DNA from: Candidatus Koribacter versatilis Ellin345
GTDB taxonomy: Bacteria; Acidobacteriota; Terriglobia; Terriglobales; Acidobacteriaceae
DNA: 64,000 nucleotides
NCBI RefSeq assembly: GCF_000014005.1
Contig: NC_008009.1
Location: forward strand, 2,356,001-2,420,000
Reading direction: 5' to 3'
Numbering within the stretch: position 1 is the first letter of the stretch; each line of letters begins with the position of its first letter. This document shows, piece after piece, positions 1 through 64,000 of the stretch. Under the pieces are notes generated by a model that saw only the letters and a program-made list of their open reading frames with translations, searched no databases and had not been told where the DNA came from. The position numbers and the translations under genes were made by a program.

Positions 1-2
1 TG

Positions 3-1424
3 GGCGACACCGGCAAAGCTATGGTCGCGGGCATTGGTCACGAAGGGAATTTCTACTTCACTGCGGGGCAGGGACTCGAGCGCGCCGGACAAAAGAACGC
101 CGCCAAGGCTTTTTATCTCAAGGCTGCCGTGGACTTCGCGCAGAGGCCGGACCCACTTGTCGTACAGGCTTATGACAACGCGGTCCGCGTGGATACTTCC
201 GACCCAACGACGCATTGGGAGATTGCGCACTTCTGGCAGCAGTGGGACGGCAGCCACGGCGCTGAGGTGGTCCGCCATCTGAAAGAGTGTGCGCGGCTGG
301 CCCCAAATAATGCCGAGTATCGTTATGCGCTCGGCCAGGCTTATGCGGCGATTGGTGACACGGCGAATGCGGCGATCGAATACCGGGAAGCAGTGAGATT
401 GAACCCGGTGAACGGCAAAGCTTCTCACGATCTGCAACTGGCAGCGGTTTCGACAGGAGAGACCGGCGCCATCGCTGCGGCGACGCTTGACTCGCCCGAA
501 GCTCTCGCGCAACTCAAGACCTGCGTGAACCAGAACGGCGTGCGCGGAGAGTTTGCGTGCCGAAGCGCGCTAAAGGTTGGACTCTCGCCGCACAACTCTG
601 CAATCGCGCATACGTTCCTGGCGGCCGAACTTCCAACTGCAGAGGCGATTGCCGAATATCGCGAGGCGATCAAGAGCGATCCCAATTACGCGCTCTCGTA
701 CTACCTGCTGGCGCAGAAGTTCGAAGGCAAGGAATTTCAGTCCGCCGAGGATCCAGTCCTGCTGCTCGACTCCGCCGCAAAGCTTCGGCCGGATTGGATA
801 GCGACGCGAGAGCAACTCGCCGCAGTGCTGTGGGCACGCAACCGTCACGCCGAGGCGATCAATGCGCAGCGCGAAGCCGTGGCGCTGGATACGGCGGATG
901 AGAAGCTCGCGGCGCACTTAAAAAAGTATGAAACCGACTTCGCTGCCGAGGCCGAGAAGGTGCAAGTTGCGCAGACTGGTGTGAAATCGGCGCCCAGCGA
1001 TCCTGCAGCGCATCGCGCCTACGGATTGGCGCTGGCTTCCGCGGGCAAAATGGATGACGCACGCAGCGAGTTCCGTACCGCTTTTCAACTGAATCCTAAG
1101 AACGGATGGAAGACCGCGACGGCGATCATGTACGGCGGATTCGCCGACGTCGCCTGCGAGATCTATTCAACGACCAAGCCCGAGGACGCGCCGGATTATC
1201 CGCAGAGCTCGCTCGAACAAGACCTGGCTGCCTGTGGAAAAATGTTCCCCGAACAAACGAAGTATCTTGCGAGCCTCGCCCAGCTTCAGTACAGCCGCGG
1301 CGATGGCGCTGCCGTCCGACAAACCTACGAGATGATCGTGACGATGGACCCGAAATACTTCGACAAGCATCCGGAAGACCGCGAACTTTATGATCACGCA
1401 AGTTCGCAGAAGGGGGCGCAATGA
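3..1424 (+). CDS. TPR-repeat protein, 5' end cut by window edge
   Basis: Tetratricopeptide-repeat protein, probably a scaffold. The frame is open from the first bases of the window, so the real start lies upstream; the ATG at position 21 sits in the middle of what reads as a helical repeat. Repeats with the usual TPR spacing (such as ALGQAYAAIGD followed by AIEYREAVRLNP) recur through the protein, one group near residues 100-130, another near 210-300 and a third near 330-360. No enzymatic motif is visible. The stop overlaps the start of the next gene by four bases (ATGA), so the two are translationally coupled and probably work together, likely outside the cytoplasm since the partner is exported. 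Function cannot be specified further. Confidence 0.85.
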   Translation, partial: GDTGKAMVAGIGHEGNFYFTAGQGLERAGQKNAAKAFYLKAAVDFAQRPDPLVVQAYDNAVRVDTSDPTTHWEIAHFWQQWDGSHGAEVVRHLKECARLAPNNAEYRYALGQAYAAIGDTANAAIEYREAVRLNPVNGKASHDLQLAAVSTGETGAIAAATLDSPEALAQLKTCVNQNGVRGEFACRSALKVGLSPHNSAIAHTFLAAELPTAEAIAEYREAIKSDPNYALSYYLLAQKFEGKEFQSAEDPVLLLDSAAKLRPDWIATREQLAAVLWARNRHAEAINAQREAVALDTADEKLAAHLKKYETDFAAEAEKVQVAQTGVKSAPSDPAAHRAYGLALASAGKMDDARSEFRTAFQLNPKNGWKTATAIMYGGFADVACEIYSTTKPEDAPDYPQSSLEQDLAACGKMFPEQTKYLASLAQLQYSRGDGAAVRQTYEMIVTMDPKYFDKHPEDRELYDHASSQKGAQ

Positions 1425-2419
1425 AGCGCGCACTCTTAGCTCTCGTGGCCGGTCTGCTCTTGCCATTAAGCGCATTCGCGCAGTCGAAATCCGGATTGCT
1501 TTTGACGACGGCGGCGGCATCGTCCGATGCCGGGCAAAGCTTCCACTCCTACTGGATTGTTCGCGACGGTTCGCAGGTTCAGGTGACGGAGGGGAACCGA
1601 CTGCTCACTCCTCGCGGGGCGGGGTGGTGGGAACTGGGAATCACGGTCCTGAAACATCCGACCAACGAATCGCGAAACGAAGTGATATGGGCCGGGCCGG
1701 CTGGATCGAAGCACCTGAGGTTCCACGTTATCGCTTTCAATCCTGATGAACCTTGCCCGGACGACATCAATACCTACTCACTGAGTTGGGTGGGTGGCGA
1801 CTACGCGACCGTCCAACATGCTTACGTGAGCAATTGCGGCAAGAAACCTACTTCTGGAATCCAAGGCTTCATGGTTCGCCTTGAAGACCTGACCCACGGA
1901 GAGCAGCAACTGCGAGCGCACATCGCTCTGCGAGATGTTGCCAGCGATCCCGCGGGGGATGCGATGGCGCTCGGTGGCGAGATCGCCAACGCTCGCGGCA
2001 CTCTCACCACCGACTCGGATAACCCAGTCGAAGAGAATTCGTGGATTGTGGTGCGCAACAAGGGACGCTACCAGTTGCTTGGCGTAACTCCTGAAATCAA
2101 AGGCCAGGAAGGGAACACCTTCGACATTCCCTTCGACGTGCCCAAAGAAATTGCTGGACGCGATGATCTCGCGGTCGGTTGGGACGCTGTCCTCGACAAG
2201 GATCCCGAAACGCTCGATGCTTACACATCTCCCGACGGCAGCTTCGTGGCGCTCGTCGGTCCTCGTTATCTCTCGTGCTACGAACTGGCGGACGGCAAGC
2301 TTGGCGCTCGCCTGACGCGCGTCCCACTCGCTTCGGCGGGTGTCGTGGCGGCGCAGTGGGCGAGCGACGTGGAGCAGTGGAACCAGCAACTGGTTCCGCT
2401 TTTGAAGGCCCAGAAATAG
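1421..2419 (+). CDS. Exported protein of unknown function
   Basis: A 332-residue protein with a clear N-terminal signal peptide: a short basic start (MKRA), a hydrophobic stretch rich in Leu and Ala, and a likely cleavage site after SAFAQ at about residue 21. No lipobox, catalytic motif or transmembrane segment follows. The mature part is mixed alpha/beta in composition with paired cysteines (DEPCPDD, VSNCGKK), which could form a disulfide in the periplasm. It overlaps the upstream TPR gene by four bases and is the last gene of that unit; a GC-rich inverted repeat lies just after the stop. I do not recognise the family. Confidence 0.8.
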   Translation: MKRALLALVAGLLLPLSAFAQSKSGLLLTTAAASSDAGQSFHSYWIVRDGSQVQVTEGNRLLTPRGAGWWELGITVLKHPTNESRNEVIWAGPAGSKHLRFHVIAFNPDEPCPDDINTYSLSWVGGDYATVQHAYVSNCGKKPTSGIQGFMVRLEDLTHGEQQLRAHIALRDVASDPAGDAMALGGEIANARGTLTTDSDNPVEENSWIVVRNKGRYQLLGVTPEIKGQEGNTFDIPFDVPKEIAGRDDLAVGWDAVLDKDPETLDAYTSPDGSFVALVGPRYLSCYELADGKLGARLTRVPLASAGVVAAQWASDVEQWNQQLVPLLKAQK

Positions 2420-2464
2420 AAAGAGCACGCCGCAGCGTGCCCTCTCCCTCGGGGGAATTCCGAT

Positions 2465-3550
2465 TTACCAGATGCCCTTATCGCTGCCGGTGATTTTGAA
2501 CGCTACTGCCGCAGCCGATGCCAGGGGCGGCAACAGCGACAACCGGAACGTCGCCGGGACATCGCCACGGAATGCCGCGCTGGTCACCTGGCGGGTATAG
2601 AGATCGGCGCCCTGCGGCATGATCGGCACGCGGATGAAGCGGCCCTTCACGAAGACCTTCTCGCCACCGAAGGGCGCTGCATTCAACACTTCCTGTGGCA
2701 GTTCGAAGCCAACCCCGCGATACGCTTTCACGTAATCGCAGACGATCCGCAGGTAGCTCGCAACACCCGGCCAGATCCCACCGATGTCGGCGGCCTTCTT
2801 CAACTCGGCGTAATCAATCGTGCCGGACTCCACCAGCTTCGTCGTGTTCACGATGTCGCACACGCGGAAGTAGAAGTGCCGGTACATCCGCTGCAAGGTC
2901 GCGACGATCACGCGTTCTTCCGGGGCAGGCACGTAGAACGTCATGCCTTCGACGGTCTTCTGTACACGGCGGGTCACAAAGCGGCGGGCCAGTGCGGTAT
3001 GTTCGCCAGTCTGCCCGAGGCGCTTGGCGTGAACTTCAATTGCTTCCGGCAGTCCGGGGACTTGGAAGTTCCACTTGTTGGCGAGGCGGTCGCCCCAGCT
3101 CCGCGGTTCGATGTGGGCCTTGAACTGCTCGGTCATCACCTTGCACACGATCTTTTCGTCAGCAGTGCTGTAGAGATCGAGATCGTTGCCGAGGTCGGGC
3201 CAGTGGTCGAGCGACTTCATCACCGTGGTCTGGCATCCGGCGGCCTCGAGTGCGTTGCAGATGACCTCAAGCTTCGAGAGGGCGTTGATGATGCGCCCGC
3301 GCTCTTTTTCGATCACGCCCTGCGCCCACTGAGCCAGTTCCGGCAGATTCATGCTGAGTGCGCCGTTCATTACCGGCTGGAACCCGCGAATGACCACGTG
3401 ATTGCTGTCGGCCAGCGAGAGTAGCTCGTCGCGCTGCGCCTGGTTGAGTGCAGCAAAGTGGCGAACGGCTTCGGCAGAAGCCGCCGGGTTCAGGGTGAGC
3501 TGCGAAAGGGCCTGGATGTGTTCACGTTCATTTGCAACCGCAGTTGCCAT
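2465..3550 (-). CDS. Nucleotidyltransferase family protein (NTP_transf_5-like)
   Basis: A 361-residue cytoplasmic protein resembling the uncharacterised stand-alone nucleotidyltransferases (PF14907 type). The core is around residues 120-200: a lysine-containing strand MKSLDHWPDLG followed by NDLDLY, the paired acidic residues expected to bind metal and nucleotide. C-terminal to this is a helical region rich in Arg and aromatic residues. Members of the family often sit in sugar or polysaccharide clusters, but no such partner is present here and it appears to be a single-gene unit facing the preceding exported protein. The acceptor substrate is unknown. The family assignment rests on motif resemblance only. 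Confidence 0.6.
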   Translation of the reverse strand: MATAVANEREHIQALSQLTLNPAASAEAVRHFAALNQAQRDELLSLADSNHVVIRGFQPVMNGALSMNLPELAQWAQGVIEKERGRIINALSKLEVICNALEAAGCQTTVMKSLDHWPDLGNDLDLYSTADEKIVCKVMTEQFKAHIEPRSWGDRLANKWNFQVPGLPEAIEVHAKRLGQTGEHTALARRFVTRRVQKTVEGMTFYVPAPEERVIVATLQRMYRHFYFRVCDIVNTTKLVESGTIDYAELKKAADIGGIWPGVASYLRIVCDYVKAYRGVGFELPQEVLNAAPFGGEKVFVKGRFIRVPIMPQGADLYTRQVTSAAFRGDVPATFRLSLLPPLASAAAVAFKITGSDKGIW

Positions 3551-3671
3551 GTGGGTCCGTAACCTCTGAAAGGATTGCGCGGCTGGGCGCTGGCAGGCTG
3601 AGCACCTGCTAATGTTTCAATTGGATGTCGTTTGGGGGCTATGAGTTGGGTGCTGCTGGATAAACTTCGCC

Positions 3672-4175
3672 TTAGCGCGTGGCTTCGGTGAGGGTCAGTT
3701 CCATTGCCAGACCCCAGCGATCTTCGTGATAGCAGCCGCCGATCCATTGCGGGCCAAGGTTTCGGTCCTTTGCGCTGGCATGTTCGGAGAAGAGCGACAG
3801 GATTTGAATGCACCTGGGCCCATCGTGCGTGAACTCACCCGCCATGGGATTGAGGTGCTTTTCGATCTTCGCTCCCCAACGAAAACTGTAACTCCGCGAC
3901 TGGCCACGTTCCAGCGCCGGAGGCGTGTCAGTGAGCAGGAACGTTAGCGTCAGCAGCGTTGTGCCGTCGGCGATCGGCGCGCATTTGATTGACAAGCGGT
4001 CCGCGGACCCGCTGCGTGAAAGGGAGGGATGGATCTCAAAAGAACTTTGCGGCAGCACCTTGCAGTCTTCAGGCTTCACGACACCAGTGAAGATGTAACT
4101 ACGAGAACCTTGCTGTCCCCAGCCGCCCGAGGTCAGGGCGACAAGGAAAAGCGCTGCTGCAATGCCGCGAACCAT
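3672..4175 (-). CDS. Small exported protein of unknown function
   Basis: I place the start at the internal ATG at 4175, giving 167 residues, because it begins directly with a good signal peptide (MVRGIAAALFLVALTSGGWG, cleaved near residue 21); the longer frame puts 18 poorly hydrophobic residues in front. The mature part is beta-rich and has several cysteines (EDCK, SIKCAPI, RCIQIL, GCYHED) that could pair in the periplasm. It is divergent from the UbiD-family gene with under 100 bp between the starts. No family is recognised. Confidence 0.65.
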   Translation of the reverse strand: MVRGIAAALFLVALTSGGWGQQGSRSYIFTGVVKPEDCKVLPQSSFEIHPSLSRSGSADRLSIKCAPIADGTTLLTLTFLLTDTPPALERGQSRSYSFRWGAKIEKHLNPMAGEFTHDGPRCIQILSLFSEHASAKDRNLGPQWIGGCYHEDRWGLAMELTLTEATR

Positions 4176-4230
4176 GCAGCGCGAGTGTAGCGGTCGAAAC
4201 GCGGTTGGGCAATCGTGCGGAGTGCGCATT

Positions 4231-4236
4231 TATAAT
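4231..4236 (+). promoter_or_regulatory. Candidate -10 box for the UbiD-family gene
   Basis: A perfect TATAAT lies 35 bases before the GTG start at 4271. The best upstream match (TTGGGC at 4205) is 20 bases away, too far for a good sigma-70 spacing, so only the -10 element is convincing. Confidence 0.4.
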
Positions 4237-4270
4237 TCGACGTTCTACCCATACAGAAAGAGAGGCCAAA

Positions 4271-5833
4271 GTGGCCTACGACGATATTCGCGAATGGATC
4301 GCTGCCCTCGACCGCGCCGGGGAACTGAAGCGCGTGAAAGCCGAAGTCGATCCCAAGCTGGAGATTTGCGAGATCACCGACCGCGTTTCCAAGTGGCCGG
4401 CACGCAATGGCAAAGGTCAAGGCGGCCCGGCCCTCTTATTCGAGAAGGTCAAAGGCTATCCCGGAGCGAAGGTCTTGATGAACCAGTTCGGCTCCGAACG
4501 CCGGATGAAGATGGCCCTCGATGTCGATTCGCTCGATGAAATTTCCGGTCGCATCCGCGAGTTCATGGATGTGAAGTCGCCACAGGGCCTGCTCGACAAA
4601 ATCAAAATGCTGCCCAAGCTCGCTGAGATGGGCAAGTTCTTTCCGAAGTCCGTGAGCACGGGCCCGTGCAAAGAAGTCATCAAGAAGGGCGACTTCTCGC
4701 TGCTCGACTTTCCCATTCTCACCACCTGGCCGAAAGACGGCGGTCCGTTCATCACGCTCCCGTGCGTCATCACGCGCGATCCGAGAACGGGGAAGCGCAA
4801 CGTAGGCGCCTACCGCATGCAGGTCTATGACGCGACTTCCACGGGTATGCATTGGCAGCGCCACAAAGGGGGCGCTGAGCACTATCGCGAGCGTATGCGG
4901 GCCGCGCACGTTGGCGGCGATCCGGCAGGGAAGTCAGACGCAATTGATTTGATGGCGCGCAGCGGTGGAGGCTCACGCACAACCGAAGGTCCGAAAGGGA
5001 AGATGGAAGTTGCAGTTGCGCTCGGCACCGATCCCGCACTGATGTTTTCGGCGATCGTTCCAGCGCCGCCGGAGGTCGAAGAATTCATGATCGCGGGATT
5101 CCTGCGCCAGAAGCCGGTGGAACTGGTGAAGTGCGAGACTGTGGACTTGGATGTTCCCGCGAACGCCGAGATTATTCTCGAAGGACATGTGAACCTCGAC
5201 GAACTAAAAGTCGAAGGACCGTTCGGCGATCATACGGGCTTCTACTCGCTCGAAGACCTCTACCCGGTTTTCCACGTTACCTGCATCACACACCGCAAGG
5301 ATCCGGTGTACTCCGCGACGATCGTGGGCAAGCCTCCGGTGGAAGATGCGTACATGGGCAAGGCCGTCGAACGCATTTTCCTGCCGCTCATGCGGGTCAC
5401 CATCCCGGAAATTGTGGATCTGAACATGCCGATCGAAGGGGTCTTCCACAACCTCATGATCGTCTCCATCCGGAAGAGTTACGCCGGCCATGCGCGCAAG
5501 GTGATGAGCGCTATCTGGGGACTTGGCGGCGCCATGTTCACCAAGTGCATCATCGTCGTGGACGAAGACGTGAATGTGCAGAACCCTGCGGAGGTCGTCT
5601 GGAAGGTCTGTAACAACATCGACCCGGAGCGCGATATTCAGTTCACGCTGGGGCCGGTGGACTCGTTGGATCATGCGTCCCGGCTGCCGGATTTCGGGTC
5701 GAAGATGGGGATCGACGCGACCCGGAAGTGGCCGAGCGAAGGCTTCGAGCGTCCGTGGCCGGATGAGGTGACGATGGACGACGCGACGCGGGAATTGGTC
5801 AGTAAGAGGTGGAAGGAGTATGGGATCGAGTAG
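4271..5833 (+). CDS. UbiD family (de)carboxylase
   Basis: A 520-residue prenylated-FMN-dependent decarboxylase of the UbiD family, acting in the cytoplasm on an unsaturated or aromatic carboxylic acid. Family hallmarks are visible: the GKRNVGAYRMQVYD stretch followed by TGMHWQRHKGG, which carries cofactor and metal contacts, and the EGPFGDHTGFYS motif with its catalytic acidic residues near residue 320. I chose the GTG at 4271, preceded by an AGAGAGG ribosome-binding site; the upstream ATG adds 22 residues unlike the family. UbiD enzymes need the prenyltransferase UbiX to make the cofactor, and no ubiX is present in the window. The substrate could be 4-hydroxy-3-polyprenylbenzoate or another aryl acid; context does not decide. 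Confidence 0.88.
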   Translation: MAYDDIREWIAALDRAGELKRVKAEVDPKLEICEITDRVSKWPARNGKGQGGPALLFEKVKGYPGAKVLMNQFGSERRMKMALDVDSLDEISGRIREFMDVKSPQGLLDKIKMLPKLAEMGKFFPKSVSTGPCKEVIKKGDFSLLDFPILTTWPKDGGPFITLPCVITRDPRTGKRNVGAYRMQVYDATSTGMHWQRHKGGAEHYRERMRAAHVGGDPAGKSDAIDLMARSGGGSRTTEGPKGKMEVAVALGTDPALMFSAIVPAPPEVEEFMIAGFLRQKPVELVKCETVDLDVPANAEIILEGHVNLDELKVEGPFGDHTGFYSLEDLYPVFHVTCITHRKDPVYSATIVGKPPVEDAYMGKAVERIFLPLMRVTIPEIVDLNMPIEGVFHNLMIVSIRKSYAGHARKVMSAIWGLGGAMFTKCIIVVDEDVNVQNPAEVVWKVCNNIDPERDIQFTLGPVDSLDHASRLPDFGSKMGIDATRKWPSEGFERPWPDEVTMDDATRELVSKRWKEYGIE

Positions 5834-5866
5834 GGTTTGCTGAGGAATGGCATAATTGAGGTCGGA

Positions 5867-6166
5867 ATGAACGCCACTCTTAAACTCGAGATGCCAACCG
5901 TCCGTGCCATCTGCGAGAAGTACGGCGTAAGGGAGTTGCGCCTGTTCGGCTCCGCACTGGGTCCTACGTTTCGCGCCGAGAGTGACGTGGATTTCCTGGT
6001 CGAATTCCAACCCGACGTACGAATGGGGCTGATTACGTTTTTAAAGATGCGAGATGAACTGCAGGATTTGATCGGGAGGCCGGTTGATCTCGTGCAGGCA
6101 GGCGGGCTCAAGGCAACGATCCGCGACGAAGTTCTCGCCAATAACGAACTGCTTTATGCGGCATGA
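5867..6166 (+). CDS. mntA: MntA-type nucleotidyltransferase antitoxin
   Basis: A 99-residue minimal nucleotidyltransferase. The catalytic signature GS-x10-DxD is intact: GS at the start of GSALGPTFRAES, then DVD, with a further acidic residue at VDLVQ that would complete the triad. In characterised systems MntA uses ATP to AMPylate a tyrosine of the partner HepT and so neutralises it. The ATG at 5867 has GAGG upstream; the longer TTG start is unlikely. Its last bases overlap the start of the downstream hepT by 11 nt, the usual antitoxin-toxin arrangement. Confidence 0.85.
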   Translation: MNATLKLEMPTVRAICEKYGVRELRLFGSALGPTFRAESDVDFLVEFQPDVRMGLITFLKMRDELQDLIGRPVDLVQAGGLKATIRDEVLANNELLYAA

Positions 6167-6515
6167 TCGCGCCTATTTGGCGGACATCATCGAGGCTTGC
6201 CAGCATATCGGCAGTTTCGTTAGCGGGCGGGATCTCGCGGATCTCGACAGTGACGTGTTGCTCCGCAGCGGCATCTTTCACCAGTTGGCAGTGATCGGAG
6301 AGGCCGCGAGCCGCATCAGCACGGAACTTCGTGATCGTCACCCAGAGTTGGCTTGGCGTCAAATCTCGGGCATGCGCAATTACATCGCACATGCGTACTT
6401 TTCGCTGGATCTTCGTATTGTGTGGGAGACGGCTACGATGGACGTACCAAACCTGCGGATCACGGTCCTGCGGCTTTCCGACGCCGAATTTGGCCACGAC
6501 GACGTAATTCAGTAA
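6156..6515 (+). CDS. hepT: HepT-family toxin (DUF86 / HEPN ribonuclease)
   Basis: A 119-residue all-helical HEPN protein. The RNase motif R-x4-H-x-Y is intact as RNYIAHAY near residue 68, with the conserved upstream region LAVIGEAASRIS. The Tyr in the motif is the residue AMPylated by MntA in characterised homologues. The start is the ATG at 6156 inside the end of mntA. Both partners appear complete, so the module is likely functional. Known roles include stress-induced growth arrest, tRNA cleavage and phage defence; which applies here cannot be read from sequence. Confidence 0.85.
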   Translation: MRHDRAYLADIIEACQHIGSFVSGRDLADLDSDVLLRSGIFHQLAVIGEAASRISTELRDRHPELAWRQISGMRNYIAHAYFSLDLRIVWETATMDVPNLRITVLRLSDAEFGHDDVIQ

Positions 6516-6583
6516 CTCTGGTCCGCCTTAATACACCCCAACCGATCTTTCCCGCATCTCACCCGTTGTGCAGGGCCACAGGA

Positions 6584-6589
6584 TATAAT
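6584..6589 (+). promoter_or_regulatory. Candidate -10 box for the response regulator gene
   Basis: A perfect TATAAT 60 bases before the start codon; no convincing -35 hexamer at the right distance. Confidence 0.35.
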
Positions 6590-6648
6590 TTTTACCAACG
6601 CTCGGACCGCCCGCGCCCCGGTTCGCCTATTTCCCTCAGGAGCACTGA

Positions 6649-7020
6649 ATGACCAATTCGAAGCCGAAACGACGGGTTCTTGTGGTTGATGACGAGCAAG
6701 TCATTGCTGATACGCTGTCCATCATCCTCAACAAGGCCGGTTTCGATGCGTCGCCGGTGTATACCGGCACGGCTGCCGTCGAGAGTGCGCGATCCATGCA
6801 ACCCGACCTCATCATTAGCGACGTCATCATGCCCGATATGAATGGCATTGAAGCCGCTATTCAAATCCGGCGCTTCTTGCCAAGCTGCAAAATTCTGCTT
6901 TTCTCCGGACAGGCCGCTACCGCCGACCTGCTCGAAAGCGCCCGTGCCAAGGGCCATGAATTCGAAATCCTCGCCAAGCCAGTGCATCCGCAGGACCTGT
7001 TGGCCAAGCTGGCGGGATAA
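6649..7020 (+). CDS. Single-domain response regulator (receiver domain)
   Basis: A 123-residue receiver domain with nothing attached. The phosphorylation pocket is complete: acidic pair DDEQ near residue 14, phospho-acceptor Asp in IISDVIMPD near residue 58, the Ser in LLFSGQ that takes the place of the switch Thr, and Lys in LAKPVHP near residue 108. The start has CAGGAG ahead. No histidine kinase or output partner is adjacent, so it probably acts by protein-protein contact in a phosphorelay or motility/chemotaxis-like pathway. A hairpin terminator follows the gene. Confidence 0.9.
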   Translation: MTNSKPKRRVLVVDDEQVIADTLSIILNKAGFDASPVYTGTAAVESARSMQPDLIISDVIMPDMNGIEAAIQIRRFLPSCKILLFSGQAATADLLESARAKGHEFEILAKPVHPQDLLAKLAG

Positions 7021-7046
7021 GACAGGCATTAGGAATTAGGTATTAG

Positions 7047-7072
7047 AGCCCTGGAGAAATCCGGGGCTTTTG
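7047..7072 (+). terminator. Rho-independent terminator after the response regulator
   Basis: A 9-bp stem (AGCCCTGGA with TCCGGGGCT, one G-T pair), a four-base GAAA loop and a short T-tract. Placed 26 bases after the stop. Confidence 0.65.
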
Positions 7073-7080
7073 CATGGCGC

Positions 7081-7893
7081 CTATCCCGCGAGCGATTCAA
7101 TCGCTTCGACCGCTTCTTGAGGAAGCGTGAGCGCGAGGCTGGAGAGGTCCTGCTGCATGTGTTCGAAACTCGTGGTGCCGGTCAGAGGAAGCATTCCGAT
7201 CTGCCGAGCGAACGCGAAGGTCACCTGCGCGATACCAGCTTTCATGTGTCCGGCGATCTCCTGAACTAACGGATGTCGCAGCACCGGCACATTTGCCGTC
7301 AGCAGCGAGAATCCCTGGTACACGATGCCATGCTCGCGACAGAACGTGCGGATTTCGCGGTCCCAACCTAGCTGGGCATAACAACGGTTCTGCACGAACG
7401 CCGGAGTGTCTGCCATCTGTTGCAAATGCCCGAGGGAAACATTGCTCACGCCGATTACGCGGGTGCGGCCCTTCTCGCGCTCCGCTCGCATCGCGTTCCA
7501 GACTGCGTCGTCGTCCGCAGTCCACTCGTATCCCGACGCAGGCCCATGCAGCACAAAGCTGTCCACGTATTCCGTGTCCAGATGTTCCAGCGAACTCGCG
7601 AGCGATTGCTGTACCTGCTTCGCCAGCGGCGCGGTTGGATCGTAGGGAAGTCGGTGGTCTTGCCCGCGCTGGTAGGTGAACTTGGTCTGGAGAAACAGAT
7701 CGTCGCGCTTGACCAGGCCGTCGCTGTAGGCCTTCTGCAGGGCTTCACCGACGCCCACTTCGTTGTAATGCTTGCGCTGGTTGGCGGTATCAATCCCGCG
7801 GAAACCGGCCTTCAACGCCAGCGACACACACTCGGCGGTGCGGTCTTCTTTCCATGCGGTGCCGTAAAGAAATTGCGGAGCGCTCGATGTCAT
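7081..7893 (-). CDS. Aldo/keto reductase
   Basis: A 270-residue NAD(P)H-dependent oxidoreductase of the aldo/keto reductase superfamily, (beta/alpha)8 barrel, cytoplasmic. The catalytic tetrad is visible in order: Asp in GIDTANQ (about residue 35), Tyr in HYNEVG (43), Lys in LQTKFTY (71) and His in FVLHGP (115). Cofactor-binding GVSNVS follows near 148. It is slightly shorter than typical members. The physiological carbonyl substrate is unknown. It is transcribed divergently from the DUF5996 gene. Confidence 0.88.
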   Translation of the reverse strand: MTSSAPQFLYGTAWKEDRTAECVSLALKAGFRGIDTANQRKHYNEVGVGEALQKAYSDGLVKRDDLFLQTKFTYQRGQDHRLPYDPTAPLAKQVQQSLASSLEHLDTEYVDSFVLHGPASGYEWTADDDAVWNAMRAEREKGRTRVIGVSNVSLGHLQQMADTPAFVQNRCYAQLGWDREIRTFCREHGIVYQGFSLLTANVPVLRHPLVQEIAGHMKAGIAQVTFAFARQIGMLPLTGTTSFEHMQQDLSSLALTLPQEAVEAIESLAG

Positions 7894-7947
7894 GAATCTA
7901 TTTTGTCATCCCGCGAGTCTAAACACAGCCGAACGCCAAGGAGGCCC

Positions 7948-8844
7948 ATGTCCGCTACCGAAGAACGCTGGCCGTCGCTACCGTGGAAGGAATGGGAGCC
8001 CACCGCGACCACCCTTCACATGTGGACGCAGATCGTCGGCAAAACCAGGCTCGCCTTGGTCCCGCTACAGGCGCACTGGTGGAATGTGGCGCTATACGTC
8101 TCGCCCCGAGGACTCACCACGGAGGCTATGCCGACGCCCCAGGGCACTCTCGAAATCGAGTTCGATTTTCTCGAGCACCAGCTGCGCTTCCGGTTGAGTG
8201 ATGGACGCGATCATCTCCTCGCGCTGCGGCCGCAGACGGTTGCCGAATTCTATGCGAGCTATCTGAAGTGCCTACAAGAGCTCGGGGTGCAAGTGAAGAT
8301 TCACCCTGTGCCGTGCGAGCTCAAGGATCCCATCCCGTTTGCAGAAGATACGATCCATGCGTCGTACGATTCGGAATACGTGAAGCGCTTCTGGCGAATC
8401 TTGATCAGTACTACCGCCGTGTTTCGCGAGTTCTCCTCGTCTTTTATCGGGAAGGTAAGTCCAGCGCATTTCTTCTGGGGCAGCTTCGATCTTGCGGTCA
8501 CGCGCTTCTCGGGCCGTCGCGCTCCCGAGCGTCCCGGCGCAGATGCAATCCAGCGCGAAGCCTATTCCCATGAAGTGATCAGTGCCGGCTGGTGGCCCGG
8601 CAACGGCGGATTCGGCGAACCCGCTTTCTACGCCTATGCCGCTCCGGTCCCGGGGGGCCTGGGGCAGGCGAAGGTATCTCCGGCGATTGCCGCGTACGAC
8701 AACAACCTTGGCGAATTCATCATGAAGTACGAAGAGTTCCGGCGTGAACCTTCACCGGACCGGGCATTGCTGGAATTTCTGGAGAGCACGTACGTGGCGG
8801 CCGCCAACGCTGCAAAATGGGACCGGGCCGCGCTGGAGCGCTAA
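7948..8844 (+). CDS. DUF5996 family protein
   Basis: A 298-residue soluble protein matching the DUF5996 family: an N-terminal WPSLPWKEW segment, a middle with Trp-rich [25 protein letters not shown], and a GWWPG segment followed by FYAYAAP. No signal peptide or membrane segment. The ATG at 7948 has a near-perfect AAGGAGG Shine-Dalgarno, which decides the start over a much longer open frame. No biochemical function is known. It converges on recR with a 4-bp overlap of stop regions. Confidence 0.8.
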
Positions 8845-9440
8845 AGCTCCCGTCGTCCTTCCATCGCCTTCTGCATGGTCACTTCGTCGGCGTACTCTAT
8901 GTCGCTGCCGACGGGGACGCCGGTCGCGATCCGCGTCACCCGTACGCCCTCAGCCTTGAGGATCTTCGACAGATACGTCGCCGTCGCCTCACCCTCGACC
9001 GTCGGATTGGTCGCGAGAATGACCTCTTCTGCCTTGCCGCCCTCCACCCGTTTGATCAGGTTGCTGATCCGCAAATGCTCCGGACCTACCCCGTGCAAAG
9101 GTGAAAGTGCTCCATGAAGAACATGGTATACGCCATTGAAATGGCGGGTCTTTTCGACGGCAGAAATATTGGTCGGTTCTTCCACTACGCAGATGACCTG
9201 CTGGTTCCGCGTGGGGTTCGCGCAGTAGGTGCAGGGGTCGACATCGGTGATGTTGTTGCAGATGGAACAGAGCCGGAGTTTGGCCTTCACGTCGCGGACG
9301 GCATCCGCCAGCAGTTCGGCGTCGTCGTTGCTGGAGCGCAGGATATGAAACGCCAGGCGCTGCGCCGACTTATTGCCGACGCCCGGCAGCTTCTTCAATT
9401 CGTCAATCAACCGCGCCATCGGCTCGGCAAACTTGGACAA
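8841..9440 (-). CDS. recR: Recombination protein RecR
   Basis: A 199-residue RecR, the length typical of the family. It acts with RecO and RecF to load RecA at gaps and breaks. Features in order: helix-hairpin-helix region [18 protein letters not shown] (residues 15-32), a four-Cys zinc finger (CSICNN with CTYC, 57-72) and the Toprim domain starting at [11 protein letters not shown], with [13 protein letters not shown]. It is the last gene of the dnaX-ybaB-recR operon, 9 bp after ybaB, a conserved bacterial arrangement. Confidence 0.97.
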
Positions 9441-9449
9441 AACTTTCTC

Positions 9450-9755
9450 CTAAAACCCCGGCAATCCCATGCCGCCCATCATGCCACTGAGGTTCGATTG
9501 CATCGCCTGGTCCACCCGCCGCGAGCCTTCATTCACCGCCGCGGTCACCAGGTCCTGCAGCATCTCCACGTCGCCCGACTTCACCACCTCGGGATCGATC
9601 TTGATGCTCAGAAGCTGCTTCTGCCCGTTCATCTTCACCGTCACACTGCCGCCGCCTGCGGTGGCCTCGATCACGGTTTGCGCCATCTTTTTCTGGAGTT
9701 CTTCGGCGTGCTGTTTGGCGGCCGCCATCATCTCGTTCAGATTGAATCCACCCAT
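9450..9755 (-). CDS. ybaB: YbaB/EbfC nucleoid-associated protein
   Basis: A 101-residue YbaB/EbfC-type DNA-binding protein, dimeric in relatives. The start at 9755 (MGGFNLNEMMAAAKQ) fits family length; the longer open frame reads into dnaX. The helix with ELQKKMAQTVIEA, the beta sheet VTVKMNGQ and IKIDPEVV, and a Gly/Met-rich C-terminus are characteristic. It sits between dnaX (2 bp after its stop) and recR, the standard dnaX-ybaB-recR order, suggesting a link to replication repair. Confidence 0.95.
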   Translation of the reverse strand: MGGFNLNEMMAAAKQHAEELQKKMAQTVIEATAGGGSVTVKMNGQKQLLSIKIDPEVVKSGDVEMLQDLVTAAVNEGSRRVDQAMQSNLSGMMGGMGLPGF

Positions 9756-9757
9756 GT

Positions 9758-11656
9758 CTATCGCTCTTCCTTTTTGTCGATGACCGTCCGTACTTCGGCG
9801 CCGAATTTTTCCTGCATGTAGTTCACCAGCGGATGCTGCATCGCGCGCGATCGCGCCGACGGACCGACGGCAGTGCGTGGCGCGGGCTTGGCCAACGTCG
9901 CTGGATCTGCGCCGCCCACCATCGAAAATTTGAGCGGACGTCCGGTCGCCTTGTTCACCGCGGCGGTCACCAGCTTCTTGACCTCCGGCCCCATGCTCAG
10001 GTCGATCATTGCCGGCGAAAGCGCGACTTTCACCGTGATTTCGTTCGCGTTCGCGGCCCACACGCCGGTTTCCAGCGTGTGCACGAGCACGTTCTGCCCA
10101 GCGGTTTCCAGTTCATTCAAAACCGCGTCGCGGATGGCGGGAATGTTGGTTTCCCCCGCGGGCGCAGCGGCTGGCGGTGGTGGCGCGACCTCCGCCACGG
10201 CAACGGCGCTCCCAACACTGGACGTAACCATGGGTGCAGGCGCGCTTTGCGGCTCGTATCCGCGCGCGGGCGCGGCTGACATCGGCGTGGGTGCGGCCGG
10301 CGCCGTAAATTCTGGTGTTTTCGCGGTGATTTCCGCGTCTGCCTCGGCCTTCGGCTCGTTCTTCCGCGCTCGATCCACCTCAAATGGTGAAGGTCGTGGC
10401 GCCGCCGCGGTCCGGCTGGATTCAAACGGCGATGGCCGCGAAGTTGCCGCGCTCGGCGCTGGCGAACTAGGGCGTGAAACAGGCGCCGCCACGCTGGCAC
10501 GCGGTGCAGACGACGGTGCTGCGCTTGCGGATCCACTGAGCAGTTCTTCCAGCGGCAGCATGCGTTGTGCGTGCACCAGTTTCAGCAGACCTAATTCGAG
10601 ATGGAACCGCTGTTCTTGCTTGTATCCAAGGTCAGAGTGGGTGCGCAGCATGATCTGCAGGAAGCGCGCCAGATCTTCTTCGCTGAATTGTTCAGCCACG
10701 CGCGCAACGCGCTCGCGTTCGTCGCTCGAAATCTGGAGCAGGGCACTGTCTTTTCCGGCGACCTTCGCCACCATTGCGTTACGAAGGAAGCGCACCGCTT
10801 GCTTTGCGAAATGCAGGGGGCTATGTCCTTCGATCAGCAACTTATCGATGGTCGTCAGCACGCTCTCGCTGGAGTTGGCGTGCACGCCGTTCATGATGTC
10901 TTCCAGCACGTCCGACGAAACCGTCCCCATCAGCCCGCGTACATCATCGGTCTTAAGTTGGTTGCCGCACGCTGCAATCGCCTGGTCCATGATGCTGAGC
11001 GCGTCGCGCATCGATCCGTCACCGGCTTCGGCGAGCATCGCCAGCGCGTCATCTTCGGCGCCGATACCTTCTTTGCCGGCGATGTCGCGCAGTTGCAACA
11101 CGATGTCGTCAAACTTCACCGCATGAAAGCTGAAGTGCTGGCAGCGCGACCGGATGGTCTGCGGAATGTCTTCCGGTTCAGTCGTCGCCATCATGAAGAC
11201 GATGTGTCCAGGCGGCTCTTCCAGCGTCTTGAGCAGGGCATTGAAGGCCGCGTCGGTAATTTGGTGCGCCTCGTCGAGGATGTAAATCTTGAAGCGGTCG
11301 CGCGCCGGGCGATAGCGTGCCGCCTCGCGCAATTCACGGATCTCGTCAATGCCGCGGTTCGTTGCGGCGTCGATCTCGATTACGTCCACCGACTGCCCGG
11401 CCTTGACCTCCTTGCAGCTATCGCAAACCCCGCACGGCTCCGACACCGGATGGTCCGCCGACTGGCAATTCAGCGCCATCGCCAGGATGCGGGCGATCGT
11501 CGTTTTGCCGATGCCGCGGTGACCGCTAAAAATGTATCCATGCGCAATGCGCTGCTGCTCGATAGCGTTCTTGAGGGTACGGGTGACGTGGTCCTGGCCA
11601 ATGACCTCGGAAAATTTCTGCGGGCGATATTTGCGGGCGAGAACCTGGTAGCTCAT
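9758..11656 (-). CDS. dnaX: DNA polymerase III subunit gamma/tau
   Basis: A 632-residue clamp-loader ATPase. Features: Walker A GHRGIGKT (about residue 45), zinc-binding cysteines in CGVCDSC with an earlier Cys in LNCQ, Walker B LDEAHQ, and the SRC motif in IRSRCQHF. After about residue 365 comes a Pro/Ala/Ser-rich linker and then a C-terminal domain expected to bind the polymerase core. I saw no A-AAA-AAG slippery heptamer, so gamma production by the E. coli-style frameshift is not evident. First gene of the dnaX-ybaB-recR operon, divergent from hen1 across 109 bp. Confidence 0.97.
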   Translation of the reverse strand: MSYQVLARKYRPQKFSEVIGQDHVTRTLKNAIEQQRIAHGYIFSGHRGIGKTTIARILAMALNCQSADHPVSEPCGVCDSCKEVKAGQSVDVIEIDAATNRGIDEIRELREAARYRPARDRFKIYILDEAHQITDAAFNALLKTLEEPPGHIVFMMATTEPEDIPQTIRSRCQHFSFHAVKFDDIVLQLRDIAGKEGIGAEDDALAMLAEAGDGSMRDALSIMDQAIAACGNQLKTDDVRGLMGTVSSDVLEDIMNGVHANSSESVLTTIDKLLIEGHSPLHFAKQAVRFLRNAMVAKVAGKDSALLQISSDERERVARVAEQFSEEDLARFLQIMLRTHSDLGYKQEQRFHLELGLLKLVHAQRMLPLEELLSGSASAAPSSAPRASVAAPVSRPSSPAPSAATSRPSPFESSRTAAAPRPSPFEVDRARKNEPKAEADAEITAKTPEFTAPAAPTPMSAAPARGYEPQSAPAPMVTSSVGSAVAVAEVAPPPPAAAPAGETNIPAIRDAVLNELETAGQNVLVHTLETGVWAANANEITVKVALSPAMIDLSMGPEVKKLVTAAVNKATGRPLKFSMVGGADPATLAKPAPRTAVGPSARSRAMQHPLVNYMQEKFGAEVRTVIDKKEER

Positions 11657-11765
11657 GAGGGACGTCGGTTCGATTATAACGGCTGCTGCCGGATTGGGCG
11701 CGAAGCTCGTGCTGCGACCGCATCGTAACTTGCTTCCATCCTGCTACTCACGATACGTTGCAAGA

Positions 11766-13163
11766 ATGCTCCTCACCATCACCAATGAGCGTACACCGGC
11801 GACCGACCTGGGATACCTGCTGCACAAGAGCCCGGAGCGGCTCCATTCGTTCTCGCTCGCCTATGGTAAGGCCCACATTTTTTACCCCGAAGCGACGCCG
11901 GAACGCTGCACCGTCGCGCTGCTGCTGGAGATTGACCCCATCGGCCTGGTGCGCAATCGCCGCGGCCCCAGCGGAGATAATCATTCGCTCGAACACTACG
12001 TCAATGACCGTCCCTACGTCGCGTCGTCGTTCCTGAGCGTTGCCCTTGCGCGCGTGCTCGGCACCGCCATGGCGGGCAAGAGTAAACACCGCGCCGGCCT
12101 TGTGGACGAGCCGCTTCCACTCACCGCCAAGCTCGCCGTCATCTTCAGCCGTGGCGGCGAAGAGGCCATCCGCAAACTGTTTGCGCCGCTCGGTTACGAA
12201 GTGAAAGCCGAGCGCCATCCGCTGGATGAGAATTTCCCTGAGTGGGGACAAGGCCCGTACTACGCGCTCGAGTTGCGCAAGGAAGTCACTGTCCGCGAAC
12301 TACTGAACCATCTCTACGTGCTGATTCCAGTACTCGATCCCGACAAGCACTACTGGGTTGGTGACGACGAAGTCGACAAGCTCCTGCGCAAGGGTGAAGG
12401 CTGGCTCAAAACTCATCCCGAGCGCGATTACATCGTGCGCCGCTACCTCAAGCGCCGCGGACGCCTTACCCGCATGGCGCTCGCTCGGCTCGTGGACGAA
12501 ACGCCCGATCCCGATGCCGAGCTCGAAAAGAAGACGCAGCAGGAAGAAGAGATCGAAAAACCACTGAAGCTGCACGAACAGCGCCTAAACGCGGTCGCCG
12601 AAAAGTTGAAGGAGGCCGGCGCGCAGCGCGTGGTCGATCTCGGCTGCGGCGAAGGGAAGCTGCTTCGAGCGCTCTTGAAAGAGAAGCAGTTCAAAGAAAT
12701 TTTCGGAATGGATGTGTCGTACCGCAGCCTGGAAATCGCCGCCGATCGCTTGAAACTCGAAACTATGCCCCCGACACAGAAGAAGCGCATTCAACTCGTG
12801 CAGGGCTCGCTCATGTATCGCGATAAGCGTATCGCCGGCTTCGATGGCGCTACTGTTGTAGAAGTCATCGAGCACCTCGATGAACCGCGCCTCGCTGCGT
12901 TCGAGCGGGTGCTCTTCGATTTCGCCAAGCCAAGTACGGTCGTCATTACCACCCCCAACTCGGAATACAACGTGAAGTTCGAGACCCTGCCCGCCGGACA
13001 GATGCGCCACAAAGACCACCGTTTCGAGTGGACGCGCGCGCAGTTCCAGGACTGGGCGACCGCGCTCGCCGCTCGTTACGGCTATACCGTGAGTTTCTTC
13101 CCGATCGGAGACGAGGACCAGGTAGTCGGTGCGCCAAGCCAGATGGGAGTCTTCCAGCGATGA
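11766..13163 (+). CDS. hen1: Bacterial Hen1, 3'-terminal RNA ribose 2'-O-methyltransferase
   Basis: A 465-residue RNA-repair methyltransferase that marks the 3'-terminal ribose at a cleavage site before sealing, so the repaired RNA resists the same nuclease. The N-terminal half is the Hen1-specific domain (from MLLTITNERTPATDLGYLL). The C-terminal half is a SAM methyltransferase with VVDLGCGEGKLL (motif I, about residue 290), the metal-site region VVEVIEHLDE, and the signature TTPNSEYN then RHKDHRFEWTR. The ATG at 11766 matches the family N-terminus. It overlaps pnkp by 4 bases, the diagnostic two-gene cassette. Confidence 0.95.
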   Translation: MLLTITNERTPATDLGYLLHKSPERLHSFSLAYGKAHIFYPEATPERCTVALLLEIDPIGLVRNRRGPSGDNHSLEHYVNDRPYVASSFLSVALARVLGTAMAGKSKHRAGLVDEPLPLTAKLAVIFSRGGEEAIRKLFAPLGYEVKAERHPLDENFPEWGQGPYYALELRKEVTVRELLNHLYVLIPVLDPDKHYWVGDDEVDKLLRKGEGWLKTHPERDYIVRRYLKRRGRLTRMALARLVDETPDPDAELEKKTQQEEEIEKPLKLHEQRLNAVAEKLKEAGAQRVVDLGCGEGKLLRALLKEKQFKEIFGMDVSYRSLEIAADRLKLETMPPTQKKRIQLVQGSLMYRDKRIAGFDGATVVEVIEHLDEPRLAAFERVLFDFAKPSTVVITTPNSEYNVKFETLPAGQMRHKDHRFEWTRAQFQDWATALAARYGYTVSFFPIGDEDQVVGAPSQMGVFQR

Positions 13164-15712
13164 ACTTCAAGCTCCCTGAAATGTCGCTGGTGCTGCTCAT
13201 TGGGCCGTCGGGCTGCGGGAAGTCCACGTTCGCACGCAAGCACTTCAAGCCCACCGAAGTCATCTCGTCCGACTTCTGCCGCGGCCTCGTCTCTGACGAT
13301 GAAAACGATCAGTCCGCGACAAAAGAGGCGTTTGACCTGTTGCACTACATCCTGCGCAAGCGCCTTGCGGCTGGCCGCCTCACGGTTGTGGACGCAACCA
13401 ACGTACAGCCGGAGTCGCGCAAGCCGCTGATCGAAATCGCGAAGGAATATCACCTCTTTACGGCGGCAATTGCTTTCAACTTCGACGAGAAAATCTGCCA
13501 GGATCGCAACCGAAACCGGCCGGACCGTCAGTTTGGCGCGCACGTCGTCCGCAACCAGGCGCAGCAGATGCGCCGCGGTCTGCGCGGCTTGGAACGCGAA
13601 GGCATTCGTTATCTCACGATTCTCTCGTCGTCGGACGACGCGGACAATCTCACCATCGAGCGCCAGCCGCTGTGGACGAACAAGAAGCACGAGCACGGAC
13701 CGTTCGACGTCATTGGCGACATCCACGGCTGTGCGGACGAACTCGAAGATCTCCTCGCGCAGCTTGGCTATCGCATCGAGCGTGAGAACGGCGACTACCG
13801 CATCACGCCACCTGAGGGCCGTCGTGCCATCTTTCTTGGCGACCTCGTCGACCGTGGCCCGCGCATTCCCGATGTGCTCAAAATCGTAATGAGCATGGTG
13901 AATGCAGGCACCGCGTTTTGCGTTCCCGGCAATCATGATACGAAGCTGCTGCGCTGGCTCGGTGGCAAAGACGTCAAGATCGCTCACGGCTTGGCGGACA
14001 CAATTCAACAGTTTGAAGCTGAGCCGCCAGAGTTCAAGAAGACAGTTGCGAAGTTCCTTGACTCGCTAATCGGCCACTACGTGCTCGACGGGGGCAAACT
14101 CGTGGTTGCGCACGCCGGCATGAAGGAAAGCATGCAAGGACGCAGCTCCGGCGCGGTGCGTTCGTTCGCGCTCTTCGGCGAAACCACTGGCGAGACCGAC
14201 GAATTCGGCCTGCCCGTCCGCTTTGACTGGGCCTCGGAATATCGCGGCAGCGCCATGGTCGTGTACGGGCACACCCCGGTTCCGCAGCCGCAGTGGCTGA
14301 ACAACACCATCAACATCGATACCGGCTGCGTCTTCGGCGGCGGCCTGACAGCGCTTCGATATCCGGAAAAAGAGCTGGTCTCAGTCCCGGCGCGCAAGAC
14401 GTACTATGCATCTCCGAAGCCCTTCCTACCGAAGGAAGACGCGCCTACGCTCAGCCAGCAGCACCAGCTTGACGATGTGCTCGACATCGAGGACGTCATC
14501 GGCAAACGCGTGATTGCCACCCGGCTGCACGGTAACATCACCATTCGCGAAGAGAACGCCATCGCTGCGCTTGAAGTGATGAGCCGCTTTGCGACCAACC
14601 CGAAGTGGCTGATCTATCTGCCGCCAACCATGTCGCCCTCCGAGACGACCAAGCAGCCCAATCTGCTCGAGCATCCTGCGGAGGCCTTCGAGTACTTTCG
14701 GCGCGAGGGTGTGGCGAAGGTCGTCTGCGAGCAGAAGCACATGGGCTCGCGCGCGGTGGTCATCGTTTGCCGCGACCGCGATGCCGCGGTGCGCCGCTTT
14801 GGTATCACGCAGGATGAAATCGGAGTCTGCTACACCCGCACCGGGCGCCGTTTCTTCAACGACGATCGCCTTGAACGCGATTTTCTTGCGCGGGTGCAGT
14901 GTGCGGTGGAAAAGGCTCGGCTGTGGACGGAGCTGAAGACCGACTGGGTCTGCCTCGACTGCGAGCTGATGCCGTGGTCGTCGAAAGCACAGGAGCTTCT
15001 TGTCCGGCAATACGCTCCCACGGGCGCGGCAGGACGGGCGGCGCTGCGTGAGACCGTCGCCGCCCTGCGAACAGCGTCAAACCGGGTTGCGGAGATCGAG
15101 CCGCTCATTGCCGAATACGACCAGCGTCTGACGATGGTCGGCCAATACGTTGACGCCTATCGCCGCTACTGCTGGCCCGTGCACTCGCTGCTTGATCTCA
15201 AACTCGCGCCGTTCCACCTACTCGCCGCGGAAGGCCAGGTCTTTACCAACCGCGACCATGTTTGGCACATGGAGACGCTCGCCCGCTTGTGCGCGCAGGA
15301 TCACGAACTGCTTCTCGCCACCCCCTACAGAGTCATCGATCTTGCCGAACGCGCCAGCGAGGAAGAAGGGATTGCCTGGTGGGAGGAACTGACCGCTGCC
15401 GGAGGCGAGGGCATGGTGGTCAAGCCGGTCGAGTTCATTGCGCGCGGCAAGCATCTTGTTCAGCCAGCGGTAAAGTGCCGCGGACGCGAATACCTGCGCA
15501 TCATTTATGGGCCGGAATACACCGCGCCGGAACACCTTGAGCGCCTTCGCTCGCGCGGTTTGGGACGGAAACGCTCGCTGGCGCTGCGGGAGTTCTCGTT
15601 GGGAGTGGAGGCGTTGCAGCGCTTTGCCGAGCACGAACCGCTGCGCCGGGTGCATGAGTGTGTTTTCGGCGTGCTGGCGCTGGAGAGTGAACCGGTCGAT
15701 CCACGGCTCTAG
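13160..15712 (+). CDS. pnkp: Polynucleotide kinase-phosphatase-ligase Pnkp
   Basis: An 850-residue trifunctional RNA-end-healing and sealing enzyme. Order of domains: 5'-kinase with P-loop GPSGCGKST (residues 15-23); binuclear metallophosphoesterase 2',3'-phosphatase with GDIHGC (about 186), GDLVDRGP, GNHD and GHTP; and a C-terminal ligase-like adenylyltransferase with the nucleophile Lys in EQKHMGSR (about 527) and CLDCEL. Length matches family members near 850-870. The ATG overlaps the hen1 stop (ATGA). In studied bacteria Pnkp and Hen1 form a complex that repairs tRNA cut by ribotoxins. All three active sites look intact. Confidence 0.96.
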   Translation: MNFKLPEMSLVLLIGPSGCGKSTFARKHFKPTEVISSDFCRGLVSDDENDQSATKEAFDLLHYILRKRLAAGRLTVVDATNVQPESRKPLIEIAKEYHLFTAAIAFNFDEKICQDRNRNRPDRQFGAHVVRNQAQQMRRGLRGLEREGIRYLTILSSSDDADNLTIERQPLWTNKKHEHGPFDVIGDIHGCADELEDLLAQLGYRIERENGDYRITPPEGRRAIFLGDLVDRGPRIPDVLKIVMSMVNAGTAFCVPGNHDTKLLRWLGGKDVKIAHGLADTIQQFEAEPPEFKKTVAKFLDSLIGHYVLDGGKLVVAHAGMKESMQGRSSGAVRSFALFGETTGETDEFGLPVRFDWASEYRGSAMVVYGHTPVPQPQWLNNTINIDTGCVFGGGLTALRYPEKELVSVPARKTYYASPKPFLPKEDAPTLSQQHQLDDVLDIEDVIGKRVIATRLHGNITIREENAIAALEVMSRFATNPKWLIYLPPTMSPSETTKQPNLLEHPAEAFEYFRREGVAKVVCEQKHMGSRAVVIVCRDRDAAVRRFGITQDEIGVCYTRTGRRFFNDDRLERDFLARVQCAVEKARLWTELKTDWVCLDCELMPWSSKAQELLVRQYAPTGAAGRAALRETVAALRTASNRVAEIEPLIAEYDQRLTMVGQYVDAYRRYCWPVHSLLDLKLAPFHLLAAEGQVFTNRDHVWHMETLARLCAQDHELLLATPYRVIDLAERASEEEGIAWWEELTAAGGEGMVVKPVEFIARGKHLVQPAVKCRGREYLRIIYGPEYTAPEHLERLRSRGLGRKRSLALREFSLGVEALQRFAEHEPLRRVHECVFGVLALESEPVDPRL

Positions 15713-15830
15713 GGCCTTTGGCTCAGAATGGCACTTTTCGCGGCTTTTCGTTGCTATTGACCGCGTTTTCACGGTACGCTGTCGGCCATCTACTTTCATC
15801 GGCCCGCGGGCCCATCGCCGGAGGACTGCC

Positions 15831-16190
15831 ATGCAACTATCGCTTAGCACGCGCACCATCGAGGGCATCATTATTGTGGATTGTGCGGGTCGGCTGGTGT
15901 TTGGCGACGAGTCTGGTGCCCTGCGCGAAACTGTGAAAAAACTGATGCCCGCTTACAAGCAGATCGTCCTCAACATGAAGGGCGTGATGTACATCGATTC
16001 GGGCGGCCTCGGCACGCTGATCAGCCTCTATAGCTCGGTGCGCGCCGGCGGCGGCGAAATGAAGCTCGCTAGCCTCAGCGCCAAAACGCTTGAACTGCTC
16101 TCCATTACCAAGCTGCTGACCGTGTTCGATATTCGCGATACGGAGACAGACGCGGTGTTGTCGTTTGCGAAGTCGGCAGGAACGCACTAA
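15831..16190 (+). CDS. STAS-domain anti-sigma factor antagonist
   Basis: A 119-residue single STAS domain like SpoIIAA/RsbV. The site that is phosphorylated by a partner anti-sigma kinase is present: Ser in YIDSGGLGTL near residue 58. The start ATG at 15831 has CGGAGGA ahead; the longer frame overlaps pnkp and lacks homologous character. No anti-sigma kinase or sigma factor gene is adjacent, so the partner must be elsewhere. Likely part of a partner-switching stress or envelope-signalling pathway. Confidence 0.9.
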   Translation: MQLSLSTRTIEGIIIVDCAGRLVFGDESGALRETVKKLMPAYKQIVLNMKGVMYIDSGGLGTLISLYSSVRAGGGEMKLASLSAKTLELLSITKLLTVFDIRDTETDAVLSFAKSAGTH

Positions 16191-16204
16191 GGCATTTTCA
16201 AGAC

Positions 16205-16253
16205 GATAGGGTCCTTCGACTCCGCACGCTGGGCGGGCTCCGCTCAGGATGAA
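16205..16253. repeat. REP-like intergenic element, copy 1
   Basis: A ~49-bp sequence beginning GATAGGGTCCTTCGACTCCG and ending GCTCAGGATGAA. Closely related sequences lie at 25412-25460 and 33021-33070, always between genes. The three share the two ends and differ in the central GC-rich part. Confidence 0.6.
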
Positions 16254-16288
16254 AGAGCAGGAGGCGCGAGCATGCGACAATCGCTCTC

Positions 16289-16705
16289 ATGCTGAAAGTG
16301 AAGCGCCTCTCGCCACACGCCACTCTTCCTACCATCGGCCATCCCGGCGAAGATATCGGCTACGACCTTTACGCCTCCGAAGACCTGACAATTGCTGCGC
16401 GTGGCGCGGCGGGCGTTCCGACTGGGGTCGCCATTGAATTTGATCCTCCGGCAGGTGGCGTGGTGAAAACGCGCTCGGGCATGGCAAAGAAACGCCTGAT
16501 GTGCAATGCCGGTGTAATTGATGCCGGTTATCGGGGCGAGATCATCGTGCTGATGGAGAACCTTGGCGATCAGGAGTACGAGATCAAGCGCGGCGACAAG
16601 ATCGCACAGTTGCTCGAACATCCGTTCCTGGCGAAGGAAGTGGTTGAAGCCGAACTAACAGATGCGGCGCGTGGGGCGAAAGGGTTTGGATCCACAGGGA
16701 AATGA
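16289..16705 (+). CDS. dut: Deoxyuridine 5'-triphosphate nucleotidohydrolase
   Basis: A 138-residue trimeric dUTPase that hydrolyses dUTP to dUMP and pyrophosphate, keeping uracil out of DNA. All five motifs are visible: GYDLYA (motif 1), KTRSGMAKK (2), GVIDAGYRGEI (3, catalytic Asp), RGDKIAQLL (4) and the Gly-rich C-terminal arm GFGSTGK (5). Length is normal for the bacterial family. It is a stand-alone gene after the STAS gene and a REP-like element. Confidence 0.95.
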   Translation: MLKVKRLSPHATLPTIGHPGEDIGYDLYASEDLTIAARGAAGVPTGVAIEFDPPAGGVVKTRSGMAKKRLMCNAGVIDAGYRGEIIVLMENLGDQEYEIKRGDKIAQLLEHPFLAKEVVEAELTDAARGAKGFGSTGK

Positions 16706-16730
16706 AGATCGTTTTCGCCGCCCAGCGCAG

Positions 16731-16762
16731 AGAATTTGCTCTGAATTCTGTGTCTCCGTGGT
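16731..16762. repeat. Intergenic 'ccacggagacacaga'-type sequence
   Basis: On the minus strand this stretch reads ACCACGGAGACACAGA. A diverged relative (CACGGAGGTCACGAGG) is at 32118-32134. Short, and a repeat status rests on only two loosely similar copies here. Confidence 0.3.
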
Positions 16763-16765
16763 GAA

Positions 16766-17926
16766 CTAGATCTTTCCGAGTGCCTGCTCCAAATCCGCAA
16801 TAAGCTCTTCCGGTTCCTCCAACCCTATATACAGCCGCACGATGCGATGGCCATACTCCGAGCGTCCCTTCGCGTGGCTGAGGTCGTAATTGACGGCGAG
16901 GCTTGCGACTCCACCCCAGCTATATCCGATCTCGAAAAGCTCCAGTGCATTCACAAAAGCCTGCACCTGTTGCTTCGTGGGGCCGGACTTAAAGACGATC
17001 GAAAACAATCCCGCCGACCCAGTGAAGTCGCGCTCCCAGAACTCGTGGCCCGGACAGGAGGGAAGCGCGGGATGTAGCACGGTTTCGATTTCCGGTCGCG
17101 CTGCGAGCCATTGCGCAACCCTCAGGGCGGAACTTCCAATCTGCGCGAGGCGCACCCCGAGCGTCTTCATGCCGCGTAGTGCGAGCTGGCAATCATCAGG
17201 CGATGGGGCGCAGCCGAGCACCTGGTAGGTATTGCCGAGCTTTTCGTAGATCGCGCGGTCGCGAATAGTAATTGCGCCAAGAAGAACATCGCTGTGGCCA
17301 GCGACATATTTCGTGAGCGCCTGCATCTCGACGTCAACGCCGTGGTCGAAGGCCCGGAAAAAGATTCCAGACGACCAGGTGTTATCGAGCACTACCAGCG
17401 CGCCGCGGGCGTGCGCCGCTTTCGCGATTGCAGGAACATCTTGCACTTCCATCGTCAGTGAGCCGGGACTTTCGCACCAGACGAGACGCGTGTTGTCCTT
17501 GATCAACTCTGCGATTCCCGCGCCGATCAAGGGCGGATAAACCGTGACCTCCACGCCGAAGCGCTTGAGAACGGAATATGCCAACTTGCGATTGGGGCCA
17601 TAGATATTCTCGGGGATCAGGATGTGGTCACCCGCATTGAGCAGCGAGAGTTGGATGAGCGAAATCGCGCCCTGGCCTCCGGCGGTGATGATGGTGTGTT
17701 CGCCGTCTTCGAGCTCGCAGACGCGTGCTGCGAGTTCCAACGTCGTCGGCGTGCCGTAGAGGCCGTAGGTGTAGCCCACGCGATGCTGGTCCCACTGGTC
17801 CGTAACCGATTCAGCATCGGGGAAGAGCACGGTGGATCCGCGGTAGGTAGGAGTTACCAGCGAGCGGAATCCCTCCGGGGCATGGCTATCGCCGTGGATC
17901 AGCTTTGTCTTCCAACTCTTCTTCAT
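16766..17926 (-). CDS. metC: Cystathionine beta-lyase-like PLP enzyme
   Basis: A 386-residue PLP enzyme of the Cys/Met metabolism family (gamma family of fold type I). The Schiff-base lysine is in QALTKYVAGHSD (about residue 205); the phosphate-binding turn is AGGQGAISL, and LDNTWSSG holds the pyridine-binding Asp. The features SGIFFRAFDHGVDVEMQALTK and the WGG..SL segment near the C-terminus are closer to MetC (cystathionine beta-lyase) than to gamma-synthases. I set the start at ATG 17926 because the extended frame adds a non-homologous N-terminus. It makes homocysteine from cystathionine, next to two related enzymes on the opposite strand. Confidence 0.82.
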   Translation of the reverse strand: MKKSWKTKLIHGDSHAPEGFRSLVTPTYRGSTVLFPDAESVTDQWDQHRVGYTYGLYGTPTTLELAARVCELEDGEHTIITAGGQGAISLIQLSLLNAGDHILIPENIYGPNRKLAYSVLKRFGVEVTVYPPLIGAGIAELIKDNTRLVWCESPGSLTMEVQDVPAIAKAAHARGALVVLDNTWSSGIFFRAFDHGVDVEMQALTKYVAGHSDVLLGAITIRDRAIYEKLGNTYQVLGCAPSPDDCQLALRGMKTLGVRLAQIGSSALRVAQWLAARPEIETVLHPALPSCPGHEFWERDFTGSAGLFSIVFKSGPTKQQVQAFVNALELFEIGYSWGGVASLAVNYDLSHAKGRSEYGHRIVRLYIGLEEPEELIADLEQALGKI

Positions 17927-18037
17927 GGCGACAGTATAGAGAACTTGCGGCGAGAGGTTCCCGAACGCGGACATTGTCCAAACGGACACTTGCAAAGAGA
18001 ACCTCTGCCGAGAGAACATTATAGGTAGAGGTGTACC

Positions 18038-18334
18038 GTGAGACTCTCCCTTGGACTGTTGTTTGCGTTCTCGTTTTCAATGGTGGCTTGGGCGCAAGAG
18101 CCTTCGCCGACAAATGGTCTGGCTCAACCGGCAGCACAACCGAGTGGGGTGACTCAGACCGTCATTTCGCAAGGCACGGTGTATCAAGCTCCCGTGACGG
18201 CTCCGGTAATCACCCAAAGCGCGCCAGTCCAGCCGATTCCCGTGTCGCTTTCCGTGCCCATGTCGTCCATGCCGTCGCAACCACAGATAAGCATGCCAGT
18301 GGCGCAGATGTGCGGCTGCGGCATAAAACACTAA
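18038..18334 (+). CDS. Small exported protein with Cys-Gly-Cys C-terminus
   Basis: A 98-residue protein with GTG start. It has a signal peptide (hydrophobic run LGLLFAFSFSMVAWA, cleavage likely after AWAQ at about 20). The mature chain of about 78 residues is low-complexity, rich in Pro, Gln, Ser, Thr and Val, and ends in MCGCGIKH, a possible metal-binding or disulfide tail. Lies between the divergent metC-like gene and the sulfur amino acid leader. No family recognised. Confidence 0.6.
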   Translation: MRLSLGLLFAFSFSMVAWAQEPSPTNGLAQPAAQPSGVTQTVISQGTVYQAPVTAPVITQSAPVQPIPVSLSVPMSSMPSQPQISMPVAQMCGCGIKH

Positions 18335-18372
18335 GGTGTCGGGAAGCACGCTGTTCGTTCGTGGGGTTGTGC

Positions 18373-18402
18373 TTGCGGCCGTCATCGGGCCCCGTGTATA
18401 CT
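18373..18402 (+). promoter_or_regulatory. Candidate sigma-70 promoter for the sulfur amino acid operon
   Basis: TTGCGG at 18373-18378 and TATACT at 18397-18402 are 18 bp apart. Transcription would start near 18409, leaving a leader of about 200 nt before the GTG at 18609. Confidence 0.5.
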
Positions 18403-18438
18403 TCCTCAATCACATTTGAACGGACTTTGTCAGTGACG

Positions 18439-18510
18439 ATGCTACTCACTTCACGAATGTATATGGCCATGCGTCCCCCAGGCGGTCGCCGGCCAGCATC
18501 GGAAGTCTGA
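18439..18510 (+). CDS. Methionine-rich leader peptide
   Basis: A 23-codon frame too short for normal gene finding. It begins MLLTSRMYMAMRPP and ends at TGA 18508-18510, so four of the first eleven codons are Met (18439, 18457, 18463, 18469). It lies ~30 nt after a predicted transcription start and upstream of two methionine/cysteine-metabolism genes. Its later codons encode the 5' arm of an 11-bp inverted repeat (18475-18485). The Shine-Dalgarno is weak, and an in-frame GTG at 18433 is an alternative start. The role as an attenuation sensor is inference. Confidence 0.45.
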   Translation: MLLTSRMYMAMRPPGGRRPASEV

Positions 18511-18576
18511 GTACACCCACTCAATCTCCAATCTGGCAGCCGCCTGGGGGTCACCTAAGGCGGCCGAGTTGTTTTT
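18475..18576 (+). promoter_or_regulatory. Candidate attenuator with two exclusive hairpins
   Basis: Hairpin A pairs CCCCCAGGCGG (18475-18485) with CCGCCTGGGGG (18540-18550), 11 bp perfect. Hairpin B pairs GCCGCCT (18539-18545) with AGGCGGC (18558-18564), 7 bp, followed after four bases by TTGTTTTT (18569-18576), like an intrinsic terminator. Both need 18540-18545, so they cannot coexist. A third possible stem is CGATGCT (18437-18443) with AGCATCG (18495-18501), enclosing the Met codons. I found no match to SAM-I, SAM-II, SAM-IV or SAH riboswitch consensus as I recall them. Confidence 0.5.
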
Positions 18577-18608
18577 AGAGCCAAATCAGCCAGATACAGG
18601 AGATCGCA

Positions 18609-19811
18609 GTGCCTTCCGAAGACCTCGACATTTCCACTCTCGCCATTCGCGGCGGACGTTCGCTGGACTCTCATGCCAGCTCGATTTTGTTTCCGCTCTA
18701 CCAGACCAGCACGTTTGTTCATGACGCCGTTGGCGTGGACAAAGGGTTCAGCTATTCGCGGGTGTCGAATCCGACCGTAGATGCCCTGGAGAAAGCCATC
18801 GGCGTGCTGGAAGGAACGCCTCCCGCCGTTTGCTTCCGCACGGGCATGGCGGCGGTGACCACCTTGTTCCTATCGGTGCTGCGCGCGGGCGACCATGCGG
18901 TGCTTTCGGAAGTGATCTACGGCGGGACGATGCGGCTCTTCCGCGAGATCCTCGATCACCTGGGAATCACGGCTTCGTTCGTGGACACGTCGGACGCAGC
19001 CAACGTGGAGCGGGCGATCCGGCCAGAGACGAAGATCATCTTCATTGAAACACCGGGCAATCCGACGCTGAAGCTCACCGACATTGCAGCCGTGGCGGAG
19101 GTCGCTAAACGGCATTCCATCCTGCTCGCGGTGGACAACACATTCCTGACGTCGCTGCTGCAAAACGTCTTCGAACTCGGAGCCGACATATCGCTTCTCT
19201 CGACGACGAAGTACATTGATGGCCATAACGCGACGCTCGGTGGATCACTCGCGACGCACGACGAAAAGTTGCTGGAGCGGTTCCGATTGATACGTAAGAC
19301 CATAGGCACAACGCAAGCGCCCTTCGAAGCGTGGCTGACGTTGCAGGGAATGAAGACGCTGCCGGCTCGGTTGAAACTGCATTGCGAAAATGCGCAGATC
19401 ATCGCGGAGTGGCTGGAGGCACATCCTGCCGTCGCTCGCGTTTACTTCCCGGGGCTCGATTCGTGTGAACAGAAAGCTCTTGCGGACAAGCAACAGAACG
19501 CACCCGGCGGAATGATTGCTTTCGAACTGAAAGCCGGATTTGACGCCACGATTCGAGCTCTGAACCACGTGAAGCTGTGCTCGCGAGCGGAGAGCCTCGG
19601 CGGGCTCGAGACGCTGATTACGCATCCTTCGTCTACCACACATGCGGATGTTGAGCCTCAGGTGCGACGGGCGCTGGGGATTTCGGATGGGTTGGTACGA
19701 CTGTCCGTAGGATTGGAGGCCGCGCAAGACATCATTGCCGATCTCGAACAAGCATTTGAGGCGGCCGGGTGTTGTCCGGCATCGGAGGAGGTCCGCAATG
19801 AAGTTCGCTAG
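18609..19811 (+). CDS. Gamma-family PLP enzyme of Cys/Met metabolism (first of tandem pair)
   Basis: A 400-residue fold type I PLP enzyme. The Schiff-base Lys is in LLSTTKYIDGHN (about residue 205); YSRVSNPTVDALE near 55 supplies the neighbouring-subunit Tyr/Arg, and AVDNTFLTSL the pyridine-binding Asp. It most resembles cystathionine gamma-synthase/lyase and O-acyl-homoserine sulfhydrylases; motifs alone do not separate these reactions. GTG start with ACAGGAG ahead. It overlaps the second PLP gene by 14 nt, so the two are co-translated, and it follows the Met-rich leader. A plausible division of labour is transsulfuration versus direct sulfhydrylation. Confidence 0.85.
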   Translation: MPSEDLDISTLAIRGGRSLDSHASSILFPLYQTSTFVHDAVGVDKGFSYSRVSNPTVDALEKAIGVLEGTPPAVCFRTGMAAVTTLFLSVLRAGDHAVLSEVIYGGTMRLFREILDHLGITASFVDTSDAANVERAIRPETKIIFIETPGNPTLKLTDIAAVAEVAKRHSILLAVDNTFLTSLLQNVFELGADISLLSTTKYIDGHNATLGGSLATHDEKLLERFRLIRKTIGTTQAPFEAWLTLQGMKTLPARLKLHCENAQIIAEWLEAHPAVARVYFPGLDSCEQKALADKQQNAPGGMIAFELKAGFDATIRALNHVKLCSRAESLGGLETLITHPSSTTHADVEPQVRRALGISDGLVRLSVGLEAAQDIIADLEQAFEAAGCCPASEEVRNEVR

Positions 19812-20967
19812 CCGTCTCGTAAGTTTCGATCCCGCTCCGGGCGATCGCTATCGCCCCATCGCCACGCCGATATATCAGACGGCAACCTTTGAGCAGGAAC
19901 ACGCCGATGAATTCGGCGAATACGACTATTCGCGCAGCGGCAATCCCACGCGCACGGTGCTGGAAAAGCATCTGGCATCGCTGGAAAACGGGACCCGCGG
20001 CTTTTGCTTCTCGAGCGGCATGGCGGCGATAACCACCACGACCAAGCTTCTGCGCTCCGGCGACGACATTCTTGCCGACAGCGATCTCTACGGCGGAACC
20101 TGTCGTTTGTTTACCAAAGTCCTCGAGAAGACGGGTATTTCCGCGCGCTATGCCGACGCCGCGAATCTCGAGCAATTCGCGCAGCAGATCAGGCCGGAGA
20201 CGAAGCTGGTCTATGTCGAGACGCCGACGAATCCGCTGCTCCGCGTGCTCGACTTACGCAAGCTCGCCGAGATAGCTCACGCGAATGGCGCGATTCTGTG
20301 CGTGGACAACAGCACGATGTCGCCGTACCTGCAGAATCCCCTCGATCTTGGCGCGGACATAGTGCTGCATTCGGCGACGAAATATCTCGGCGGCCATCAT
20401 GATGTGACGGCTGGCGCGATCGTGGTGAAAGACGAGGAACTGGCGAAGCAGGTCTATTTCATCCAGAACGCGGAGGGCAATGGACTCTCGCCGTTCGATT
20501 GCTTCCTGCTGCTGCGCGGCATTAAGACCCTAAAGCTGCGCGTGGATTGCCAGCAGCGCAATGCGCTTACGATCGCGAAATTTCTGGCGTCGCATCCAGA
20601 CGTGAAGAAGGTCTATTATCCGGGACTTGCCGATCATCCGGGATACGAATTGCAGCGGTCGCAGGCGCGCGGATCCGGAGGCGTATTGAGTTTTACGACT
20701 GGCTCGGTGGAAGTTTCGAAAACGGTCGCGGAACTGACGAAGCTTTTCCGGATTACCGTGAGCTTCGGCAGTGTGAATTCGTCCATCAGCTTGCCGGGGA
20801 ACATGTCGCATGCGAGCGTTCCGCCGCAGGTCTTGGCGCAACGTGATCTTCCGGCAGACTTGGTGCGTATCTCGGTCGGGATTGAAGACGAAGAGGACCT
20901 GATTGCCGATCTCGATCAAGCGTTGCAAGTCGCGACGGGGAAGACATTGGCGGCAAGTACGCGGTGA
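19798..20967 (+). CDS. Gamma-family PLP enzyme of Cys/Met metabolism (second of tandem pair)
   Basis: A 389-residue paralogue of the preceding enzyme. Hallmarks: PIYQTATFEQ and YDYSRSGNPTRTVLE near the N-terminus, SSGMAA phosphate-binding turn, CVDNSTMSPYLQNP and the Schiff-base Lys in LHSATKYLGGHHDV (about residue 195). The SGNPTR and SATKYLGGH forms are typical of cystathionine gamma-synthase/gamma-lyase. ATG at 19798 with an excellent GGAGGAGG site inside the end of the upstream gene. The operon ends at tandem hairpins just downstream. Which of the tandem pair is the synthase is not decidable by eye. Confidence 0.85.
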   Translation: MKFASRLVSFDPAPGDRYRPIATPIYQTATFEQEHADEFGEYDYSRSGNPTRTVLEKHLASLENGTRGFCFSSGMAAITTTTKLLRSGDDILADSDLYGGTCRLFTKVLEKTGISARYADAANLEQFAQQIRPETKLVYVETPTNPLLRVLDLRKLAEIAHANGAILCVDNSTMSPYLQNPLDLGADIVLHSATKYLGGHHDVTAGAIVVKDEELAKQVYFIQNAEGNGLSPFDCFLLLRGIKTLKLRVDCQQRNALTIAKFLASHPDVKKVYYPGLADHPGYELQRSQARGSGGVLSFTTGSVEVSKTVAELTKLFRITVSFGSVNSSISLPGNMSHASVPPQVLAQRDLPADLVRISVGIEDEEDLIADLDQALQVATGKTLAASTR

Positions 20968-20968
20968 G

Positions 20969-20992
20969 CAGGGCTGAAGCCCTGTTCTTTTT
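20969..20992 (+). terminator. Rho-independent terminator of the PLP-enzyme operon
   Basis: CAGGGCT-GA-AGCCCTG stem of 7 bp followed by TTCTTTTT, immediately after the stop codon. Confidence 0.75.
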
Positions 20993-21003
20993 AGCCCTTC
21001 AGC

Positions 21004-21027
21004 GGCCCGACTAAAGTCGGGCCTTTT
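21004..21027 (+). terminator. Second, tandem terminator hairpin
   Basis: GGCCCGAC and GTCGGGCC form a perfect 8-bp stem with a TAAA loop and TTTT tail. It stands between the convergent PLP operon and the DUF1684 gene and may serve either direction. Confidence 0.6.
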
Positions 21028-21031
21028 CACT

Positions 21032-21955
21032 TCAGTCGTGGTACCGCTTTTCACCGGCGCGAATCGGTACTTGCAGCTTGTTGATCGGTAGCGGTAACGG
21101 ACAGGTAGCGTACTGGGTGAAGGCGCACGGCGGGTTCTCAAGCCGGTTGAAGTCGAGCCACACTTCGCCTGGTTTCGACAGGCTGTTGCTCGGCAACTCG
21201 GAGTAGAGAGACCGCGCTGCTCCGTAGGTTTCTGTTTGGCTGGTGGTATCGCGCAGGACGAAGAAGAGTTCTTTGGCGTCGGGCTTTTCGAGCAAAGGCT
21301 CGAGCTTCAATGTCTGCCCATTCAGTGTGAACTCGACGAGGCCGGGAGCGGCCATGGTCTGATCAATTCCGATAACGCTCGGGATCGTTCGCGTCTGCGG
21401 ACTGTCGTAAGGAATGTACTTCGCGTGGACGCGATAAGCAGGATCCGGCGCGTACCAATGCAGTCCCTTGAAATCGACCCGCGCTCGAGCAGCCGAATCC
21501 TTTATTCGCACCCCGTAGCGGTCTCCTCGATGAATGATCGTGATGAAGAGAGTGCCGACCGTCAGCTTCGAAGGCTGTGGGTCGGTGTCTGCAAATAGAG
21601 GAACGGCTGTGACGGGAGGAGTTCCGTTAACGGTGAGGTCTTGAGCGAAGCCGGCCGACGGAGGCTGAAGCAGCAGGGAATTGTTGTCGAGGCGAGTGAC
21701 CCCCAGCTGTGCGGGCGATGATGCAGGCAGTTTGATGTCGTTGGTGCCATCGGAACCAAGTTTGTTGTCCCCAGGCTTCAGCCAATCCAAGCCTACAACC
21801 GCCAGCCAGCCATCGGGCGCGGACAACTTCTGCGCCCGCTTTGCGCGCCATTGCAGCAGGTCATGCCGCCATGCATTCGGAGCCGAGGCCTTGGGCGTTT
21901 GAGCGACCGCCGGAACGAAAAGGGTACAGATCAAAGCAAACGTAAGCAGCCTCAT
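21032..21955 (-). CDS. DUF1684 family exported protein
   Basis: A 307-residue protein with signal peptide (MRLLTFALICTLFVPAVAQ). It matches DUF1684: the N-terminal WRAKRAQKLSAPDGWLAVVGL followed by WLKPGDNKLGS, a middle HWYAPDPAYRVHAKY, and the C-terminal signature LDFNRLENPPCAFTQYATC ending RAGEKRYHD. The family is found widely in bacteria and has no assigned reaction; the conserved NPPCAF..YATCPLPP motif suggests an active or binding site. Single gene, convergent with the PLP operon. Confidence 0.85.
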   Translation of the reverse strand: MRLLTFALICTLFVPAVAQTPKASAPNAWRHDLLQWRAKRAQKLSAPDGWLAVVGLDWLKPGDNKLGSDGTNDIKLPASSPAQLGVTRLDNNSLLLQPPSAGFAQDLTVNGTPPVTAVPLFADTDPQPSKLTVGTLFITIIHRGDRYGVRIKDSAARARVDFKGLHWYAPDPAYRVHAKYIPYDSPQTRTIPSVIGIDQTMAAPGLVEFTLNGQTLKLEPLLEKPDAKELFFVLRDTTSQTETYGAARSLYSELPSNSLSKPGEVWLDFNRLENPPCAFTQYATCPLPLPINKLQVPIRAGEKRYHD

Positions 21956-22029
21956 AGCGAAAACATTATCTCCGGTTCCGAGATAAAACGCGCGCTACGG
22001 TTTGCGGCTGAGGCCGTTTATGAACTCCA

Positions 22030-23424
22030 TCAATGGCGCGGAGCTTCGTGAAGTACGACATGGTGTTTTCCATCCGCGTCGAGTGTCCAAACTTCCAGCG
22101 CAAACGAATCGCTGCTTTGGGCAGGATCGACGGCATGCTTCAACGGCCCGAAGGTCTGCGCAATGCCGACGCCGCCGGGTCCGGCAGTGAAGACCACAAG
22201 CTCCTGGGAACTCGATGCGCCGGTGAGCATGAGGCGATACCCCTGCTTCGGAGTGAGGCCTGTGGCCGCGATCTGCAGGTTATCAATCGGGCCGATCGGA
22301 TTCACGACTACGCTGGCGTGAGTCGACGGACTCGCTGACGAAGCCGAGACCATCTCGATGTGCAGAGCGTCGGTTGCAGTGCTGAATGGCTTCAGACTCG
22401 CTGTTCCTGCATCTGAGGAGGCGGCGCCGGGAACGTAGACTAGCGCCTGGGGCAGTTGCCCTACTGGAATCGTCGCAATGACGCGGTTCGTGGCAGTGTC
22501 GATGGCCTGGACGGCGTCGCCGTTCTCGAGGCCAATGTAAACGCGCTTTCCATCGCCCGAGCCCCAAATGCCGTGCGGCAAGTCTCCAACTTGAATTGTG
22601 CTTACCAGCTTCGGTTCCGCGCCCGATCCGCGCTGGTAGACAAGCACCTCATTCTTCCCACCTACGGTGACGTAGGCGAATTTTCCTTTGCTGTTTTCGA
22701 TCAGGGTTACGTGGTTGGTGATCGGTCCGGTCTCGAGAGTCGCGATGGTTTTAAACGGAGGCTGCGCGCTGATGATCTGGGTTTTGCCAGTATCTTTCAG
22801 GGTGAACCACACCTCGTCTTGATCAACGGCCAGATTTGGCGAGAACGGGCTGACCTGGGGAATTCTAGCGATGACGCGATAGGTGGAGGTGTCGATAACA
22901 TCGAGCTCCGGCGTGAAACTGGAGGGGACGAAAGCAAGCTTGCCGTCGGGACGGAACAGGACCATCCCAGGTCCATTCGCGGTTTCAATGCGGCGGACTT
23001 CCTTCATTGCGATCGGATCGATGACGCTGACGTAGTTTTCTCCACGTACCGCCACCCATAGTTCTTTGCCGTCCGAGGTAAAGAATCCTTCGTGCGGCGA
23101 CCGTCCGACATAGACCGTGCCCTTGACGGTGTTGCTCTGCGTGTCAATCAACGTAACGGCATTCGATCCGATCGAGATGACGTCGATCGTCTTGTGGTCG
23201 GGCGAAAAGCCCAACCCGTGCACCAGAAGCTGGCCTCGGTAGAGCGGACTGATAGCCGTGGGCACGTTTTCGCCCAGCCGAATCTCGCCAAGAAGCCGGT
23301 TCGCTACGGGATCGATCACGCTAACGGTGTTGGAGGTTTGGTCCGCGGTGTAGACGCGGTCGACGGATTGCGCCGCGCCGCACAAGCTTAAGCCAAGCAG
23401 CGCGGGTATCAGTGCGATGCGCAT
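22030..23424 (-). CDS. Exported YVTN-type beta-propeller protein
   Basis: A 464-residue secreted beta-propeller. The signal peptide is MRIALIPALLGLSLCGAAQS. About seven ~40-residue repeats follow, each ending in a form of NTVSVID or NAVTLIDT (for example TSNTVSVIDPVANRLLGEI), the YVTN/surface-layer repeat. The last ~100 residues after the propeller form a separate beta domain. Start placed at ATG 23424; the longer frame adds 71 Arg-rich residues with no homologous character. Its start overlaps the end of the DUF305 gene by 16 bp, so they are co-expressed. Likely a binding or scaffold protein rather than an enzyme. Confidence 0.82.
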   Translation of the reverse strand: MRIALIPALLGLSLCGAAQSVDRVYTADQTSNTVSVIDPVANRLLGEIRLGENVPTAISPLYRGQLLVHGLGFSPDHKTIDVISIGSNAVTLIDTQSNTVKGTVYVGRSPHEGFFTSDGKELWVAVRGENYVSVIDPIAMKEVRRIETANGPGMVLFRPDGKLAFVPSSFTPELDVIDTSTYRVIARIPQVSPFSPNLAVDQDEVWFTLKDTGKTQIISAQPPFKTIATLETGPITNHVTLIENSKGKFAYVTVGGKNEVLVYQRGSGAEPKLVSTIQVGDLPHGIWGSGDGKRVYIGLENGDAVQAIDTATNRVIATIPVGQLPQALVYVPGAASSDAGTASLKPFSTATDALHIEMVSASSASPSTHASVVVNPIGPIDNLQIAATGLTPKQGYRLMLTGASSSQELVVFTAGPGGVGIAQTFGPLKHAVDPAQSSDSFALEVWTLDADGKHHVVLHEAPRH

Positions 23425-23795
23425 GGTGCTTCTCCTGTTTTTAAGGATTGTCGCTTGCCCAACCAAAGATTCATGGCGTCGATCTCGGATTGTTGATCCA
23501 CGAGGATTTCCTGTGCGAGTCGACGCATCACTGGGTCCGTTCCATAACGCAGCTCGGCTTTCGCCATATCGATAGCGCCGCGGTGATGAGGAAGCATCAT
23601 CGCCGCAAAATCGCGGTCTGTGTCGCCGGTCATGCAAACCGATGCCATGTCTTGGTCCATGGTGGACATACTGCGTGTCATCTCGTCCATGAAGCGGTGG
23701 TCGGCGACCGACATCTGGGCGGCCGCGCCTAACGCGAACCCAGCGATCAGCAGGGCAGAAATAAGCGCAATGCGAATTGGAAAGGAAGGGGTCAC
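23409..23795 (-). CDS. DUF305 domain protein
   Basis: A 128-residue exported protein. After a signal peptide (IRIALISALLIAGFALGAAAQ) comes the DUF305 ferritin-like helical domain: DRDFAAMMLPHHRGAIDMA with its His-His pair, then LAQEILVDQQSEIDAMNLW. The family is often found with copper or metal-handling genes. I chose the GTG at 23795, which has AGGAC ahead and gives a clean signal peptide; a TTG at 23849 would lengthen it. It overlaps the beta-propeller gene downstream. Confidence 0.8.
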   Translation of the reverse strand: MTPSFPIRIALISALLIAGFALGAAAQMSVADHRFMDEMTRSMSTMDQDMASVCMTGDTDRDFAAMMLPHHRGAIDMAKAELRYGTDPVMRRLAQEILVDQQSEIDAMNLWLGKRQSLKTGEAPCASH

Positions 23796-23907
23796 AAGTG
23801 TCCTGGATGACGATGCTAGCGTTTGGATCCGCTGACCGCTAGAGACCAAGGTATAGGGTGCCGCGGGAGGGAGGAGAAGACAACGGTGCGGAAGATGGTA
23901 AGAAGTC

Positions 23908-23997
23908 TGGCGGAGAGGGAGGGATTTGAACCCCCGATACCCTTTCAGGTATGGCCGCTTTCGAGGCGGCTCGTTTCAACCACTCACGCACCTCTCC
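23908..23997 (-). tRNA. tRNA-Ser (anticodon CGA)
   Basis: A 90-nt class II tRNA. Acceptor stem GGAGAGG/CCTCTCC, discriminator G and an encoded CCA (23908-23910). The anticodon arm GCCGC-CTCGAAA-GCGGC has anticodon CGA, reading UCG. A long variable arm follows, as in serine tRNAs, then a T-arm with TTCGAAT. Confidence 0.95.
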
Positions 23998-24060
23998 GCG
24001 CGCAGTTGTACACGGCCGATGTTGCCGTTTCTCTAGTCTAGCAAAAGATGAAGTGAATCG

Positions 24061-24519
24061 TCAGGTCTGGCGTGCGCGCTTGTCTCGGAAGAAGGCCTGC
24101 AGCATCTCCATGGCCCTCCCTGCCAGCACTCCACTCGTAATTTCCACCTGATGGTTCAACGCCGGATGGTTCAGAACTTGCAGCGCTGACTTTACCGCGC
24201 CAGCTTTGGGATCGTCGGCTGCATAGATGAGACGGCGGATGCGCGCGTGAGTGATCGCGCCGGCACACATCGCACAGGGCTCGAGCGTGACGAACAGTTC
24301 GCAATCGGTGAGGCGATAGTTGCCGAGTTCGCGTCCGGCCTCACGGATGGCGATGATTTCGGCGTGTGCTGTTGGGTCGCATTCAAATGCCGGACGGTTC
24401 CAACCGCGACCTATGATCTTGTCCTGGTACACGACAACGGCGCCGATCGGAACTTCACCGCTGGCTTGCGCGCGGGCGGCCTCGCGCAGCGCTTCTTCCA
24501 TGAAGAGTTCGTCGGACAT
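24061..24519 (-). CDS. tadA: tRNA-specific adenosine deaminase
   Basis: A 152-residue zinc deaminase that converts A34 to inosine in tRNA-Arg(ACG). The catalytic signature is complete: HAEIIAI (zinc His and proton-shuttling Glu) near residue 53 and PCAMCAGA (two zinc Cys) near 82. Length matches TadA. Four bases separate its start from the ymdB stop upstream, so the two form an operon. Confidence 0.94.
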   Translation of the reverse strand: MSDELFMEEALREAARAQASGEVPIGAVVVYQDKIIGRGWNRPAFECDPTAHAEIIAIREAGRELGNYRLTDCELFVTLEPCAMCAGAITHARIRRLIYAADDPKAGAVKSALQVLNHPALNHQVEITSGVLAGRAMEMLQAFFRDKRARQT

Positions 24520-24523
24520 GGGA

Positions 24524-25345
24524 CTATGCTTCGACTTCGTGGATCATGATGCGCTCGATGTCTTTGGCGCGGCCAGTCTGATCGTCGCATTCGATGATGC
24601 AGCCGCAAAGGCGGACGTCGTCAGTAGCGGCCTCGAAGCGGCTCGGCATGTTGCTGAGGAAGCGCTGCACGATCAACTCTTTTTGCACGCCGATGACGCT
24701 CGCGTAAGGACCGCTCATGCCGACGTCGGTTTGTGCCGCGGTGCCGCCGGGAAGAACGCGTTCATCCGCAGTCGGAACGTGGGTGTGCGTGCCGAGGACC
24801 GCGGTGACACGGCCTTCCAGATACCAGGCGAGCGCGACCTTCTCAGAGGTCGCTTCAGCGTGGATGTCAACGATGACTACTTTCGCTTTGATCTTCTCAA
24901 GGATTTCATCAGCCTTGCGGAAGGGGTCGTCGTTGTTGGCCATGAAGACGCGGCCTTGCAGGTTGATTACGGCGAAGGGGACGCCGCTGAATTCCCGGCC
25001 CCCGGCGGTGTGGCCCTCGTAGAATCCCCAGCCGGGAGTGCCATTCGGATAGTTCGCGGGACGCACGATCTTGTGCGCGAGACTGCCCGGATTCTTCGCG
25101 GCGTTGTTGAAGTACTCGATGATCTCTTTTTTGTCCCACACGTGGTTGCCCGTGGTAAGGGCGTCGAAACCAAGCGCGAAGAGTTCTTCGGCGATCGACG
25201 GCGTGAGGCCGAATCCGCCGGCGGCGTTCTCAGCGTTGGCGATGGCGAGATCAATGTTGCGCTCGCGGATGAGCGCGGGGATGCGCTCTTCTACAATGCT
25301 GCGACCGGGGCGTCCAAAGATGTCACCGACGAAAAGGATCCGCAC
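24524..25345 (-). CDS. ymdB: YmdB-family metallophosphoesterase (TIGR00282)
   Basis: A 273-residue calcineurin-like phosphoesterase. Metal-binding motifs in order: GDIFGRPGR (8), NAENAAGG (about 38), GNHVWDKKEI (67), HAEATSEK (about 150) and GTHTHVPTAD (175). The Bacillus relative hydrolyses 2',3'-cyclic nucleotides and influences sporulation/biofilm decisions. Cytoplasmic, first gene of the ymdB-tadA pair. In many bacteria it lies near rny, which is not seen here. Confidence 0.92.
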   Translation of the reverse strand: MRILFVGDIFGRPGRSIVEERIPALIRERNIDLAIANAENAAGGFGLTPSIAEELFALGFDALTTGNHVWDKKEIIEYFNNAAKNPGSLAHKIVRPANYPNGTPGWGFYEGHTAGGREFSGVPFAVINLQGRVFMANNDDPFRKADEILEKIKAKVVIVDIHAEATSEKVALAWYLEGRVTAVLGTHTHVPTADERVLPGGTAAQTDVGMSGPYASVIGVQKELIVQRFLSNMPSRFEAATDDVRLCGCIIECDDQTGRAKDIERIMIHEVEA

Positions 25346-25411
25346 TCAGCGAGGCTCCTGGGGGATTCGACAAACTATTAGCCTAACACGCGACTATGCG
25401 TCCTTCGTGCC

Positions 25412-25460
25412 GATAGGGATTCTTCAACTGCGCGCGCTTTGAGTGCTCCGCTCAGGAGAA
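25412..25460. repeat. REP-like intergenic element, copy 2
   Basis: A diverged copy beginning GATAGGGATTCTTCAACTGC and ending GCTCCGCTCAGGAGAA, between the ymdB start and the end of the solute-binding-protein gene. Confidence 0.5.
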
Positions 25461-25466
25461 AGGCGA

Positions 25467-26984
25467 CTAATTTGCGAGTTCGGCCGTCAGCAGAAAATCG
25501 TAATTGCCGGCCGCAGAGACATGCAGGTTGCGCACTCGAACTGTATGGACGAGGACGTTGTCGAAGTACCAGAGGTTCACGTAAGGGACATCGCGATTCA
25601 CGATCTCTTGCAGTTCGAAATAGGCGCGCTTGCGATCCTCTTGCTTCACCGTGCTGCGACCGATCTTGATGAGTTCGTCCACGCGAGGATTGGAGTAGAA
25701 GGTGCGGTTCTGGCGCTTCGGCGCGAAACTATCGGTGGCGAAGATGCTCTCGAAGATGTCGGGGTCTTGATTACCGCCGATCCATCGCAACGAGTGGATC
25801 TGATAGGCGCCCTTGGTTACGTCGGAATAGAAAGTGGCGAACTCAAAGGTGCGGATCTGCAGATCAATGCCGATCGCTCGCATCTGTTGTTGCAACGCGG
25901 CGGCGAGCACACGAGTGGCGCCATCGGTGGATGTTTTCATCGCCAATTGAAAACGGTTGCCGTTTTTCTTCATATAGCCAGCGCTATCCAGCAGGCGATT
26001 GGCCGCGTCAGGATCATGGGGATAACCCTTCGCGCCCGGATTGCTGGCCCAGCTTTGCGGCGGAAGCACGCTGTTCGCAGGCTTCGCCATGTCGTTCATC
26101 AGATAGTGGATGATCTCCTGGCGATCAATGGCATATGCGATTGCCTGCCGCACGCGCACGTCTTTGAGGATCGGGTCGCGCATGTTGAAGGCGAGGTAGG
26201 CGTAGTTGCTGCCCGGTGAGACGTCGATCTGGATGCTCTTTTCGTTCTGGAGCACGCGAACGGTGTCGGCTTTCAGAGCGTTGATCACAGCATCGGCGCT
26301 GCCTTTACGGAGTTCGAGGGCCTGCGTGGTTTCGTCGGGCACCACGATGAAGCGCACGCGCTGCAGGTGAGGTTTCTCGCCCCAGTACTGATCGTTGCGC
26401 TCGATCACCAGATCGCGGTCCTGGCGCGCTGAGACGAACTTGAACGGACCAGAACCAATCGGCTGTTGCGAGAAGCTGCCGGTGCTGCCGTTGGGGACGA
26501 CCCCGAAGGCGCCGTCGCTCAGGTTCCAAAGCAAGGACGAATATGCTTGCTTGAGATGAAGGATGACGGTCCAGTCATCAGGCGCTTCGACGGACGAGAT
26601 GCTGTTGTACGTGCTGGCCTTGGGGCTGATGAGCTTGCCGGAAATGAGAGAGTCGAGAGTCCACTTCACATCCCGTGAAGTGAGCAATTGACCGTTGTGG
26701 AAGCGGACATCGTGTCGCAGATGAAAGATGTACGTCAGCGGGTCTGGGATTTCCCATCGTTCGGCGAGAGAGGGTTGGAGGTTGAAGTGTTCGTCGCGAC
26801 GGACGAGGGCGTCGAAAAGAAGTTCGTCGACGCGTTCGGATTGCGCGTCGAGGCCGATGCGGGGATCGAGATTCGTTGGGCTGCTCTCGATGATCATCAC
26901 TAGCGTGTTGGGGTCGGGCTTGCTGAGCGCACAGGAAAGAGAAAACAGCAGCATAGCAACCAGCGCGAAGAGCAGCTTACGCAT
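25467..26984 (-). CDS. ABC transporter substrate-binding protein, peptide type (SBP family 5)
   Basis: A 505-residue extracytoplasmic solute-binding protein of the DppA/OppA family. It has an N-terminal export signal with a Cys at about residue 18 (LFSLSCALSK), an imperfect lipobox, so it may be a lipoprotein. Family hallmarks: LAERWEIPDPLTYIFHLR (about residue 75-92), VRQAIAYAIDRQEI (about 275) and NRLLDSAGY. No permease or ATPase gene is adjacent. It overlaps the end of anmK by 8 bases in an operon nagZ-anmK-sbp, so murein-derived peptides are an attractive ligand; that is inference from context. Confidence 0.9.
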   Translation of the reverse strand: MRKLLFALVAMLLFSLSCALSKPDPNTLVMIIESSPTNLDPRIGLDAQSERVDELLFDALVRRDEHFNLQPSLAERWEIPDPLTYIFHLRHDVRFHNGQLLTSRDVKWTLDSLISGKLISPKASTYNSISSVEAPDDWTVILHLKQAYSSLLWNLSDGAFGVVPNGSTGSFSQQPIGSGPFKFVSARQDRDLVIERNDQYWGEKPHLQRVRFIVVPDETTQALELRKGSADAVINALKADTVRVLQNEKSIQIDVSPGSNYAYLAFNMRDPILKDVRVRQAIAYAIDRQEIIHYLMNDMAKPANSVLPPQSWASNPGAKGYPHDPDAANRLLDSAGYMKKNGNRFQLAMKTSTDGATRVLAAALQQQMRAIGIDLQIRTFEFATFYSDVTKGAYQIHSLRWIGGNQDPDIFESIFATDSFAPKRQNRTFYSNPRVDELIKIGRSTVKQEDRKRAYFELQEIVNRDVPYVNLWYFDNVLVHTVRVRNLHVSAAGNYDFLLTAELAN

Positions 26985-28119
26985 AGGTGATCTTGCCGAG
27001 GATCGCCGGACGAGATGCGCCGGTGGCGCTGGGTACGTTCGATGGCTGGCGTCGCCAGGTTTGATAGGCCATCACGGCGAAGGCCACAGCTTCCTTGGCT
27101 TCGATGGGCATACCGAATTCGGCGGTAGTGCGAACTTTGACCTTCAAATTTTCGAGTTCTTCGCCGAGCATACGCAGGAGCGTGGGGTTCTTCGCGCCGC
27201 CGCCGCTGACGAGGATCTCGCGATAGGTGTGCGGCTTATCGAGAAAGTTCTCAATCGCGCGGCGGATCGACATAGCGGTGACGACGGTTGCAGTGGCAAC
27301 GATGTCCTGCTTCGGGATGCTGCCGCAGAGTTCGATGAAATGCGCGACGAACTCACGGCCGAACTCTTCGCGGCCTGCGGTCTTCGGCGGCTTGCGGCGG
27401 AAGAACGGACGGCGCAGCACGGCACGGGCGACTTCGAGATCAGGCGTGCCTTCGGCGGCGATGGCGCCATCTTTGTCGTACGGACGTGAGTAGAGCTGCT
27501 GCATCACGGCGTCGATGACCATGTTGCCGGGACCGGTGTCGAAGGCGACGACCTGCGAATGCTTGGCACCAGCGGGGATCGCTGTCATGTTGCCGATGCC
27601 GCCGATGTTCTGCACGATGCGGCCGAGGCGAGGACGGCCGAAGAGCAGGATGTCGAGGTACGGAACGAGTGGTGCACCCTTGCCGCCGGCGGCCATGTCG
27701 GCGGGGCGGAAGTCGCTGACGACGGGAACGCCGGTGCGAGCCGCAAGAATTGCTGATTCACCGGTTTGCCATGTGACGGCGACCTTCCGGCCGAGGAATG
27801 ACTTTGCCTCGCCCTGGTGGTAGAGGGTCTGTCCGTGGCAGCCGATCAGGTCGCAACGGGAGTTATGTTTCTTGAGGGTTGCGAGCACCGCGTCAGCGTA
27901 AAGTTCGCCGAGGACGAAATTCAATCGCGCGAGGTCGGCGACAGAAGCGGCGGCGGCGTTCATCATCGCGAGGACGGCATGGCGAACCACAGATGGATAC
28001 GGGTACTCTTCGTGCGCGATGAGTTTGACGCGCGTCTTGAGGCCGCGACCGACGCACTGCACGAGTGCAACGTTAATACCGTCAGCGCTAGTGCCACTCA
28101 TAATTCCGGCGACGATCAA
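26977..28119 (-). CDS. anmK: Anhydro-N-acetylmuramic acid kinase
   Basis: A 380-residue sugar kinase that cleaves the 1,6-anhydro ring of anhydroMurNAc and phosphorylates it to MurNAc-6-phosphate during cell-wall recycling. Visible motifs: the N-terminal GIMSGTSADGINVALV (ATP phosphate loop), IGCHGQTLYH (about residue 128), VAFDTGPGNMVID (catalytic Asp region, about 190) and SGGGAKNP in the C-terminal lobe. Four-base overlap with nagZ upstream, the enzyme preceding it in the pathway. The next expected step, MurQ etherase, is not in the window. Confidence 0.95.
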   Translation of the reverse strand: MIVAGIMSGTSADGINVALVQCVGRGLKTRVKLIAHEEYPYPSVVRHAVLAMMNAAAASVADLARLNFVLGELYADAVLATLKKHNSRCDLIGCHGQTLYHQGEAKSFLGRKVAVTWQTGESAILAARTGVPVVSDFRPADMAAGGKGAPLVPYLDILLFGRPRLGRIVQNIGGIGNMTAIPAGAKHSQVVAFDTGPGNMVIDAVMQQLYSRPYDKDGAIAAEGTPDLEVARAVLRRPFFRRKPPKTAGREEFGREFVAHFIELCGSIPKQDIVATATVVTAMSIRRAIENFLDKPHTYREILVSGGGAKNPTLLRMLGEELENLKVKVRTTAEFGMPIEAKEAVAFAVMAYQTWRRQPSNVPSATGASRPAILGKITYA

Positions 28120-29234
28120 AGGGCCCGCTCCGGATTGGGGCTGCTGTAGCGAACTTCTTCGGTGAGTTCCCAGATCGTGCGACGAAGCTTGTCTACGGTG
28201 CGGAGAGTCGGCGCAGGGTTGAACTTGGCTCGCACGGCCCGCGAACGTTTCTTGAACTCGAACACGCGGCGAGACGCGGCTGCGATTTGTTTCGCAAAGG
28301 ATTTGTCGCGTTCGGCTTCACGCAGCACAGCGTGAAAGCAACGCCACACAAGCGATTCGTTGTTGCAGACGAGAAAAAGATCGGCGCCGCCGCGGACTGC
28401 CTGGATGCAGGCTTCTTCGATCGAAACCGCTTTTTGAACACCTTTCATCTCCATGTCGTCGGAACAGATGAGGTGCTTAAATCCGATCTTCTTGCGCAGG
28501 ATGTCTGTCATCCAGAAACGGGAGATGGAAGCGGGGGCCTTTTCTTTCGTAGCGTTCGGGTAAACGCAGTGCGCGACCATCGCAAAGGCGATCTCGTCTT
28601 TAAGCTTGCGATAGGGAAGCAGGTCCTCTTCCCATAACGCCTTCCAGGGCTTGCTAATGGTTGGCAGCTCGTAGTGGGAATCGACAGCACCCGCGCCGAG
28701 GCCGGGAAAATGCTTGCCGCAACCGAGAACGTTTTCGTCTTTGAAGCCCTTCAAGAACTCCCTGGCGAGTTCGATGATGTGCTTGGGATCGGCTGCGATC
28801 GTTCGGCCGGCGAGAACCTTGACTGATTCGACTGTGCGCAGGTCGAAGACCGGAGCGAAGTCAGTGTTGAATCCGAGAGCGCGAGCTTCTGCTGCGAGCG
28901 TCCGAGCAAAGCGACGCATGACTTTTTTTGATCCGGTCGCCGCCACATTAGAGAGCGACGGCGCAGGAGCGACTGCGTCTCGAAGGCGATCGACGGTGCC
29001 GCCTTCGAGGTCAACGCAACGGAAGAGCGGTGTGGAAACGGCCGCCTGCGCCTCGTAGTTGAGCTTCCATGTCTGCTCGGCAGTCGCTACGTTGCGCTTG
29101 AAGAAGATGGTACCCGCCGGCTGGATCGTAGCGAGAAGCGTGCGTACGCGCGCAGACATCTCGGTGCCGTCGAAGCCGACGATCATTAGCTGGCCGACTT
29201 GCTGCTGGAGTTCCTGGAGCCGAGTAGAAGCCAT
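28116..29234 (-). CDS. nagZ: Glycoside hydrolase family 3, beta-N-acetylhexosaminidase (NagZ type)
   Basis: A 372-residue GH3 enzyme without a signal peptide, expected in the cytoplasm where it removes GlcNAc from anhydromuropeptides. The NagZ signature GKHFPGLGAGAVDSHYELP (about residue 167) is present with the catalytic His in DSH, and the nucleophile Asp in LICSDDMEMKGV (about 248). RCVDLEGGTVDRL near 74 is the substrate-binding region. First gene of the nagZ-anmK-sbp operon. Confidence 0.93.
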   Translation of the reverse strand: MASTRLQELQQQVGQLMIVGFDGTEMSARVRTLLATIQPAGTIFFKRNVATAEQTWKLNYEAQAAVSTPLFRCVDLEGGTVDRLRDAVAPAPSLSNVAATGSKKVMRRFARTLAAEARALGFNTDFAPVFDLRTVESVKVLAGRTIAADPKHIIELAREFLKGFKDENVLGCGKHFPGLGAGAVDSHYELPTISKPWKALWEEDLLPYRKLKDEIAFAMVAHCVYPNATKEKAPASISRFWMTDILRKKIGFKHLICSDDMEMKGVQKAVSIEEACIQAVRGGADLFLVCNNESLVWRCFHAVLREAERDKSFAKQIAAASRRVFEFKKRSRAVRAKFNPAPTLRTVDKLRRTIWELTEEVRYSSPNPERAL

Positions 29235-29298
29235 GGTTTTCCCGTCAGCAGTTTACGGCATCTGTTGACATGTGTTGAACAACTTCGTGGCAGGGCTG

Positions 29299-29307
29299 TG
29301 GTATACA
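29299..29307 (+). promoter_or_regulatory. Candidate extended -10 promoter for the Cys/His protein and TonB receptor
   Basis: TGGTATACA fits an extended -10 (TGn-TATAAT) 48 bases before the ATG at 29355. A TTGACA at 29264-29269 is too distant to be its -35. Confidence 0.35.
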
Positions 29308-29354
29308 ACAGGTGCGCTGGTTCGTGGGGAACCAGCGTATTTCACCGGAACGCA

Positions 29355-29696
29355 ATGAAGAGAACGGCTGTTTTCGTAGTGCTCGCGATCGTTGCAACGT
29401 GGTTCGCTCCCGCAATGACGGGTGCGAACGCAGCAGCATCGCACGCGTGTTGTCGCGCGCACGGCGAACATCATTGCGCGGAATCTGAACCTACCGGTTC
29501 CGAGCACACACTTACCTCTGTGTGTCCGAATCGTACTGGTGCCATGCTGGCGCCCACCGCGCCAGCTTCGCCAGTGCAGTTCCAATTCGCCATTCTGCCC
29601 CACGCAACCTCCTTCGCAAGAATGGTAGCGTCCACTTCTCCGACGCAGATCGCCATCGAATCCACAGGACGCGCTCCTCCCGCTGAACTTGTCTAG
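29355..29696 (+). CDS. Small Cys/His-rich exported protein
   Basis: A 113-residue protein with a signal peptide (MKRTAVFVVLAIVATWFAPAMTGANAAA region, cleavage near residue 27). The mature N-terminus carries a tight cluster HACCRAHGEHHCAE (three Cys, four His), a plausible copper or zinc site, with one further Cys at VCPNR. The rest is Pro/Ala/Thr-rich. It lies 30 bp before the TonB receptor, with a 9-bp inverted repeat spanning its stop. I do not recognise a named family; a role in metal sensing or trafficking with the receptor is inference. Confidence 0.65.
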   Translation: MKRTAVFVVLAIVATWFAPAMTGANAAASHACCRAHGEHHCAESEPTGSEHTLTSVCPNRTGAMLAPTAPASPVQFQFAILPHATSFARMVASTSPTQIAIESTGRAPPAELV

Positions 29697-29712
29697 TTAA
29701 CCGAGACAAGTT
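29686..29712 (+). promoter_or_regulatory. Inverted repeat between Cys/His protein and TonB receptor
   Basis: AACTTGTCT (29686-29694) and AGACAAGTT (29704-29712) are perfect 9-bp complements around a 9-nt loop. It covers the stop codon of the first gene and ends just before the GGGGAGGAAAG ribosome-binding site of the second, without a T-tract. It could be an operator, or an RNA hairpin tuning the receptor's translation. Confidence 0.45.
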
Positions 29713-29726
29713 ACCGGGGAGGAAAG

Positions 29727-31976
29727 ATGTTCAAGTACCGCATGATTGCGGCGCTGATATTCGTATTGGCAGCAATTCAGAGTTTTGCTTCGGTCGTGGG
29801 ATCGGTGCGCGGAATCGTGCACGATCCGCAGCATCGTCCGCTGGACAGCGCGACAATCACGCTGACGGCACGCGGATCGGACTACCGACAGACCACAACG
29901 ACGAACAGCGCCGGCGAATTCGCTTTCGCGGCCGTGCCTGCCGGCGAATATGAGATTACCGTTGTCGCAACAAATTTTCGCGCCGCTGTACAGAGCGTGC
30001 AGGTGACGGCGAGCGCCGCGCCGGTGCTGCACTTCCAACTCGCGGTGGCAACGCAAAGCCAAACCGTTGAGGTCACCGACAGCGGGGAAGGGCTCGACGT
30101 GCAGCCGGCAACGGGAATGGTGAGCAGTCGCGATATCGCGCGCACCCCCGGCGCAACACGCACGAACAGTCTTGCGATGATCACCAACTTCGTGCCGGGC
30201 GCCTACATGGTCCACGACCAGTTGCATGTGCGCGGCGGACACCAGGTTAGCTGGATGATCGACGGCATTCCGGTGCCGAATACGAACATCGCGAGCAATG
30301 TCGGACCGCAGATCGATCCCAAGGACATCGATTATCTCGAGGTGCAACGCGGCGACTACTCGGCGGAGTTCGGGGATCGCGCTTACGGTGTGTTCAACGC
30401 GGTGACGCATAGCGGCTTCGAGCGCAATCGCGAGGGTGAACTGATCCTCAACTACGGCAGCTACAACCAGACCAACAGTCAAATCAATGCGGGCGATCAC
30501 ACACAGACTTTCGCGTGGTATGCGAGCTTGAGTGGCAATCGCACCGACGTTGGACTGGAGACACCGACGCCGGAAGTGCTGCACGACATGAACAGCGGCG
30601 TGAGTGGGTTTCTTTCGCTGATCTGGAACAAAGGAAACCACGATCAATTTCGCGTAGTGAGTTCCGCGCGCAACGATTTTTACCAGGTGCCGAATACTCC
30701 GGAGCAGCAGGCAGCCGGGGTGGCGGACACCGAGCGCGAACACGATGTGTTCCTGAACGGCGCGTGGGTGCATACGACGGCGTCGAATACGGTCTTCACC
30801 TTGGCCCCGTTCTATCACTTGAATCACGCTGCTTACGATGGCAGCGCGGCGGATGATCCGGTGATTCCTGTTCAGGACCGCACCTCGCAGTACGCGGGCG
30901 TGTTTGCAGCGGCGACGCTGGTGAAGGCTAAGAACACGCTGCGGCTTGGCACGCAGATGTATGCGCAGCACGACAACGCATTCTTCGGCGTAACGTGCAG
31001 CGAGAGCGGACTGACAGCCGAGACGTGCGGACCGGATGCGGATCCGCCATCGCCAACCGCGGTGAATGATCGCGTGACGCCGTGGGGCGGCGTGGAAGCG
31101 GTGTTCGCCGAAGACACTTACAATCCGCTGCCGTGGCTGCGCGTGAATGGCGGGCTGCGCTTCACGCACTTCGATGGCGAGATCAGCGAGTCTTCGGTCG
31201 ATCCGCGAGTGGGGGCGCAGATCAGGCTGCCGCACTTGCAATGGGTGCTGCACGGGTTCTACGGGCGCTACTATCAGCCTCCACCGCTGGCGACGGTCGG
31301 AGGGCCGATTCTCGAACTTGCGAACCAGCAGGGCTTTGGCTTCCTGCCGTTGAAGGGCGAGCGTGACGAGCAGTGGGAAGCGGGCGTCTCCGTGCCGTTT
31401 CGCAAATGGCGCGGCGATGTCAGCTACTTCCAAACCAAAGCGAGGAATTTCTTCGACCACGATGTGCTGGGGAACTCGAACATTTTTTTCCCGCTGACGA
31501 TCGCACGGGCGCACATCCATGGAACGGAAGTTACAGTGAACTCGCCGACTGTATTCGGCCGCGCGCAGTGGCACCTGGTGTTCTCCCGTCAGTGGGCGGA
31601 AGGATCGGGCGGGATAACGGGTGGCCTCACCGATTTCTCACCGCCGGAGGAGGGAAGTTTTTTCCTCGACCACGATCAGCGCACGACGATTGCGACCGGG
31701 ATGACGGTGAACTTGCCGTGGCGGACTTGGGTATCTGCGAATTTCGCATTCGGGTCCGGATTCCTTTATGAGGATGGGCCGCAGCATCTTGGGTCGAACA
31801 ATACCGTGGACCTGGCAGTGACGAAGTCGATCGGGGAGCGATGGAGTATCGGAGCTTCGTTCATCAATGTGGCGGATCACCGGTTCCTGATTGACGCCGC
31901 CAACACCTTCGGCGGGACGCATTGGTCGGAGCCGCTGCAGGTGACGGGGGAAGTGAAGTATCGATTTAAGTTCTGA
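29727..31976 (+). CDS. TonB-dependent receptor with carboxypeptidase-regulatory-like domain
   Basis: A 749-residue outer-membrane receptor. Order: signal peptide (to FAS near 24); carboxypeptidase-regulatory-like Ig domain (residues 25-110, VRGIVHDPQHRPL then AGEFAFAAVPAGEYEITV); plug domain (about 130-230, QLHVRGGHQVSWMIDGIPVP); and a 22-strand-type beta barrel ending in the outer-membrane signal EVKYRFKF with terminal Phe. Imports a ligand that cannot be read from sequence; the upstream Cys/His-rich protein suggests a metal or metallophore. No TonB/ExbBD genes nearby. Confidence 0.92.
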   Translation: MFKYRMIAALIFVLAAIQSFASVVGSVRGIVHDPQHRPLDSATITLTARGSDYRQTTTTNSAGEFAFAAVPAGEYEITVVATNFRAAVQSVQVTASAAPVLHFQLAVATQSQTVEVTDSGEGLDVQPATGMVSSRDIARTPGATRTNSLAMITNFVPGAYMVHDQLHVRGGHQVSWMIDGIPVPNTNIASNVGPQIDPKDIDYLEVQRGDYSAEFGDRAYGVFNAVTHSGFERNREGELILNYGSYNQTNSQINAGDHTQTFAWYASLSGNRTDVGLETPTPEVLHDMNSGVSGFLSLIWNKGNHDQFRVVSSARNDFYQVPNTPEQQAAGVADTEREHDVFLNGAWVHTTASNTVFTLAPFYHLNHAAYDGSAADDPVIPVQDRTSQYAGVFAAATLVKAKNTLRLGTQMYAQHDNAFFGVTCSESGLTAETCGPDADPPSPTAVNDRVTPWGGVEAVFAEDTYNPLPWLRVNGGLRFTHFDGEISESSVDPRVGAQIRLPHLQWVLHGFYGRYYQPPPLATVGGPILELANQQGFGFLPLKGERDEQWEAGVSVPFRKWRGDVSYFQTKARNFFDHDVLGNSNIFFPLTIARAHIHGTEVTVNSPTVFGRAQWHLVFSRQWAEGSGGITGGLTDFSPPEEGSFFLDHDQRTTIATGMTVNLPWRTWVSANFAFGSGFLYEDGPQHLGSNNTVDLAVTKSIGERWSIGASFINVADHRFLIDAANTFGGTHWSEPLQVTGEVKYRFKF

Positions 31977-32465
31977 CCGGGGGTACCCCCTCCCCCACCC
32001 TCTATTGTTTTCAGCAACTTAGGCTATACAATCTTCGCAAATTCCTCTTTCTAAAGATAGTTAGAGGTAAATTCCTCTCGGCGTAGGAGTTAGGTCCCTA
32101 AAATCCACATCTTTAAACACGGAGGTCACGAGGGGGACACGAAGGAAAGCGGGGAAAATGGGCGGAAAATCTCGTAGAAAACGCTGCGGGGACGCGAAAT
32201 TTTGCGAGTTGAGCGCGTTTTTTTGCACGTTTCAGAGCAATTTTTGGGGGTCGAGAAAACAGCGGATTCTTCGTCGGGCTCCGCCCTCCTCTGAATGACA
32301 AGAGGCTGCTGTGGAGGTTGAGGTGACTGTGCGGGCTGGCCGCTGGCTTTTCAAAGAGCTAGTTGTCGCTGCTGGGAATGTCCCACATGCGCAGAGTATC
32401 GAGTGTGGAGGGAAGGGGCTGTGATGGGGCGCACGCGGGTGCGTGTGGTGGGTCACAATGGGGGC
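31977..32465. other. 489-bp gap between TonB receptor and cupin gene
   Basis: No credible gene on either strand. It opens with the perfect palindrome GGGGGTACCCCC (31979-31990), then a pyrimidine tract and an AT-richer part with a repeated AAATTCCTCT (about 32039 and 32069). Further on is the CACGGAGGTCACGAGG motif (32118), and near 32264-32301 a stretch with GGATTCTTCG, GGGCTCCGCC and CTGAATGACA that distantly resembles the REP-like elements. Base composition is more purine-skewed than coding neighbours. Confidence 0.5.
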
Positions 32466-32978
32466 ATGACAAAGATGACCGCGGAGCGCGTTAAGGAACT
32501 GCTGGGCCTGAAGCCATTAGCAATCGAAGGCGGATATTTTTCGGAGACCTATCGTGCGGAGCAGGTGATTGCGCGTGAAGCGCTGGGTGACGAATATGGC
32601 GGGGCTCGGCGTGTTTGCACCGCGATTTATTACTTGTTGGAGCCGGGCGAGTTTTCTGAAATGCATCGGGTGAAGTCGGACGAGATTTTTCATTTCTATC
32701 TTGGCGATCCTGTGGAGATGTTGCAGTTGTGGCCGGATGGATCGACGCGTCGGGTGGTGATTGGAACGGACCTTGATGCCGGGATGCAACCGCAAGTCAT
32801 CGTGCCGCGCGGCGTGTGGCAGGGATGTCGATTAATCGCCGGCGGAAGTGTGGCTTTGATGGGGTGCACGGTAAGTCCGGGATTTGAGTATGCGGATTAT
32901 GAGAGTGGGAAGCGAGATGAGTTGGTGCGCGGATGGGGATCTGTGAAAGATATGATCGAGGCGCTTACCCGAACATAA
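32466..32978 (+). CDS. DUF985 cupin family protein
   Basis: A 170-residue cupin (Cupin_5/DUF985). Core features: GGYFSETYRA near 20, a beta strand TAIYYLLEPGEFSEMHRVKSDEIFHFYLGDP (here quoted in parts: YYLLEPGEFS, HRVKSDEIFHFY), VIVPRGVWQGCRL and SVALMGCTVSPGFEYADYE. The HRVKSDEIFHF segment gives the His/Glu/His metal ligands of the fold. ATG at 32466 fits homologues; a further Met at 32475 is possible. Function is unknown; sugar-epimerase-like activity has been proposed for the fold. Single gene, convergent with xth. Confidence 0.85.
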   Translation: MTKMTAERVKELLGLKPLAIEGGYFSETYRAEQVIAREALGDEYGGARRVCTAIYYLLEPGEFSEMHRVKSDEIFHFYLGDPVEMLQLWPDGSTRRVVIGTDLDAGMQPQVIVPRGVWQGCRLIAGGSVALMGCTVSPGFEYADYESGKRDELVRGWGSVKDMIEALTRT

Positions 32979-33020
32979 TCGCCTGTCTTTTCGCTGAGCG
33001 AATTTTCGCGTTCGTGTATC

Positions 33021-33070
33021 GATAGGGGTCCTTCGACTCCGCGTGCTTCGCACGCTTCGCTCAGGATGAC
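33021..33070. repeat. REP-like intergenic element, copy 3
   Basis: Begins GATAGGGGTCCTTCGACTCC and ends CTTCGCTCAGGATGACA. Its centre is a small hairpin, GCGTGC-TTC-GCACGC. It lies between the converging cupin and xth genes and could act as a bidirectional mRNA 3'-end structure. Confidence 0.6.
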
Positions 33071-33075
33071 AGGGC

Positions 33076-33858
33076 TCAATGGAGCTCTAGAACAATTGGG
33101 GTGTGATCGGACGGCTTTTCAAGTTTGCGGGGTTCAGTGTCGATGTGGCACTTCGCCAGGCGAGGTTTCAGTGACGGTGAGAGCAGGAAGTGGTCGATGC
33201 GGATACCGCGGTTGGTTTCGAAGGCTTTGCGGAAGTAATCCCAGAAGGTGAACTGACCGGTTTCCCCGGGATGCAGCGTGCGGAAGGCGTCGGTGTAGCC
33301 CATGGCGAGGAGAGCGCGATAGCGTTCGCGAGGCTCGGGCTGGAAGAGGGCATCGCGAATCCACGAGGATGGTTTGTGGCAGTCGATATCTTCCGGAATG
33401 ATGTTGTAGTCGCCGGCAACGACCGTCGGGATGTCGTCTTTGAGCCAGCTTTGCATTTCCTGGATTAAGCGATCTAACCACGCGAGCTTGTAGCTGAACT
33501 TCTCGGTGCCGATGGGATTGCCGTTCGGCGCGTAGATGTTGACCACGCGCAGGCCGTCAATGCGGGTTTCGAGATAGCGGGCGTGGCTATCGGCTTCGTC
33601 GCCACGCAGGGCGGTGCGCACGGTTTCGACCGGCAGGCGCGAGAGCACGGCGACACCGTTGTAGGCCTTCTGGGTGACGGCGGCGGCCTGGTAGCCGAGC
33701 GCATGAAAGGCTTCGGCAGGGAACTCGGTGGCTTTGAGTTCCTGCATGAGCAGGACGTCGGGATGGTTCTTGGCGATCCAGTCGCTCACGATGCCGAGGC
33801 GGGCGCGGATGGAGTTCACGTTCCAGGAAGCGATAAGCACGTTGGCATCATACGACAT
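33076..33858 (-). CDS. xth: Exodeoxyribonuclease III
   Basis: A 260-residue AP endonuclease/3'-5' exonuclease of the ExoIII family, acting in base-excision repair. Catalytic motifs: IASWNVNSIRAR (9-20), LLMQELKAT (metal-binding Glu), NIYAPNGNP, VVAGDYNIIPEDID (Asp/Asn) and the C-terminal PSDHTPI with the catalytic Asp-His. I chose ATG 33858, preceded by AAAGGGG; the longer frame runs antisense into rpsO. Divergent from rpsO. Confidence 0.94.
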   Translation of the reverse strand: MSYDANVLIASWNVNSIRARLGIVSDWIAKNHPDVLLMQELKATEFPAEAFHALGYQAAAVTQKAYNGVAVLSRLPVETVRTALRGDEADSHARYLETRIDGLRVVNIYAPNGNPIGTEKFSYKLAWLDRLIQEMQSWLKDDIPTVVAGDYNIIPEDIDCHKPSSWIRDALFQPEPRERYRALLAMGYTDAFRTLHPGETGQFTFWDYFRKAFETNRGIRIDHFLLSPSLKPRLAKCHIDTEPRKLEKPSDHTPIVLELH

Positions 33859-33958
33859 CGTGTAACCCCTTTCCTTTACGCTAATTCCGCGATTGTGGTA
33901 CCTTAATAGGGACGTGAATCGAAACGTTATTGCATAGAGCAGGAGCACACCCGTTTCA

Positions 33959-34225
33959 GTGTTAGCCCGAGAGCATAAAACCAATATTATCGAGCAGTAC
34001 AAGACGCACGCGAACGACACCGGCAGCCCCGAGGTCCAGATCGCGATTTTGAGCACGCGGATCACCGAGCTGACGGACCACTTCAAAGCGCACAAGAAGG
34101 ATCACGCTTCGCGCCGCGGTCTTTTGATGATGGTCAGCAAGCGTCGCAGCTTGCTCGACTACCTCAAGAAGTACGATACCGAGCGTTACAAGTCTGTGAT
34201 TCAGAAACTCGGCATCCGCAAGTAA
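33959..34225 (+). CDS. rpsO: 30S ribosomal protein S15
   Basis: An 88-residue S15, binding 16S rRNA early in 30S assembly. The sequence is typical: [16 protein letters not shown], the [12 protein letters not shown] loop, [15 protein letters not shown] and [13 protein letters not shown] start at 33959 with AGGAG 13 nt upstream. Located directly before pnp, the conserved rpsO-pnp order. Confidence 0.96.
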
Positions 34226-34273
34226 CGCTTGCCAAGAGCTGATCAGCAATCCGTACGCGTTCGAACCAAATCA

Positions 34274-34305
34274 CCCGCTCTGTGACCCGTGTGTCTGAGA
34301 GCGGG
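34274..34305 (+). promoter_or_regulatory. Hairpin in the rpsO-pnp intergenic region
   Basis: CCCGCTCT (34274-34281) pairs perfectly with AGAGCGGG (34298-34305) around a 16-nt loop. There is no T-tract, so it is not a standard terminator. In E. coli an RNase III hairpin at this place controls pnp autoregulation; a similar role here is inference from position. Confidence 0.45.
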
Positions 34306-34401
34306 CGTTGCTGTTGGGCTATTCAACTGCCAACCGTTTTCCTGACCCGCAGAATCCTCTTCTGCCGGCAGGACGGTGTCTCCTGAAGAGAGAAGGAAAG
34401 A

Positions 34402-36849
34402 ATGAAGCCTGAACCAAAAGTAGCCACGGTTGAGTTTACCGGCGGCAAGTCCTTAAGTTTTGAAACCGGAAAATTAGCGAAGCAGGCACATGGATCGGCG
34501 ATTGTCCGGAGCGGACAAAGTGTGGTGCTCGCTACTGCCTGCGCCAATGCCGACCCGCGCGAGGGAATCGACTTTTTCCCGCTGACCGTGGACTACCGCG
34601 AATACACCTATGCCGGCGGACGTTTCCCCGGCGGCTTTATCAAGCGCGAAGGCCGGCCGAGCGAAAAAGAAATCCTCACCAGCCGCCAGATTGATCGCCC
34701 CATCCGCCCACTGTTCCCTGAAGGCTTCCGTTGTGAAACCCAAGTTATCGCCATGGTGCTGTCTGCGGATTCGGAGAACGATCCGGACGTGTGCGGCATC
34801 AACGGCGCGTCGGCGGCACTGGCTGTGTCGGACATCCCGTTCAACGGACCGATCGGCGCCGTGCGTGTGGGACTGATCGAAGGGCAGAACATTGTGAATC
34901 CGACGTACGACGAAATGCGTGCGTCGAAGCTGAACATCATGGTCGTCGGCACCGCCGAAGGCATCGTGATGATCGAATCTGGTGCGCACGAGGCGACAGA
35001 AGAAGAAGTCGTCAGCGCGATTGAATTCGGGCATGGCGAGATCAAGAAAATCTGTGCGGTGATCAGCAAGCTGGCGAAGGAAGTCGGCAAGACGAAGCGC
35101 ACAGTGGCTCCGGTCGAACTCGACCAGCCCTACCTGGATGGTTTGCGCAAGAAGATCGGTGCGGACCTGGCGGATGCGCTCAACACGGAGAAGTATCCGA
35201 AGAGCGAGAGCTACGCCAAGGTGAAGGAAATCAAGTCGAAGCTGAAGGAAGAGATTCCGGCAGACGACGATGCTGCGCTGAAGAAGCTCGGCAAGTATTA
35301 CGAGCTGCTGCGCGAAGACATCTTCCGCCAGCAGGTAACGAAAGAAAAGCGGCGTCCGGATGGGCGTGCGTTCGACCAGATCCGGCAGATTTGGATTGAA
35401 GTGGATGTTCTGCCACGTACGCACGGGTCGGCGGTCTTCACCCGCGGCGAGACGCAGGCACTGGTTACGACCACGCTGGGCACTGGCGATGACATGCAGC
35501 GCATGGAAGGTTTCGAAGGCGAAGCCAAGAAGCGCTTCATGTTGCATTACAACTTCCCGCCGTTCTCGGTGGGTGAAGTGGCCTTCCTGCGCGGCGCAGG
35601 CCGTCGTGAGATCGGTCACGGAGCATTGGCAGAGCGCGCGTTGAGCGCCGTTCTTCCGAGTGAAGACAAGTGGCCTTACGCGATGCGTGTGGTTTCCGAC
35701 ATTCTCGAGTCCAACGGTTCGTCGTCGATGGCTTCCATCTGCGGCGGTTCGCTGAGCTTGATGGATGCGGGCGTTCCGTTGAAGGCTCCGGTTGCGGGTA
35801 TCGCAATGGGCCTGGTGAAGGAAGGCGATGATTACGCCATCCTGACCGACATCGCTGGCGCCGAAGACCACTACGGCGATATGGATTTCAAGGTCGCCGG
35901 CACGACGCAGGGCATTACCGCTCTGCAAATGGATATCAAGATCGGCGGCATTACGGCGCAGATCATGCGCGAGGCGCTTGAGCAGGCCCGTCGCGGACGT
36001 CTCTTCATTCTCGACAAGATGAATGAAGTGATCCAGTCTCCGCGTACTGAACTGAGCGAGTTCGCACCGCGCTTCTACACGTTGCAAATTCCGACCGATA
36101 AGATTCGCGACCTGATTGGGCCGGGTGGCAAGGTCATCCGCGGGATCGTGGAAGCGACCGGCGTGAAGATCGATGTCGAGGACAGCGGCAAGGTGAACGT
36201 GGCGTCGAGCGATCAGGAAGCAGCCAAGAAGGCGCTCAAGATGATCGGCGACATTACCGCCACGGCCGAAGTAGGGAAGACCTACCTCGGAACCGTGACG
36301 CGGCTCGCAGACTTCGGAGCGTTCGTCGAGATCCTGCCGGGTACCGATGGCCTACTGCACATCAGCGAAGTCGCTGAGCATCGCATTAAGGATGTAAAGG
36401 ACGAGCTGCACGAGGGCGATCAGGTCCTGGTGAAAGTTCTCGCAGTGGACGGCAATCGCATTAAGCTGTCGCGCAAGGCGGTGCTGAAAGAGCAGCGCGC
36501 GAAGATGGCAACAGAAGGCGGTGGCGACGGTGGTCCGGCTCCCGAGGTGGAGCACAGTGAGCACGGCGCACCGGGCGGCGTGACCTTCGAAGGCGGTTAT
36601 GAAGGCGGCGACGAACCTGAAGTCGAAGAGGGCGAGCCGAACTTCAATCGCGATGACGCACCAGGTAGCCACGGCGCAACGCAACCGCACAGCGGCGGAG
36701 ATCGTCCTGATCGTGGACCGCGTCCGCATGGTGGTGGAGGCGGCGCCGGTCGTGGTGGTCGTGGACGGCGTCCGGGTGGTGGTGGCGGCGGTGGACGTGG
36801 TGGTCACGGCGGTCGCGGCGGCGGTGGTGGTGGAAGAGGCCGCGGTTAG
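34402..36849 (+). CDS. pnp: Polynucleotide phosphorylase
   Basis: An 815-residue 3'-5' phosphorolytic exoribonuclease. Two RNase PH-like domains (residues about 10-220 and 310-540) flank a helical linker, followed by a KH domain (LIGPGGKVIRGIVEATG, about 570) and an S1 domain (YLGTVTRLADFGAFVEI, about 630). After about residue 700 there is an unusual tail of more than 100 residues: first acidic, then His/Gly/Arg-rich ending in many RGG-like repeats. Typical PNPase is about 700 residues. Such tails are known in some RNA-binding proteins and could bind RNA or partners. Starts after a GGAAAG site downstream of rpsO. Confidence 0.97.
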   Translation: MKPEPKVATVEFTGGKSLSFETGKLAKQAHGSAIVRSGQSVVLATACANADPREGIDFFPLTVDYREYTYAGGRFPGGFIKREGRPSEKEILTSRQIDRPIRPLFPEGFRCETQVIAMVLSADSENDPDVCGINGASAALAVSDIPFNGPIGAVRVGLIEGQNIVNPTYDEMRASKLNIMVVGTAEGIVMIESGAHEATEEEVVSAIEFGHGEIKKICAVISKLAKEVGKTKRTVAPVELDQPYLDGLRKKIGADLADALNTEKYPKSESYAKVKEIKSKLKEEIPADDDAALKKLGKYYELLREDIFRQQVTKEKRRPDGRAFDQIRQIWIEVDVLPRTHGSAVFTRGETQALVTTTLGTGDDMQRMEGFEGEAKKRFMLHYNFPPFSVGEVAFLRGAGRREIGHGALAERALSAVLPSEDKWPYAMRVVSDILESNGSSSMASICGGSLSLMDAGVPLKAPVAGIAMGLVKEGDDYAILTDIAGAEDHYGDMDFKVAGTTQGITALQMDIKIGGITAQIMREALEQARRGRLFILDKMNEVIQSPRTELSEFAPRFYTLQIPTDKIRDLIGPGGKVIRGIVEATGVKIDVEDSGKVNVASSDQEAAKKALKMIGDITATAEVGKTYLGTVTRLADFGAFVEILPGTDGLLHISEVAEHRIKDVKDELHEGDQVLVKVLAVDGNRIKLSRKAVLKEQRAKMATEGGGDGGPAPEVEHSEHGAPGGVTFEGGYEGGDEPEVEEGEPNFNRDDAPGSHGATQPHSGGDRPDRGPRPHGGGGGAGRGGRGRRPGGGGGGGRGGHGGRGGGGGGRGRG

Positions 36850-36876
36850 TTTTTCCCATAGCAAAACAGAAGTTGA

Positions 36877-36906
36877 AAGCCACGTCTTCGGGCGTGGCTT
36901 TTGCTT
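36877..36906 (+). terminator. Rho-independent terminator after pnp
   Basis: AAGCCACG (36877-36884) and CGTGGCTT (36893-36900) form an 8-bp stem around TCTTCGGG, followed by TTGCTTTT. Confidence 0.8.
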
Positions 36907-37031
36907 TTCTGGGAGTGCGAGTGTGCGCCATCGAGCGAGGAACTTCGGAAAGTTGGCAACGAATGTTTACGTTTACCGTCTAACTCAGCGTTGCAAGAGT
37001 GAGAAGAGAACTGCGATAGGTTAAGAGCGCT

Positions 37032-37559
37032 CTAGCTCTTGCGGCTGCGGGCGATGGCTTCGCGCGCATCGCGATCGGCGGTCTTGCGGCGGTCGGTTTC
37101 GCGCTTATCCCAAAGCTGTTTGCCTTTGGCGACGGCGAGTTCGACCTTCACCCTGCCGTTCTTGAAGTACATCCGGGTGGGGATGAGGGTGTGGCCCTTT
37201 TGTTGGGAGGCTGCAAGCAGTTTCAGGATCTCGCGCTTTTTTACCAGGAGTTTCCGGGTGCGCAGCGGTGCATGGTTGTTGTAGCTAGCGGCATCGTATG
37301 GCCCGATATGGGCGTTGATGAGCCAAAGTTCGTTTTCCTTCACCAGGCCGTAGGCGTCCTTTAGATTGGCACGGCCGTCACGGATGGACTTGACCTCGGT
37401 TCCGCGCAGGGCTACGCCGGCTTCGTACTTGTCGAGCAGGAAGTAGTTGTGCGAGGCGGCGCGGTTGACAGAGGCGTCGCGTTCACCCGAGGCGACGGGA
37501 TCGCGCTTGGCATTTTTCGGCGCCGTTTTACTGCGATCGGGTTGGGGATTGCGAGTCAT
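37032..37559 (-). CDS. smpB: SsrA-binding protein SmpB
   Basis: A 175-residue SmpB, the tmRNA partner in ribosome rescue. The OB-fold core begins at HNYFLLDKYEAGVALRGTEV (about residue 37), with KSIRDGRANLKDAY and the C-terminal GKQLWDKRETDRRK helix that enters the mRNA channel. The first ~35 residues are a basic extension (with PKNAKRDP) longer than usual for the family. No ssrA gene was recognised in the window. Confidence 0.95.
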   Translation of the reverse strand: MTRNPQPDRSKTAPKNAKRDPVASGERDASVNRAASHNYFLLDKYEAGVALRGTEVKSIRDGRANLKDAYGLVKENELWLINAHIGPYDAASYNNHAPLRTRKLLVKKREILKLLAASQQKGHTLIPTRMYFKNGRVKVELAVAKGKQLWDKRETDRRKTADRDAREAIARSRKS

Positions 37560-37631
37560 GAAAATTTAATGCCTTCACCCGATTGAGGCGAAGGCGACCA
37601 CCTGTATGCTAGCACAAAGAAAAGGTTTAGC

Positions 37632-37660
37632 TTAGGACGGCAGAACAGCGATGATATACT
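37632..37660 (+). promoter_or_regulatory. Candidate sigma-70 promoter of the secretin operon
   Basis: TTAGGA (37632-37637) and TATACT (37655-37660) with a 17-bp spacer, ~148 bp before the secretin ATG. Confidence 0.45.
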
Positions 37661-37807
37661 GGCAGCTTCGCGCGGAACCGCGGGTCACTCGCCACTGGGT
37701 AGGGCTATTTGAACGATAATCGATTGCAGAACGGCTCCTTCGGACGGCAAGCTGTGGCTCAAGGCCAACAAGACGGTGCGTCCGAACCCTCCACGAAAAG
37801 GATTGCA

Positions 37808-40102
37808 ATGAAACGGCTCAAAGGGGTAGCAGCGCTGCTATTTGTGGTTGTCCTGGCAGCACTCCCCGTCATTGGCGACAAGGCTCCTTCTTTATACGAC
37901 AAAGGGAAGGACGCTGAGGCGCGGCAAGACTACGAGGCGGCGTACGAGTACTACAACGAGGCCTACAAACTTCATCCGAAGGACGTTCGCCTGCGGGCCA
38001 ACGCGGAACGCGCTAAGTTCCTGGCGGCTTCTTCGCACGTACACCGCGGGCAGATTCTTCGCGACGCCGGAAAAATGCAGGATGCACTCGCCGAGTTCCA
38101 GAAGGCAGCCGCCATTGATCCGTCGAGCTTTATTGCCGTGCAGGAAGTGCGGCGAACGCAGCAGATGATCGAGGAGGCGGAGCATCCCGCGCCGCAATCG
38201 CTCAATACCGGGGACGTCCTCACAAATCGCATTCAGCAGGCTGCTGGGCCAGTGGACCTGGCGCCGATCTCGAATGTTCCGATTACTCTGCGCCTGTCGG
38301 AAGACTCCAAGATCGTTTACGAGTCGATCTGCAAACTCGCTGGCATCAACGTCCTTTTCGATCCCGATTACACGTCGCGTCGCGTCACGATCCAGTTGAA
38401 TGGCGTGACGCTACAGGATGCGCTCGGTATTGTTGCATTGGAATCGAAGACATTTTGGCGGCCCATTACCCCGAACACAATTTTCATCGCGGCTGATACT
38501 CCGGCGAAGCGGAAGGAATTAGAGCAGAACGTAGTCCGCACTTTTTATCTTTCCAATCTTTCGCAGCCGACGGAGTTACAGGACCTGGTGAACACGATCC
38601 GTACGATCGTGGAAGTGAATCGCGTGCAGCAGTTGCCGACGCAGGGCGCGATCGTGGTGCGCGGCACTCCCGACCAGGTCGCCCTGGTTCAGAAGCTGAT
38701 TGACGATATTGATAAGGCGCGGCCGGAAGTTGTTGTGGAAGTGGCGGTGATGCAGGTTTCGAAGACCAAGATGCGGAACCTTGGCATCCAGCCACCGTCC
38801 AGTATTTCGGTGTCGATGGCCTCAAACCTAAGCAGTAACAACAATAACAATAACAACAACAATAACAATAACGGCAACGGAAACGGAAACGGCACGGGAA
38901 CTGGTACCGACAACAGTAACGGCGGGATCAGCCTCAACGATCTCGCCCACCTCAATGCCACGAATTTTATTCTCACCGTTCCGACGGCAACGGCGAATTT
39001 CCTCTTTAGTGATGCCGATACGAAGCTCATTCAGAATCCGAGCATTCGCGCGGTGGACGGACAGAAGGCGACGCTGAAGATCGGCGATCGAATTCCGGTG
39101 GCGACTGGTTCATTCCAGCCTGGCATCGGCGGTGTGGGTATCAACCCGCTGGTGAACACGCAGTTCAACTACATTGACGTGGGCGTCAACATCGACATCA
39201 CGCCGCGCATTCACGCCAATAATGAAGTCTCGATGAAGCTGGTCCTCGATGTCTCATCGGTTACGGGATACCAGAACATCGGCGGCATTCAACAGCCGAC
39301 AATTGGACAGCGCAAGATCGAGCACGAGATTCGCCTGAAGGATGGCGAGATCAACCTGCTGGGCGGCATCCTCCAGAGTGAAGACGATAAAACGATTGCT
39401 GGATTGCCCTACCTCTCACAGATTCCACTGTTGCGCTACTTCTTCAGCACGGACAACAAGACGAAGAGCGATTCCGAAGTAGTGTTCGTGGTGATTCCGC
39501 ACATCGTGCGTGGCTACGACGTGAATCGGTCCAATACGCGGGCTGTGGATGTGGGAACAGGTTCCGCGATCCAATTGACCCGGATTCCGGTGCAGCCGGC
39601 TGCCGCGGCGCCTGCGCAGAGCCAACCAGCCGGGCAGCCGCACGGAGTGCCGCAGTCGAAGAATGATCCTGCACAGGGAGCGCCGAATGGCGCGGTGCTG
39701 AGCTTCGACCCCGCGACGGTGGATGTTCCGGTCGGCTCGACAGTAGCTGTGAATGTCGCAATCGCCGGAGGACAGAACGTGTATTCGGTTCCAGTGCAGA
39801 TTGGGTACGATCCGAAGACGCTGTCGCTGGTGAATGTTTCCAACGGCAATTTCCTCAGTCGCGATGGGCAGGTGGTGGCGCTAGTACACCGTGACGATCC
39901 GATTACGGGCCAGGTACAGGTGACGGCGACGAGACCACCGGGCGCCGCCGGAGTGTCCGGGGAAGGGCAGGTGTTCACGCTGACCTTTATGGCGAAGGCT
40001 CCCGGGGCGTCGCAATTGAGTATTCACCAGGCGGTTTTGCGGGATACAGCGCAACAAAAGATTCCGGCGACCGGTTCGCAGGCAATGATTACCGTGCACT
40101 AA
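37808..40102 (+). CDS. Secretin with N-terminal TPRs and C-terminal cohesin-like domain
   Basis: A 764-residue type II secretion/type IV pilus-type secretin. Order: signal peptide (to IGD near 23); TPR region (30-120, AYEYYNEAYKLHPKD, ALAEFQKAAAIDP); STN-like and N-domains (about 150-300, NVLFDPDYTSRRVTIQLNGV); a linker with twelve consecutive Asn then Gly/Asn/Thr repeats (about 344-370); the secretin core (about 375-575, with LKDGEINLLGGILQ); and a cohesin-like beta domain (about 635-764, VPVGSTVAVNVAI). ATG 37808 fits the signal peptide; an upstream TTG gives 33 extra hydrophilic residues. First gene of a pilus/secretion cluster. Confidence 0.9.
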   Translation: MKRLKGVAALLFVVVLAALPVIGDKAPSLYDKGKDAEARQDYEAAYEYYNEAYKLHPKDVRLRANAERAKFLAASSHVHRGQILRDAGKMQDALAEFQKAAAIDPSSFIAVQEVRRTQQMIEEAEHPAPQSLNTGDVLTNRIQQAAGPVDLAPISNVPITLRLSEDSKIVYESICKLAGINVLFDPDYTSRRVTIQLNGVTLQDALGIVALESKTFWRPITPNTIFIAADTPAKRKELEQNVVRTFYLSNLSQPTELQDLVNTIRTIVEVNRVQQLPTQGAIVVRGTPDQVALVQKLIDDIDKARPEVVVEVAVMQVSKTKMRNLGIQPPSSISVSMASNLSSNNNNNNNNNNNNGNGNGNGTGTGTDNSNGGISLNDLAHLNATNFILTVPTATANFLFSDADTKLIQNPSIRAVDGQKATLKIGDRIPVATGSFQPGIGGVGINPLVNTQFNYIDVGVNIDITPRIHANNEVSMKLVLDVSSVTGYQNIGGIQQPTIGQRKIEHEIRLKDGEINLLGGILQSEDDKTIAGLPYLSQIPLLRYFFSTDNKTKSDSEVVFVVIPHIVRGYDVNRSNTRAVDVGTGSAIQLTRIPVQPAAAAPAQSQPAGQPHGVPQSKNDPAQGAPNGAVLSFDPATVDVPVGSTVAVNVAIAGGQNVYSVPVQIGYDPKTLSLVNVSNGNFLSRDGQVVALVHRDDPITGQVQVTATRPPGAAGVSGEGQVFTLTFMAKAPGASQLSIHQAVLRDTAQQKIPATGSQAMITVH
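38837..38908 (+). repeat. AAC/AAT trinucleotide tract encoding poly-Asn linker
   Basis: Twelve AAC or AAT codons in a row (38837-38872), then GGN-AAC and ACN-GGN alternation. Copy-number change would alter linker length without changing frame. Confidence 0.75.
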
Positions 40103-40158
40103 TTGCTGACGAGTGGTCGAACATGGACGTCTATAGGAAGTAGGGCGCACGGTTCGTT

Positions 40159-40620
40159 TTGAGAATATTTCGTACAACTCGGGGCCGCGGGTTCACGATG
40201 GTCGAGCTCATCGTGGCAATCGCGGTGATCGCGATTCTGGCTGGCGCCGCCATACCCGTAGCGCGCAACGTGATCAAGCGTCAGAAAGAACGGGAGTTGC
40301 GGTACGACCTTTGGGAGATTCGGGACGCGATCGATCGTTATAAAGACGCGGCGGATCGGGGAGCATTCCAGGTCAAGCTTGGTTCGGAAGGTTATCCATC
40401 GGATCTTGAGTCGCTGGTTAAAGGTGTGGACGCAAACGGCAAGAAGCTCAAGTTCCTGCGACACATCCCGATCGACCCGATGACCAACAGCACCGAGTGG
40501 GGTTTCCGCTCGCTTCAGGACGATCCGGATTCAACGTCGTGGGGCGGGCAGAATATTTTCGATGTGTACACGAAATCGACGGGAGTGGCCCTGGACGGGA
40601 CGAAATACGCGGAATGGTAA
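40159..40620 (+). CDS. GspG-like pseudopilin (first)
   Basis: A 153-residue prepilin-like protein. A basic leader ends in the prepilin peptidase site G/FTMVELIVAIAVIAILAGA at about residue 11, with Glu at mature position 5, followed by the long hydrophobic N-terminal helix. The globular part has the GspG-type pattern DAIDRYKDAADRG and IPIDPMTNSTEWGFRS near the C-terminus. Start is TTG at 40159, there being no ATG/GTG before the cleavage site; its Shine-Dalgarno is poor. The stop shares a base with the next gene's ATG. Likely part of a type II secretion-like pseudopilus. Confidence 0.85.
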   Translation: MRIFRTTRGRGFTMVELIVAIAVIAILAGAAIPVARNVIKRQKERELRYDLWEIRDAIDRYKDAADRGAFQVKLGSEGYPSDLESLVKGVDANGKKLKFLRHIPIDPMTNSTEWGFRSLQDDPDSTSWGGQNIFDVYTKSTGVALDGTKYAEW

Positions 40621-41009
40621 TGAGACGACGACAACGCGGATTCACCCTGATCGAGTTGATGATCGTGATGAGCATCATCGTCATCCTGCTCGGGATTGCC
40701 ATTCCCAACTACCGGAATTCGATCATCCGCGCACGTGAGAGCGTTCTGAAGGATGACTTGTTCACGATGCGGTCGGTGATTGACCAATACACGCTGGACA
40801 AGCAGAAAGCGCCCCAGTCTCTGGATGACCTCGTCTCCGCCGGGTATTTGAAGTCGATTCCGAAAGACCCAATGACGAACGGGACTGAGTGGCAAACGGT
40901 CCAGGAAGACAGCCTCATGTCCGTGGATCAACAGGAGCCGGGCATTGTGGACGTCCACAGCACGTCGAACGCTACGGCCTCAGACGGGTCCACCTACAGC
41001 AGTTGGTAA
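40620..41009 (+). CDS. GspG-like pseudopilin (second)
   Basis: A 129-residue paralogue of the preceding pseudopilin. Leader MRRRQRG is followed by the cleavage site G/FTLIELMIVMSIIVILLGIA and then IPNYRNSIIRARESVLKDDL. The C-terminal half keeps DQYTLDKQKAPQSLDDL and IPKDPMTNGTEW. Start at ATG 40620 overlapping the upstream TAA (TAATG); an in-frame ATG at 40614 is possible. Tandem GspG-like genes behind a secretin are consistent with a dedicated pseudopilus. A strong terminator follows. Confidence 0.88.
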   Translation: MRRRQRGFTLIELMIVMSIIVILLGIAIPNYRNSIIRARESVLKDDLFTMRSVIDQYTLDKQKAPQSLDDLVSAGYLKSIPKDPMTNGTEWQTVQEDSLMSVDQQEPGIVDVHSTSNATASDGSTYSSW

Positions 41010-41037
41010 CCCTCCGGTATTCACTTAAGTAATCGCT

Positions 41038-41062
41038 AAATCCGCCTCATAGGCGGATTTTT
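41038..41062 (+). terminator. Strong rho-independent terminator after the pseudopilin pair
   Basis: AAATCCGCCT-CAT-AGGCGGATTT, a perfect 10-bp stem with three-base loop and TTT-rich tail. Confidence 0.85.
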
Positions 41063-41474
41063 GTTGCTCCAGCCAGAGTTGCTGGTGATATATTCAGCAA
41101 CGCAATCTTCAACGAGTGCCCGGCTTGGCTGGGCTGCGTTACGAACAATCGTTCGACGATCAGAGTCCAGCGTTCCGAAGGAACAGCTTGGCCGGCGTCA
41201 ATCGAGAGCCGTACGCAATCGAGAGATGCACACATCGCTCTTTGCTTTCCGTGCCTGGAAAGCATGGCAATGGCAGCCAGATGGGCAGCGAATAGGTCGC
41301 GCCGTGCTGGCCCGCAGCCGATACCCCCGCTAGGGCGTAGCGCATGCGGCACCTTGTGTGGGAGGCCATTGACGACGGACAAACTCCCCTTGTCCGAAGG
41401 TATTAATAAACAGTCAGAAGGGCCATGTTTGTCGGCCTGGCAAGATCAGCTTTTTGGGAAGCGTAGGTGACGGT
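41063..41474. other. Non-coding stretch within the pilin cluster
   Basis: About 410 bp between a strong terminator and the GspH-like gene. No frame reads like a protein. Towards the end there is an inverted repeat CGGACAA/TTGTCCG (41376-41382, 41390-41396) with a 7-nt loop, followed by an AT-rich TATTAATAAAC. It presumably holds the promoter of the second pilin operon; a small RNA or long leader is possible. I recognise no known riboswitch. Confidence 0.5.
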
Positions 41475-42143
41475 ATGCACGTGAGACGAGGCGAGCGCGG
41501 ATTCAGTATGCTCGAGTTGGCCATCGTGGTTGCGATCACACTCATCGCGGGAAGCATCGTGTTCATGTCGACGCGGGAAGCGATCAAAAACCAGCGCGGT
41601 GAGCGCGCGTTGCAAGACATGCTGGGAGTGACCCGCTCAGCGCGTCAGTTGGCCATCGATCGACGGCGCGTATTTAAGGTCGCGTACGGCGCTTCGCCAG
41701 CGTCGATCACGGTCACGGTGACCCCAGCCACCAACTCCAGCGGCGGTTGTACGGCAGCGACGAGCCAGTGGCCCGACTCGCCGGCTACCGCGAATCCTCC
41801 CGACAAAATTGATGGCTTTTACGACTTTCTATTCGTTACGGGAGCACCGAATTCCGCTACGACGGCGCCCGATGGTCTCGGCGCAGGCAAGACCGCTGGG
41901 GTGAACTTCACTTCGACGCTCGACACAACATCGGTCTGTTTCTATCCCGATGGCAGCGCGCGTGACTCGAACAACCAGTACAGCAGCGGCTTGATCTATG
42001 TTGCGCCGACCACGGCAGCGGATCCGAATACGACTTCGCGTCTCAACTCGATGCGCGCTATGACAATCTTTGGGCCTACTGGCCGTATTAGTGGTTGGAA
42101 GCTCAGCCAGACCTCTTCTGGTCTGCGGTGGAAGCAGTGGTAA
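41475..42143 (+). CDS. GspH/FimT-type pseudopilin
   Basis: A 222-residue minor pseudopilin. Leader MHVRRGERG, then cleavage at G/FSMLELAIVVAITLIAGSIV with Glu5. The helix continues to REAIKNQRGERALQDMLGVTRSARQLAIDRRR, typical of GspH/FimT. The C-terminal part is beta-rich with two Cys (SSGGCTAA, SVCFYPDG) that may pair, and ends in an RISGWKL strand. AGGTGA precedes the ATG at 41475. First gene of the second pilin operon. Confidence 0.85.
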   Translation: MHVRRGERGFSMLELAIVVAITLIAGSIVFMSTREAIKNQRGERALQDMLGVTRSARQLAIDRRRVFKVAYGASPASITVTVTPATNSSGGCTAATSQWPDSPATANPPDKIDGFYDFLFVTGAPNSATTAPDGLGAGKTAGVNFTSTLDTTSVCFYPDGSARDSNNQYSSGLIYVAPTTAADPNTTSRLNSMRAMTIFGPTGRISGWKLSQTSSGLRWKQW

Positions 42144-42154
42144 AGGGGGCGGAC

Positions 42155-42718
42155 ATGAAGATTCTCCGAAAGCGAAACCAATCGGGTATGAGCCTGCTAG
42201 AAGTGATGATCGCGGGCATCGTTCTGACAACTGGGTTACTCATCGGTGTATTGCCGATGATCAGTTACGGGGTCTCGACGCTTCGCGCAACCGACGAAGA
42301 CACAATCGCGAAACAGAAGGGCCGCCAGATTATGGAGAGCATATATGGCGCCCGCAACACTTCGGAGTTGGGATGGGATTCGGTTAATCCCGTCGGCACC
42401 TGCACCACAAGCGGTACGAGCGTGATTTGCGGCGTGTTCATGACTGGCTCGCAACCGATGTACGGTGCTGGGGCCGACGGCATCATGGGGACAGCGGATG
42501 ATGCGGCTGCGGGGATTGAGACCGCCGCGATGGCAAACGGCCAGATCCGAACCCTGAATGAATTTACCCGGACGGTCACGATTACGCCCTACACGGATGC
42601 GAGCGGAGATATCTCATCGACGCTGCGGCAGATCCAGGTGGACGTCACCTATCCCTGGGGTGTGAATGGACTGACGCGGACGTACACGATCCGCAGCCTA
42701 ATCTCGCAATACAAGTAG
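42155..42718 (+). CDS. PilV/GspI-like minor pilin
   Basis: A 187-residue prepilin. Leader MKILRKRNQSG is cleaved at G/MSLLEVMIAGIVLTTGLLI; Met at mature position 1 and the LLEVMIA pattern are typical of PilV/GspI. The remainder includes DEDTIAKQKGRQIMESIYGARN and a Gly/Ala-rich region. GGGGGC ribosome site 11 bp after the previous stop. Probably a tip minor pilin together with the PilW- and PilX-like proteins downstream. Confidence 0.83.
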   Translation: MKILRKRNQSGMSLLEVMIAGIVLTTGLLIGVLPMISYGVSTLRATDEDTIAKQKGRQIMESIYGARNTSELGWDSVNPVGTCTTSGTSVICGVFMTGSQPMYGAGADGIMGTADDAAAGIETAAMANGQIRTLNEFTRTVTITPYTDASGDISSTLRQIQVDVTYPWGVNGLTRTYTIRSLISQYK

Positions 42719-42730
42719 CGGAGAATTGTC

Positions 42731-43924
42731 ATGAAAATGCGCGGCGCAAAAGGTTTCACGTTGGTCGAACTGCTGGTGGCAATCAGCCTTGGATTGCTGG
42801 TTACCGGTGCAGCAGTCGCTGTCTACAAACAGGCAGTAGACAGTACGACCTACCTCACGCAGCGAACTGTCGTCCAAGGCAATGCTCGGGCTGCGATGAA
42901 TACGATCTCGCAGGACCTGAACTTTGCCGGGTATGGGCTACCAATCGGCGGAATTCCAGTGCCGACGGCCGCGCTCTTTAGCTGCGCTACTGGAAGCGCC
43001 GCCGCGTCCTGGGCATATAGCTGCCCGACGACTGCGCCATCGTTCCCGGTTATCTCGGGCGCCGCGACCATGTCCGGCATCACGCCGATGTATCAGGCCG
43101 GCCCGACGATCAACGGAAACGCAACTGACCAGATGGCAATGGCTTATGTTGACAGCTCTCCAAATTTTTCCAACAACACTTGCGGGGTTTCTACGCAATG
43201 TGGGTTTGACGCATTCCCATTGACGCAGGCGTCGGTGTCTGGCAGTACAACGACGCTTTACTTCAACGGTTCGACTACTCCGGCGCCAAACGATACCAAG
43301 TGGGGTTTGAAGGTTGGGGACATCCTGCTGGTCTCGAACTCCACCGGCCAGGCCGTAGGAGAAGTCACGAGCGTAACCTCGGGCAATGTTGTGCTCGCTG
43401 CAAGTGATCCGATGAAGTTGAATCAGGCGTTCGGGACAGGCGGATCGGTGCCCAATGTCCTCGGATTCAGTTCAGGTATCCAAGCTTACAACAACGGAGC
43501 AGGCCCCCTGCAGTCAACAAACGTGAAGCGTCTGTACATCGTGACTTACTACGTAGCCACAGATCCTTTGGCGCAGGCGGTGGGAACAACTGGAAATCCG
43601 ACGCGCCTGTACCGGATGGTGAACGGCGATTCCAATACCAATCCCCCGGTTCCAGTGGCAGAACAGATTTCCAATCTGACCTTCAGCTACAACATGTTCG
43701 ATTCTGTCTGTGGCGGTTCACAGTCCGCCAACCAACGCAATCCGACAACGAACCAAATCGGCTTGATCAAGACGATCAATGCCAGCATTTTTGCGGCGAG
43801 CACACTCAACACGACAGCTATTCCCGGCCAGGCCATCCAGCAGATTCCGATGACCACCACAGTTTCGCCAAGGAACCTCAGTTATTTCGACTCGTATTCT
43901 TCGACGCCGCAAGGCAGTTGCTAA
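42731..43924 (+). CDS. PilW-like minor pilin
   Basis: A 397-residue prepilin-like protein. Leader MKMRGAKG, then G/FTLVELLVAISLGLLVTGAA with Glu5 and a helix to YKQAVDSTTYLTQ. The phrase ARAAMNTISQDLNFAGYGLP is characteristic of PilW/GspJ-type proteins. The large C-terminal part is Ser/Thr/Asn/Gly-rich and beta-like with several Cys. It follows the PilV-like gene by 12 bp and precedes the PilX-like gene by 16 bp. Confidence 0.83.
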   Translation: MKMRGAKGFTLVELLVAISLGLLVTGAAVAVYKQAVDSTTYLTQRTVVQGNARAAMNTISQDLNFAGYGLPIGGIPVPTAALFSCATGSAAASWAYSCPTTAPSFPVISGAATMSGITPMYQAGPTINGNATDQMAMAYVDSSPNFSNNTCGVSTQCGFDAFPLTQASVSGSTTTLYFNGSTTPAPNDTKWGLKVGDILLVSNSTGQAVGEVTSVTSGNVVLAASDPMKLNQAFGTGGSVPNVLGFSSGIQAYNNGAGPLQSTNVKRLYIVTYYVATDPLAQAVGTTGNPTRLYRMVNGDSNTNPPVPVAEQISNLTFSYNMFDSVCGGSQSANQRNPTTNQIGLIKTINASIFAASTLNTTAIPGQAIQQIPMTTTVSPRNLSYFDSYSSTPQGSC

Positions 43925-43940
43925 GGGGAAGGAAAAAGAA

Positions 43941-46814
43941 ATGAAGAACTTCCATCCGATCAAAACAAAGCGCGCTGAGCAGGGATTTGCGCTGATCCTC
44001 ACCTTGCTGCTGCTTTTGCTGGTGACGGGACTTGCCGTCTCGGTGATGTATTTGGCGATGAGCCAACGGCAGGTTGCCGGCTCCGACTCGGAAACCACGC
44101 TTGCGTACTACGGTGGTGAAGCAGGCATGGAAAAGATGATGGCGGATTTGGCTGATCTGTATCAGTCAAAGCAGACGCCATCGCTGTCGGACCTCTCGGC
44201 ACTGACTTCGAAACAGCCGAACATCCAGGGAATCACGTACACGGATCCGAACGTGGCCAATGCGTACTTGGTGACGGCGCCTAACAACGGTTCGGGTTAT
44301 CCAGTGTCTTACAGCTCCACCGTGGCATCCGGACCCAATGCCGGTCTGATCGCTCAGATCATCCCGATCAGCCTTTCGCTGACGGCAAGCCGTCCGGAAG
44401 GGACACAGGCGCGCATGTTCCGCAAAGTGGAAGTTGCGCTGATTCCGGTGTTCCAATTCGGAGTGTTCTCCGATGCCGATCTCAGCTACTTCCCGGGGCC
44501 TGTCTTCCAGTTTGGTGGACGCGTCCATACGAATGGAAATCTCTGGCTGGCATCCGGCAATAACCTGACGTTCTTCGACAAGATCACTGCTTATGGCAAC
44601 GTGATCCGGGCAAAACTTGCCAACACTTTCGACGCAACCGCGGGGGCATACGGCGGGTCTGTGAACCTGCCAACCCAGCCCGGCGGCTGCGGAACGCCGG
44701 CTGCTCCAGGGGGTTCGTTCTGCCGTGCCATGGCCTTTACGGAAGGCAGTGTGAAATATGGCAACTATTGTCCGTCGGGCTTGAACTCAGCGCCGAATTG
44801 CGATTCGACCTCGAGCTATAACGCCGCATGGGCAACCACTGCAAGTTGGAGCGGAACCACTGGGCCGATCTCCGGCGGCAACGTTCTCTACCAGGGAATG
44901 ATTCTCAACGGACAGACCGGCGCCACGAAATTGTCGCTGCCGTTCGTGGGCAACGGCGTTTCGCCAATTGAAATCATTCGGCGAGCACAGGCGGGTGACA
45001 GCGACTCGGTTTCACAATCGCGTTTGTATAACGAAGCCAGTATCCGTATTTTGCTCGACGACAACCCGTTTAATTTGAGCGCTGCGGGACCGGCGGATCC
45101 CAACAATATTCCGTTGGCGTCCGTGCTTTCCGGAGGCAAGATCAGCACTAGCGGTTGGGGCGGATCTCCTGCATATCCATACTGGGCGACCGGTACGAAT
45201 GCCAACAATTTCCTCACGACCGGTAGGGATCCAAATTATATGGTTCCGGATCTTCGCGTCATTAACGACACGCAACCCGCTACGCCAGGCGGCAATGCAG
45301 TTGACCCTTATAAGTACCTGGCGGGCGCAGTTCCGGATGCTGGAGACGGAGGCAGTGGCGGCAAAACGGTTTATAGCTCGGTTGCCGGAAGTCCTTTTGC
45401 CACGGGGACCTACCTCGCCGCAAAGGCGACCGCTGGCGAAACCGAATGGCCGTTGCTGAGCGGATGGATTCGCGTGGAAGCTACCAGCACGGCGGGCAGC
45501 GGGTATTTCCCGGTGACCAAGGAGTGGCTCAGCTTCGGATGGACACGTCAGTACAACACGTTCCCTGATAGCGAAACACCCACTCCGAACACCATCGAGC
45601 CAAATGCGATCCTCCACTTGCAGCAGATCATCTCGGGTACACGCGGAACCATCAGCCCGACATACTCCGCAGTTGATATCAAGGGGTTCCAGGTGGTCCC
45701 GATCAACATGTATGATCCGCGCGAGGGCGAGTTGCGCGACGTAACGACCGGCAAAGCGGCGGGAAGCTGCGCGCTGAACGGCCTGATGAATCTAGTGGAA
45801 CTGAACGTCGGCAACTTGAAGCGGTGGCTAGGTGGAACCATTGGCACCACGGGTACTTCAGTCGACAAAACCACCTTTAACGGCTACATCGTATATTTCT
45901 CCGATCGCCGTGGCGGGTCCTTTGACGGTGGTTACGACTATCTCGATACCACCAACTCGACGAACTCGATTACTGTGACGTCGTCACCCACTCCCAGTGC
46001 GAACGTGAGTACTGGTATCGGCGATGGCGTCCTCTCGGCAGAGGAAGATGTTTACCAGGGGACCTACCCAGTCGAAATCGGCGGAGCAGGTGCACCCACC
46101 GGCACCCTGGTTACGCCACCCAAGTTCATCGGCGCGGCTTTCGGCCTCGGACAGACCACAACTGGTAATCCCGGAGTATCGCAACGTATCAACTGCGCTA
46201 CTTTAGGTGCCTGGAACGTGGTGCTTGCACCGCGCCATGCGCTGCGATTGGTCAACGGAACACTGAATAACCTGCCCATGCCCGGATTCACCGTCGCCAG
46301 CGAACAACCCGTCTATGTGGTGGGCAATTACAACGCCAGCAATGGTTCCGGGTTGCCGAACACCGGAGTAGACTCCGCGGCATCGGTTATCGCAGATACC
46401 GTGACGTTATTGTCCCGTTCGTTCAACGACAGTGGTTCACTCTTGACGCCGTTTGCACCTGACACCGCTTCCACGACCTATTACCGCCTGGCTATCGCGA
46501 GTGGTAAGACGCTGTCGTTTAAGCAGCCTTCGGGTTGGGGAAATGACTACGGTACCGATGGTGGAGTGCATAACTTCCTGCGCTACATCGAGAACTGGGG
46601 TTCTGCCAGTCTGTATTACGAAGGTTCGATGGTGAGCTTGTACTACTCGCGTTACGGCACTGGCGCATTCAAGTGCTGCACCACGGTGTACAGCCCCCCA
46701 ACTCGTAAGTACAGCTTTGATCCGAATTTCCTCACGCCTTCGTTGCTGCCTCCGGGCACACCTGAATTCAAGGATGTTGTGGACCTTGGATTCCAGCAGA
46801 ATTTGAATCCATAA
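43941..46814 (+). CDS. Large PilX-like pilus protein
   Basis: A 957-residue protein. Its N-terminus is PilX-like: EQGFALILTLLLLLLVTGLAV is a hydrophobic helix, followed by MSQRQVAGSDSETTLAYYGGEAGMEKMM, but the Glu5 of normal pilins is absent, as in PilX-type proteins. The remaining ~850 residues are a large, Gly/Ser/Thr/Asn-rich beta region with scattered Cys, far bigger than classical PilX (~200 residues). It could form the pilus tip or an adhesin, comparable in position to PilY1, which is not otherwise seen here. Terminates at a strong hairpin. Confidence 0.8.
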   Translation: MKNFHPIKTKRAEQGFALILTLLLLLLVTGLAVSVMYLAMSQRQVAGSDSETTLAYYGGEAGMEKMMADLADLYQSKQTPSLSDLSALTSKQPNIQGITYTDPNVANAYLVTAPNNGSGYPVSYSSTVASGPNAGLIAQIIPISLSLTASRPEGTQARMFRKVEVALIPVFQFGVFSDADLSYFPGPVFQFGGRVHTNGNLWLASGNNLTFFDKITAYGNVIRAKLANTFDATAGAYGGSVNLPTQPGGCGTPAAPGGSFCRAMAFTEGSVKYGNYCPSGLNSAPNCDSTSSYNAAWATTASWSGTTGPISGGNVLYQGMILNGQTGATKLSLPFVGNGVSPIEIIRRAQAGDSDSVSQSRLYNEASIRILLDDNPFNLSAAGPADPNNIPLASVLSGGKISTSGWGGSPAYPYWATGTNANNFLTTGRDPNYMVPDLRVINDTQPATPGGNAVDPYKYLAGAVPDAGDGGSGGKTVYSSVAGSPFATGTYLAAKATAGETEWPLLSGWIRVEATSTAGSGYFPVTKEWLSFGWTRQYNTFPDSETPTPNTIEPNAILHLQQIISGTRGTISPTYSAVDIKGFQVVPINMYDPREGELRDVTTGKAAGSCALNGLMNLVELNVGNLKRWLGGTIGTTGTSVDKTTFNGYIVYFSDRRGGSFDGGYDYLDTTNSTNSITVTSSPTPSANVSTGIGDGVLSAEEDVYQGTYPVEIGGAGAPTGTLVTPPKFIGAAFGLGQTTTGNPGVSQRINCATLGAWNVVLAPRHALRLVNGTLNNLPMPGFTVASEQPVYVVGNYNASNGSGLPNTGVDSAASVIADTVTLLSRSFNDSGSLLTPFAPDTASTTYYRLAIASGKTLSFKQPSGWGNDYGTDGGVHNFLRYIENWGSASLYYEGSMVSLYYSRYGTGAFKCCTTVYSPPTRKYSFDPNFLTPSLLPPGTPEFKDVVDLGFQQNLNP

Positions 46815-46838
46815 CCGGTCCCAACCGGCTCCAGTTAT

Positions 46839-46868
46839 TGGCCAGGCTTCGCGCCTGGCCAGTTTTTT
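46839..46868 (+). terminator. Rho-independent terminator of the second pilin operon
   Basis: TGGCCAGGC-TTCGC-GCCTGGCCA, a perfect 9-bp stem, then G and six T. Confidence 0.9.
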
Positions 46869-46933
46869 GAGCGGCCGGGGAGCCGCGGGCAGGTGCGCTG
46901 GATTCCTGCCTCCAAGTTACAATGGAGGAAAGT

Positions 46934-48034
46934 GTGGGAGTGTTTGGGATGCAAAATCCTCTTAAGCTCAAGAAGATCCATCACGTTGAATTTTGGGTAG
47001 GGAACGCCAAGCAGGCGGCCTACTATTATCGCAAAGGCTTCGGATTCAACCAGCTTGCGTATCGCGGTCTTGAGACCGGCTCACGCGACGTCGCCTCGTA
47101 CGTCCTCCAGCAGAACAAGTGCAACTTCGTCCTGACAACGGCGATAAACCCGGAGCATCCTGCGGCCGACCACGTTCGTCGGCATGGCGACGGCGTGAAA
47201 GACATCGCTCTGCACGTGGAAGACGCCGATTTCGCCTTCGAAGAAGCCGTGAAGCGCGGCGCAAAGGCTGTCTTCGAGCCTAAAGATGTGATCGACAATT
47301 ACGGTACCGTTCGTTGGGCTGCGGTGCACACCTACGGCGAAACCATCCACTCGTTTATTTCCTACAAGAATTATGGCGGTCCATTTCTGCCGGGATTTCA
47401 ATCGGCGATTGTCCCCGGCGAAGAGACCGGCATCCTGCTGGTGGACCACATGGTCGGGAACGTCGAACTCGGCAAGATGAATGCCTGGGCCGATTTCTAC
47501 CACGATGTATTCGGCTTCCATCGCTTCATCAGCTTCGACGACAAGGACATCTCGACCGAGTACTCGGCGCTGATGTCCATCGTGATGTCGGACGATTCGT
47601 ACTTCGTGAAGTTTCCGATCAATGAGCCCGCACCGGGTAAGCGCAAGAGCCAGATTGACGAGTACCTCGAAGCGTATGGCAGCCCCGGGGTACAGCACAT
47701 CGCGCTGCGCGTAACCGACGTCATTGAGACCGTCAGCAAGCTCCAGAAGAACGGTATCGAGTTCCTGCGCGTCCCAGACTCGTATTACGACATTGTGCAG
47801 GAACGCGTCGGGCCGATTGACGAGCCGATTGAGAAGATCAAGCAGCTCGGTATCCTGATCGACAAGGACGATGAAGGCTACCTGCTGCAGATCTTCAGCA
47901 AGCCGGTGGAGGACCGTCCCACGGTGTTTTTTGAGATTATTCAGCGCAAGGGAAGCCGCGGTTTCGGCAAAGGCAACTTTAAAGCACTGTTCGAGGCATT
48001 GGAATTGGAACAGGCACGGCGCGGCAACCTGTAA
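46934..48034 (+). CDS. hppD: 4-hydroxyphenylpyruvate dioxygenase
   Basis: Fe(II)-dependent dioxygenase converting 4-hydroxyphenylpyruvate to homogentisate, step two of tyrosine breakdown. Two vicinal-oxygen-chelate domains; iron ligands are His in VDHMVGNVELG, His in VQHIALRV and Glu in FFEIIQRKG. HHVEFWVGNAKQ starts the N-terminal domain. The GTG at 46934 is five bases after GGAGG; ATG 46922 and ATG 46949 are in frame too and the choice is uncertain by a few residues. First gene of hppD-hmgA-unknown-fahA. Length (~366) is normal. Confidence 0.95.
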   Translation: MGVFGMQNPLKLKKIHHVEFWVGNAKQAAYYYRKGFGFNQLAYRGLETGSRDVASYVLQQNKCNFVLTTAINPEHPAADHVRRHGDGVKDIALHVEDADFAFEEAVKRGAKAVFEPKDVIDNYGTVRWAAVHTYGETIHSFISYKNYGGPFLPGFQSAIVPGEETGILLVDHMVGNVELGKMNAWADFYHDVFGFHRFISFDDKDISTEYSALMSIVMSDDSYFVKFPINEPAPGKRKSQIDEYLEAYGSPGVQHIALRVTDVIETVSKLQKNGIEFLRVPDSYYDIVQERVGPIDEPIEKIKQLGILIDKDDEGYLLQIFSKPVEDRPTVFFEIIQRKGSRGFGKGNFKALFEALELEQARRGNL

Positions 48035-48056
48035 CTGATTAGATTACGAAGGTCAC

Positions 48057-48085
48057 GCGGGCCTTTCCGGCCCGCATCTTTTCGG
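48057..48085 (+). terminator. Hairpin between hppD and hmgA
   Basis: GCGGGCC-TTTCC-GGCCCGC stem with a following ATCTTTTC. It may partly terminate or process the mRNA between the two genes. Confidence 0.5.
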
Positions 48086-48118
48086 ACAAAATACCTACAC
48101 ACTTCCGCTCGAGGTCAC

Positions 48119-49408
48119 ATGAACGATCGATACATGTCGGGTTTCGGCAACGAGTTCGCGACCGAAGCTGAACCGGGTGCGCTGCCAAAGGGGCAGAACT
48201 CGCCGCAAAAGGCGCCGCTCGGGTTGTACACCGAGCAATTGAGTGGAACGCCGTTCACAGCGCCACGATTGGCGAACCGCCGCACGTGGGCGTATCGCAT
48301 CCGCCCTTCGGTGATGCACAAGCCCTACGAGGCTGCCGAGCAGAAGCTGCTACGCAGCACACCGTTCGATGAAGCTCCCACGCCGCCGAACCAAATGCGC
48401 TGGGATCCTCCGCCTATTCCGACGGAACCAACGGACTTTGTAGACGGCCTCATCACGATCGCGGGCAATGGCGATTCCACCATGCACAGCGGCGTCGCGA
48501 TTCATCTGTACGTCGCGAACAAGAGCATGAACGACCGCTTCTTCTACGACGCCGACGGCGAATTGCTCATCGTGCCGCAGATGGGGAGGCTCATCTTCCA
48601 CACGGAACTCGGGCGAATTGAAGCTGCGCCTGGAGAGATCGTTGTTATCCAGCGCGGTATCAAGTTCCGCGTTGAATTATTGGAGAAGCAGGCGCGGGGC
48701 TACATTTGCGAGAACTATGGGGCAATGTTCCGCCTGCCGGACCTCGGTCCGATCGGCGCCAATGGCTTGGCGAATACGCGCGATTTCCTGACGCCCGTTG
48801 CTTCGTACGAAGATCGCGAAGGCAGCTTCCGCGTGACCTCCAAGTTTTGCGGCAAGCTGTGGGAAGGGGAGTACAACCACTCGCCTCTCAACGTCGTCGC
48901 GTGGCACGGGAATTACGCACCATACAAGTACGATTTGGCAAACTTCAATTGCATTAACTCCGTCACGTTCGATCATCCAGATCCATCGATTTACACCGTG
49001 CTCACGGCGCCCTCGGAGATTCCGGGCACAGCAAACTGCGACTTCGTGATCTTCCCGCCACGCTGGATGGTCGCCGAGCACACTTTCCGGCCGCCATGGT
49101 TCCATCGCAACTTTATGAACGAGTTCATGGGCCTGATCAAGGGCGAGTACGACGCGAAGGCGGAGGGCTTTGTCCCCGGTGGCGCCAGCCTGCACAACTG
49201 CATGAGTGGCCACGGGCCTGATGCAGCGACCTACGAGAAGGCGAGCCACGCGGAGTTGAAGCCGCAGTATCTCGGCGACACGCTAGCTTTCATGTTCGAA
49301 ACGCGTTTTGTTTGCCGGCCAACGAAATATGCGCTCGAAACAGCACAACTGCAGCACGAGTACTACACGTGCTGGCAGGACCTAAAAAAACACTTTCGAA
49401 AACCCTAG
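48119..49408 (+). CDS. hmgA: Homogentisate 1,2-dioxygenase
   Basis: A 429-residue non-haem iron dioxygenase opening homogentisate to 4-maleylacetoacetate. Signatures: [18 protein letters not shown] at the N-terminus, [19 protein letters not shown] (His ligand) with NEFMGLIKG, and the C-terminal [19 protein letters not shown] (His/Glu ligands). Length is normal. It lies 84 bp after hppD and 6 bp before the next gene. Confidence 0.96.
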
Positions 49409-49414
49409 GACACA

Positions 49415-50293
49415 ATGACCCCAACGGCCACCACATCTGCGCTGCACGCGCTCCTCGAAGGTCTCATCGACTACGCCGGTCTATTTCCGCCGGCTGGGCT
49501 CGAGATGGCGAAGGCAGTGTCGAATTACGCTCGCTACAAGTCTGGCCCGCATGCATGGATGCTGGGCCGCTTCATTGTTCCTGTAGCGCGCTTGGATGAA
49601 TTTGAACGTGCCTGGCATACCGAGGGAGAGCCCGCCGACTGGCGGCTGAGCGCGCTGATTACCGAAGTAGGTTCCGATCTGCCGCTGATCCAGGAATTCA
49701 ATGCGACATATGGCGGTGACGTTCAGATCGATGCGGTGGAGTTGAAGGCATCGACATCCTCTGAAATCCGCGCTCTACCGGGAATTACTGGCTACGTGGA
49801 GGTCGCGAGCGCCAGCGATCCGACCGAACTCATTGCGCAGATGAAGCACGAGAAGCTACGGGCGAAGATCCGCACCGGAGGGCTAACCGCCGATGCGTTC
49901 CCACAGGCCGGGGCTATTGCGCGTTTTCTGCGCGCATGTGCCGCAGCGGCGATCCCTTTCAAAGCGACAGCGGGACTTCATCATCCGGTGCGCTGCGTGA
50001 AGCCGTTCACCTACGAGCAGGGAAGCGCTGAAGGTACGATGCACGGCTTCCTCAATGTCTTCCTGGCTGCAGGATTTGCGCGCAAGGGATATGCGGTTCT
50101 ATTTCTGGAGCGTTTGTTGGCAGAAGAAAATCCTCAGGCATTCCGATTTGCCGAGAACGGCGTCCATTGGGGCGATGCGTATCTTTCTGCCGAAGAACTC
50201 GCGGACTTGCGCACGAATTTCGCGATTGCCTTCGGCTCGTGTTCCTTCGAGGAGCCGATTGCTGACCTGCAAGCGCTCCGTCTGCTACCGTAA
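49415..50293 (+). CDS. Unrecognised protein inside the tyrosine degradation operon
   Basis: A 292-residue soluble protein, no signal peptide or membrane segment. It lies 6 bp after hmgA and 5 bp before fahA, so it is certainly co-expressed. The pattern of alternating strands and helices (LEGLIDYAGLFPPAG at the start, GYVEVASASDP, AKIRTGGLTADAFP, PFKATAGLHHPVR, FGSCSFEEPI at the end) suggests a TIM-barrel-like fold with a possible Lys/His site at FKATAGLHH. The operon lacks a recognisable maleylacetoacetate isomerase, the step between HmgA and FahA. A role in that step or as an accessory is conjecture; it does not look like the glutathione-transferase-type isomerase. Confidence 0.75.
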   Translation: MTPTATTSALHALLEGLIDYAGLFPPAGLEMAKAVSNYARYKSGPHAWMLGRFIVPVARLDEFERAWHTEGEPADWRLSALITEVGSDLPLIQEFNATYGGDVQIDAVELKASTSSEIRALPGITGYVEVASASDPTELIAQMKHEKLRAKIRTGGLTADAFPQAGAIARFLRACAAAAIPFKATAGLHHPVRCVKPFTYEQGSAEGTMHGFLNVFLAAGFARKGYAVLFLERLLAEENPQAFRFAENGVHWGDAYLSAEELADLRTNFAIAFGSCSFEEPIADLQALRLLP

Positions 50294-50298
50294 TCCCA

Positions 50299-51588
50299 AT
50301 GAACGAGACACATGATCCAAAGATCAAGTCGTGGGTTGCTTCGGCCAATGCGCCGGACTGCGACTTCCCGCTGCAGAACTTGCCGTTCGGAGTCTTCCGT
50401 CGCAAGAATGACGAAGGTGGCGGCATCGGCGTCGCGATTGGCGATCAGGTGTTCGATGTCGGCGCCTGGGTGCGCGACCAAGGGAAGAGCTCTGCTGAAT
50501 TTAAACTTCTGACTGAAAAGCGCCTGAACCGATTCCTAGCTGCCGGCCCGCAGATATGGAGCGCGGCACGCATGGCACTGTTTAACCTGCTGCGCGAAGA
50601 TTCTCCGCAACGCGAGCAGGTAGCGCGCTATCTCGATGCAACTGCGAACGTCGAGATGGAGATGCCGATCGATATCGGCGATTACACCGATTTCTACGCC
50701 TCCGTCTTCCACGCGACGAATGTGGGGAGCATGTTCCGGCCGGACAATCCTCTGCTGCCAAATTACAAGTGGGTGCCGATCGGCTATCACGGGCGAGCTT
50801 CTTCTGTCGTCGCCAGCGGCGCGGCAGTGAAGCGGCCGAGCGGCCAGCGCAAGCCACCGACGGCTGACATGCCGACATTTGGTCCGTGCGCACAGCTCGA
50901 CTACGAACTCGAAGTGGGCGCAGTGATCGGGCCGGGGAATGCCCTTGGAGAGACGGTACCGTTGCGCGACGCAGAGAAGCACATCTTCGGCTTGTGCTTG
51001 CTGAACGATTGGTCGGCGCGCGATATACAAGCGTGGGAGTATCAACCCCTGGGGCCGTTTCTGGCCAAGAACTTCGTGACCACGATTTCTCCGTGGCTCG
51101 TGACGCTGGAAGCGCTCGAGCCCTATCGTAGGAGCGCGTACAAGCGTCCGGAGGGCGATCCACAGCCCTTGCCGTATCTCAGTGACGAAAACGACCAGCA
51201 GCGCGGCGCCTTCGACGTCTCGCTCGATGCTTATCTTTCGACGCGCAAGATGCGTGATGAGAAAATCGCGCCAATCAGCCTGAGTCACGGATCTTTACGC
51301 GATATGTATTGGACCTTCGGGCAGATGCTCGCGCACCATGCCTCGAACGGATGCAATCTCCAACCTGGCGACTTGATCGGCAGCGGCACGGTTTCTGGAC
51401 AGTCGAAACACTCGCGGGGATGCCTGCTCGAGCTGTCTTGGCGCGGCACCGAGCCCATCTCACTACCGAGCGGCGAAACTCGCAAGTTTCTCGAAGATGG
51501 CGACGAGGTAATCTTCCGCGGCTACGCGGAGCGCGAAGGTCAAGCACGGATTGGCTTCGGCGAGTGCCGGGGCATCGTCGTCGGATGA
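50299..51588 (+). CDS. fahA: Fumarylacetoacetase
   Basis: A 429-residue hydrolase splitting fumarylacetoacetate to fumarate and acetoacetate, the last step of tyrosine degradation. Features: N-terminal FPLQNLPFGVFRR; DYTDFYASVFHATNVG (catalytic Asp/His region near 130); VPIGYHGRASS; LDYELEVGAVIGPGN (metal ligands); LLNDWSARDIQAWEYQPLG; and GSGTVSGQSKHSRGCLLEL near 370. Length matches eukaryote-like FAH. Follows the unknown gene by 5 bp. Confidence 0.96.
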   Translation: MNETHDPKIKSWVASANAPDCDFPLQNLPFGVFRRKNDEGGGIGVAIGDQVFDVGAWVRDQGKSSAEFKLLTEKRLNRFLAAGPQIWSAARMALFNLLREDSPQREQVARYLDATANVEMEMPIDIGDYTDFYASVFHATNVGSMFRPDNPLLPNYKWVPIGYHGRASSVVASGAAVKRPSGQRKPPTADMPTFGPCAQLDYELEVGAVIGPGNALGETVPLRDAEKHIFGLCLLNDWSARDIQAWEYQPLGPFLAKNFVTTISPWLVTLEALEPYRRSAYKRPEGDPQPLPYLSDENDQQRGAFDVSLDAYLSTRKMRDEKIAPISLSHGSLRDMYWTFGQMLAHHASNGCNLQPGDLIGSGTVSGQSKHSRGCLLELSWRGTEPISLPSGETRKFLEDGDEVIFRGYAEREGQARIGFGECRGIVVG

Positions 51589-51603
51589 GACAATAGAAGT
51601 GCA

Positions 51604-53529
51604 ATGATCCAGTTGTCTGCCGCCGGAAAGCGTTTCGGCCCCAAGAGTCTGTTTCAAAATCTCGACTGGCTGATCACGCCGCAGGACCGCGTCGGCCTGG
51701 TTGGCGCCAACGGCACCGGCAAATCCACGCTGCTCAAAGTGCTTGGCGGCATCGAGTCGCTCGACTACGGCTCGCTGCAATCTACCAAGGGCATCACCCA
51801 GGGCTACCTGCCACAGGATGGCCTGCGGCTGTCCGGACGAAGCGTATTCGCCGAGTGTCTGAGCGTCTTCGAAGACCTCAAAGCGATGGAGAAGGAAATC
51901 GAAACGCTCACGCGGCGCATGAGCGAAATCGATCACGAGTCGATTGAGTACAAGCAGATCTCCGATCGCTTCCACCGCATCGACGGCGAATTTCGCATCC
52001 GCGATGGATACGCCCTGGAATCGCAGGTCGGCACCGTGCTTTCCGGACTCGGTTTCAGCAAAGAGGATTGGCAGCGGGACACCGGTGAGTTCTCGGGTGG
52101 CTGGCAAATGCGCATTGCGCTGGGGAAACTGCTACTCGCCAGGCCGAATCTTCTGCTTCTCGACGAGCCGACTAACCACCTCGACCTCGAAACCCGCAAC
52201 TGGCTCGAGGAGTACCTCACGCACTATCCATTCGCCTACATCCTGATATCACACGATCGGTATTTCCTCGATGTTACGGTCAACAAGATCGTTGAGATAT
52301 GGAACAAGGAAGTGCACTTCTACGCGGGCAATTACGACAAGTATCTCGCGCAAAAAGAAATGCGCCGGACGCAGATCGTGAGCGCCTACAAGAACCAGCG
52401 CGAGCGGATCGAGCAGCTCGAAGCCTTCATCAACCGATTTCGATACCAGGCAACCAAGGCGAAACAAGTCCAGAGTCGCATCAAAGAGCTGGAAAAGATC
52501 GAGCGTATCGAAATTCCGCCGGATGAAAAGACCATTCACTTCACATTCCCGCAGCCGAAGCCCAGCGGACGTCAGGTGGTCGAGTCCAAGGGGCTGGCGA
52601 AGAGCTACGGTGAGAAGCAGGTCCTCAACAACGTAGATTTCTTTATTGAGCGCGGCGATCGGGTAGCGCTTGTCGGTGTGAACGGTGCCGGCAAATCCAC
52701 GCTTATCAAGCTGCTCGCCGGTCTTGAGCCGCTCACCGGTGGAGAGTTGCGGCTCGGGCACAACGTTGAAGTGGACTACTTTGCCCAGGACCAATACAAG
52801 GAACTCGATCCGAACGCGCGCATGCTCGACGACATTGCTGAGATTTCGCCGCGTTCCACCCAGACGGAACTACGCAGCCTGCTTGGTTGCTTCCTTTTCT
52901 CGGAAGAAGATGTCTTCAAGACGCTGGGCGTGCTCTCCGGCGGCGAGCGTAATCGTTATGCGCTGGCGCGCATGCTTCTGCATCCGTCGAACTTCCTGCT
53001 GCTCGATGAGCCGACCAACCACCTCGACATGCGAGCCAAGGACGTGCTGCTCGAATCGCTGGAGAAGTTCCAGGGAACCGTCGTCTTTGTGTCGCACGAC
53101 CGCTACTTTATCGACAAGCTCGCGACACGAGTCTTCGAAGTTGCCGATGGCGGCGTGCAGGTATATCCGGGGAACTACGAAGAATACCTGCGCTCGAAGG
53201 CCGGCGTCACGACCGCAGTTGATCTCGAGGCGGTAAGAGCTGAGGCCCCCAAAAGCAATGGTGACGGGGCTACGACGGCTGGCGAAAAAGCAAAGCGTCT
53301 CAATCCTATCAAGCTGCGCCAGTATGAAGAACGCATGCGCGAGCTCGAAGAACTTGTCGAACGCACCGAAACCGGCATCGTGGAGTGTGAGAATTCTCTC
53401 GGCAATTTCGTGAGCGTGGAAGAGACGAAGCGCCAGACGGAGCTGCTCGAACAGCGCCGCGCCGAGCTGGAAACTCTGATGGTCGAGTGGGAACAACTCA
53501 CGCAGGCTCTCGAAGAAGCGAAGGCATAG
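51604..53529 (+). CDS. ABC-F family ATPase
   Basis: A 641-residue cytoplasmic protein with two ABC modules and no membrane domain, the translational ABC-F type (Uup/EttA-like). First module: Walker A GANGTGKST (about 36), signature FSGGW, Walker B LLLLDEPTNHLD. A linker of about 80 residues with QTRERIEQLE-like coiled coil (here KNQRERIEQLEAFINRFR) follows. Second module: GVNGAGKST, LSGGE, LLLDEPTNHLD. The last ~70 residues (RMRELEELVERTETGI onwards) are a charged coiled coil like that of Uup. Acts on ribosome elongation or DNA intermediates. Ends one base into the next gene. Confidence 0.92.
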   Translation: MIQLSAAGKRFGPKSLFQNLDWLITPQDRVGLVGANGTGKSTLLKVLGGIESLDYGSLQSTKGITQGYLPQDGLRLSGRSVFAECLSVFEDLKAMEKEIETLTRRMSEIDHESIEYKQISDRFHRIDGEFRIRDGYALESQVGTVLSGLGFSKEDWQRDTGEFSGGWQMRIALGKLLLARPNLLLLDEPTNHLDLETRNWLEEYLTHYPFAYILISHDRYFLDVTVNKIVEIWNKEVHFYAGNYDKYLAQKEMRRTQIVSAYKNQRERIEQLEAFINRFRYQATKAKQVQSRIKELEKIERIEIPPDEKTIHFTFPQPKPSGRQVVESKGLAKSYGEKQVLNNVDFFIERGDRVALVGVNGAGKSTLIKLLAGLEPLTGGELRLGHNVEVDYFAQDQYKELDPNARMLDDIAEISPRSTQTELRSLLGCFLFSEEDVFKTLGVLSGGERNRYALARMLLHPSNFLLLDEPTNHLDMRAKDVLLESLEKFQGTVVFVSHDRYFIDKLATRVFEVADGGVQVYPGNYEEYLRSKAGVTTAVDLEAVRAEAPKSNGDGATTAGEKAKRLNPIKLRQYEERMRELEELVERTETGIVECENSLGNFVSVEETKRQTELLEQRRAELETLMVEWEQLTQALEEAKA

Positions 53530-53948
53530 TGGGCAACCCAGAGACGCACTCCGAATCCCGGCGATCACCAGTCGCCATATTGATCGTCTTCGGAATCGTT
53601 ATGGCATTTCTCGGCTACGAGATGTTGCAGTTCAAGCGCGCGGGCAAGCAGGTTCATGGAGCCGAAATCACCGTGTTTCCCGCGATGCTAAAAATGCATC
53701 CCGGCGAGTCGCACACGCTGGAAGCGAGCGTCGTCGGCATCGAGAACGTCGACGTCCGGTGGTCGGTCGAGGAGGGCCCCGCTGGAGGCTCTGTCATATC
53801 GCAGCCGTCGTCATCGCACGATGGCCGCATGTACGCCACCACAAAGTACACTGCTCCATTAAAAGAAGGCCTTTATCACGTGACTGCCACCAGCGCAGCG
53901 GATGGCACGCGTTCCTCCACGGCCACGATGGTCGTTACCCAAAAGTAA
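53529..53948 (+). CDS. Single-pass membrane-anchored Ig-like protein
   Basis: A 139-residue protein. N-terminal cytoplasmic ~15 residues, then one transmembrane helix (VAILIVFGIVMAFLGYEML), and a periplasmic beta-sandwich with Ig-like features (HTLEASVVGIENVDVRWSV, YTAPLKEGLYHVTATS). GTG start overlaps the ABC-F stop by one base, so it is translated with it. No named family recognised; a bacterial Ig-like (BIG) domain is the nearest comparison. Confidence 0.65.
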   Translation: MGNPETHSESRRSPVAILIVFGIVMAFLGYEMLQFKRAGKQVHGAEITVFPAMLKMHPGESHTLEASVVGIENVDVRWSVEEGPAGGSVISQPSSSHDGRMYATTKYTAPLKEGLYHVTATSAADGTRSSTATMVVTQK

Positions 53949-53970
53949 AAGCCCACCTTTGCGGCGGGCT
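53943..53970 (-). terminator. Terminator-like hairpin between convergent genes
   Basis: On the minus strand AGCCCGCC-GCAAA-GGTGGGCT followed by TTTACTTTT, serving the gene ending at 53997; G-T pairs weaken the stem on the plus strand. Confidence 0.6.
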
Positions 53971-53996
53971 CTCACGAACATTCCTTTGATTTACGG

Positions 53997-54632
53997 CTAT
54001 TGTGGCGCTTTTCCGCCCATCATCGCGCCCATATCCATCTTCTGGTACCCAGCGGGAACGGTGAACAGGCTCGCGTCCTGCGGCCCTTCTTTGATATTGC
54101 TGAATTCCACCGACGTCCCATCTTGCGAAACAGACTTGATAGGGAAGTGCAACTTCTGTGAGATCCATACCGTCCGATTTTCCTTGCCGGTGAACTCCCA
54201 CTTGTCGCAAACGTAGCCGTTCATGGTCTCGGTGCCAACCTTCTTGCAGGTCGTACCTTCCTCACTGGCACAGGGATTGGTCGGGTCATAGGGCTTGATC
54301 TCTGGTCCGCGCTGACGCATTCCGGGACCGGCGCCATAAGCGCTCATTTCCATGTACATCTTCTGGTCGGGCATGATCATTGTGCTCTTCGGGTTCGCAG
54401 TGTTTGTCGAATCCACGAGCATGATCATGTTGTGCCCGCGGGCGGCGATTTCCATGCGCATGTGCTTGGTTTCACCGCTGAAGAACATTTTGCCGGTTGA
54501 GTCCTCGCCTCTATGGCCGGTCATCTTCATATCGGCCGACAGGCTGGGGAATTGCGGTGGCTGGGCCCAAGTAGCAGCCGCGCACAGCACAATGGCAATC
54601 AGGATCATGAGAGTTAAGGTGCGTTGTTTCAA
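53997..54632 (-). CDS. Exported DUF4412-like protein
   Basis: A 211-residue exported protein: signal peptide MKQRTLTLMILIAIVLCAAA, cleaved near AWAQ. The mature region has strands such as ADMKMTGHRG, MRMEIAARGHNMIMLVDS, and MIMPDQKMYMEMSAYG, then a Cys pair NPCASEEGTTCKKVG and C-terminal GYVCDKWEF. It resembles DUF4412/outer-membrane lipoprotein-sorting-like beta domains. I chose the TTG at 54632 because AAAGGAG stands six bases ahead and the signal peptide is clean; longer frames lack this. Confidence 0.65.
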   Translation of the reverse strand: MKQRTLTLMILIAIVLCAAATWAQPPQFPSLSADMKMTGHRGEDSTGKMFFSGETKHMRMEIAARGHNMIMLVDSTNTANPKSTMIMPDQKMYMEMSAYGAGPGMRQRGPEIKPYDPTNPCASEEGTTCKKVGTETMNGYVCDKWEFTGKENRTVWISQKLHFPIKSVSQDGTSVEFSNIKEGPQDASLFTVPAGYQKMDMGAMMGGKAPQ

Positions 54633-54765
54633 ACCGATCTCCTTTGCGAAAGCCCGTATGGGAATCATTGCTGACTGCGAATGCACGCGAAGTTGCTGGA
54701 CGCCACAAACGCCAAAAGTATACCCCGATCCGATTTCGCTGCCGATGGCTTTTCGGAAGAAGCCC

Positions 54766-55344
54766 TTAACGCCGGTGAGGCCTCTTTGCGCCAGCCAAAT
54801 GCTGCTGCAGCCAAAGGATCCCAGCAATTGTCTTGGCATCGAGAATCTTGCCGGTGAGCGCCATCTTCACCGCCGCCGAAAGAGGGAAGAGGCGCTTGGT
54901 AATGAACTCATCTTCCTCCGGCTGCGCCTTGCCTTTCTTAATATCGCGTGCCAAGTAAATTGTCATGCTCTCGTCGAGAAAGCCGGGGCTCACGTAGAAG
55001 AACATCGCTTTCTCCCACTTCTCGGACGTATAGCCAGTCTCTTCGATCAGCTCGCGCTTGGCGCCCACCAGCGGATCTTCATCGCCATCAAGCCCTCCCG
55101 CGCAAAGCTCCCACAGGTATTGTCCGGCAGCATGCCGAAACTGGCGAACCAGCAGCACGCGAGGTTCGCGCTGAGAGCTATCGAGCGGCAGAATTACCAC
55201 TGACCCACCGTGATGGACGATGTCGCGGCGTCCCTTATTGCCTTCAGGATCGGCGATGTTCTCGATTGCGACCGTGAAGAGCTTTCCCTTGAAAACGGTG
55301 CGCTTGGACAGGATCTTTCCAGACCTTTTAGCTGTTTTTTTCAC
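54766..55344 (-). CDS. NUDIX hydrolase (ADP-ribose pyrophosphatase-like)
   Basis: A 192-residue NUDIX hydrolase. The box G-x5-E-x7-REU-x-EE-x-GU is complete, running from GGLDGDED to RELIEETGY near residue 95. The preceding segment VLLVRQFRHAAGQYLWELCAGG is typical of ADP-ribose pyrophosphatases (NudF), which cleave ADP-ribose to AMP and ribose-5-phosphate. Start set at GTG 55344; an ATG at 55440 would overlap the DinB gene. The DinB stop is 35 bp upstream. Confidence 0.85.
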   Translation of the reverse strand: MKKTAKRSGKILSKRTVFKGKLFTVAIENIADPEGNKGRRDIVHHGGSVVILPLDSSQREPRVLLVRQFRHAAGQYLWELCAGGLDGDEDPLVGAKRELIEETGYTSEKWEKAMFFYVSPGFLDESMTIYLARDIKKGKAQPEEDEFITKRLFPLSAAVKMALTGKILDAKTIAGILWLQQHLAGAKRPHRR

Positions 55345-55379
55345 AAAAGCAAGGATATCAGTCGTGGCCGTCCGATTGG

Positions 55380-55964
55380 CTATGCCGCGGGTTCCGACAA
55401 CGCCTGTTGGGCGAGGTCTCGGATATGCCCTGCCTGCCATAGGTGCCGCCGCTCGTGGGCGACGATGATGTACAAACCGCTCGCGACGGTGAAGCTCACT
55501 CCACGAATGAATGGATTCCGAAAGTGGATCGAGGCGAGATCGAGGTCGGCGTTCTTCGTGATTACCTCACACACTTCCTGTTGTGACGCGAGGAACTGCG
55601 CAATTCCTTCAGAAAGAGGTACCCCGGGTCGTGGGACGATGAGTTTCGGCGCCCTGATGCGAAGCGTCTTCGGCACGGGTGGCTCTACGCCCTTTATGAA
55701 CAGCCTGCCGAAGAAGCCCGGCAGCACTGGTTTTCGGCGCAGTTTTCCTCCGACCCGTGACCGTTCCAGAGGAGCCCTCATTGCTTCCAGGTAGGCACGA
55801 TTAGTCGCAGCGATATGGTCGAGGCAGAGCGCCACGCTCCACTTGTCGGGCGAAGGACGCCAGGTCCCGACGCGCTCGTTCATTTCAGTCACCAGCGCCC
55901 GCGCAGCGACTTCAGCAGCGTCGTATTGCGCGAACAGATCCTGTATTTCGGCAGCAAGTGCCAT
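55380..55964 (-). CDS. DinB family protein (putative metal-dependent hydrolase/transferase)
   Basis: A 194-residue DinB/YfiT-like four-helix-bundle protein. The three metal His positions of the family are suggested by CLDHIAATN (about 50) and VAHERRHLW (about 180). The superfamily includes thiol-dependent S-transferases and mycothiol-dependent isomerases; the substrate is unknown. It precedes the NUDIX gene on the same strand. Confidence 0.78.
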
Positions 55965-56050
55965 GTCGTTCCAGAGTCTATCGCGAAAAGGCTCGACTTT
56001 CGCTTACCGTCGCCCGTAAGCTTGGCGATACTCCTCCCTGGGGAAACACT

Positions 56051-56300
56051 TTGATCGGGCAGACCATCTCTCATTATCAGGTACTTGAGAAGCTGGGCGG
56101 CGGCGGTATGGGTGTGGTCTATAAGGCCGAAGACACTCGTCTCCGAGGCTGGAGACACGGACCAGGCATTTCACTGGCTCGATGCAGGGCCGAGGGAGAG
56201 GGACATGGGCATGCTTCAGTTGAAAACCGACCCTTCCTTCGCCTCTCTGCGCTCCGATCCTCGCTTCGACGAGTTGGTTAAGAAGGTCGGCCTGCCCTGA
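56051..56300 (+). pseudogene. Remnant of a Ser/Thr protein kinase with TPR tail
   Basis: Two fragments in different frames. From 56051 the frame reads [20 protein letters not shown] then [11 protein letters not shown], the N-terminus and Gly-rich loop of an acidobacterial Ser/Thr kinase. Shortly after 56130 this similarity stops, and the other frame reads [11 protein letters not shown] then [20 protein letters not shown] and KKVGLP, the usual C-terminal end of the TPR-bearing kinases of this phylum. A large internal deletion and frameshift is the simplest explanation. Confidence 0.7.
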
Positions 56301-56387
56301 GAACAAGCTCTTTCGGACATTGGTGCTTTTCGGACCCTCGCGACATCTAATTGAGTGATTTCATTGTTGTCCTGGTAGGAGTTATCT

Positions 56388-56858
56388 ATGGAAAAAGCCA
56401 CCTTTGCGGCCGGCTGTTTCTGGGGCGTAGAAGAGACTTTTCGTACCACGCCCGGCGTAGTCGCCACGGCAGTCGGTTATACCGGCGGCCATACTGAAAA
56501 TCCGACTTATCACGACGTCTGCACCGATACCACCGGCCATGCCGAAGCAGTCGAAGTCACCTACGATCCAGCCAAGGTCTCGTATGACGACCTGCTAAAG
56601 ATTTTTTGGGAGAACCATAACCCGACGCAGATGAACCGTCAGGGCCCGGATGTCGGCGCGCAATATCGGTCGGCGATTTTCTTCTACTCTCCGGAACAGG
56701 AAGCGAAAGCGCGCGCCTCGAAAGAGGCCCTCGAAAAGAGCGGGCGATTCTCGAAGCCGATCGTTACGCAAGTTGTCCCGGCAGAACCGTTCTATCGCGC
56801 TGAGGAATATCACCAGCAGTACCTCCTGAAGCGCGGACGCACCCACTGCCATATCTAA
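56388..56858 (+). CDS. msrA: Peptide-methionine (S)-S-oxide reductase MsrA
   Basis: A 156-residue repair enzyme. Active site GCFWGVEE is at residues 9-16 with catalytic Cys; [15 protein letters not shown] and [12 protein letters not shown] follow, then [18 protein letters not shown]. The C-terminus ends in [16 protein letters not shown], slightly different from the usual resolving-Cys tail but with a Cys two residues from the end. Clear TAGGAG site before ATG 56388. A hairpin terminator follows. Confidence 0.95.
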
Positions 56859-56876
56859 TGTATTTTCTGTCATGAA

Positions 56877-56906
56877 AAAGCGGCGCTTCGTGCGCCGCTT
56901 TGCTTT
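56877..56906 (+). terminator. Rho-independent terminator after msrA
   Basis: AAGCGGCGC-TTCGT-GCGCCGCTT stem then TGCTTTT. It also lies at the end of the convergent gene 56919-57575. Confidence 0.8.
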
Positions 56907-56918
56907 TGCAATGATCCG

Positions 56919-57575
56919 TTATTCCGTGCAGCACCACGTAGGCGGCTGCTGCACTCGGTTCGGCATGAAGATGTAGTGGGTCTGAGGATAGTTATCATCG
57001 AACCACTCGAATTTGAAGCGCTTCTGCATATATAGCGCGTTCTTGACTTCGCGCAATCCGCCGACAACTCGCCCGATCACTAGTTGATATTCCCCCAGCG
57101 TCTTCAGGTCAGAGAGATCGCGCTGCTGCGTATCCGCGCGTGCCTGAACGTACTGCCTGTAATCTTCGTAGCCGTGTTGTTGATCCAGAGCGTTTGCCGA
57201 TGTCGGGCTTGCTCGGTCCTGATAGAGCGTCACCGTATGTTTCACTGCGGCGTTAATGATCTCGATTTCGGCGTCGTACCACTGATGAACCGCGGTTTCT
57301 GTCTCTTCTGGCGAATGTTTATCAGAGTACGCAAGAATCGCAGCGATAATCTCCTGCGAGTTACTCGCTTTGGTCTGCGCGATCTCAGGAATGGGTCCCC
57401 TGTACTTTCCGAGATCTTCGTTTTCTAAAATTTGTTTCGGCTTCGAGGGGTCATCGGCTTTGCGGGCTGAGCGATTCTGTCGCGCTACGTCACCAAGGCT
57501 GGGAGGGTCGGATTGAGCGGATAAAAGCGAGGGAAGTAGTAAAACAATTGTGAAAAGCGAAAATAAGGTTCGCAT
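56919..57575 (-). CDS. Exported protein with SLGDVARQ N-terminus
   Basis: A 218-residue protein with signal peptide (MRTLFSLFTIVLLLPSLLSA). The mature N-terminus SLGDVARQNRSARK and the downstream KPKQILENEDL match a pattern seen in many uncharacterised secreted acidobacterial proteins. A helical centre rich in Gln/Asp and the C-terminal WCCTE are other features. The family has no known function. Minus strand, with the gap to the CBM9-like gene about 117 bp. Confidence 0.7.
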   Translation of the reverse strand: MRTLFSLFTIVLLLPSLLSAQSDPPSLGDVARQNRSARKADDPSKPKQILENEDLGKYRGPIPEIAQTKASNSQEIIAAILAYSDKHSPEETETAVHQWYDAEIEIINAAVKHTVTLYQDRASPTSANALDQQHGYEDYRQYVQARADTQQRDLSDLKTLGEYQLVIGRVVGGLREVKNALYMQKRFKFEWFDDNYPQTHYIFMPNRVQQPPTWCCTE

Positions 57576-57692
57576 TGAAGAGGGCCTTCCTGGGTTCGGT
57601 CCTCTTTACACTCTAACAACCTCGGTCGCGGCAGGCTATTGTTCCTCGGACTCTTTGGTAACCAGTCCTGTTCCGGGAGCTGCGGTTCGCCT

Positions 57693-58424
57693 TTATTTGT
57701 CGAATCGCATTTCGACAAACGCTTCAGGCACATGGAAGTTTGCTTTCGGGGTGTTTGTTGGCTGCCAGCTTGAGTAAAAGCGACTAGGTTCAGGCCCCTC
57801 GATCCGAAAGAAATTCACCCGCCATGATTGCCCTGGATCAAACATGGGCGTCACCGATTTCATCGGCAGCGCAACTTCGGCGGTCCAGAGCTTCGCGCGT
57901 TCATCGACCGTGACCCTGCTCTTCACCGCAGAACGCAGGTCTTCATGCTCGCCGTTTGCAATGGCCAAGTCGATCCAGTCCCCGTTGGGACTTACCTCAA
58001 TCTCCGAATACACTCGTCCCGACTGGTGCGGCGGTTGCAGAAACACCTCCGCTACATCGCGGTCCCACAAGTGATCGCGTCTCTCAGGGCCGCCTGGATA
58101 CGTGTAGAGCTCGCGATAGCTAGCGCGGAACCGAAGGTAGAGCGTGTCCGTTGACCACAACGCCTGTACTTCCGTCTGGCGTTGCGGGTCAGGGTTCTTG
58201 CCTTGCCAATCGGCGCAAAATTGAATCGGCTTGGCGGAGTTCCATGCTTCCGCCTTTGGAAATCCGGAGGAGTCAGTCGAAGAATTTAGCTTGGCGACAG
58301 AGATCATGTTTTGAACGGTAGCGCACGTCTGCGCCGGCATCGGCGCAACAGCACAAAGCATTAAGATGGATAGCAGCAGCTTCAACAGCGCGATTGTACT
58401 GGATACCCGAGCCGGAAGCAGCAC
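57693..58424 (-). CDS. Carbohydrate-binding family 9-like protein
   Basis: A 243-residue exported protein. After the signal peptide (LLKLLLSILMLCAVAPMPAQ) comes a CBM9-like beta-sandwich: EVQALWSTDTLYLRFRASY, then DRDVAEVFLQPP and a C-terminal FYSSWQPTNTPKANFHVPEAF. Such proteins bind sugar chains or degrade-product oligosaccharides at the cell surface. It lies 15 bp after the rhomboid protease on the same strand, so they may be co-transcribed. Confidence 0.75.
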   Translation of the reverse strand: MLLPARVSSTIALLKLLLSILMLCAVAPMPAQTCATVQNMISVAKLNSSTDSSGFPKAEAWNSAKPIQFCADWQGKNPDPQRQTEVQALWSTDTLYLRFRASYRELYTYPGGPERRDHLWDRDVAEVFLQPPHQSGRVYSEIEVSPNGDWIDLAIANGEHEDLRSAVKSRVTVDERAKLWTAEVALPMKSVTPMFDPGQSWRVNFFRIEGPEPSRFYSSWQPTNTPKANFHVPEAFVEMRFDK

Positions 58425-58439
58425 TGACTGAAGAGTCGC

Positions 58440-59954
58440 CTAGAACGCTACACCATTGCTCTTTGCGGTATTCGCAGCGGCGGACTGGCTGATCCCATGC
58501 TTGATCACCGCATCCATTTCCAAGTGTGGTATCGGCGAGTTGCCGGCCGCCTGATAAAGGCGGTTTGCATCGGCCGGGCGATCGAGCTTCGTGAGATAGA
58601 TTCTGGCTGCGCTCAGCAGCGCCGTCAGCGATGTTCGGTCCGTGGCGTAATACGAAATGCCAAGGTTCTCGAATTCGCGGGCGGCGATTTCCCACTGTTC
58701 CACCCGTTCGTAGCTTCGTGCGAGTTCAAGCCACGTTGAAGCTGGAAGGATCGTTCCTCCGAGCCTGCGGAACTCGCGCAGGTGCAAAAGCGCCCGTTCG
58801 TCGTTTCCAACCCCGAGATAAAGACGAATCAGGACCGGAAGTGTTTCTTGACGCTGCTCGTTTGCATCGTTCTTCTGAATCTGCGCCTGCTGCAACAATT
58901 CCCATGCGTCGATCACATTCGAATTCTTCTTCACGTAGTTTCGGAGAATGGCGAGCGCAGTATTCGTCTCGCGTTTTTCCAGCAACTGCGCCGCATGCAG
59001 GAACTCGGTGTCGGGCTTCCAGACTACCGGCACAGGTTCTTCCGGGTTCGTAATCTTCTCGACGCGGCCGAAATCGAAGGCCAGCGCCACGACCGCTCCA
59101 AATGCGAAGCCCCCAACGTGTGCCCAGTGGGCAATGCCGCGCTCACCGAGCCCGCCCCAGAACAGTTCGGCAACAAACCACAGCGGCGCAAGGATGTAAA
59201 CCGGCGCGAAAAATGTTCGCCAGTAGAAGAACAGCCAGAACAACATCTTTACTTTGAGCTTCGGGTAGCGCACCAGCATGCCGCCCATGAGGCCGGCCAC
59301 CGATCCCGAGGCTCCAAGCATCGGTATGAGCGAATTCGGGTTCATGGCGCCATGCGCCGCGGCTGCGAATACTCCGGCACAGAGGTAGAAGCCCAGCACC
59401 ACGTAGGGTCCCCAGACTTCTTCCAGGACAACGCCGCACAGCCACAACATCCACATGTTGCCGAGGAGGTGAAAGAACCCTCCGTGCAGGAACTGATGGC
59501 TGATGTAACTCCGGTACTTAGGATGATAGGAGTGGAATGCGTACATCCAGAGGACGGAGTTGTCTCGGTTTTGAAGGTCGCGAAACTCGATGCAGAGCAG
59601 GTTTACCTGCTCCTGGAGCTTCTCGATTTTCGGGTTCTCTTCATCGACTAGTACGGCTTCCCATGTGTCCATCGGCTCGCGGTTCGGGTCCGCAACCATC
59701 TGCCAGGCTTCGGGTCGAGTCTTCCGGAAGTCGTCCACCATCTGCTGCGCTTCGGTATCCAACACGACGTCCGGGAACCGCGCCTTCATGACCAGCAAGT
59801 GGTTGCGGACCGTGTTGAGGTTCCGGTTGCCTGTATCGTCATCGATGTCGCGGATCGTCAGGCAGAAAGCGAGAATGTTAGTGAGAATCAGGATGACAGT
59901 CACGATCGGCAATCGTTTGACTATCTTTTTCTCACGCCCAATGGGCAACAACAT
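58440..59954 (-). CDS. Rhomboid family intramembrane serine protease with TPR region
   Basis: A 504-residue membrane protein. N-terminal TM helix (RLPIVTVILILTNILAFCLTI), a cytosolic insert of about 110 residues, then six transmembrane helices of the rhomboid core: catalytic Ser in LGASGSVAGL (about 215) and His in HWAHVGGFAFG (about 285), with the HQFLHGGFFHLLGNMWMLW segment. The C-terminal ~170 residues form TPR-like helices (LLQQAQIQKND, LIRLYLGVGNDERALLHL), unusual for short bacterial rhomboids and suggestive of docking to a substrate or partner. Substrate unknown. Confidence 0.88.
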   Translation of the reverse strand: MLLPIGREKKIVKRLPIVTVILILTNILAFCLTIRDIDDDTGNRNLNTVRNHLLVMKARFPDVVLDTEAQQMVDDFRKTRPEAWQMVADPNREPMDTWEAVLVDEENPKIEKLQEQVNLLCIEFRDLQNRDNSVLWMYAFHSYHPKYRSYISHQFLHGGFFHLLGNMWMLWLCGVVLEEVWGPYVVLGFYLCAGVFAAAAHGAMNPNSLIPMLGASGSVAGLMGGMLVRYPKLKVKMLFWLFFYWRTFFAPVYILAPLWFVAELFWGGLGERGIAHWAHVGGFAFGAVVALAFDFGRVEKITNPEEPVPVVWKPDTEFLHAAQLLEKRETNTALAILRNYVKKNSNVIDAWELLQQAQIQKNDANEQRQETLPVLIRLYLGVGNDERALLHLREFRRLGGTILPASTWLELARSYERVEQWEIAAREFENLGISYYATDRTSLTALLSAARIYLTKLDRPADANRLYQAAGNSPIPHLEMDAVIKHGISQSAAANTAKSNGVAF

Positions 59955-60086
59955 GGGATACCCTTTGCAAGTTACAGAAGTGGATCAGAACCTAAATTCT
60001 AACGTTCTACTCGCGAAAACGCGATGACATTAGGGTCGTAACCGTGCGTAACTGTTGCCGATTGGGCCTTCCACAGCTTCCTTTGA

Positions 60087-60092
60087 TAGAAT
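60087..60092 (+). promoter_or_regulatory. Candidate -10 box of the SRP RNA gene
   Basis: TAGAAT 5 bases before the start of the pairing of the RNA's terminal stem; no good -35 at 16-18 bp. Confidence 0.35.
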
Positions 60093-60096
60093 GAAA

Positions 60097-60211
60097 AGTC
60101 GGGCATCGGTCCCGCGCGACGTAACCCTGCGAATCCCGCCAGGTCCGGAAGGAAGCAACGGTAGTAGGTAAGTACGTGTGCAGCGGGTTCTCCGGTGTCC
60201 GGCTTTTTTTT
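60097..60211 (+). ncRNA. ffs: Signal recognition particle RNA, small bacterial type (4.5S)
   Basis: About 108 nt plus a T-tract. The universally conserved domain IV is present: CAGGTCCGGAAGGAAGCAAC with GGTAAGTACGTG opposite. The termini AGTCGGGCATCGG and CCGGTGTCCGGCT pair to close the rod, and eight Ts follow, giving an intrinsic terminator. No Alu domain, as expected for Gram-negative-type SRP RNA. Lies 150 bp upstream of fabH. Confidence 0.95.
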
Positions 60212-60362
60212 ATCTAGTGTTCTGCCTGTCGCGCAAATCTCCGCATAATGCTGCTGAATTGCCTTTTGGGAACGCCGCAGCCAACTCCGGTGTCGTGCTA
60301 GTGACATACTGCGTGCGAATAGTGGAGAATGAAGTGTTGCAACCTACTGACGGAGAACGGAT

Positions 60363-61364
60363 TTGACTTCTGTACGTCGCGCCAAGATTACGGCGCTTGG
60401 AACCTACGTTCCACCCCGCGTCCTCTCAAACTTTGACCTTGAAAAGATGGTGGATACCACCAACCAGTGGATCCTCGAACGGACCGGCATTCGCGAACGT
60501 CATCTCGTGGATAAGGGCGTTGCTGCCAGCGACTTAGCCGTCGAGGCCGCGAAGAAGTGTCTGGCCAACCGCGGCATAGAGGCCGCGGAAGTCGAATGCA
60601 TCGTTGTCGGCACCGTGACCCCGGACATGATGTACCCCTCCACCGCTTGCCTGGTGCAGCACAAACTCGGCATTCCCAATGCCTGGGGCTTCGACGTATC
60701 CGCCGGATGCTCGGGATTTCTTTTCTCGCTGACCACCGGAGCCAAGTTCATTGAGAGCGGCCAGTACAAGAAGGTCCTTGTGATCGGCTCCGACGTGAAC
60801 TCCTCGATGATCGACTACACCGACCGCGCCACCTGCATCATCTTCGGCGACGGCGCCGGAGCGGTCCTGCTGGAACCGACGGAAGACGGCGAAGACGTCG
60901 GCGTCATGGACCACATTCATCAGGTCGAAGGTGTCGGTGGACAGTACCTCTACATGCCCGGCGGCGGCAGTTTGAACCCGGCATCGCACGAAACGATTGA
61001 CCAGAAAATGCATTATGTTCATCAAGATGGACAAAATGTCTTCAAGTATGCCGTGAAGAAAATGTCGGAGATGACCGAGAAGGTCCTAAAGCGCAACAGC
61101 TTGACCGGCACCGATGTGGACTGCTTCATCGCCCATCAGGCCAACAAGCGAATCATTGTCGCCACCGCTGAGCGCCTGAAAATGCCCATGGAGAAGGTCA
61201 TCATCAACATCGAGAAGTACGGCAACACTACGGCTGGAACCATTCCTTTGGCCATGCAGACGGCACTCGATGAAGGCAAACTGAAGAAGGGCAGCAACGT
61301 TCTACTTGCCGCCGTCGGTGCGGGATTCACCAGCGGCGCCACGCTCCTGCGCTGGGCGTTCTAA
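60363..61364 (+). CDS. fabH: Beta-ketoacyl-ACP synthase III
   Basis: A 333-residue KASIII that condenses acetyl-CoA (or branched acyl-CoA) with malonyl-ACP to start fatty-acid synthesis. Catalytic triad: Cys in [10 protein letters not shown] (about 113), His in [10 protein letters not shown] (about 260) and Asn in [10 protein letters not shown] (about 290). Length is normal. TTG start with CGGAGAA ahead; no better codon fits homologues. A terminator follows. Confidence 0.94.
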
Positions 61365-61383
61365 TTTTTTCTGGAATATTTGA

Positions 61384-61408
61384 GGCCGCGAGCGATGGCG
61401 GCCTTTTG
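61384..61408 (+). terminator. Rho-independent terminator after fabH
   Basis: GGCCGC-GAGCGATG-GCGGCC stem of 6 bp followed by TTTTGCTTTT. Confidence 0.65.
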
Positions 61409-61411
61409 CTT

Positions 61412-62098
61412 TTACAGGGTCTTGAGAAACGCCAGCGCCTTGTCGAGGTCAGGGAAGAGCTTTTCCTCTTCTTGAAATTCGCGCCCATGCACGCATCGGC
61501 GGCTGCCGCGCAGCTTTACCGGATGCTTCAAGTGCAGCATCTCGTGGTAGAGCAGGTATTCGACGGCATATCTCGGGATCAGGGGCTGGTCAAATATCTT
61601 GCTGATTACGATCGCGTTGTGTGCCGGATCGTAGTGTCCTAAAGCTCGGCGGGAATGGTTATTGCTCCACGTCAGCTGCGGCCGCGCCATCAATCCGAAG
61701 AAGAAGCGGCGATTCAGGTCCTCGAAGACTTCTTCCAGGTCGTAAACGCGGCCTTGCGTCCCGTGTATGGTCTTGCGCCCGCGCATCTGCCGGATGGTAT
61801 GCGCCTTTTCCGTCAACTCGCGGCTATTGGTGTAACGGCGATATCGGGTGTTGTGCTGTGGTTCGATCTCTTTCCGATACAGCTTTGCCAGCAGGATGTG
61901 CGCAATCGCCTTCAGCACCGGTTCCGGCGCGCCTTCCAGCAAATCCGATAGTCGAACTTTCAACTCTCCCTCGCGCAATCGAATCGTATTGTTGATGTTC
62001 GCGAAGGGATAGAAGCGGATGTGCATCACGGGCATCGGCGCCCGCGGACGCAACTCGCGATAGGTTTCCTGGAAGATTTCGTGGATACGGCTGGTCAA
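61412..62098 (-). CDS. SprT-like zinc metalloprotease
   Basis: A 228-residue cytoplasmic protein with a zinc-protease motif HEMLH (HExxH) at LLYHEMLHLKHPV near residue 188 and a possible third ligand in RCVHGREF downstream. The N-terminal two-thirds contains LSDLLEGAPEPVLKAIAHILLA and a basic TNSRELTEKAHT segment. It resembles SprT/DUF45-type predicted metallopeptidases, some of which act on DNA-protein crosslinks; the exact family is not certain. Last gene of the minus operon that begins with the TPR protein. Confidence 0.78.
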   Translation of the reverse strand: MTSRIHEIFQETYRELRPRAPMPVMHIRFYPFANINNTIRLREGELKVRLSDLLEGAPEPVLKAIAHILLAKLYRKEIEPQHNTRYRRYTNSRELTEKAHTIRQMRGRKTIHGTQGRVYDLEEVFEDLNRRFFFGLMARPQLTWSNNHSRRALGHYDPAHNAIVISKIFDQPLIPRYAVEYLLYHEMLHLKHPVKLRGSRRCVHGREFQEEEKLFPDLDKALAFLKTL

Positions 62099-62123
62099 AG
62101 CAATTTCAGATTAGCACGCGCGG

Positions 62124-62666
62124 CTATTCTTCTTTTTTGAGCTTCTTGTCTTTCGCGAGTGCATTCTGCTCCTGCAAGATGTGGCGGGCGTCGTCAGCGT
62201 AATTGTTCAGCGACTCGGTCGCATCCTGTAGCACGAACTTGTATTGTTCTGCGTCCGGCGGGGCCTCAGGGCCATTGGTCTTTTCTGAAATCGCTCGCAA
62301 CTCCGCCTGGAATTCGCTGGAGCCCTCGATCACAATTTTCAGCGATTTCCGAATGTCCCATTTGTCGGCGTGGTAGGTTTCCACGTTGTCGCCGATCTCG
62401 TCACAGAGGGTTGCGAAGTCTTCCAGGAGATCGTGCAGTTGCTTGCTGCGGTCCTTTGCTTTCGTATCGGCGAGCACCTGCTGGATGCTGGTCAGCCGGG
62501 CGCGAGCGAACCCTACATACAACTTCAGGCGTTCGTTCGGCTCTTGAGCAGTATCGCGAAGTTTGTCGGCTTCTTCCGCGTTGAGCGGATCGCGGCCGAT
62601 CTTCCGCTGCGCGAGCAGGGGACTACACAGCACCAATCCCAGGAGCAACGCGGCCGCGAGCCTCAT
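62124..62666 (-). CDS. Exported helical protein of unknown function
   Basis: A 180-residue protein with signal peptide (MRLAAALLLGLVLCSPLLAQ) and a charged helical mature region (LRDTAQEPNERLKLYVGFARARL, quoted in parts as RLKLYVGFARARL; later KQLHDLLEDFATLCDEIGDN). It ends in KDKKLKKEE. Its start overlaps the stop of the next upstream gene by one base. No family recognised; likely a periplasmic partner of the two genes before it. Confidence 0.75.
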   Translation of the reverse strand: MRLAAALLLGLVLCSPLLAQRKIGRDPLNAEEADKLRDTAQEPNERLKLYVGFARARLTSIQQVLADTKAKDRSKQLHDLLEDFATLCDEIGDNVETYHADKWDIRKSLKIVIEGSSEFQAELRAISEKTNGPEAPPDAEQYKFVLQDATESLNNYADDARHILQEQNALAKDKKLKKEE

Positions 62667-63088
62667 CAGTGTTTTCTCTTGAACATCTCTTCGAGCAGAT
62701 TGTTCCGTGCCGTGTCCACGGCGTCGATGACCTGCTGTACCGCATCCTGCTGGTCAAAGGGGCGGCTGTTCTTCACATCCACGAGGCGGTTTACGATCTT
62801 CCGAAGGTTGATTTCAGTTTCCTTCTCACGCTTGCTTGATTCGATGGCTGCGTCTGATGCCATCTTGGCATAGTCGGCTATCTCTTTCAGGTGGGCAGCA
62901 CCCTCGGTGTCTTTACCTTGCTTAAATGCGCTGTCGGCAGCCTTGGCAGCTTGTTCCGCAGCTTCTAGAGCATATTTCGCTTTGTCCGCCCCTGAGGCGG
63001 ATTCGGCTTTTGTTTTGTTTTCAGTTTGTGCAACCGCAAACAACGCGAGGAACACCACGACGACTGCGAGCGCGACACTTCGCATCAT
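62666..63088 (-). CDS. Small exported helical protein
   Basis: A 140-residue protein with signal peptide (MMRSVALAVVVVFLALFAVAQ) and a Lys/Glu/Ala-rich helical mature part (ADKAKYALEAAEQAAKAADS and ESSKREKETEINLRKIVNRL). Coiled-coil-like heptads are present. Overlaps the TPR gene by 4 bases and the following gene by one base. No known family. Confidence 0.75.
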   Translation of the reverse strand: MMRSVALAVVVVFLALFAVAQTENKTKAESASGADKAKYALEAAEQAAKAADSAFKQGKDTEGAAHLKEIADYAKMASDAAIESSKREKETEINLRKIVNRLVDVKNSRPFDQQDAVQQVIDAVDTARNNLLEEMFKRKH

Positions 63089-64000
63089 TTCTTTCTCGAT
63101 TCAGGGTCTATTGCGATAAGACGGTGCCGCGCCTGCCATTCCTGGTCGGGAAATTTGCCATCCGATACCGCCAGGAACTTCTTATAGGCCGCGATTGCGT
63201 CTTTTACTAAGCGGAGATTATCGTAATTCGTCGCACGAAGGAAGTAGGTACCCTGATTTTCCGGATAGAACTTTGCCCGCGCGTCCAACGCCTTGAGCGA
63301 CAGCGCATAATCTTTGTTCTCGGCGGCAGCAAACGCCAGGTCGTTGTACGCCTCTCCCATGTTCGGATTCAGCTTGATAGCAATCAGCGCCTGCTCCTGC
63401 GCCTCCGCGTTCTTATGAAGCCGCAGTAGGGCATTCCCGTACAACTCACGCAGGGCGGCGTCATTCGGCTTCGCCTGCACCAATTGTGCGTAGGCCGCCG
63501 CCGCCTCTTTATACTTCTTGGCCGCAAGATAGAAATCCGCTGCCGACTTCTGGGCTTCCCCGTCATTCGGAAGCAGCTTGAGAGCGGCGTCGTACGCGGC
63601 CGTCGCGTCATCGTCCTTGTTCTCAGCTGCCAGAACCCGCGCCAACTGCAGCTGTGCGTTGCTGTTCGTTGGATCGCCCGCCAGAATCTTCCGCAGCATG
63701 GTCTCGGATTCTGGTAGCCGTTTCGCGTTCAGGTAGATGTTCGCCAGCCCGGTGATTGCCTCTTTTGAGCCAGGATCCAGCGCCAGGACTACCTGATACT
63801 CGCGCTCCGCACCCGCCGTGTCCTTCGCTATTTCATACATCTGCGCCGCGCTCAGATGCGGCTCCGGATCTTTCGACTTGAACTTCGCGGCCTGCTGATA
63901 GGCCTCGGCCGCCCGCTGCGGGGATTCCTTGCTCAGAACGTGCCCCAGCGACAGCCATGCCCGGAAATATCCCTCTTCCGGATGGCTTGTGGGTTTCAGC
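63085..64000 (-). CDS. TPR-repeat protein, N-terminus beyond the window
   Basis: At least 305 residues; the frame stays open to the window edge and reads EGYFRAWLSLGHVLSKE upstream of the first ATG, so the gene begins outside. It is made of successive ~34-residue TPRs (AEREYQVVLALDPGSKEA, SETMLRKILAGDPTN, AAYDAALKLLPNDGEAQ, AAAYAQLVQAKPNDAA) across the whole visible length. The C-terminal region (VKDAIAAYKKFLAVSDG) is also a TPR. First visible gene of an operon with two small exported proteins and the SprT-like protease. Probably an assembly scaffold; specific role unknown. Confidence 0.88.
   Translation of the reverse strand, partial: LKPTSHPEEGYFRAWLSLGHVLSKESPQRAAEAYQQAAKFKSKDPEPHLSAAQMYEIAKDTAGAEREYQVVLALDPGSKEAITGLANIYLNAKRLPESETMLRKILAGDPTNSNAQLQLARVLAAENKDDDATAAYDAALKLLPNDGEAQKSAADFYLAAKKYKEAAAAYAQLVQAKPNDAALRELYGNALLRLHKNAEAQEQALIAIKLNPNMGEAYNDLAFAAAENKDYALSLKALDARAKFYPENQGTYFLRATNYDNLRLVKDAIAAYKKFLAVSDGKFPDQEWQARHRLIAIDPESRKK

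Follow-up and report, generated by a model that had tools for sequence, protein, structure and literature searches.

A probable methionine-codon attenuator ahead of methionine biosynthesis genes in Acidobacteriaceae

SAM riboswitches and repressors are known regulators of methionine synthesis. Attenuation through a leader peptide has been reported for Trp, His, Thr, Leu, Ile/Val, Phe and Cys. A short Met-rich reading frame ahead of two Cys/Met PLP enzyme genes of Candidatus Koribacter versatilis Ellin345 raises the question of whether Met codons can also serve as the regulatory codons of a leader. In the open literature searched, which covers only part of the literature, no Met-codon attenuator is described. 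The locus was analysed within a stretch of 64,000 nucleotides, here called the window, and the features below lie on its + strand unless stated. The first gene (PLP1, 18609-19811) encodes a cystathionine gamma-synthase-like Cys/Met PLP enzyme that reached no cut-off among the NCBIfam equivalogs. The second (PLP2, 19792-20967) encodes a cystathionine beta-lyase and scores above the TIGR01329 cut-off. A third Cys/Met PLP enzyme, a cystathionine beta-lyase above the NF005456 cut-off, is encoded upstream on the opposite strand (16766-18019, -).

The leader frame and its distribution

The frame from ATG 18439 to TGA 18508-18510 encodes MLLTSRMYMAMRPPGGRRPASEV, 23 codons with Met at positions 1, 7, 9 and 11, exactly as read in the preliminary description. 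The internal Met codons start at 18457 (M7), 18463 (M9) and 18469 (M11). An in-frame GTG at 18433, which gives 25 codons, lines up with the ATG or GTG at which the leaders of close orthologs begin and is possibly the real leader start. No clear Shine-Dalgarno (SD) sequence was seen ahead of the leader start. The string ATGNNNATGNNNATG occurs twice, compared with 0.45 occurrences expected per 64 kb. A promoter-like pair proposed earlier was not supported. TTGCGG at 18373 matches a -35 element at 3/6 positions, TATACT (18397-18402) is a possible but weak -10 element, the two together match at 8/12, and a consensus scan found no promoter. In some relatives (e.g. G078, G177, G131, G158 and G194) a small hairpin lies directly 5' of the leader start codon; its arms vary between genomes yet stay complementary (CCCGTTACCAGCGGG, TCCGGTGCAAGAACCGGA and similar).

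The best orthologs of PLP1 in other genera have the same leader in the same place. A DNA pattern was run over 200 family genomes, and an unbiased protein search was then carried out over 398 family genomes. The protein search identified 63 PLP1 orthologs, whose upstream DNA was inspected: 37 have the leader, 5 have hairpins but no Met codons, and 21 have neither. Five further loci bring the number of leaders to 42; they include two ahead of PLP1 orthologs broken by contig ends (G194, G223) and two second copies ahead of a PLP2 ortholog (G064b, G122b). The 42 loci belong to 14 genera of one family, Acidobacteriaceae as judged from the named hits. Among the named carriers are Acidobacteriaceae bacterium KBS 83, Granulicella aggregans M8UP14, Granulicella sp. 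L60 and Acidobacteria bacterium AB60.

The leader lies upstream of orthologs of the two Cys/Met PLP genes of the window in 41/42 loci. In the remaining locus (G062) it stands directly before an aspartokinase/homoserine dehydrogenase-like frame. This frame has a PLP1-like beginning followed by aspartokinase/homoserine dehydrogenase, as an in-frame deletion of PLP1 would produce. In G069 the gene order is PLP1, aspartokinase/homoserine dehydrogenase, PLP2, which makes it an operon for the methionine pathway. In the two second copies, the SD-sequestering helix covers a short frame overlapping the PLP2 start (TTGA/ATGA), which suggests translational coupling. A weaker second leader (31 bits), in which Met11 is replaced by GTG, was seen upstream of a second PLP1-like gene in G319 (C1:2154957-2155092).

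A covariance model found the element in 44/398 family genomes, four of them with weak matches only (<25 bits). Outside the family, across the class, its matches scored 22-24 bits, which is within noise. Pattern matches in G079/G178 (RLPIAM) and G176 were not upstream of methionine genes and were taken as chance, and no non-acidobacterial pattern match among the genome contigs exceeded 11 bits with model R1.

Conservation of the frame was examined in the 40 testable leaders by asking for an ATG or GTG 24-45 nt upstream of Met9 and an open frame through Met9+30. The Met frame was open in 40/40 leaders and each other frame in 0/40. Starts occur at three different in-frame distances, TGA, TAA and TAG are all used as stops, and the G407 leader has a 3-nt deletion that keeps the frame. 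At least two of the three internal Met codons are present in every one of the 42 loci. M7 is retained in 37/42, M9 in 41/42 and M11 in 42/42, the last count being partly due to selection because the search pattern favours M11. Only the Met residues are near-invariant in the leader peptide; the remaining ones either differ among leaders or overlap RNA arms. The frame and Met codons, whose presence in relatives the preliminary description had made a test of its reading, are thus conserved, and by sequence comparison this conservation exceeds chance.

Hairpins are kept and Met codons lost in G139, G249, G296, G314 and G329. Either Met9 and Met11 are gone (e.g. RMPRAI) or the entire frame is. These five species retain a terminator-like hairpin and U-tract about 190-120 nt upstream of the PLP1 ortholog. 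Their leaders speak against the Met-codon reading, and may represent a decayed attenuator or one of changed specificity.

Alternative helices between the leader and the first gene

An 11-bp inverted repeat noted earlier (18475-18485 with 18540-18550) is exact, and one further G-U pair extends it. Its arms are here called C (18475-18486) and D (18539-18550). C starts 3 nt past the last Met codon and would form the 5' arm of the ON helix. The competing 7-bp stem, D (18539-18545) with E (18558-18564), is likewise exact; D can therefore pair with C (ON) or with E (OFF). The U-rich tract TTGTTTTT (18569-18576) is present 3' of D:E, but the loop of 12 nt and the 4 nt that separate the stem from the U-run kept a consensus scan from calling a textbook terminator.

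The RNA from 18420 to 18608 is more stable than its shuffles (z = -3.2). Its minimum free energy fold has two domains, which add two helices to those of the preliminary description. The first is a hairpin across the leader frame, A:B (18440-18515). Arm A (18440-18468) is the 5' half of the frame, including M7 and M9, arm B (18491-18515) is its end with the stop codon, and arm C sits within the apical loop region. In the second domain D:E is nested inside a helix between an anti-SD arm (18524-18537; ATCTCC 18524-18529 and ATCTGGC 18531-18537) and its partner (18589-18604; GCCAGAT 18589-18595 and GGAGAT 18599-18604). The partner includes the SD of the first gene, AGGAG 18598-18602, so this anti-SD:SD helix masks the SD in the predicted free fold.

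Conservation of pairing was assessed with a partner-swap test, in which native arm pairs were compared with arms exchanged between genera in 2000 permutations. None of the 2000 was as good as native for A:B or for anti-SD:SD. The numbers were 3/2000 for B with the anti-SD arm, 4/2000 for C:D and 11/2000 for D:E, compared with 221, 532 and 1532 of 2000 for control pairings. The C:D covariation score was 0.265, versus 0.177 when shuffled (0/500) and at most 0.123 when slid, and alignment pair counts revealed compensatory changes at four pairs. The G122b copy ahead of PLP2 maintains C:D despite reading CCCTAGCCGGTG:CACCGGCTAGGG. Both stems listed in the preliminary description thus covary, as its attenuator reading called for.

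The anti-SD:SD helix is present in nearly all loci, and native arms beat foreign arms in 14/15 groups, G267 being the exception. A D:E stem of at least 6 bp followed by at least 6 T in 12 nt was found in only 25/42 loci; the Granulicella group is among those that lack the U-tailed hairpin. The near-universal SD helix and the patchy terminator argue that control acts mainly on translation initiation and that most genera add termination to it. The comparisons establish, at the level of sequence, a conserved frame with its Met codons, alternative helices and an operon context. The attenuator interpretation offered earlier therefore stands with regard to the frame, the Met codons and the two stems, but its output needs revision, since the main one appears to be SD sequestration and the terminator is confined to 25/42 loci.

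Ribosome position and the proposed switch

The following mechanism is proposed. A ribosome would translate the leader of 23-25 codons. When Met-tRNA is plentiful, it would clear Met7, Met9 and Met11, cover the C arm and reach the stop codon over the B arm. With C covered, the D:E terminator (in most clades) would form and the anti-SD arm would pair with the SD of the first methionine gene, which is the OFF state. When Met-tRNA is scarce, the ribosome would wait at Met7-Met9, directly upstream of C and atop the A arm. The waiting ribosome would block A:B and C would pair with D. The C:D loop would then enclose the anti-SD arm, itself partly paired with B, leaving the SD open and no terminator, the ON state. 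The signal would presumably be Met-tRNA charging.

The ribosome-position logic was computed by folding the RNA 3' of a ribosome set at successive codons. In most relatives predicted C:D pairing is highest with the A site at Met7-Met9 and is abolished from Met11 on, where anti-SD:SD and D:E return. Slow reading of the Met codons would therefore be the ON condition, the Met codons being the last stretch where a waiting ribosome leaves C free. An earlier caveat, that stalling at the last Met codons would cover the 18475 arm, applies in part. Met7 or Met9 in the A site leaves C free, but Met11 covers it unless the footprint extends about 9 nt rather than 12 nt past the A site; with a 12-nt footprint a Met11 stall is predicted to be OFF.

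In the window itself the full-length computed switch is weak. Calculated ON structures lie 8.3 kcal/mol above OFF in free RNA and 0-1.6 kcal/mol above at Met7/Met9 stalls. A stall thus shifts the balance by about 7-8 kcal/mol toward ON and at equilibrium brings ON level with or slightly above OFF. The C:D probability at these stalls is 0.1-0.6, depending on the footprint. In an untranslated leader ending just after D, folding prefers C:D over A:B. Since C:D forms readily on such a transcript, timing would favour ON under a stall; by the same token, OFF without translation is not secure.

Taken together, the conserved features of the leader and the scan across relatives make a ribosome-mediated attenuator with methionine as the regulatory codon very likely. 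An arresting nascent peptide is an unlikely alternative. Here methionine or SAM would stall the ribosome after R-M-x-M-A-M, covering C and forcing OFF, much as TnaC and plant CGS1 are arrest leaders. This reading was considered and, following the position scan, kept only as a rival. Conservation is highest in the codons adjoining C, with Arg preceding M7 and Ala separating M9 from M11, and the scan does give OFF once a ribosome stands just beyond M11. However, positions next to the Met codons are variable (Y/P/F/T/L/R/H; A/G/S), some leaders have lost the Arg, and the C-terminus of the peptide is not conserved. Both the CGA and the GG that are conserved belong to the A:B stem, and RNA pairing accounts for them. 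A ribosome at the stop codon is likewise OFF, and arrest would therefore add nothing in most clades.

It is quite improbable that the leader senses translation rate in general, any slow-down upstream of C (a rare CGA codon, antibiotics or several amino acids) giving ON with no specificity for Met. In the folding scan any ribosome stop before C permits C:D in many relatives, and the CGA preceding M7 is nearly invariant, but all 42 loci, which lie ahead of methionine genes, conserve two to three Met codons immediately 5' of C. Very improbable is a SAM-type metabolite riboswitch in which A:B and C:D form an H-type pseudoknot and the frame is incidental: C does lie within the A:B loop, a loop stretch is strongly conserved and the targets are methionine genes, but the frame is open in every testable leader and no other is, its three start positions, three stop codons and 3-nt deletion all respect the frame, the leader has no Rfam match, and C:D frees the SD, which is the wrong sign for repression by SAM or Met.

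Relation to known leaders

Rfam gave no match up to E = 10 within 14000-24000, no match in the window at the gathering threshold and no T-box match at the leader. The S-box (RF00162) is absent from the whole genome, and no SAM riboswitch was found at gathering upstream of the leaderless orthologs. Like SAM riboswitches (S-box, SAM-II and others), the Met leader would place methionine biosynthesis genes under RNA control; unlike them, it is translated and unmatched in Rfam. In erm-type translational attenuators a stalled leader ribosome frees a sequestered SD in response to a macrolide. The Met leader would free its SD in the same way, with Met-tRNA supply as the presumed signal.

A ribosome-mediated attenuator is defined by codons for the amino acid of the operon in a short ORF, competing helices, and stalling that selects the antiterminator (PMC1183508). 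The Met leader shares a short ORF with product amino acid codons and competing helices with the trp, his, thr, leu, ilv and pheA leaders of proteobacteria. It differs from these in its Met codons, in the sequestered SD of its first gene and in its phylum, Acidobacteriota. Furthermore, the antiterminator arm C lies inside the loop of the leader hairpin, whereas in proteobacterial attenuators it is the 3' arm of that hairpin. Mycobacteria and other actinobacteria have Cys leader peptides upstream of sulfur amino acid genes, whose Cys codons lie close to the stop and for which conserved hairpins are not reported; nor was conserved RNA structure reported upstream of actinobacterial methionine operons (PMC1262725). 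These leaders and the present one both lie ahead of sulfur amino acid genes outside proteobacteria, but only the latter combines Met codons with conserved alternative helices. Almost no attenuator predicted in Acidobacteria had an assigned function (PMC2965389). The kind of control, ribosome-mediated attenuation, is very probably a known one, and the amino acid and the layout appear new within the literature searched.

These results suggest that this is probably the first Met-codon attenuator, an Acidobacteriaceae-wide switch that reads the charging of elongator Met-tRNA and acts chiefly on translation initiation by sequestering an SD, some genera having gained or lost a terminator. Natural variants, in which Met7 or Met9 is lost, the terminator is lost, the leader has decayed or a second copy precedes the other gene, make its logic directly testable. 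If the reading is true, the amino acid sensed is the one that also starts every leader, and these cells can sense elongator Met-tRNA separately from initiation.
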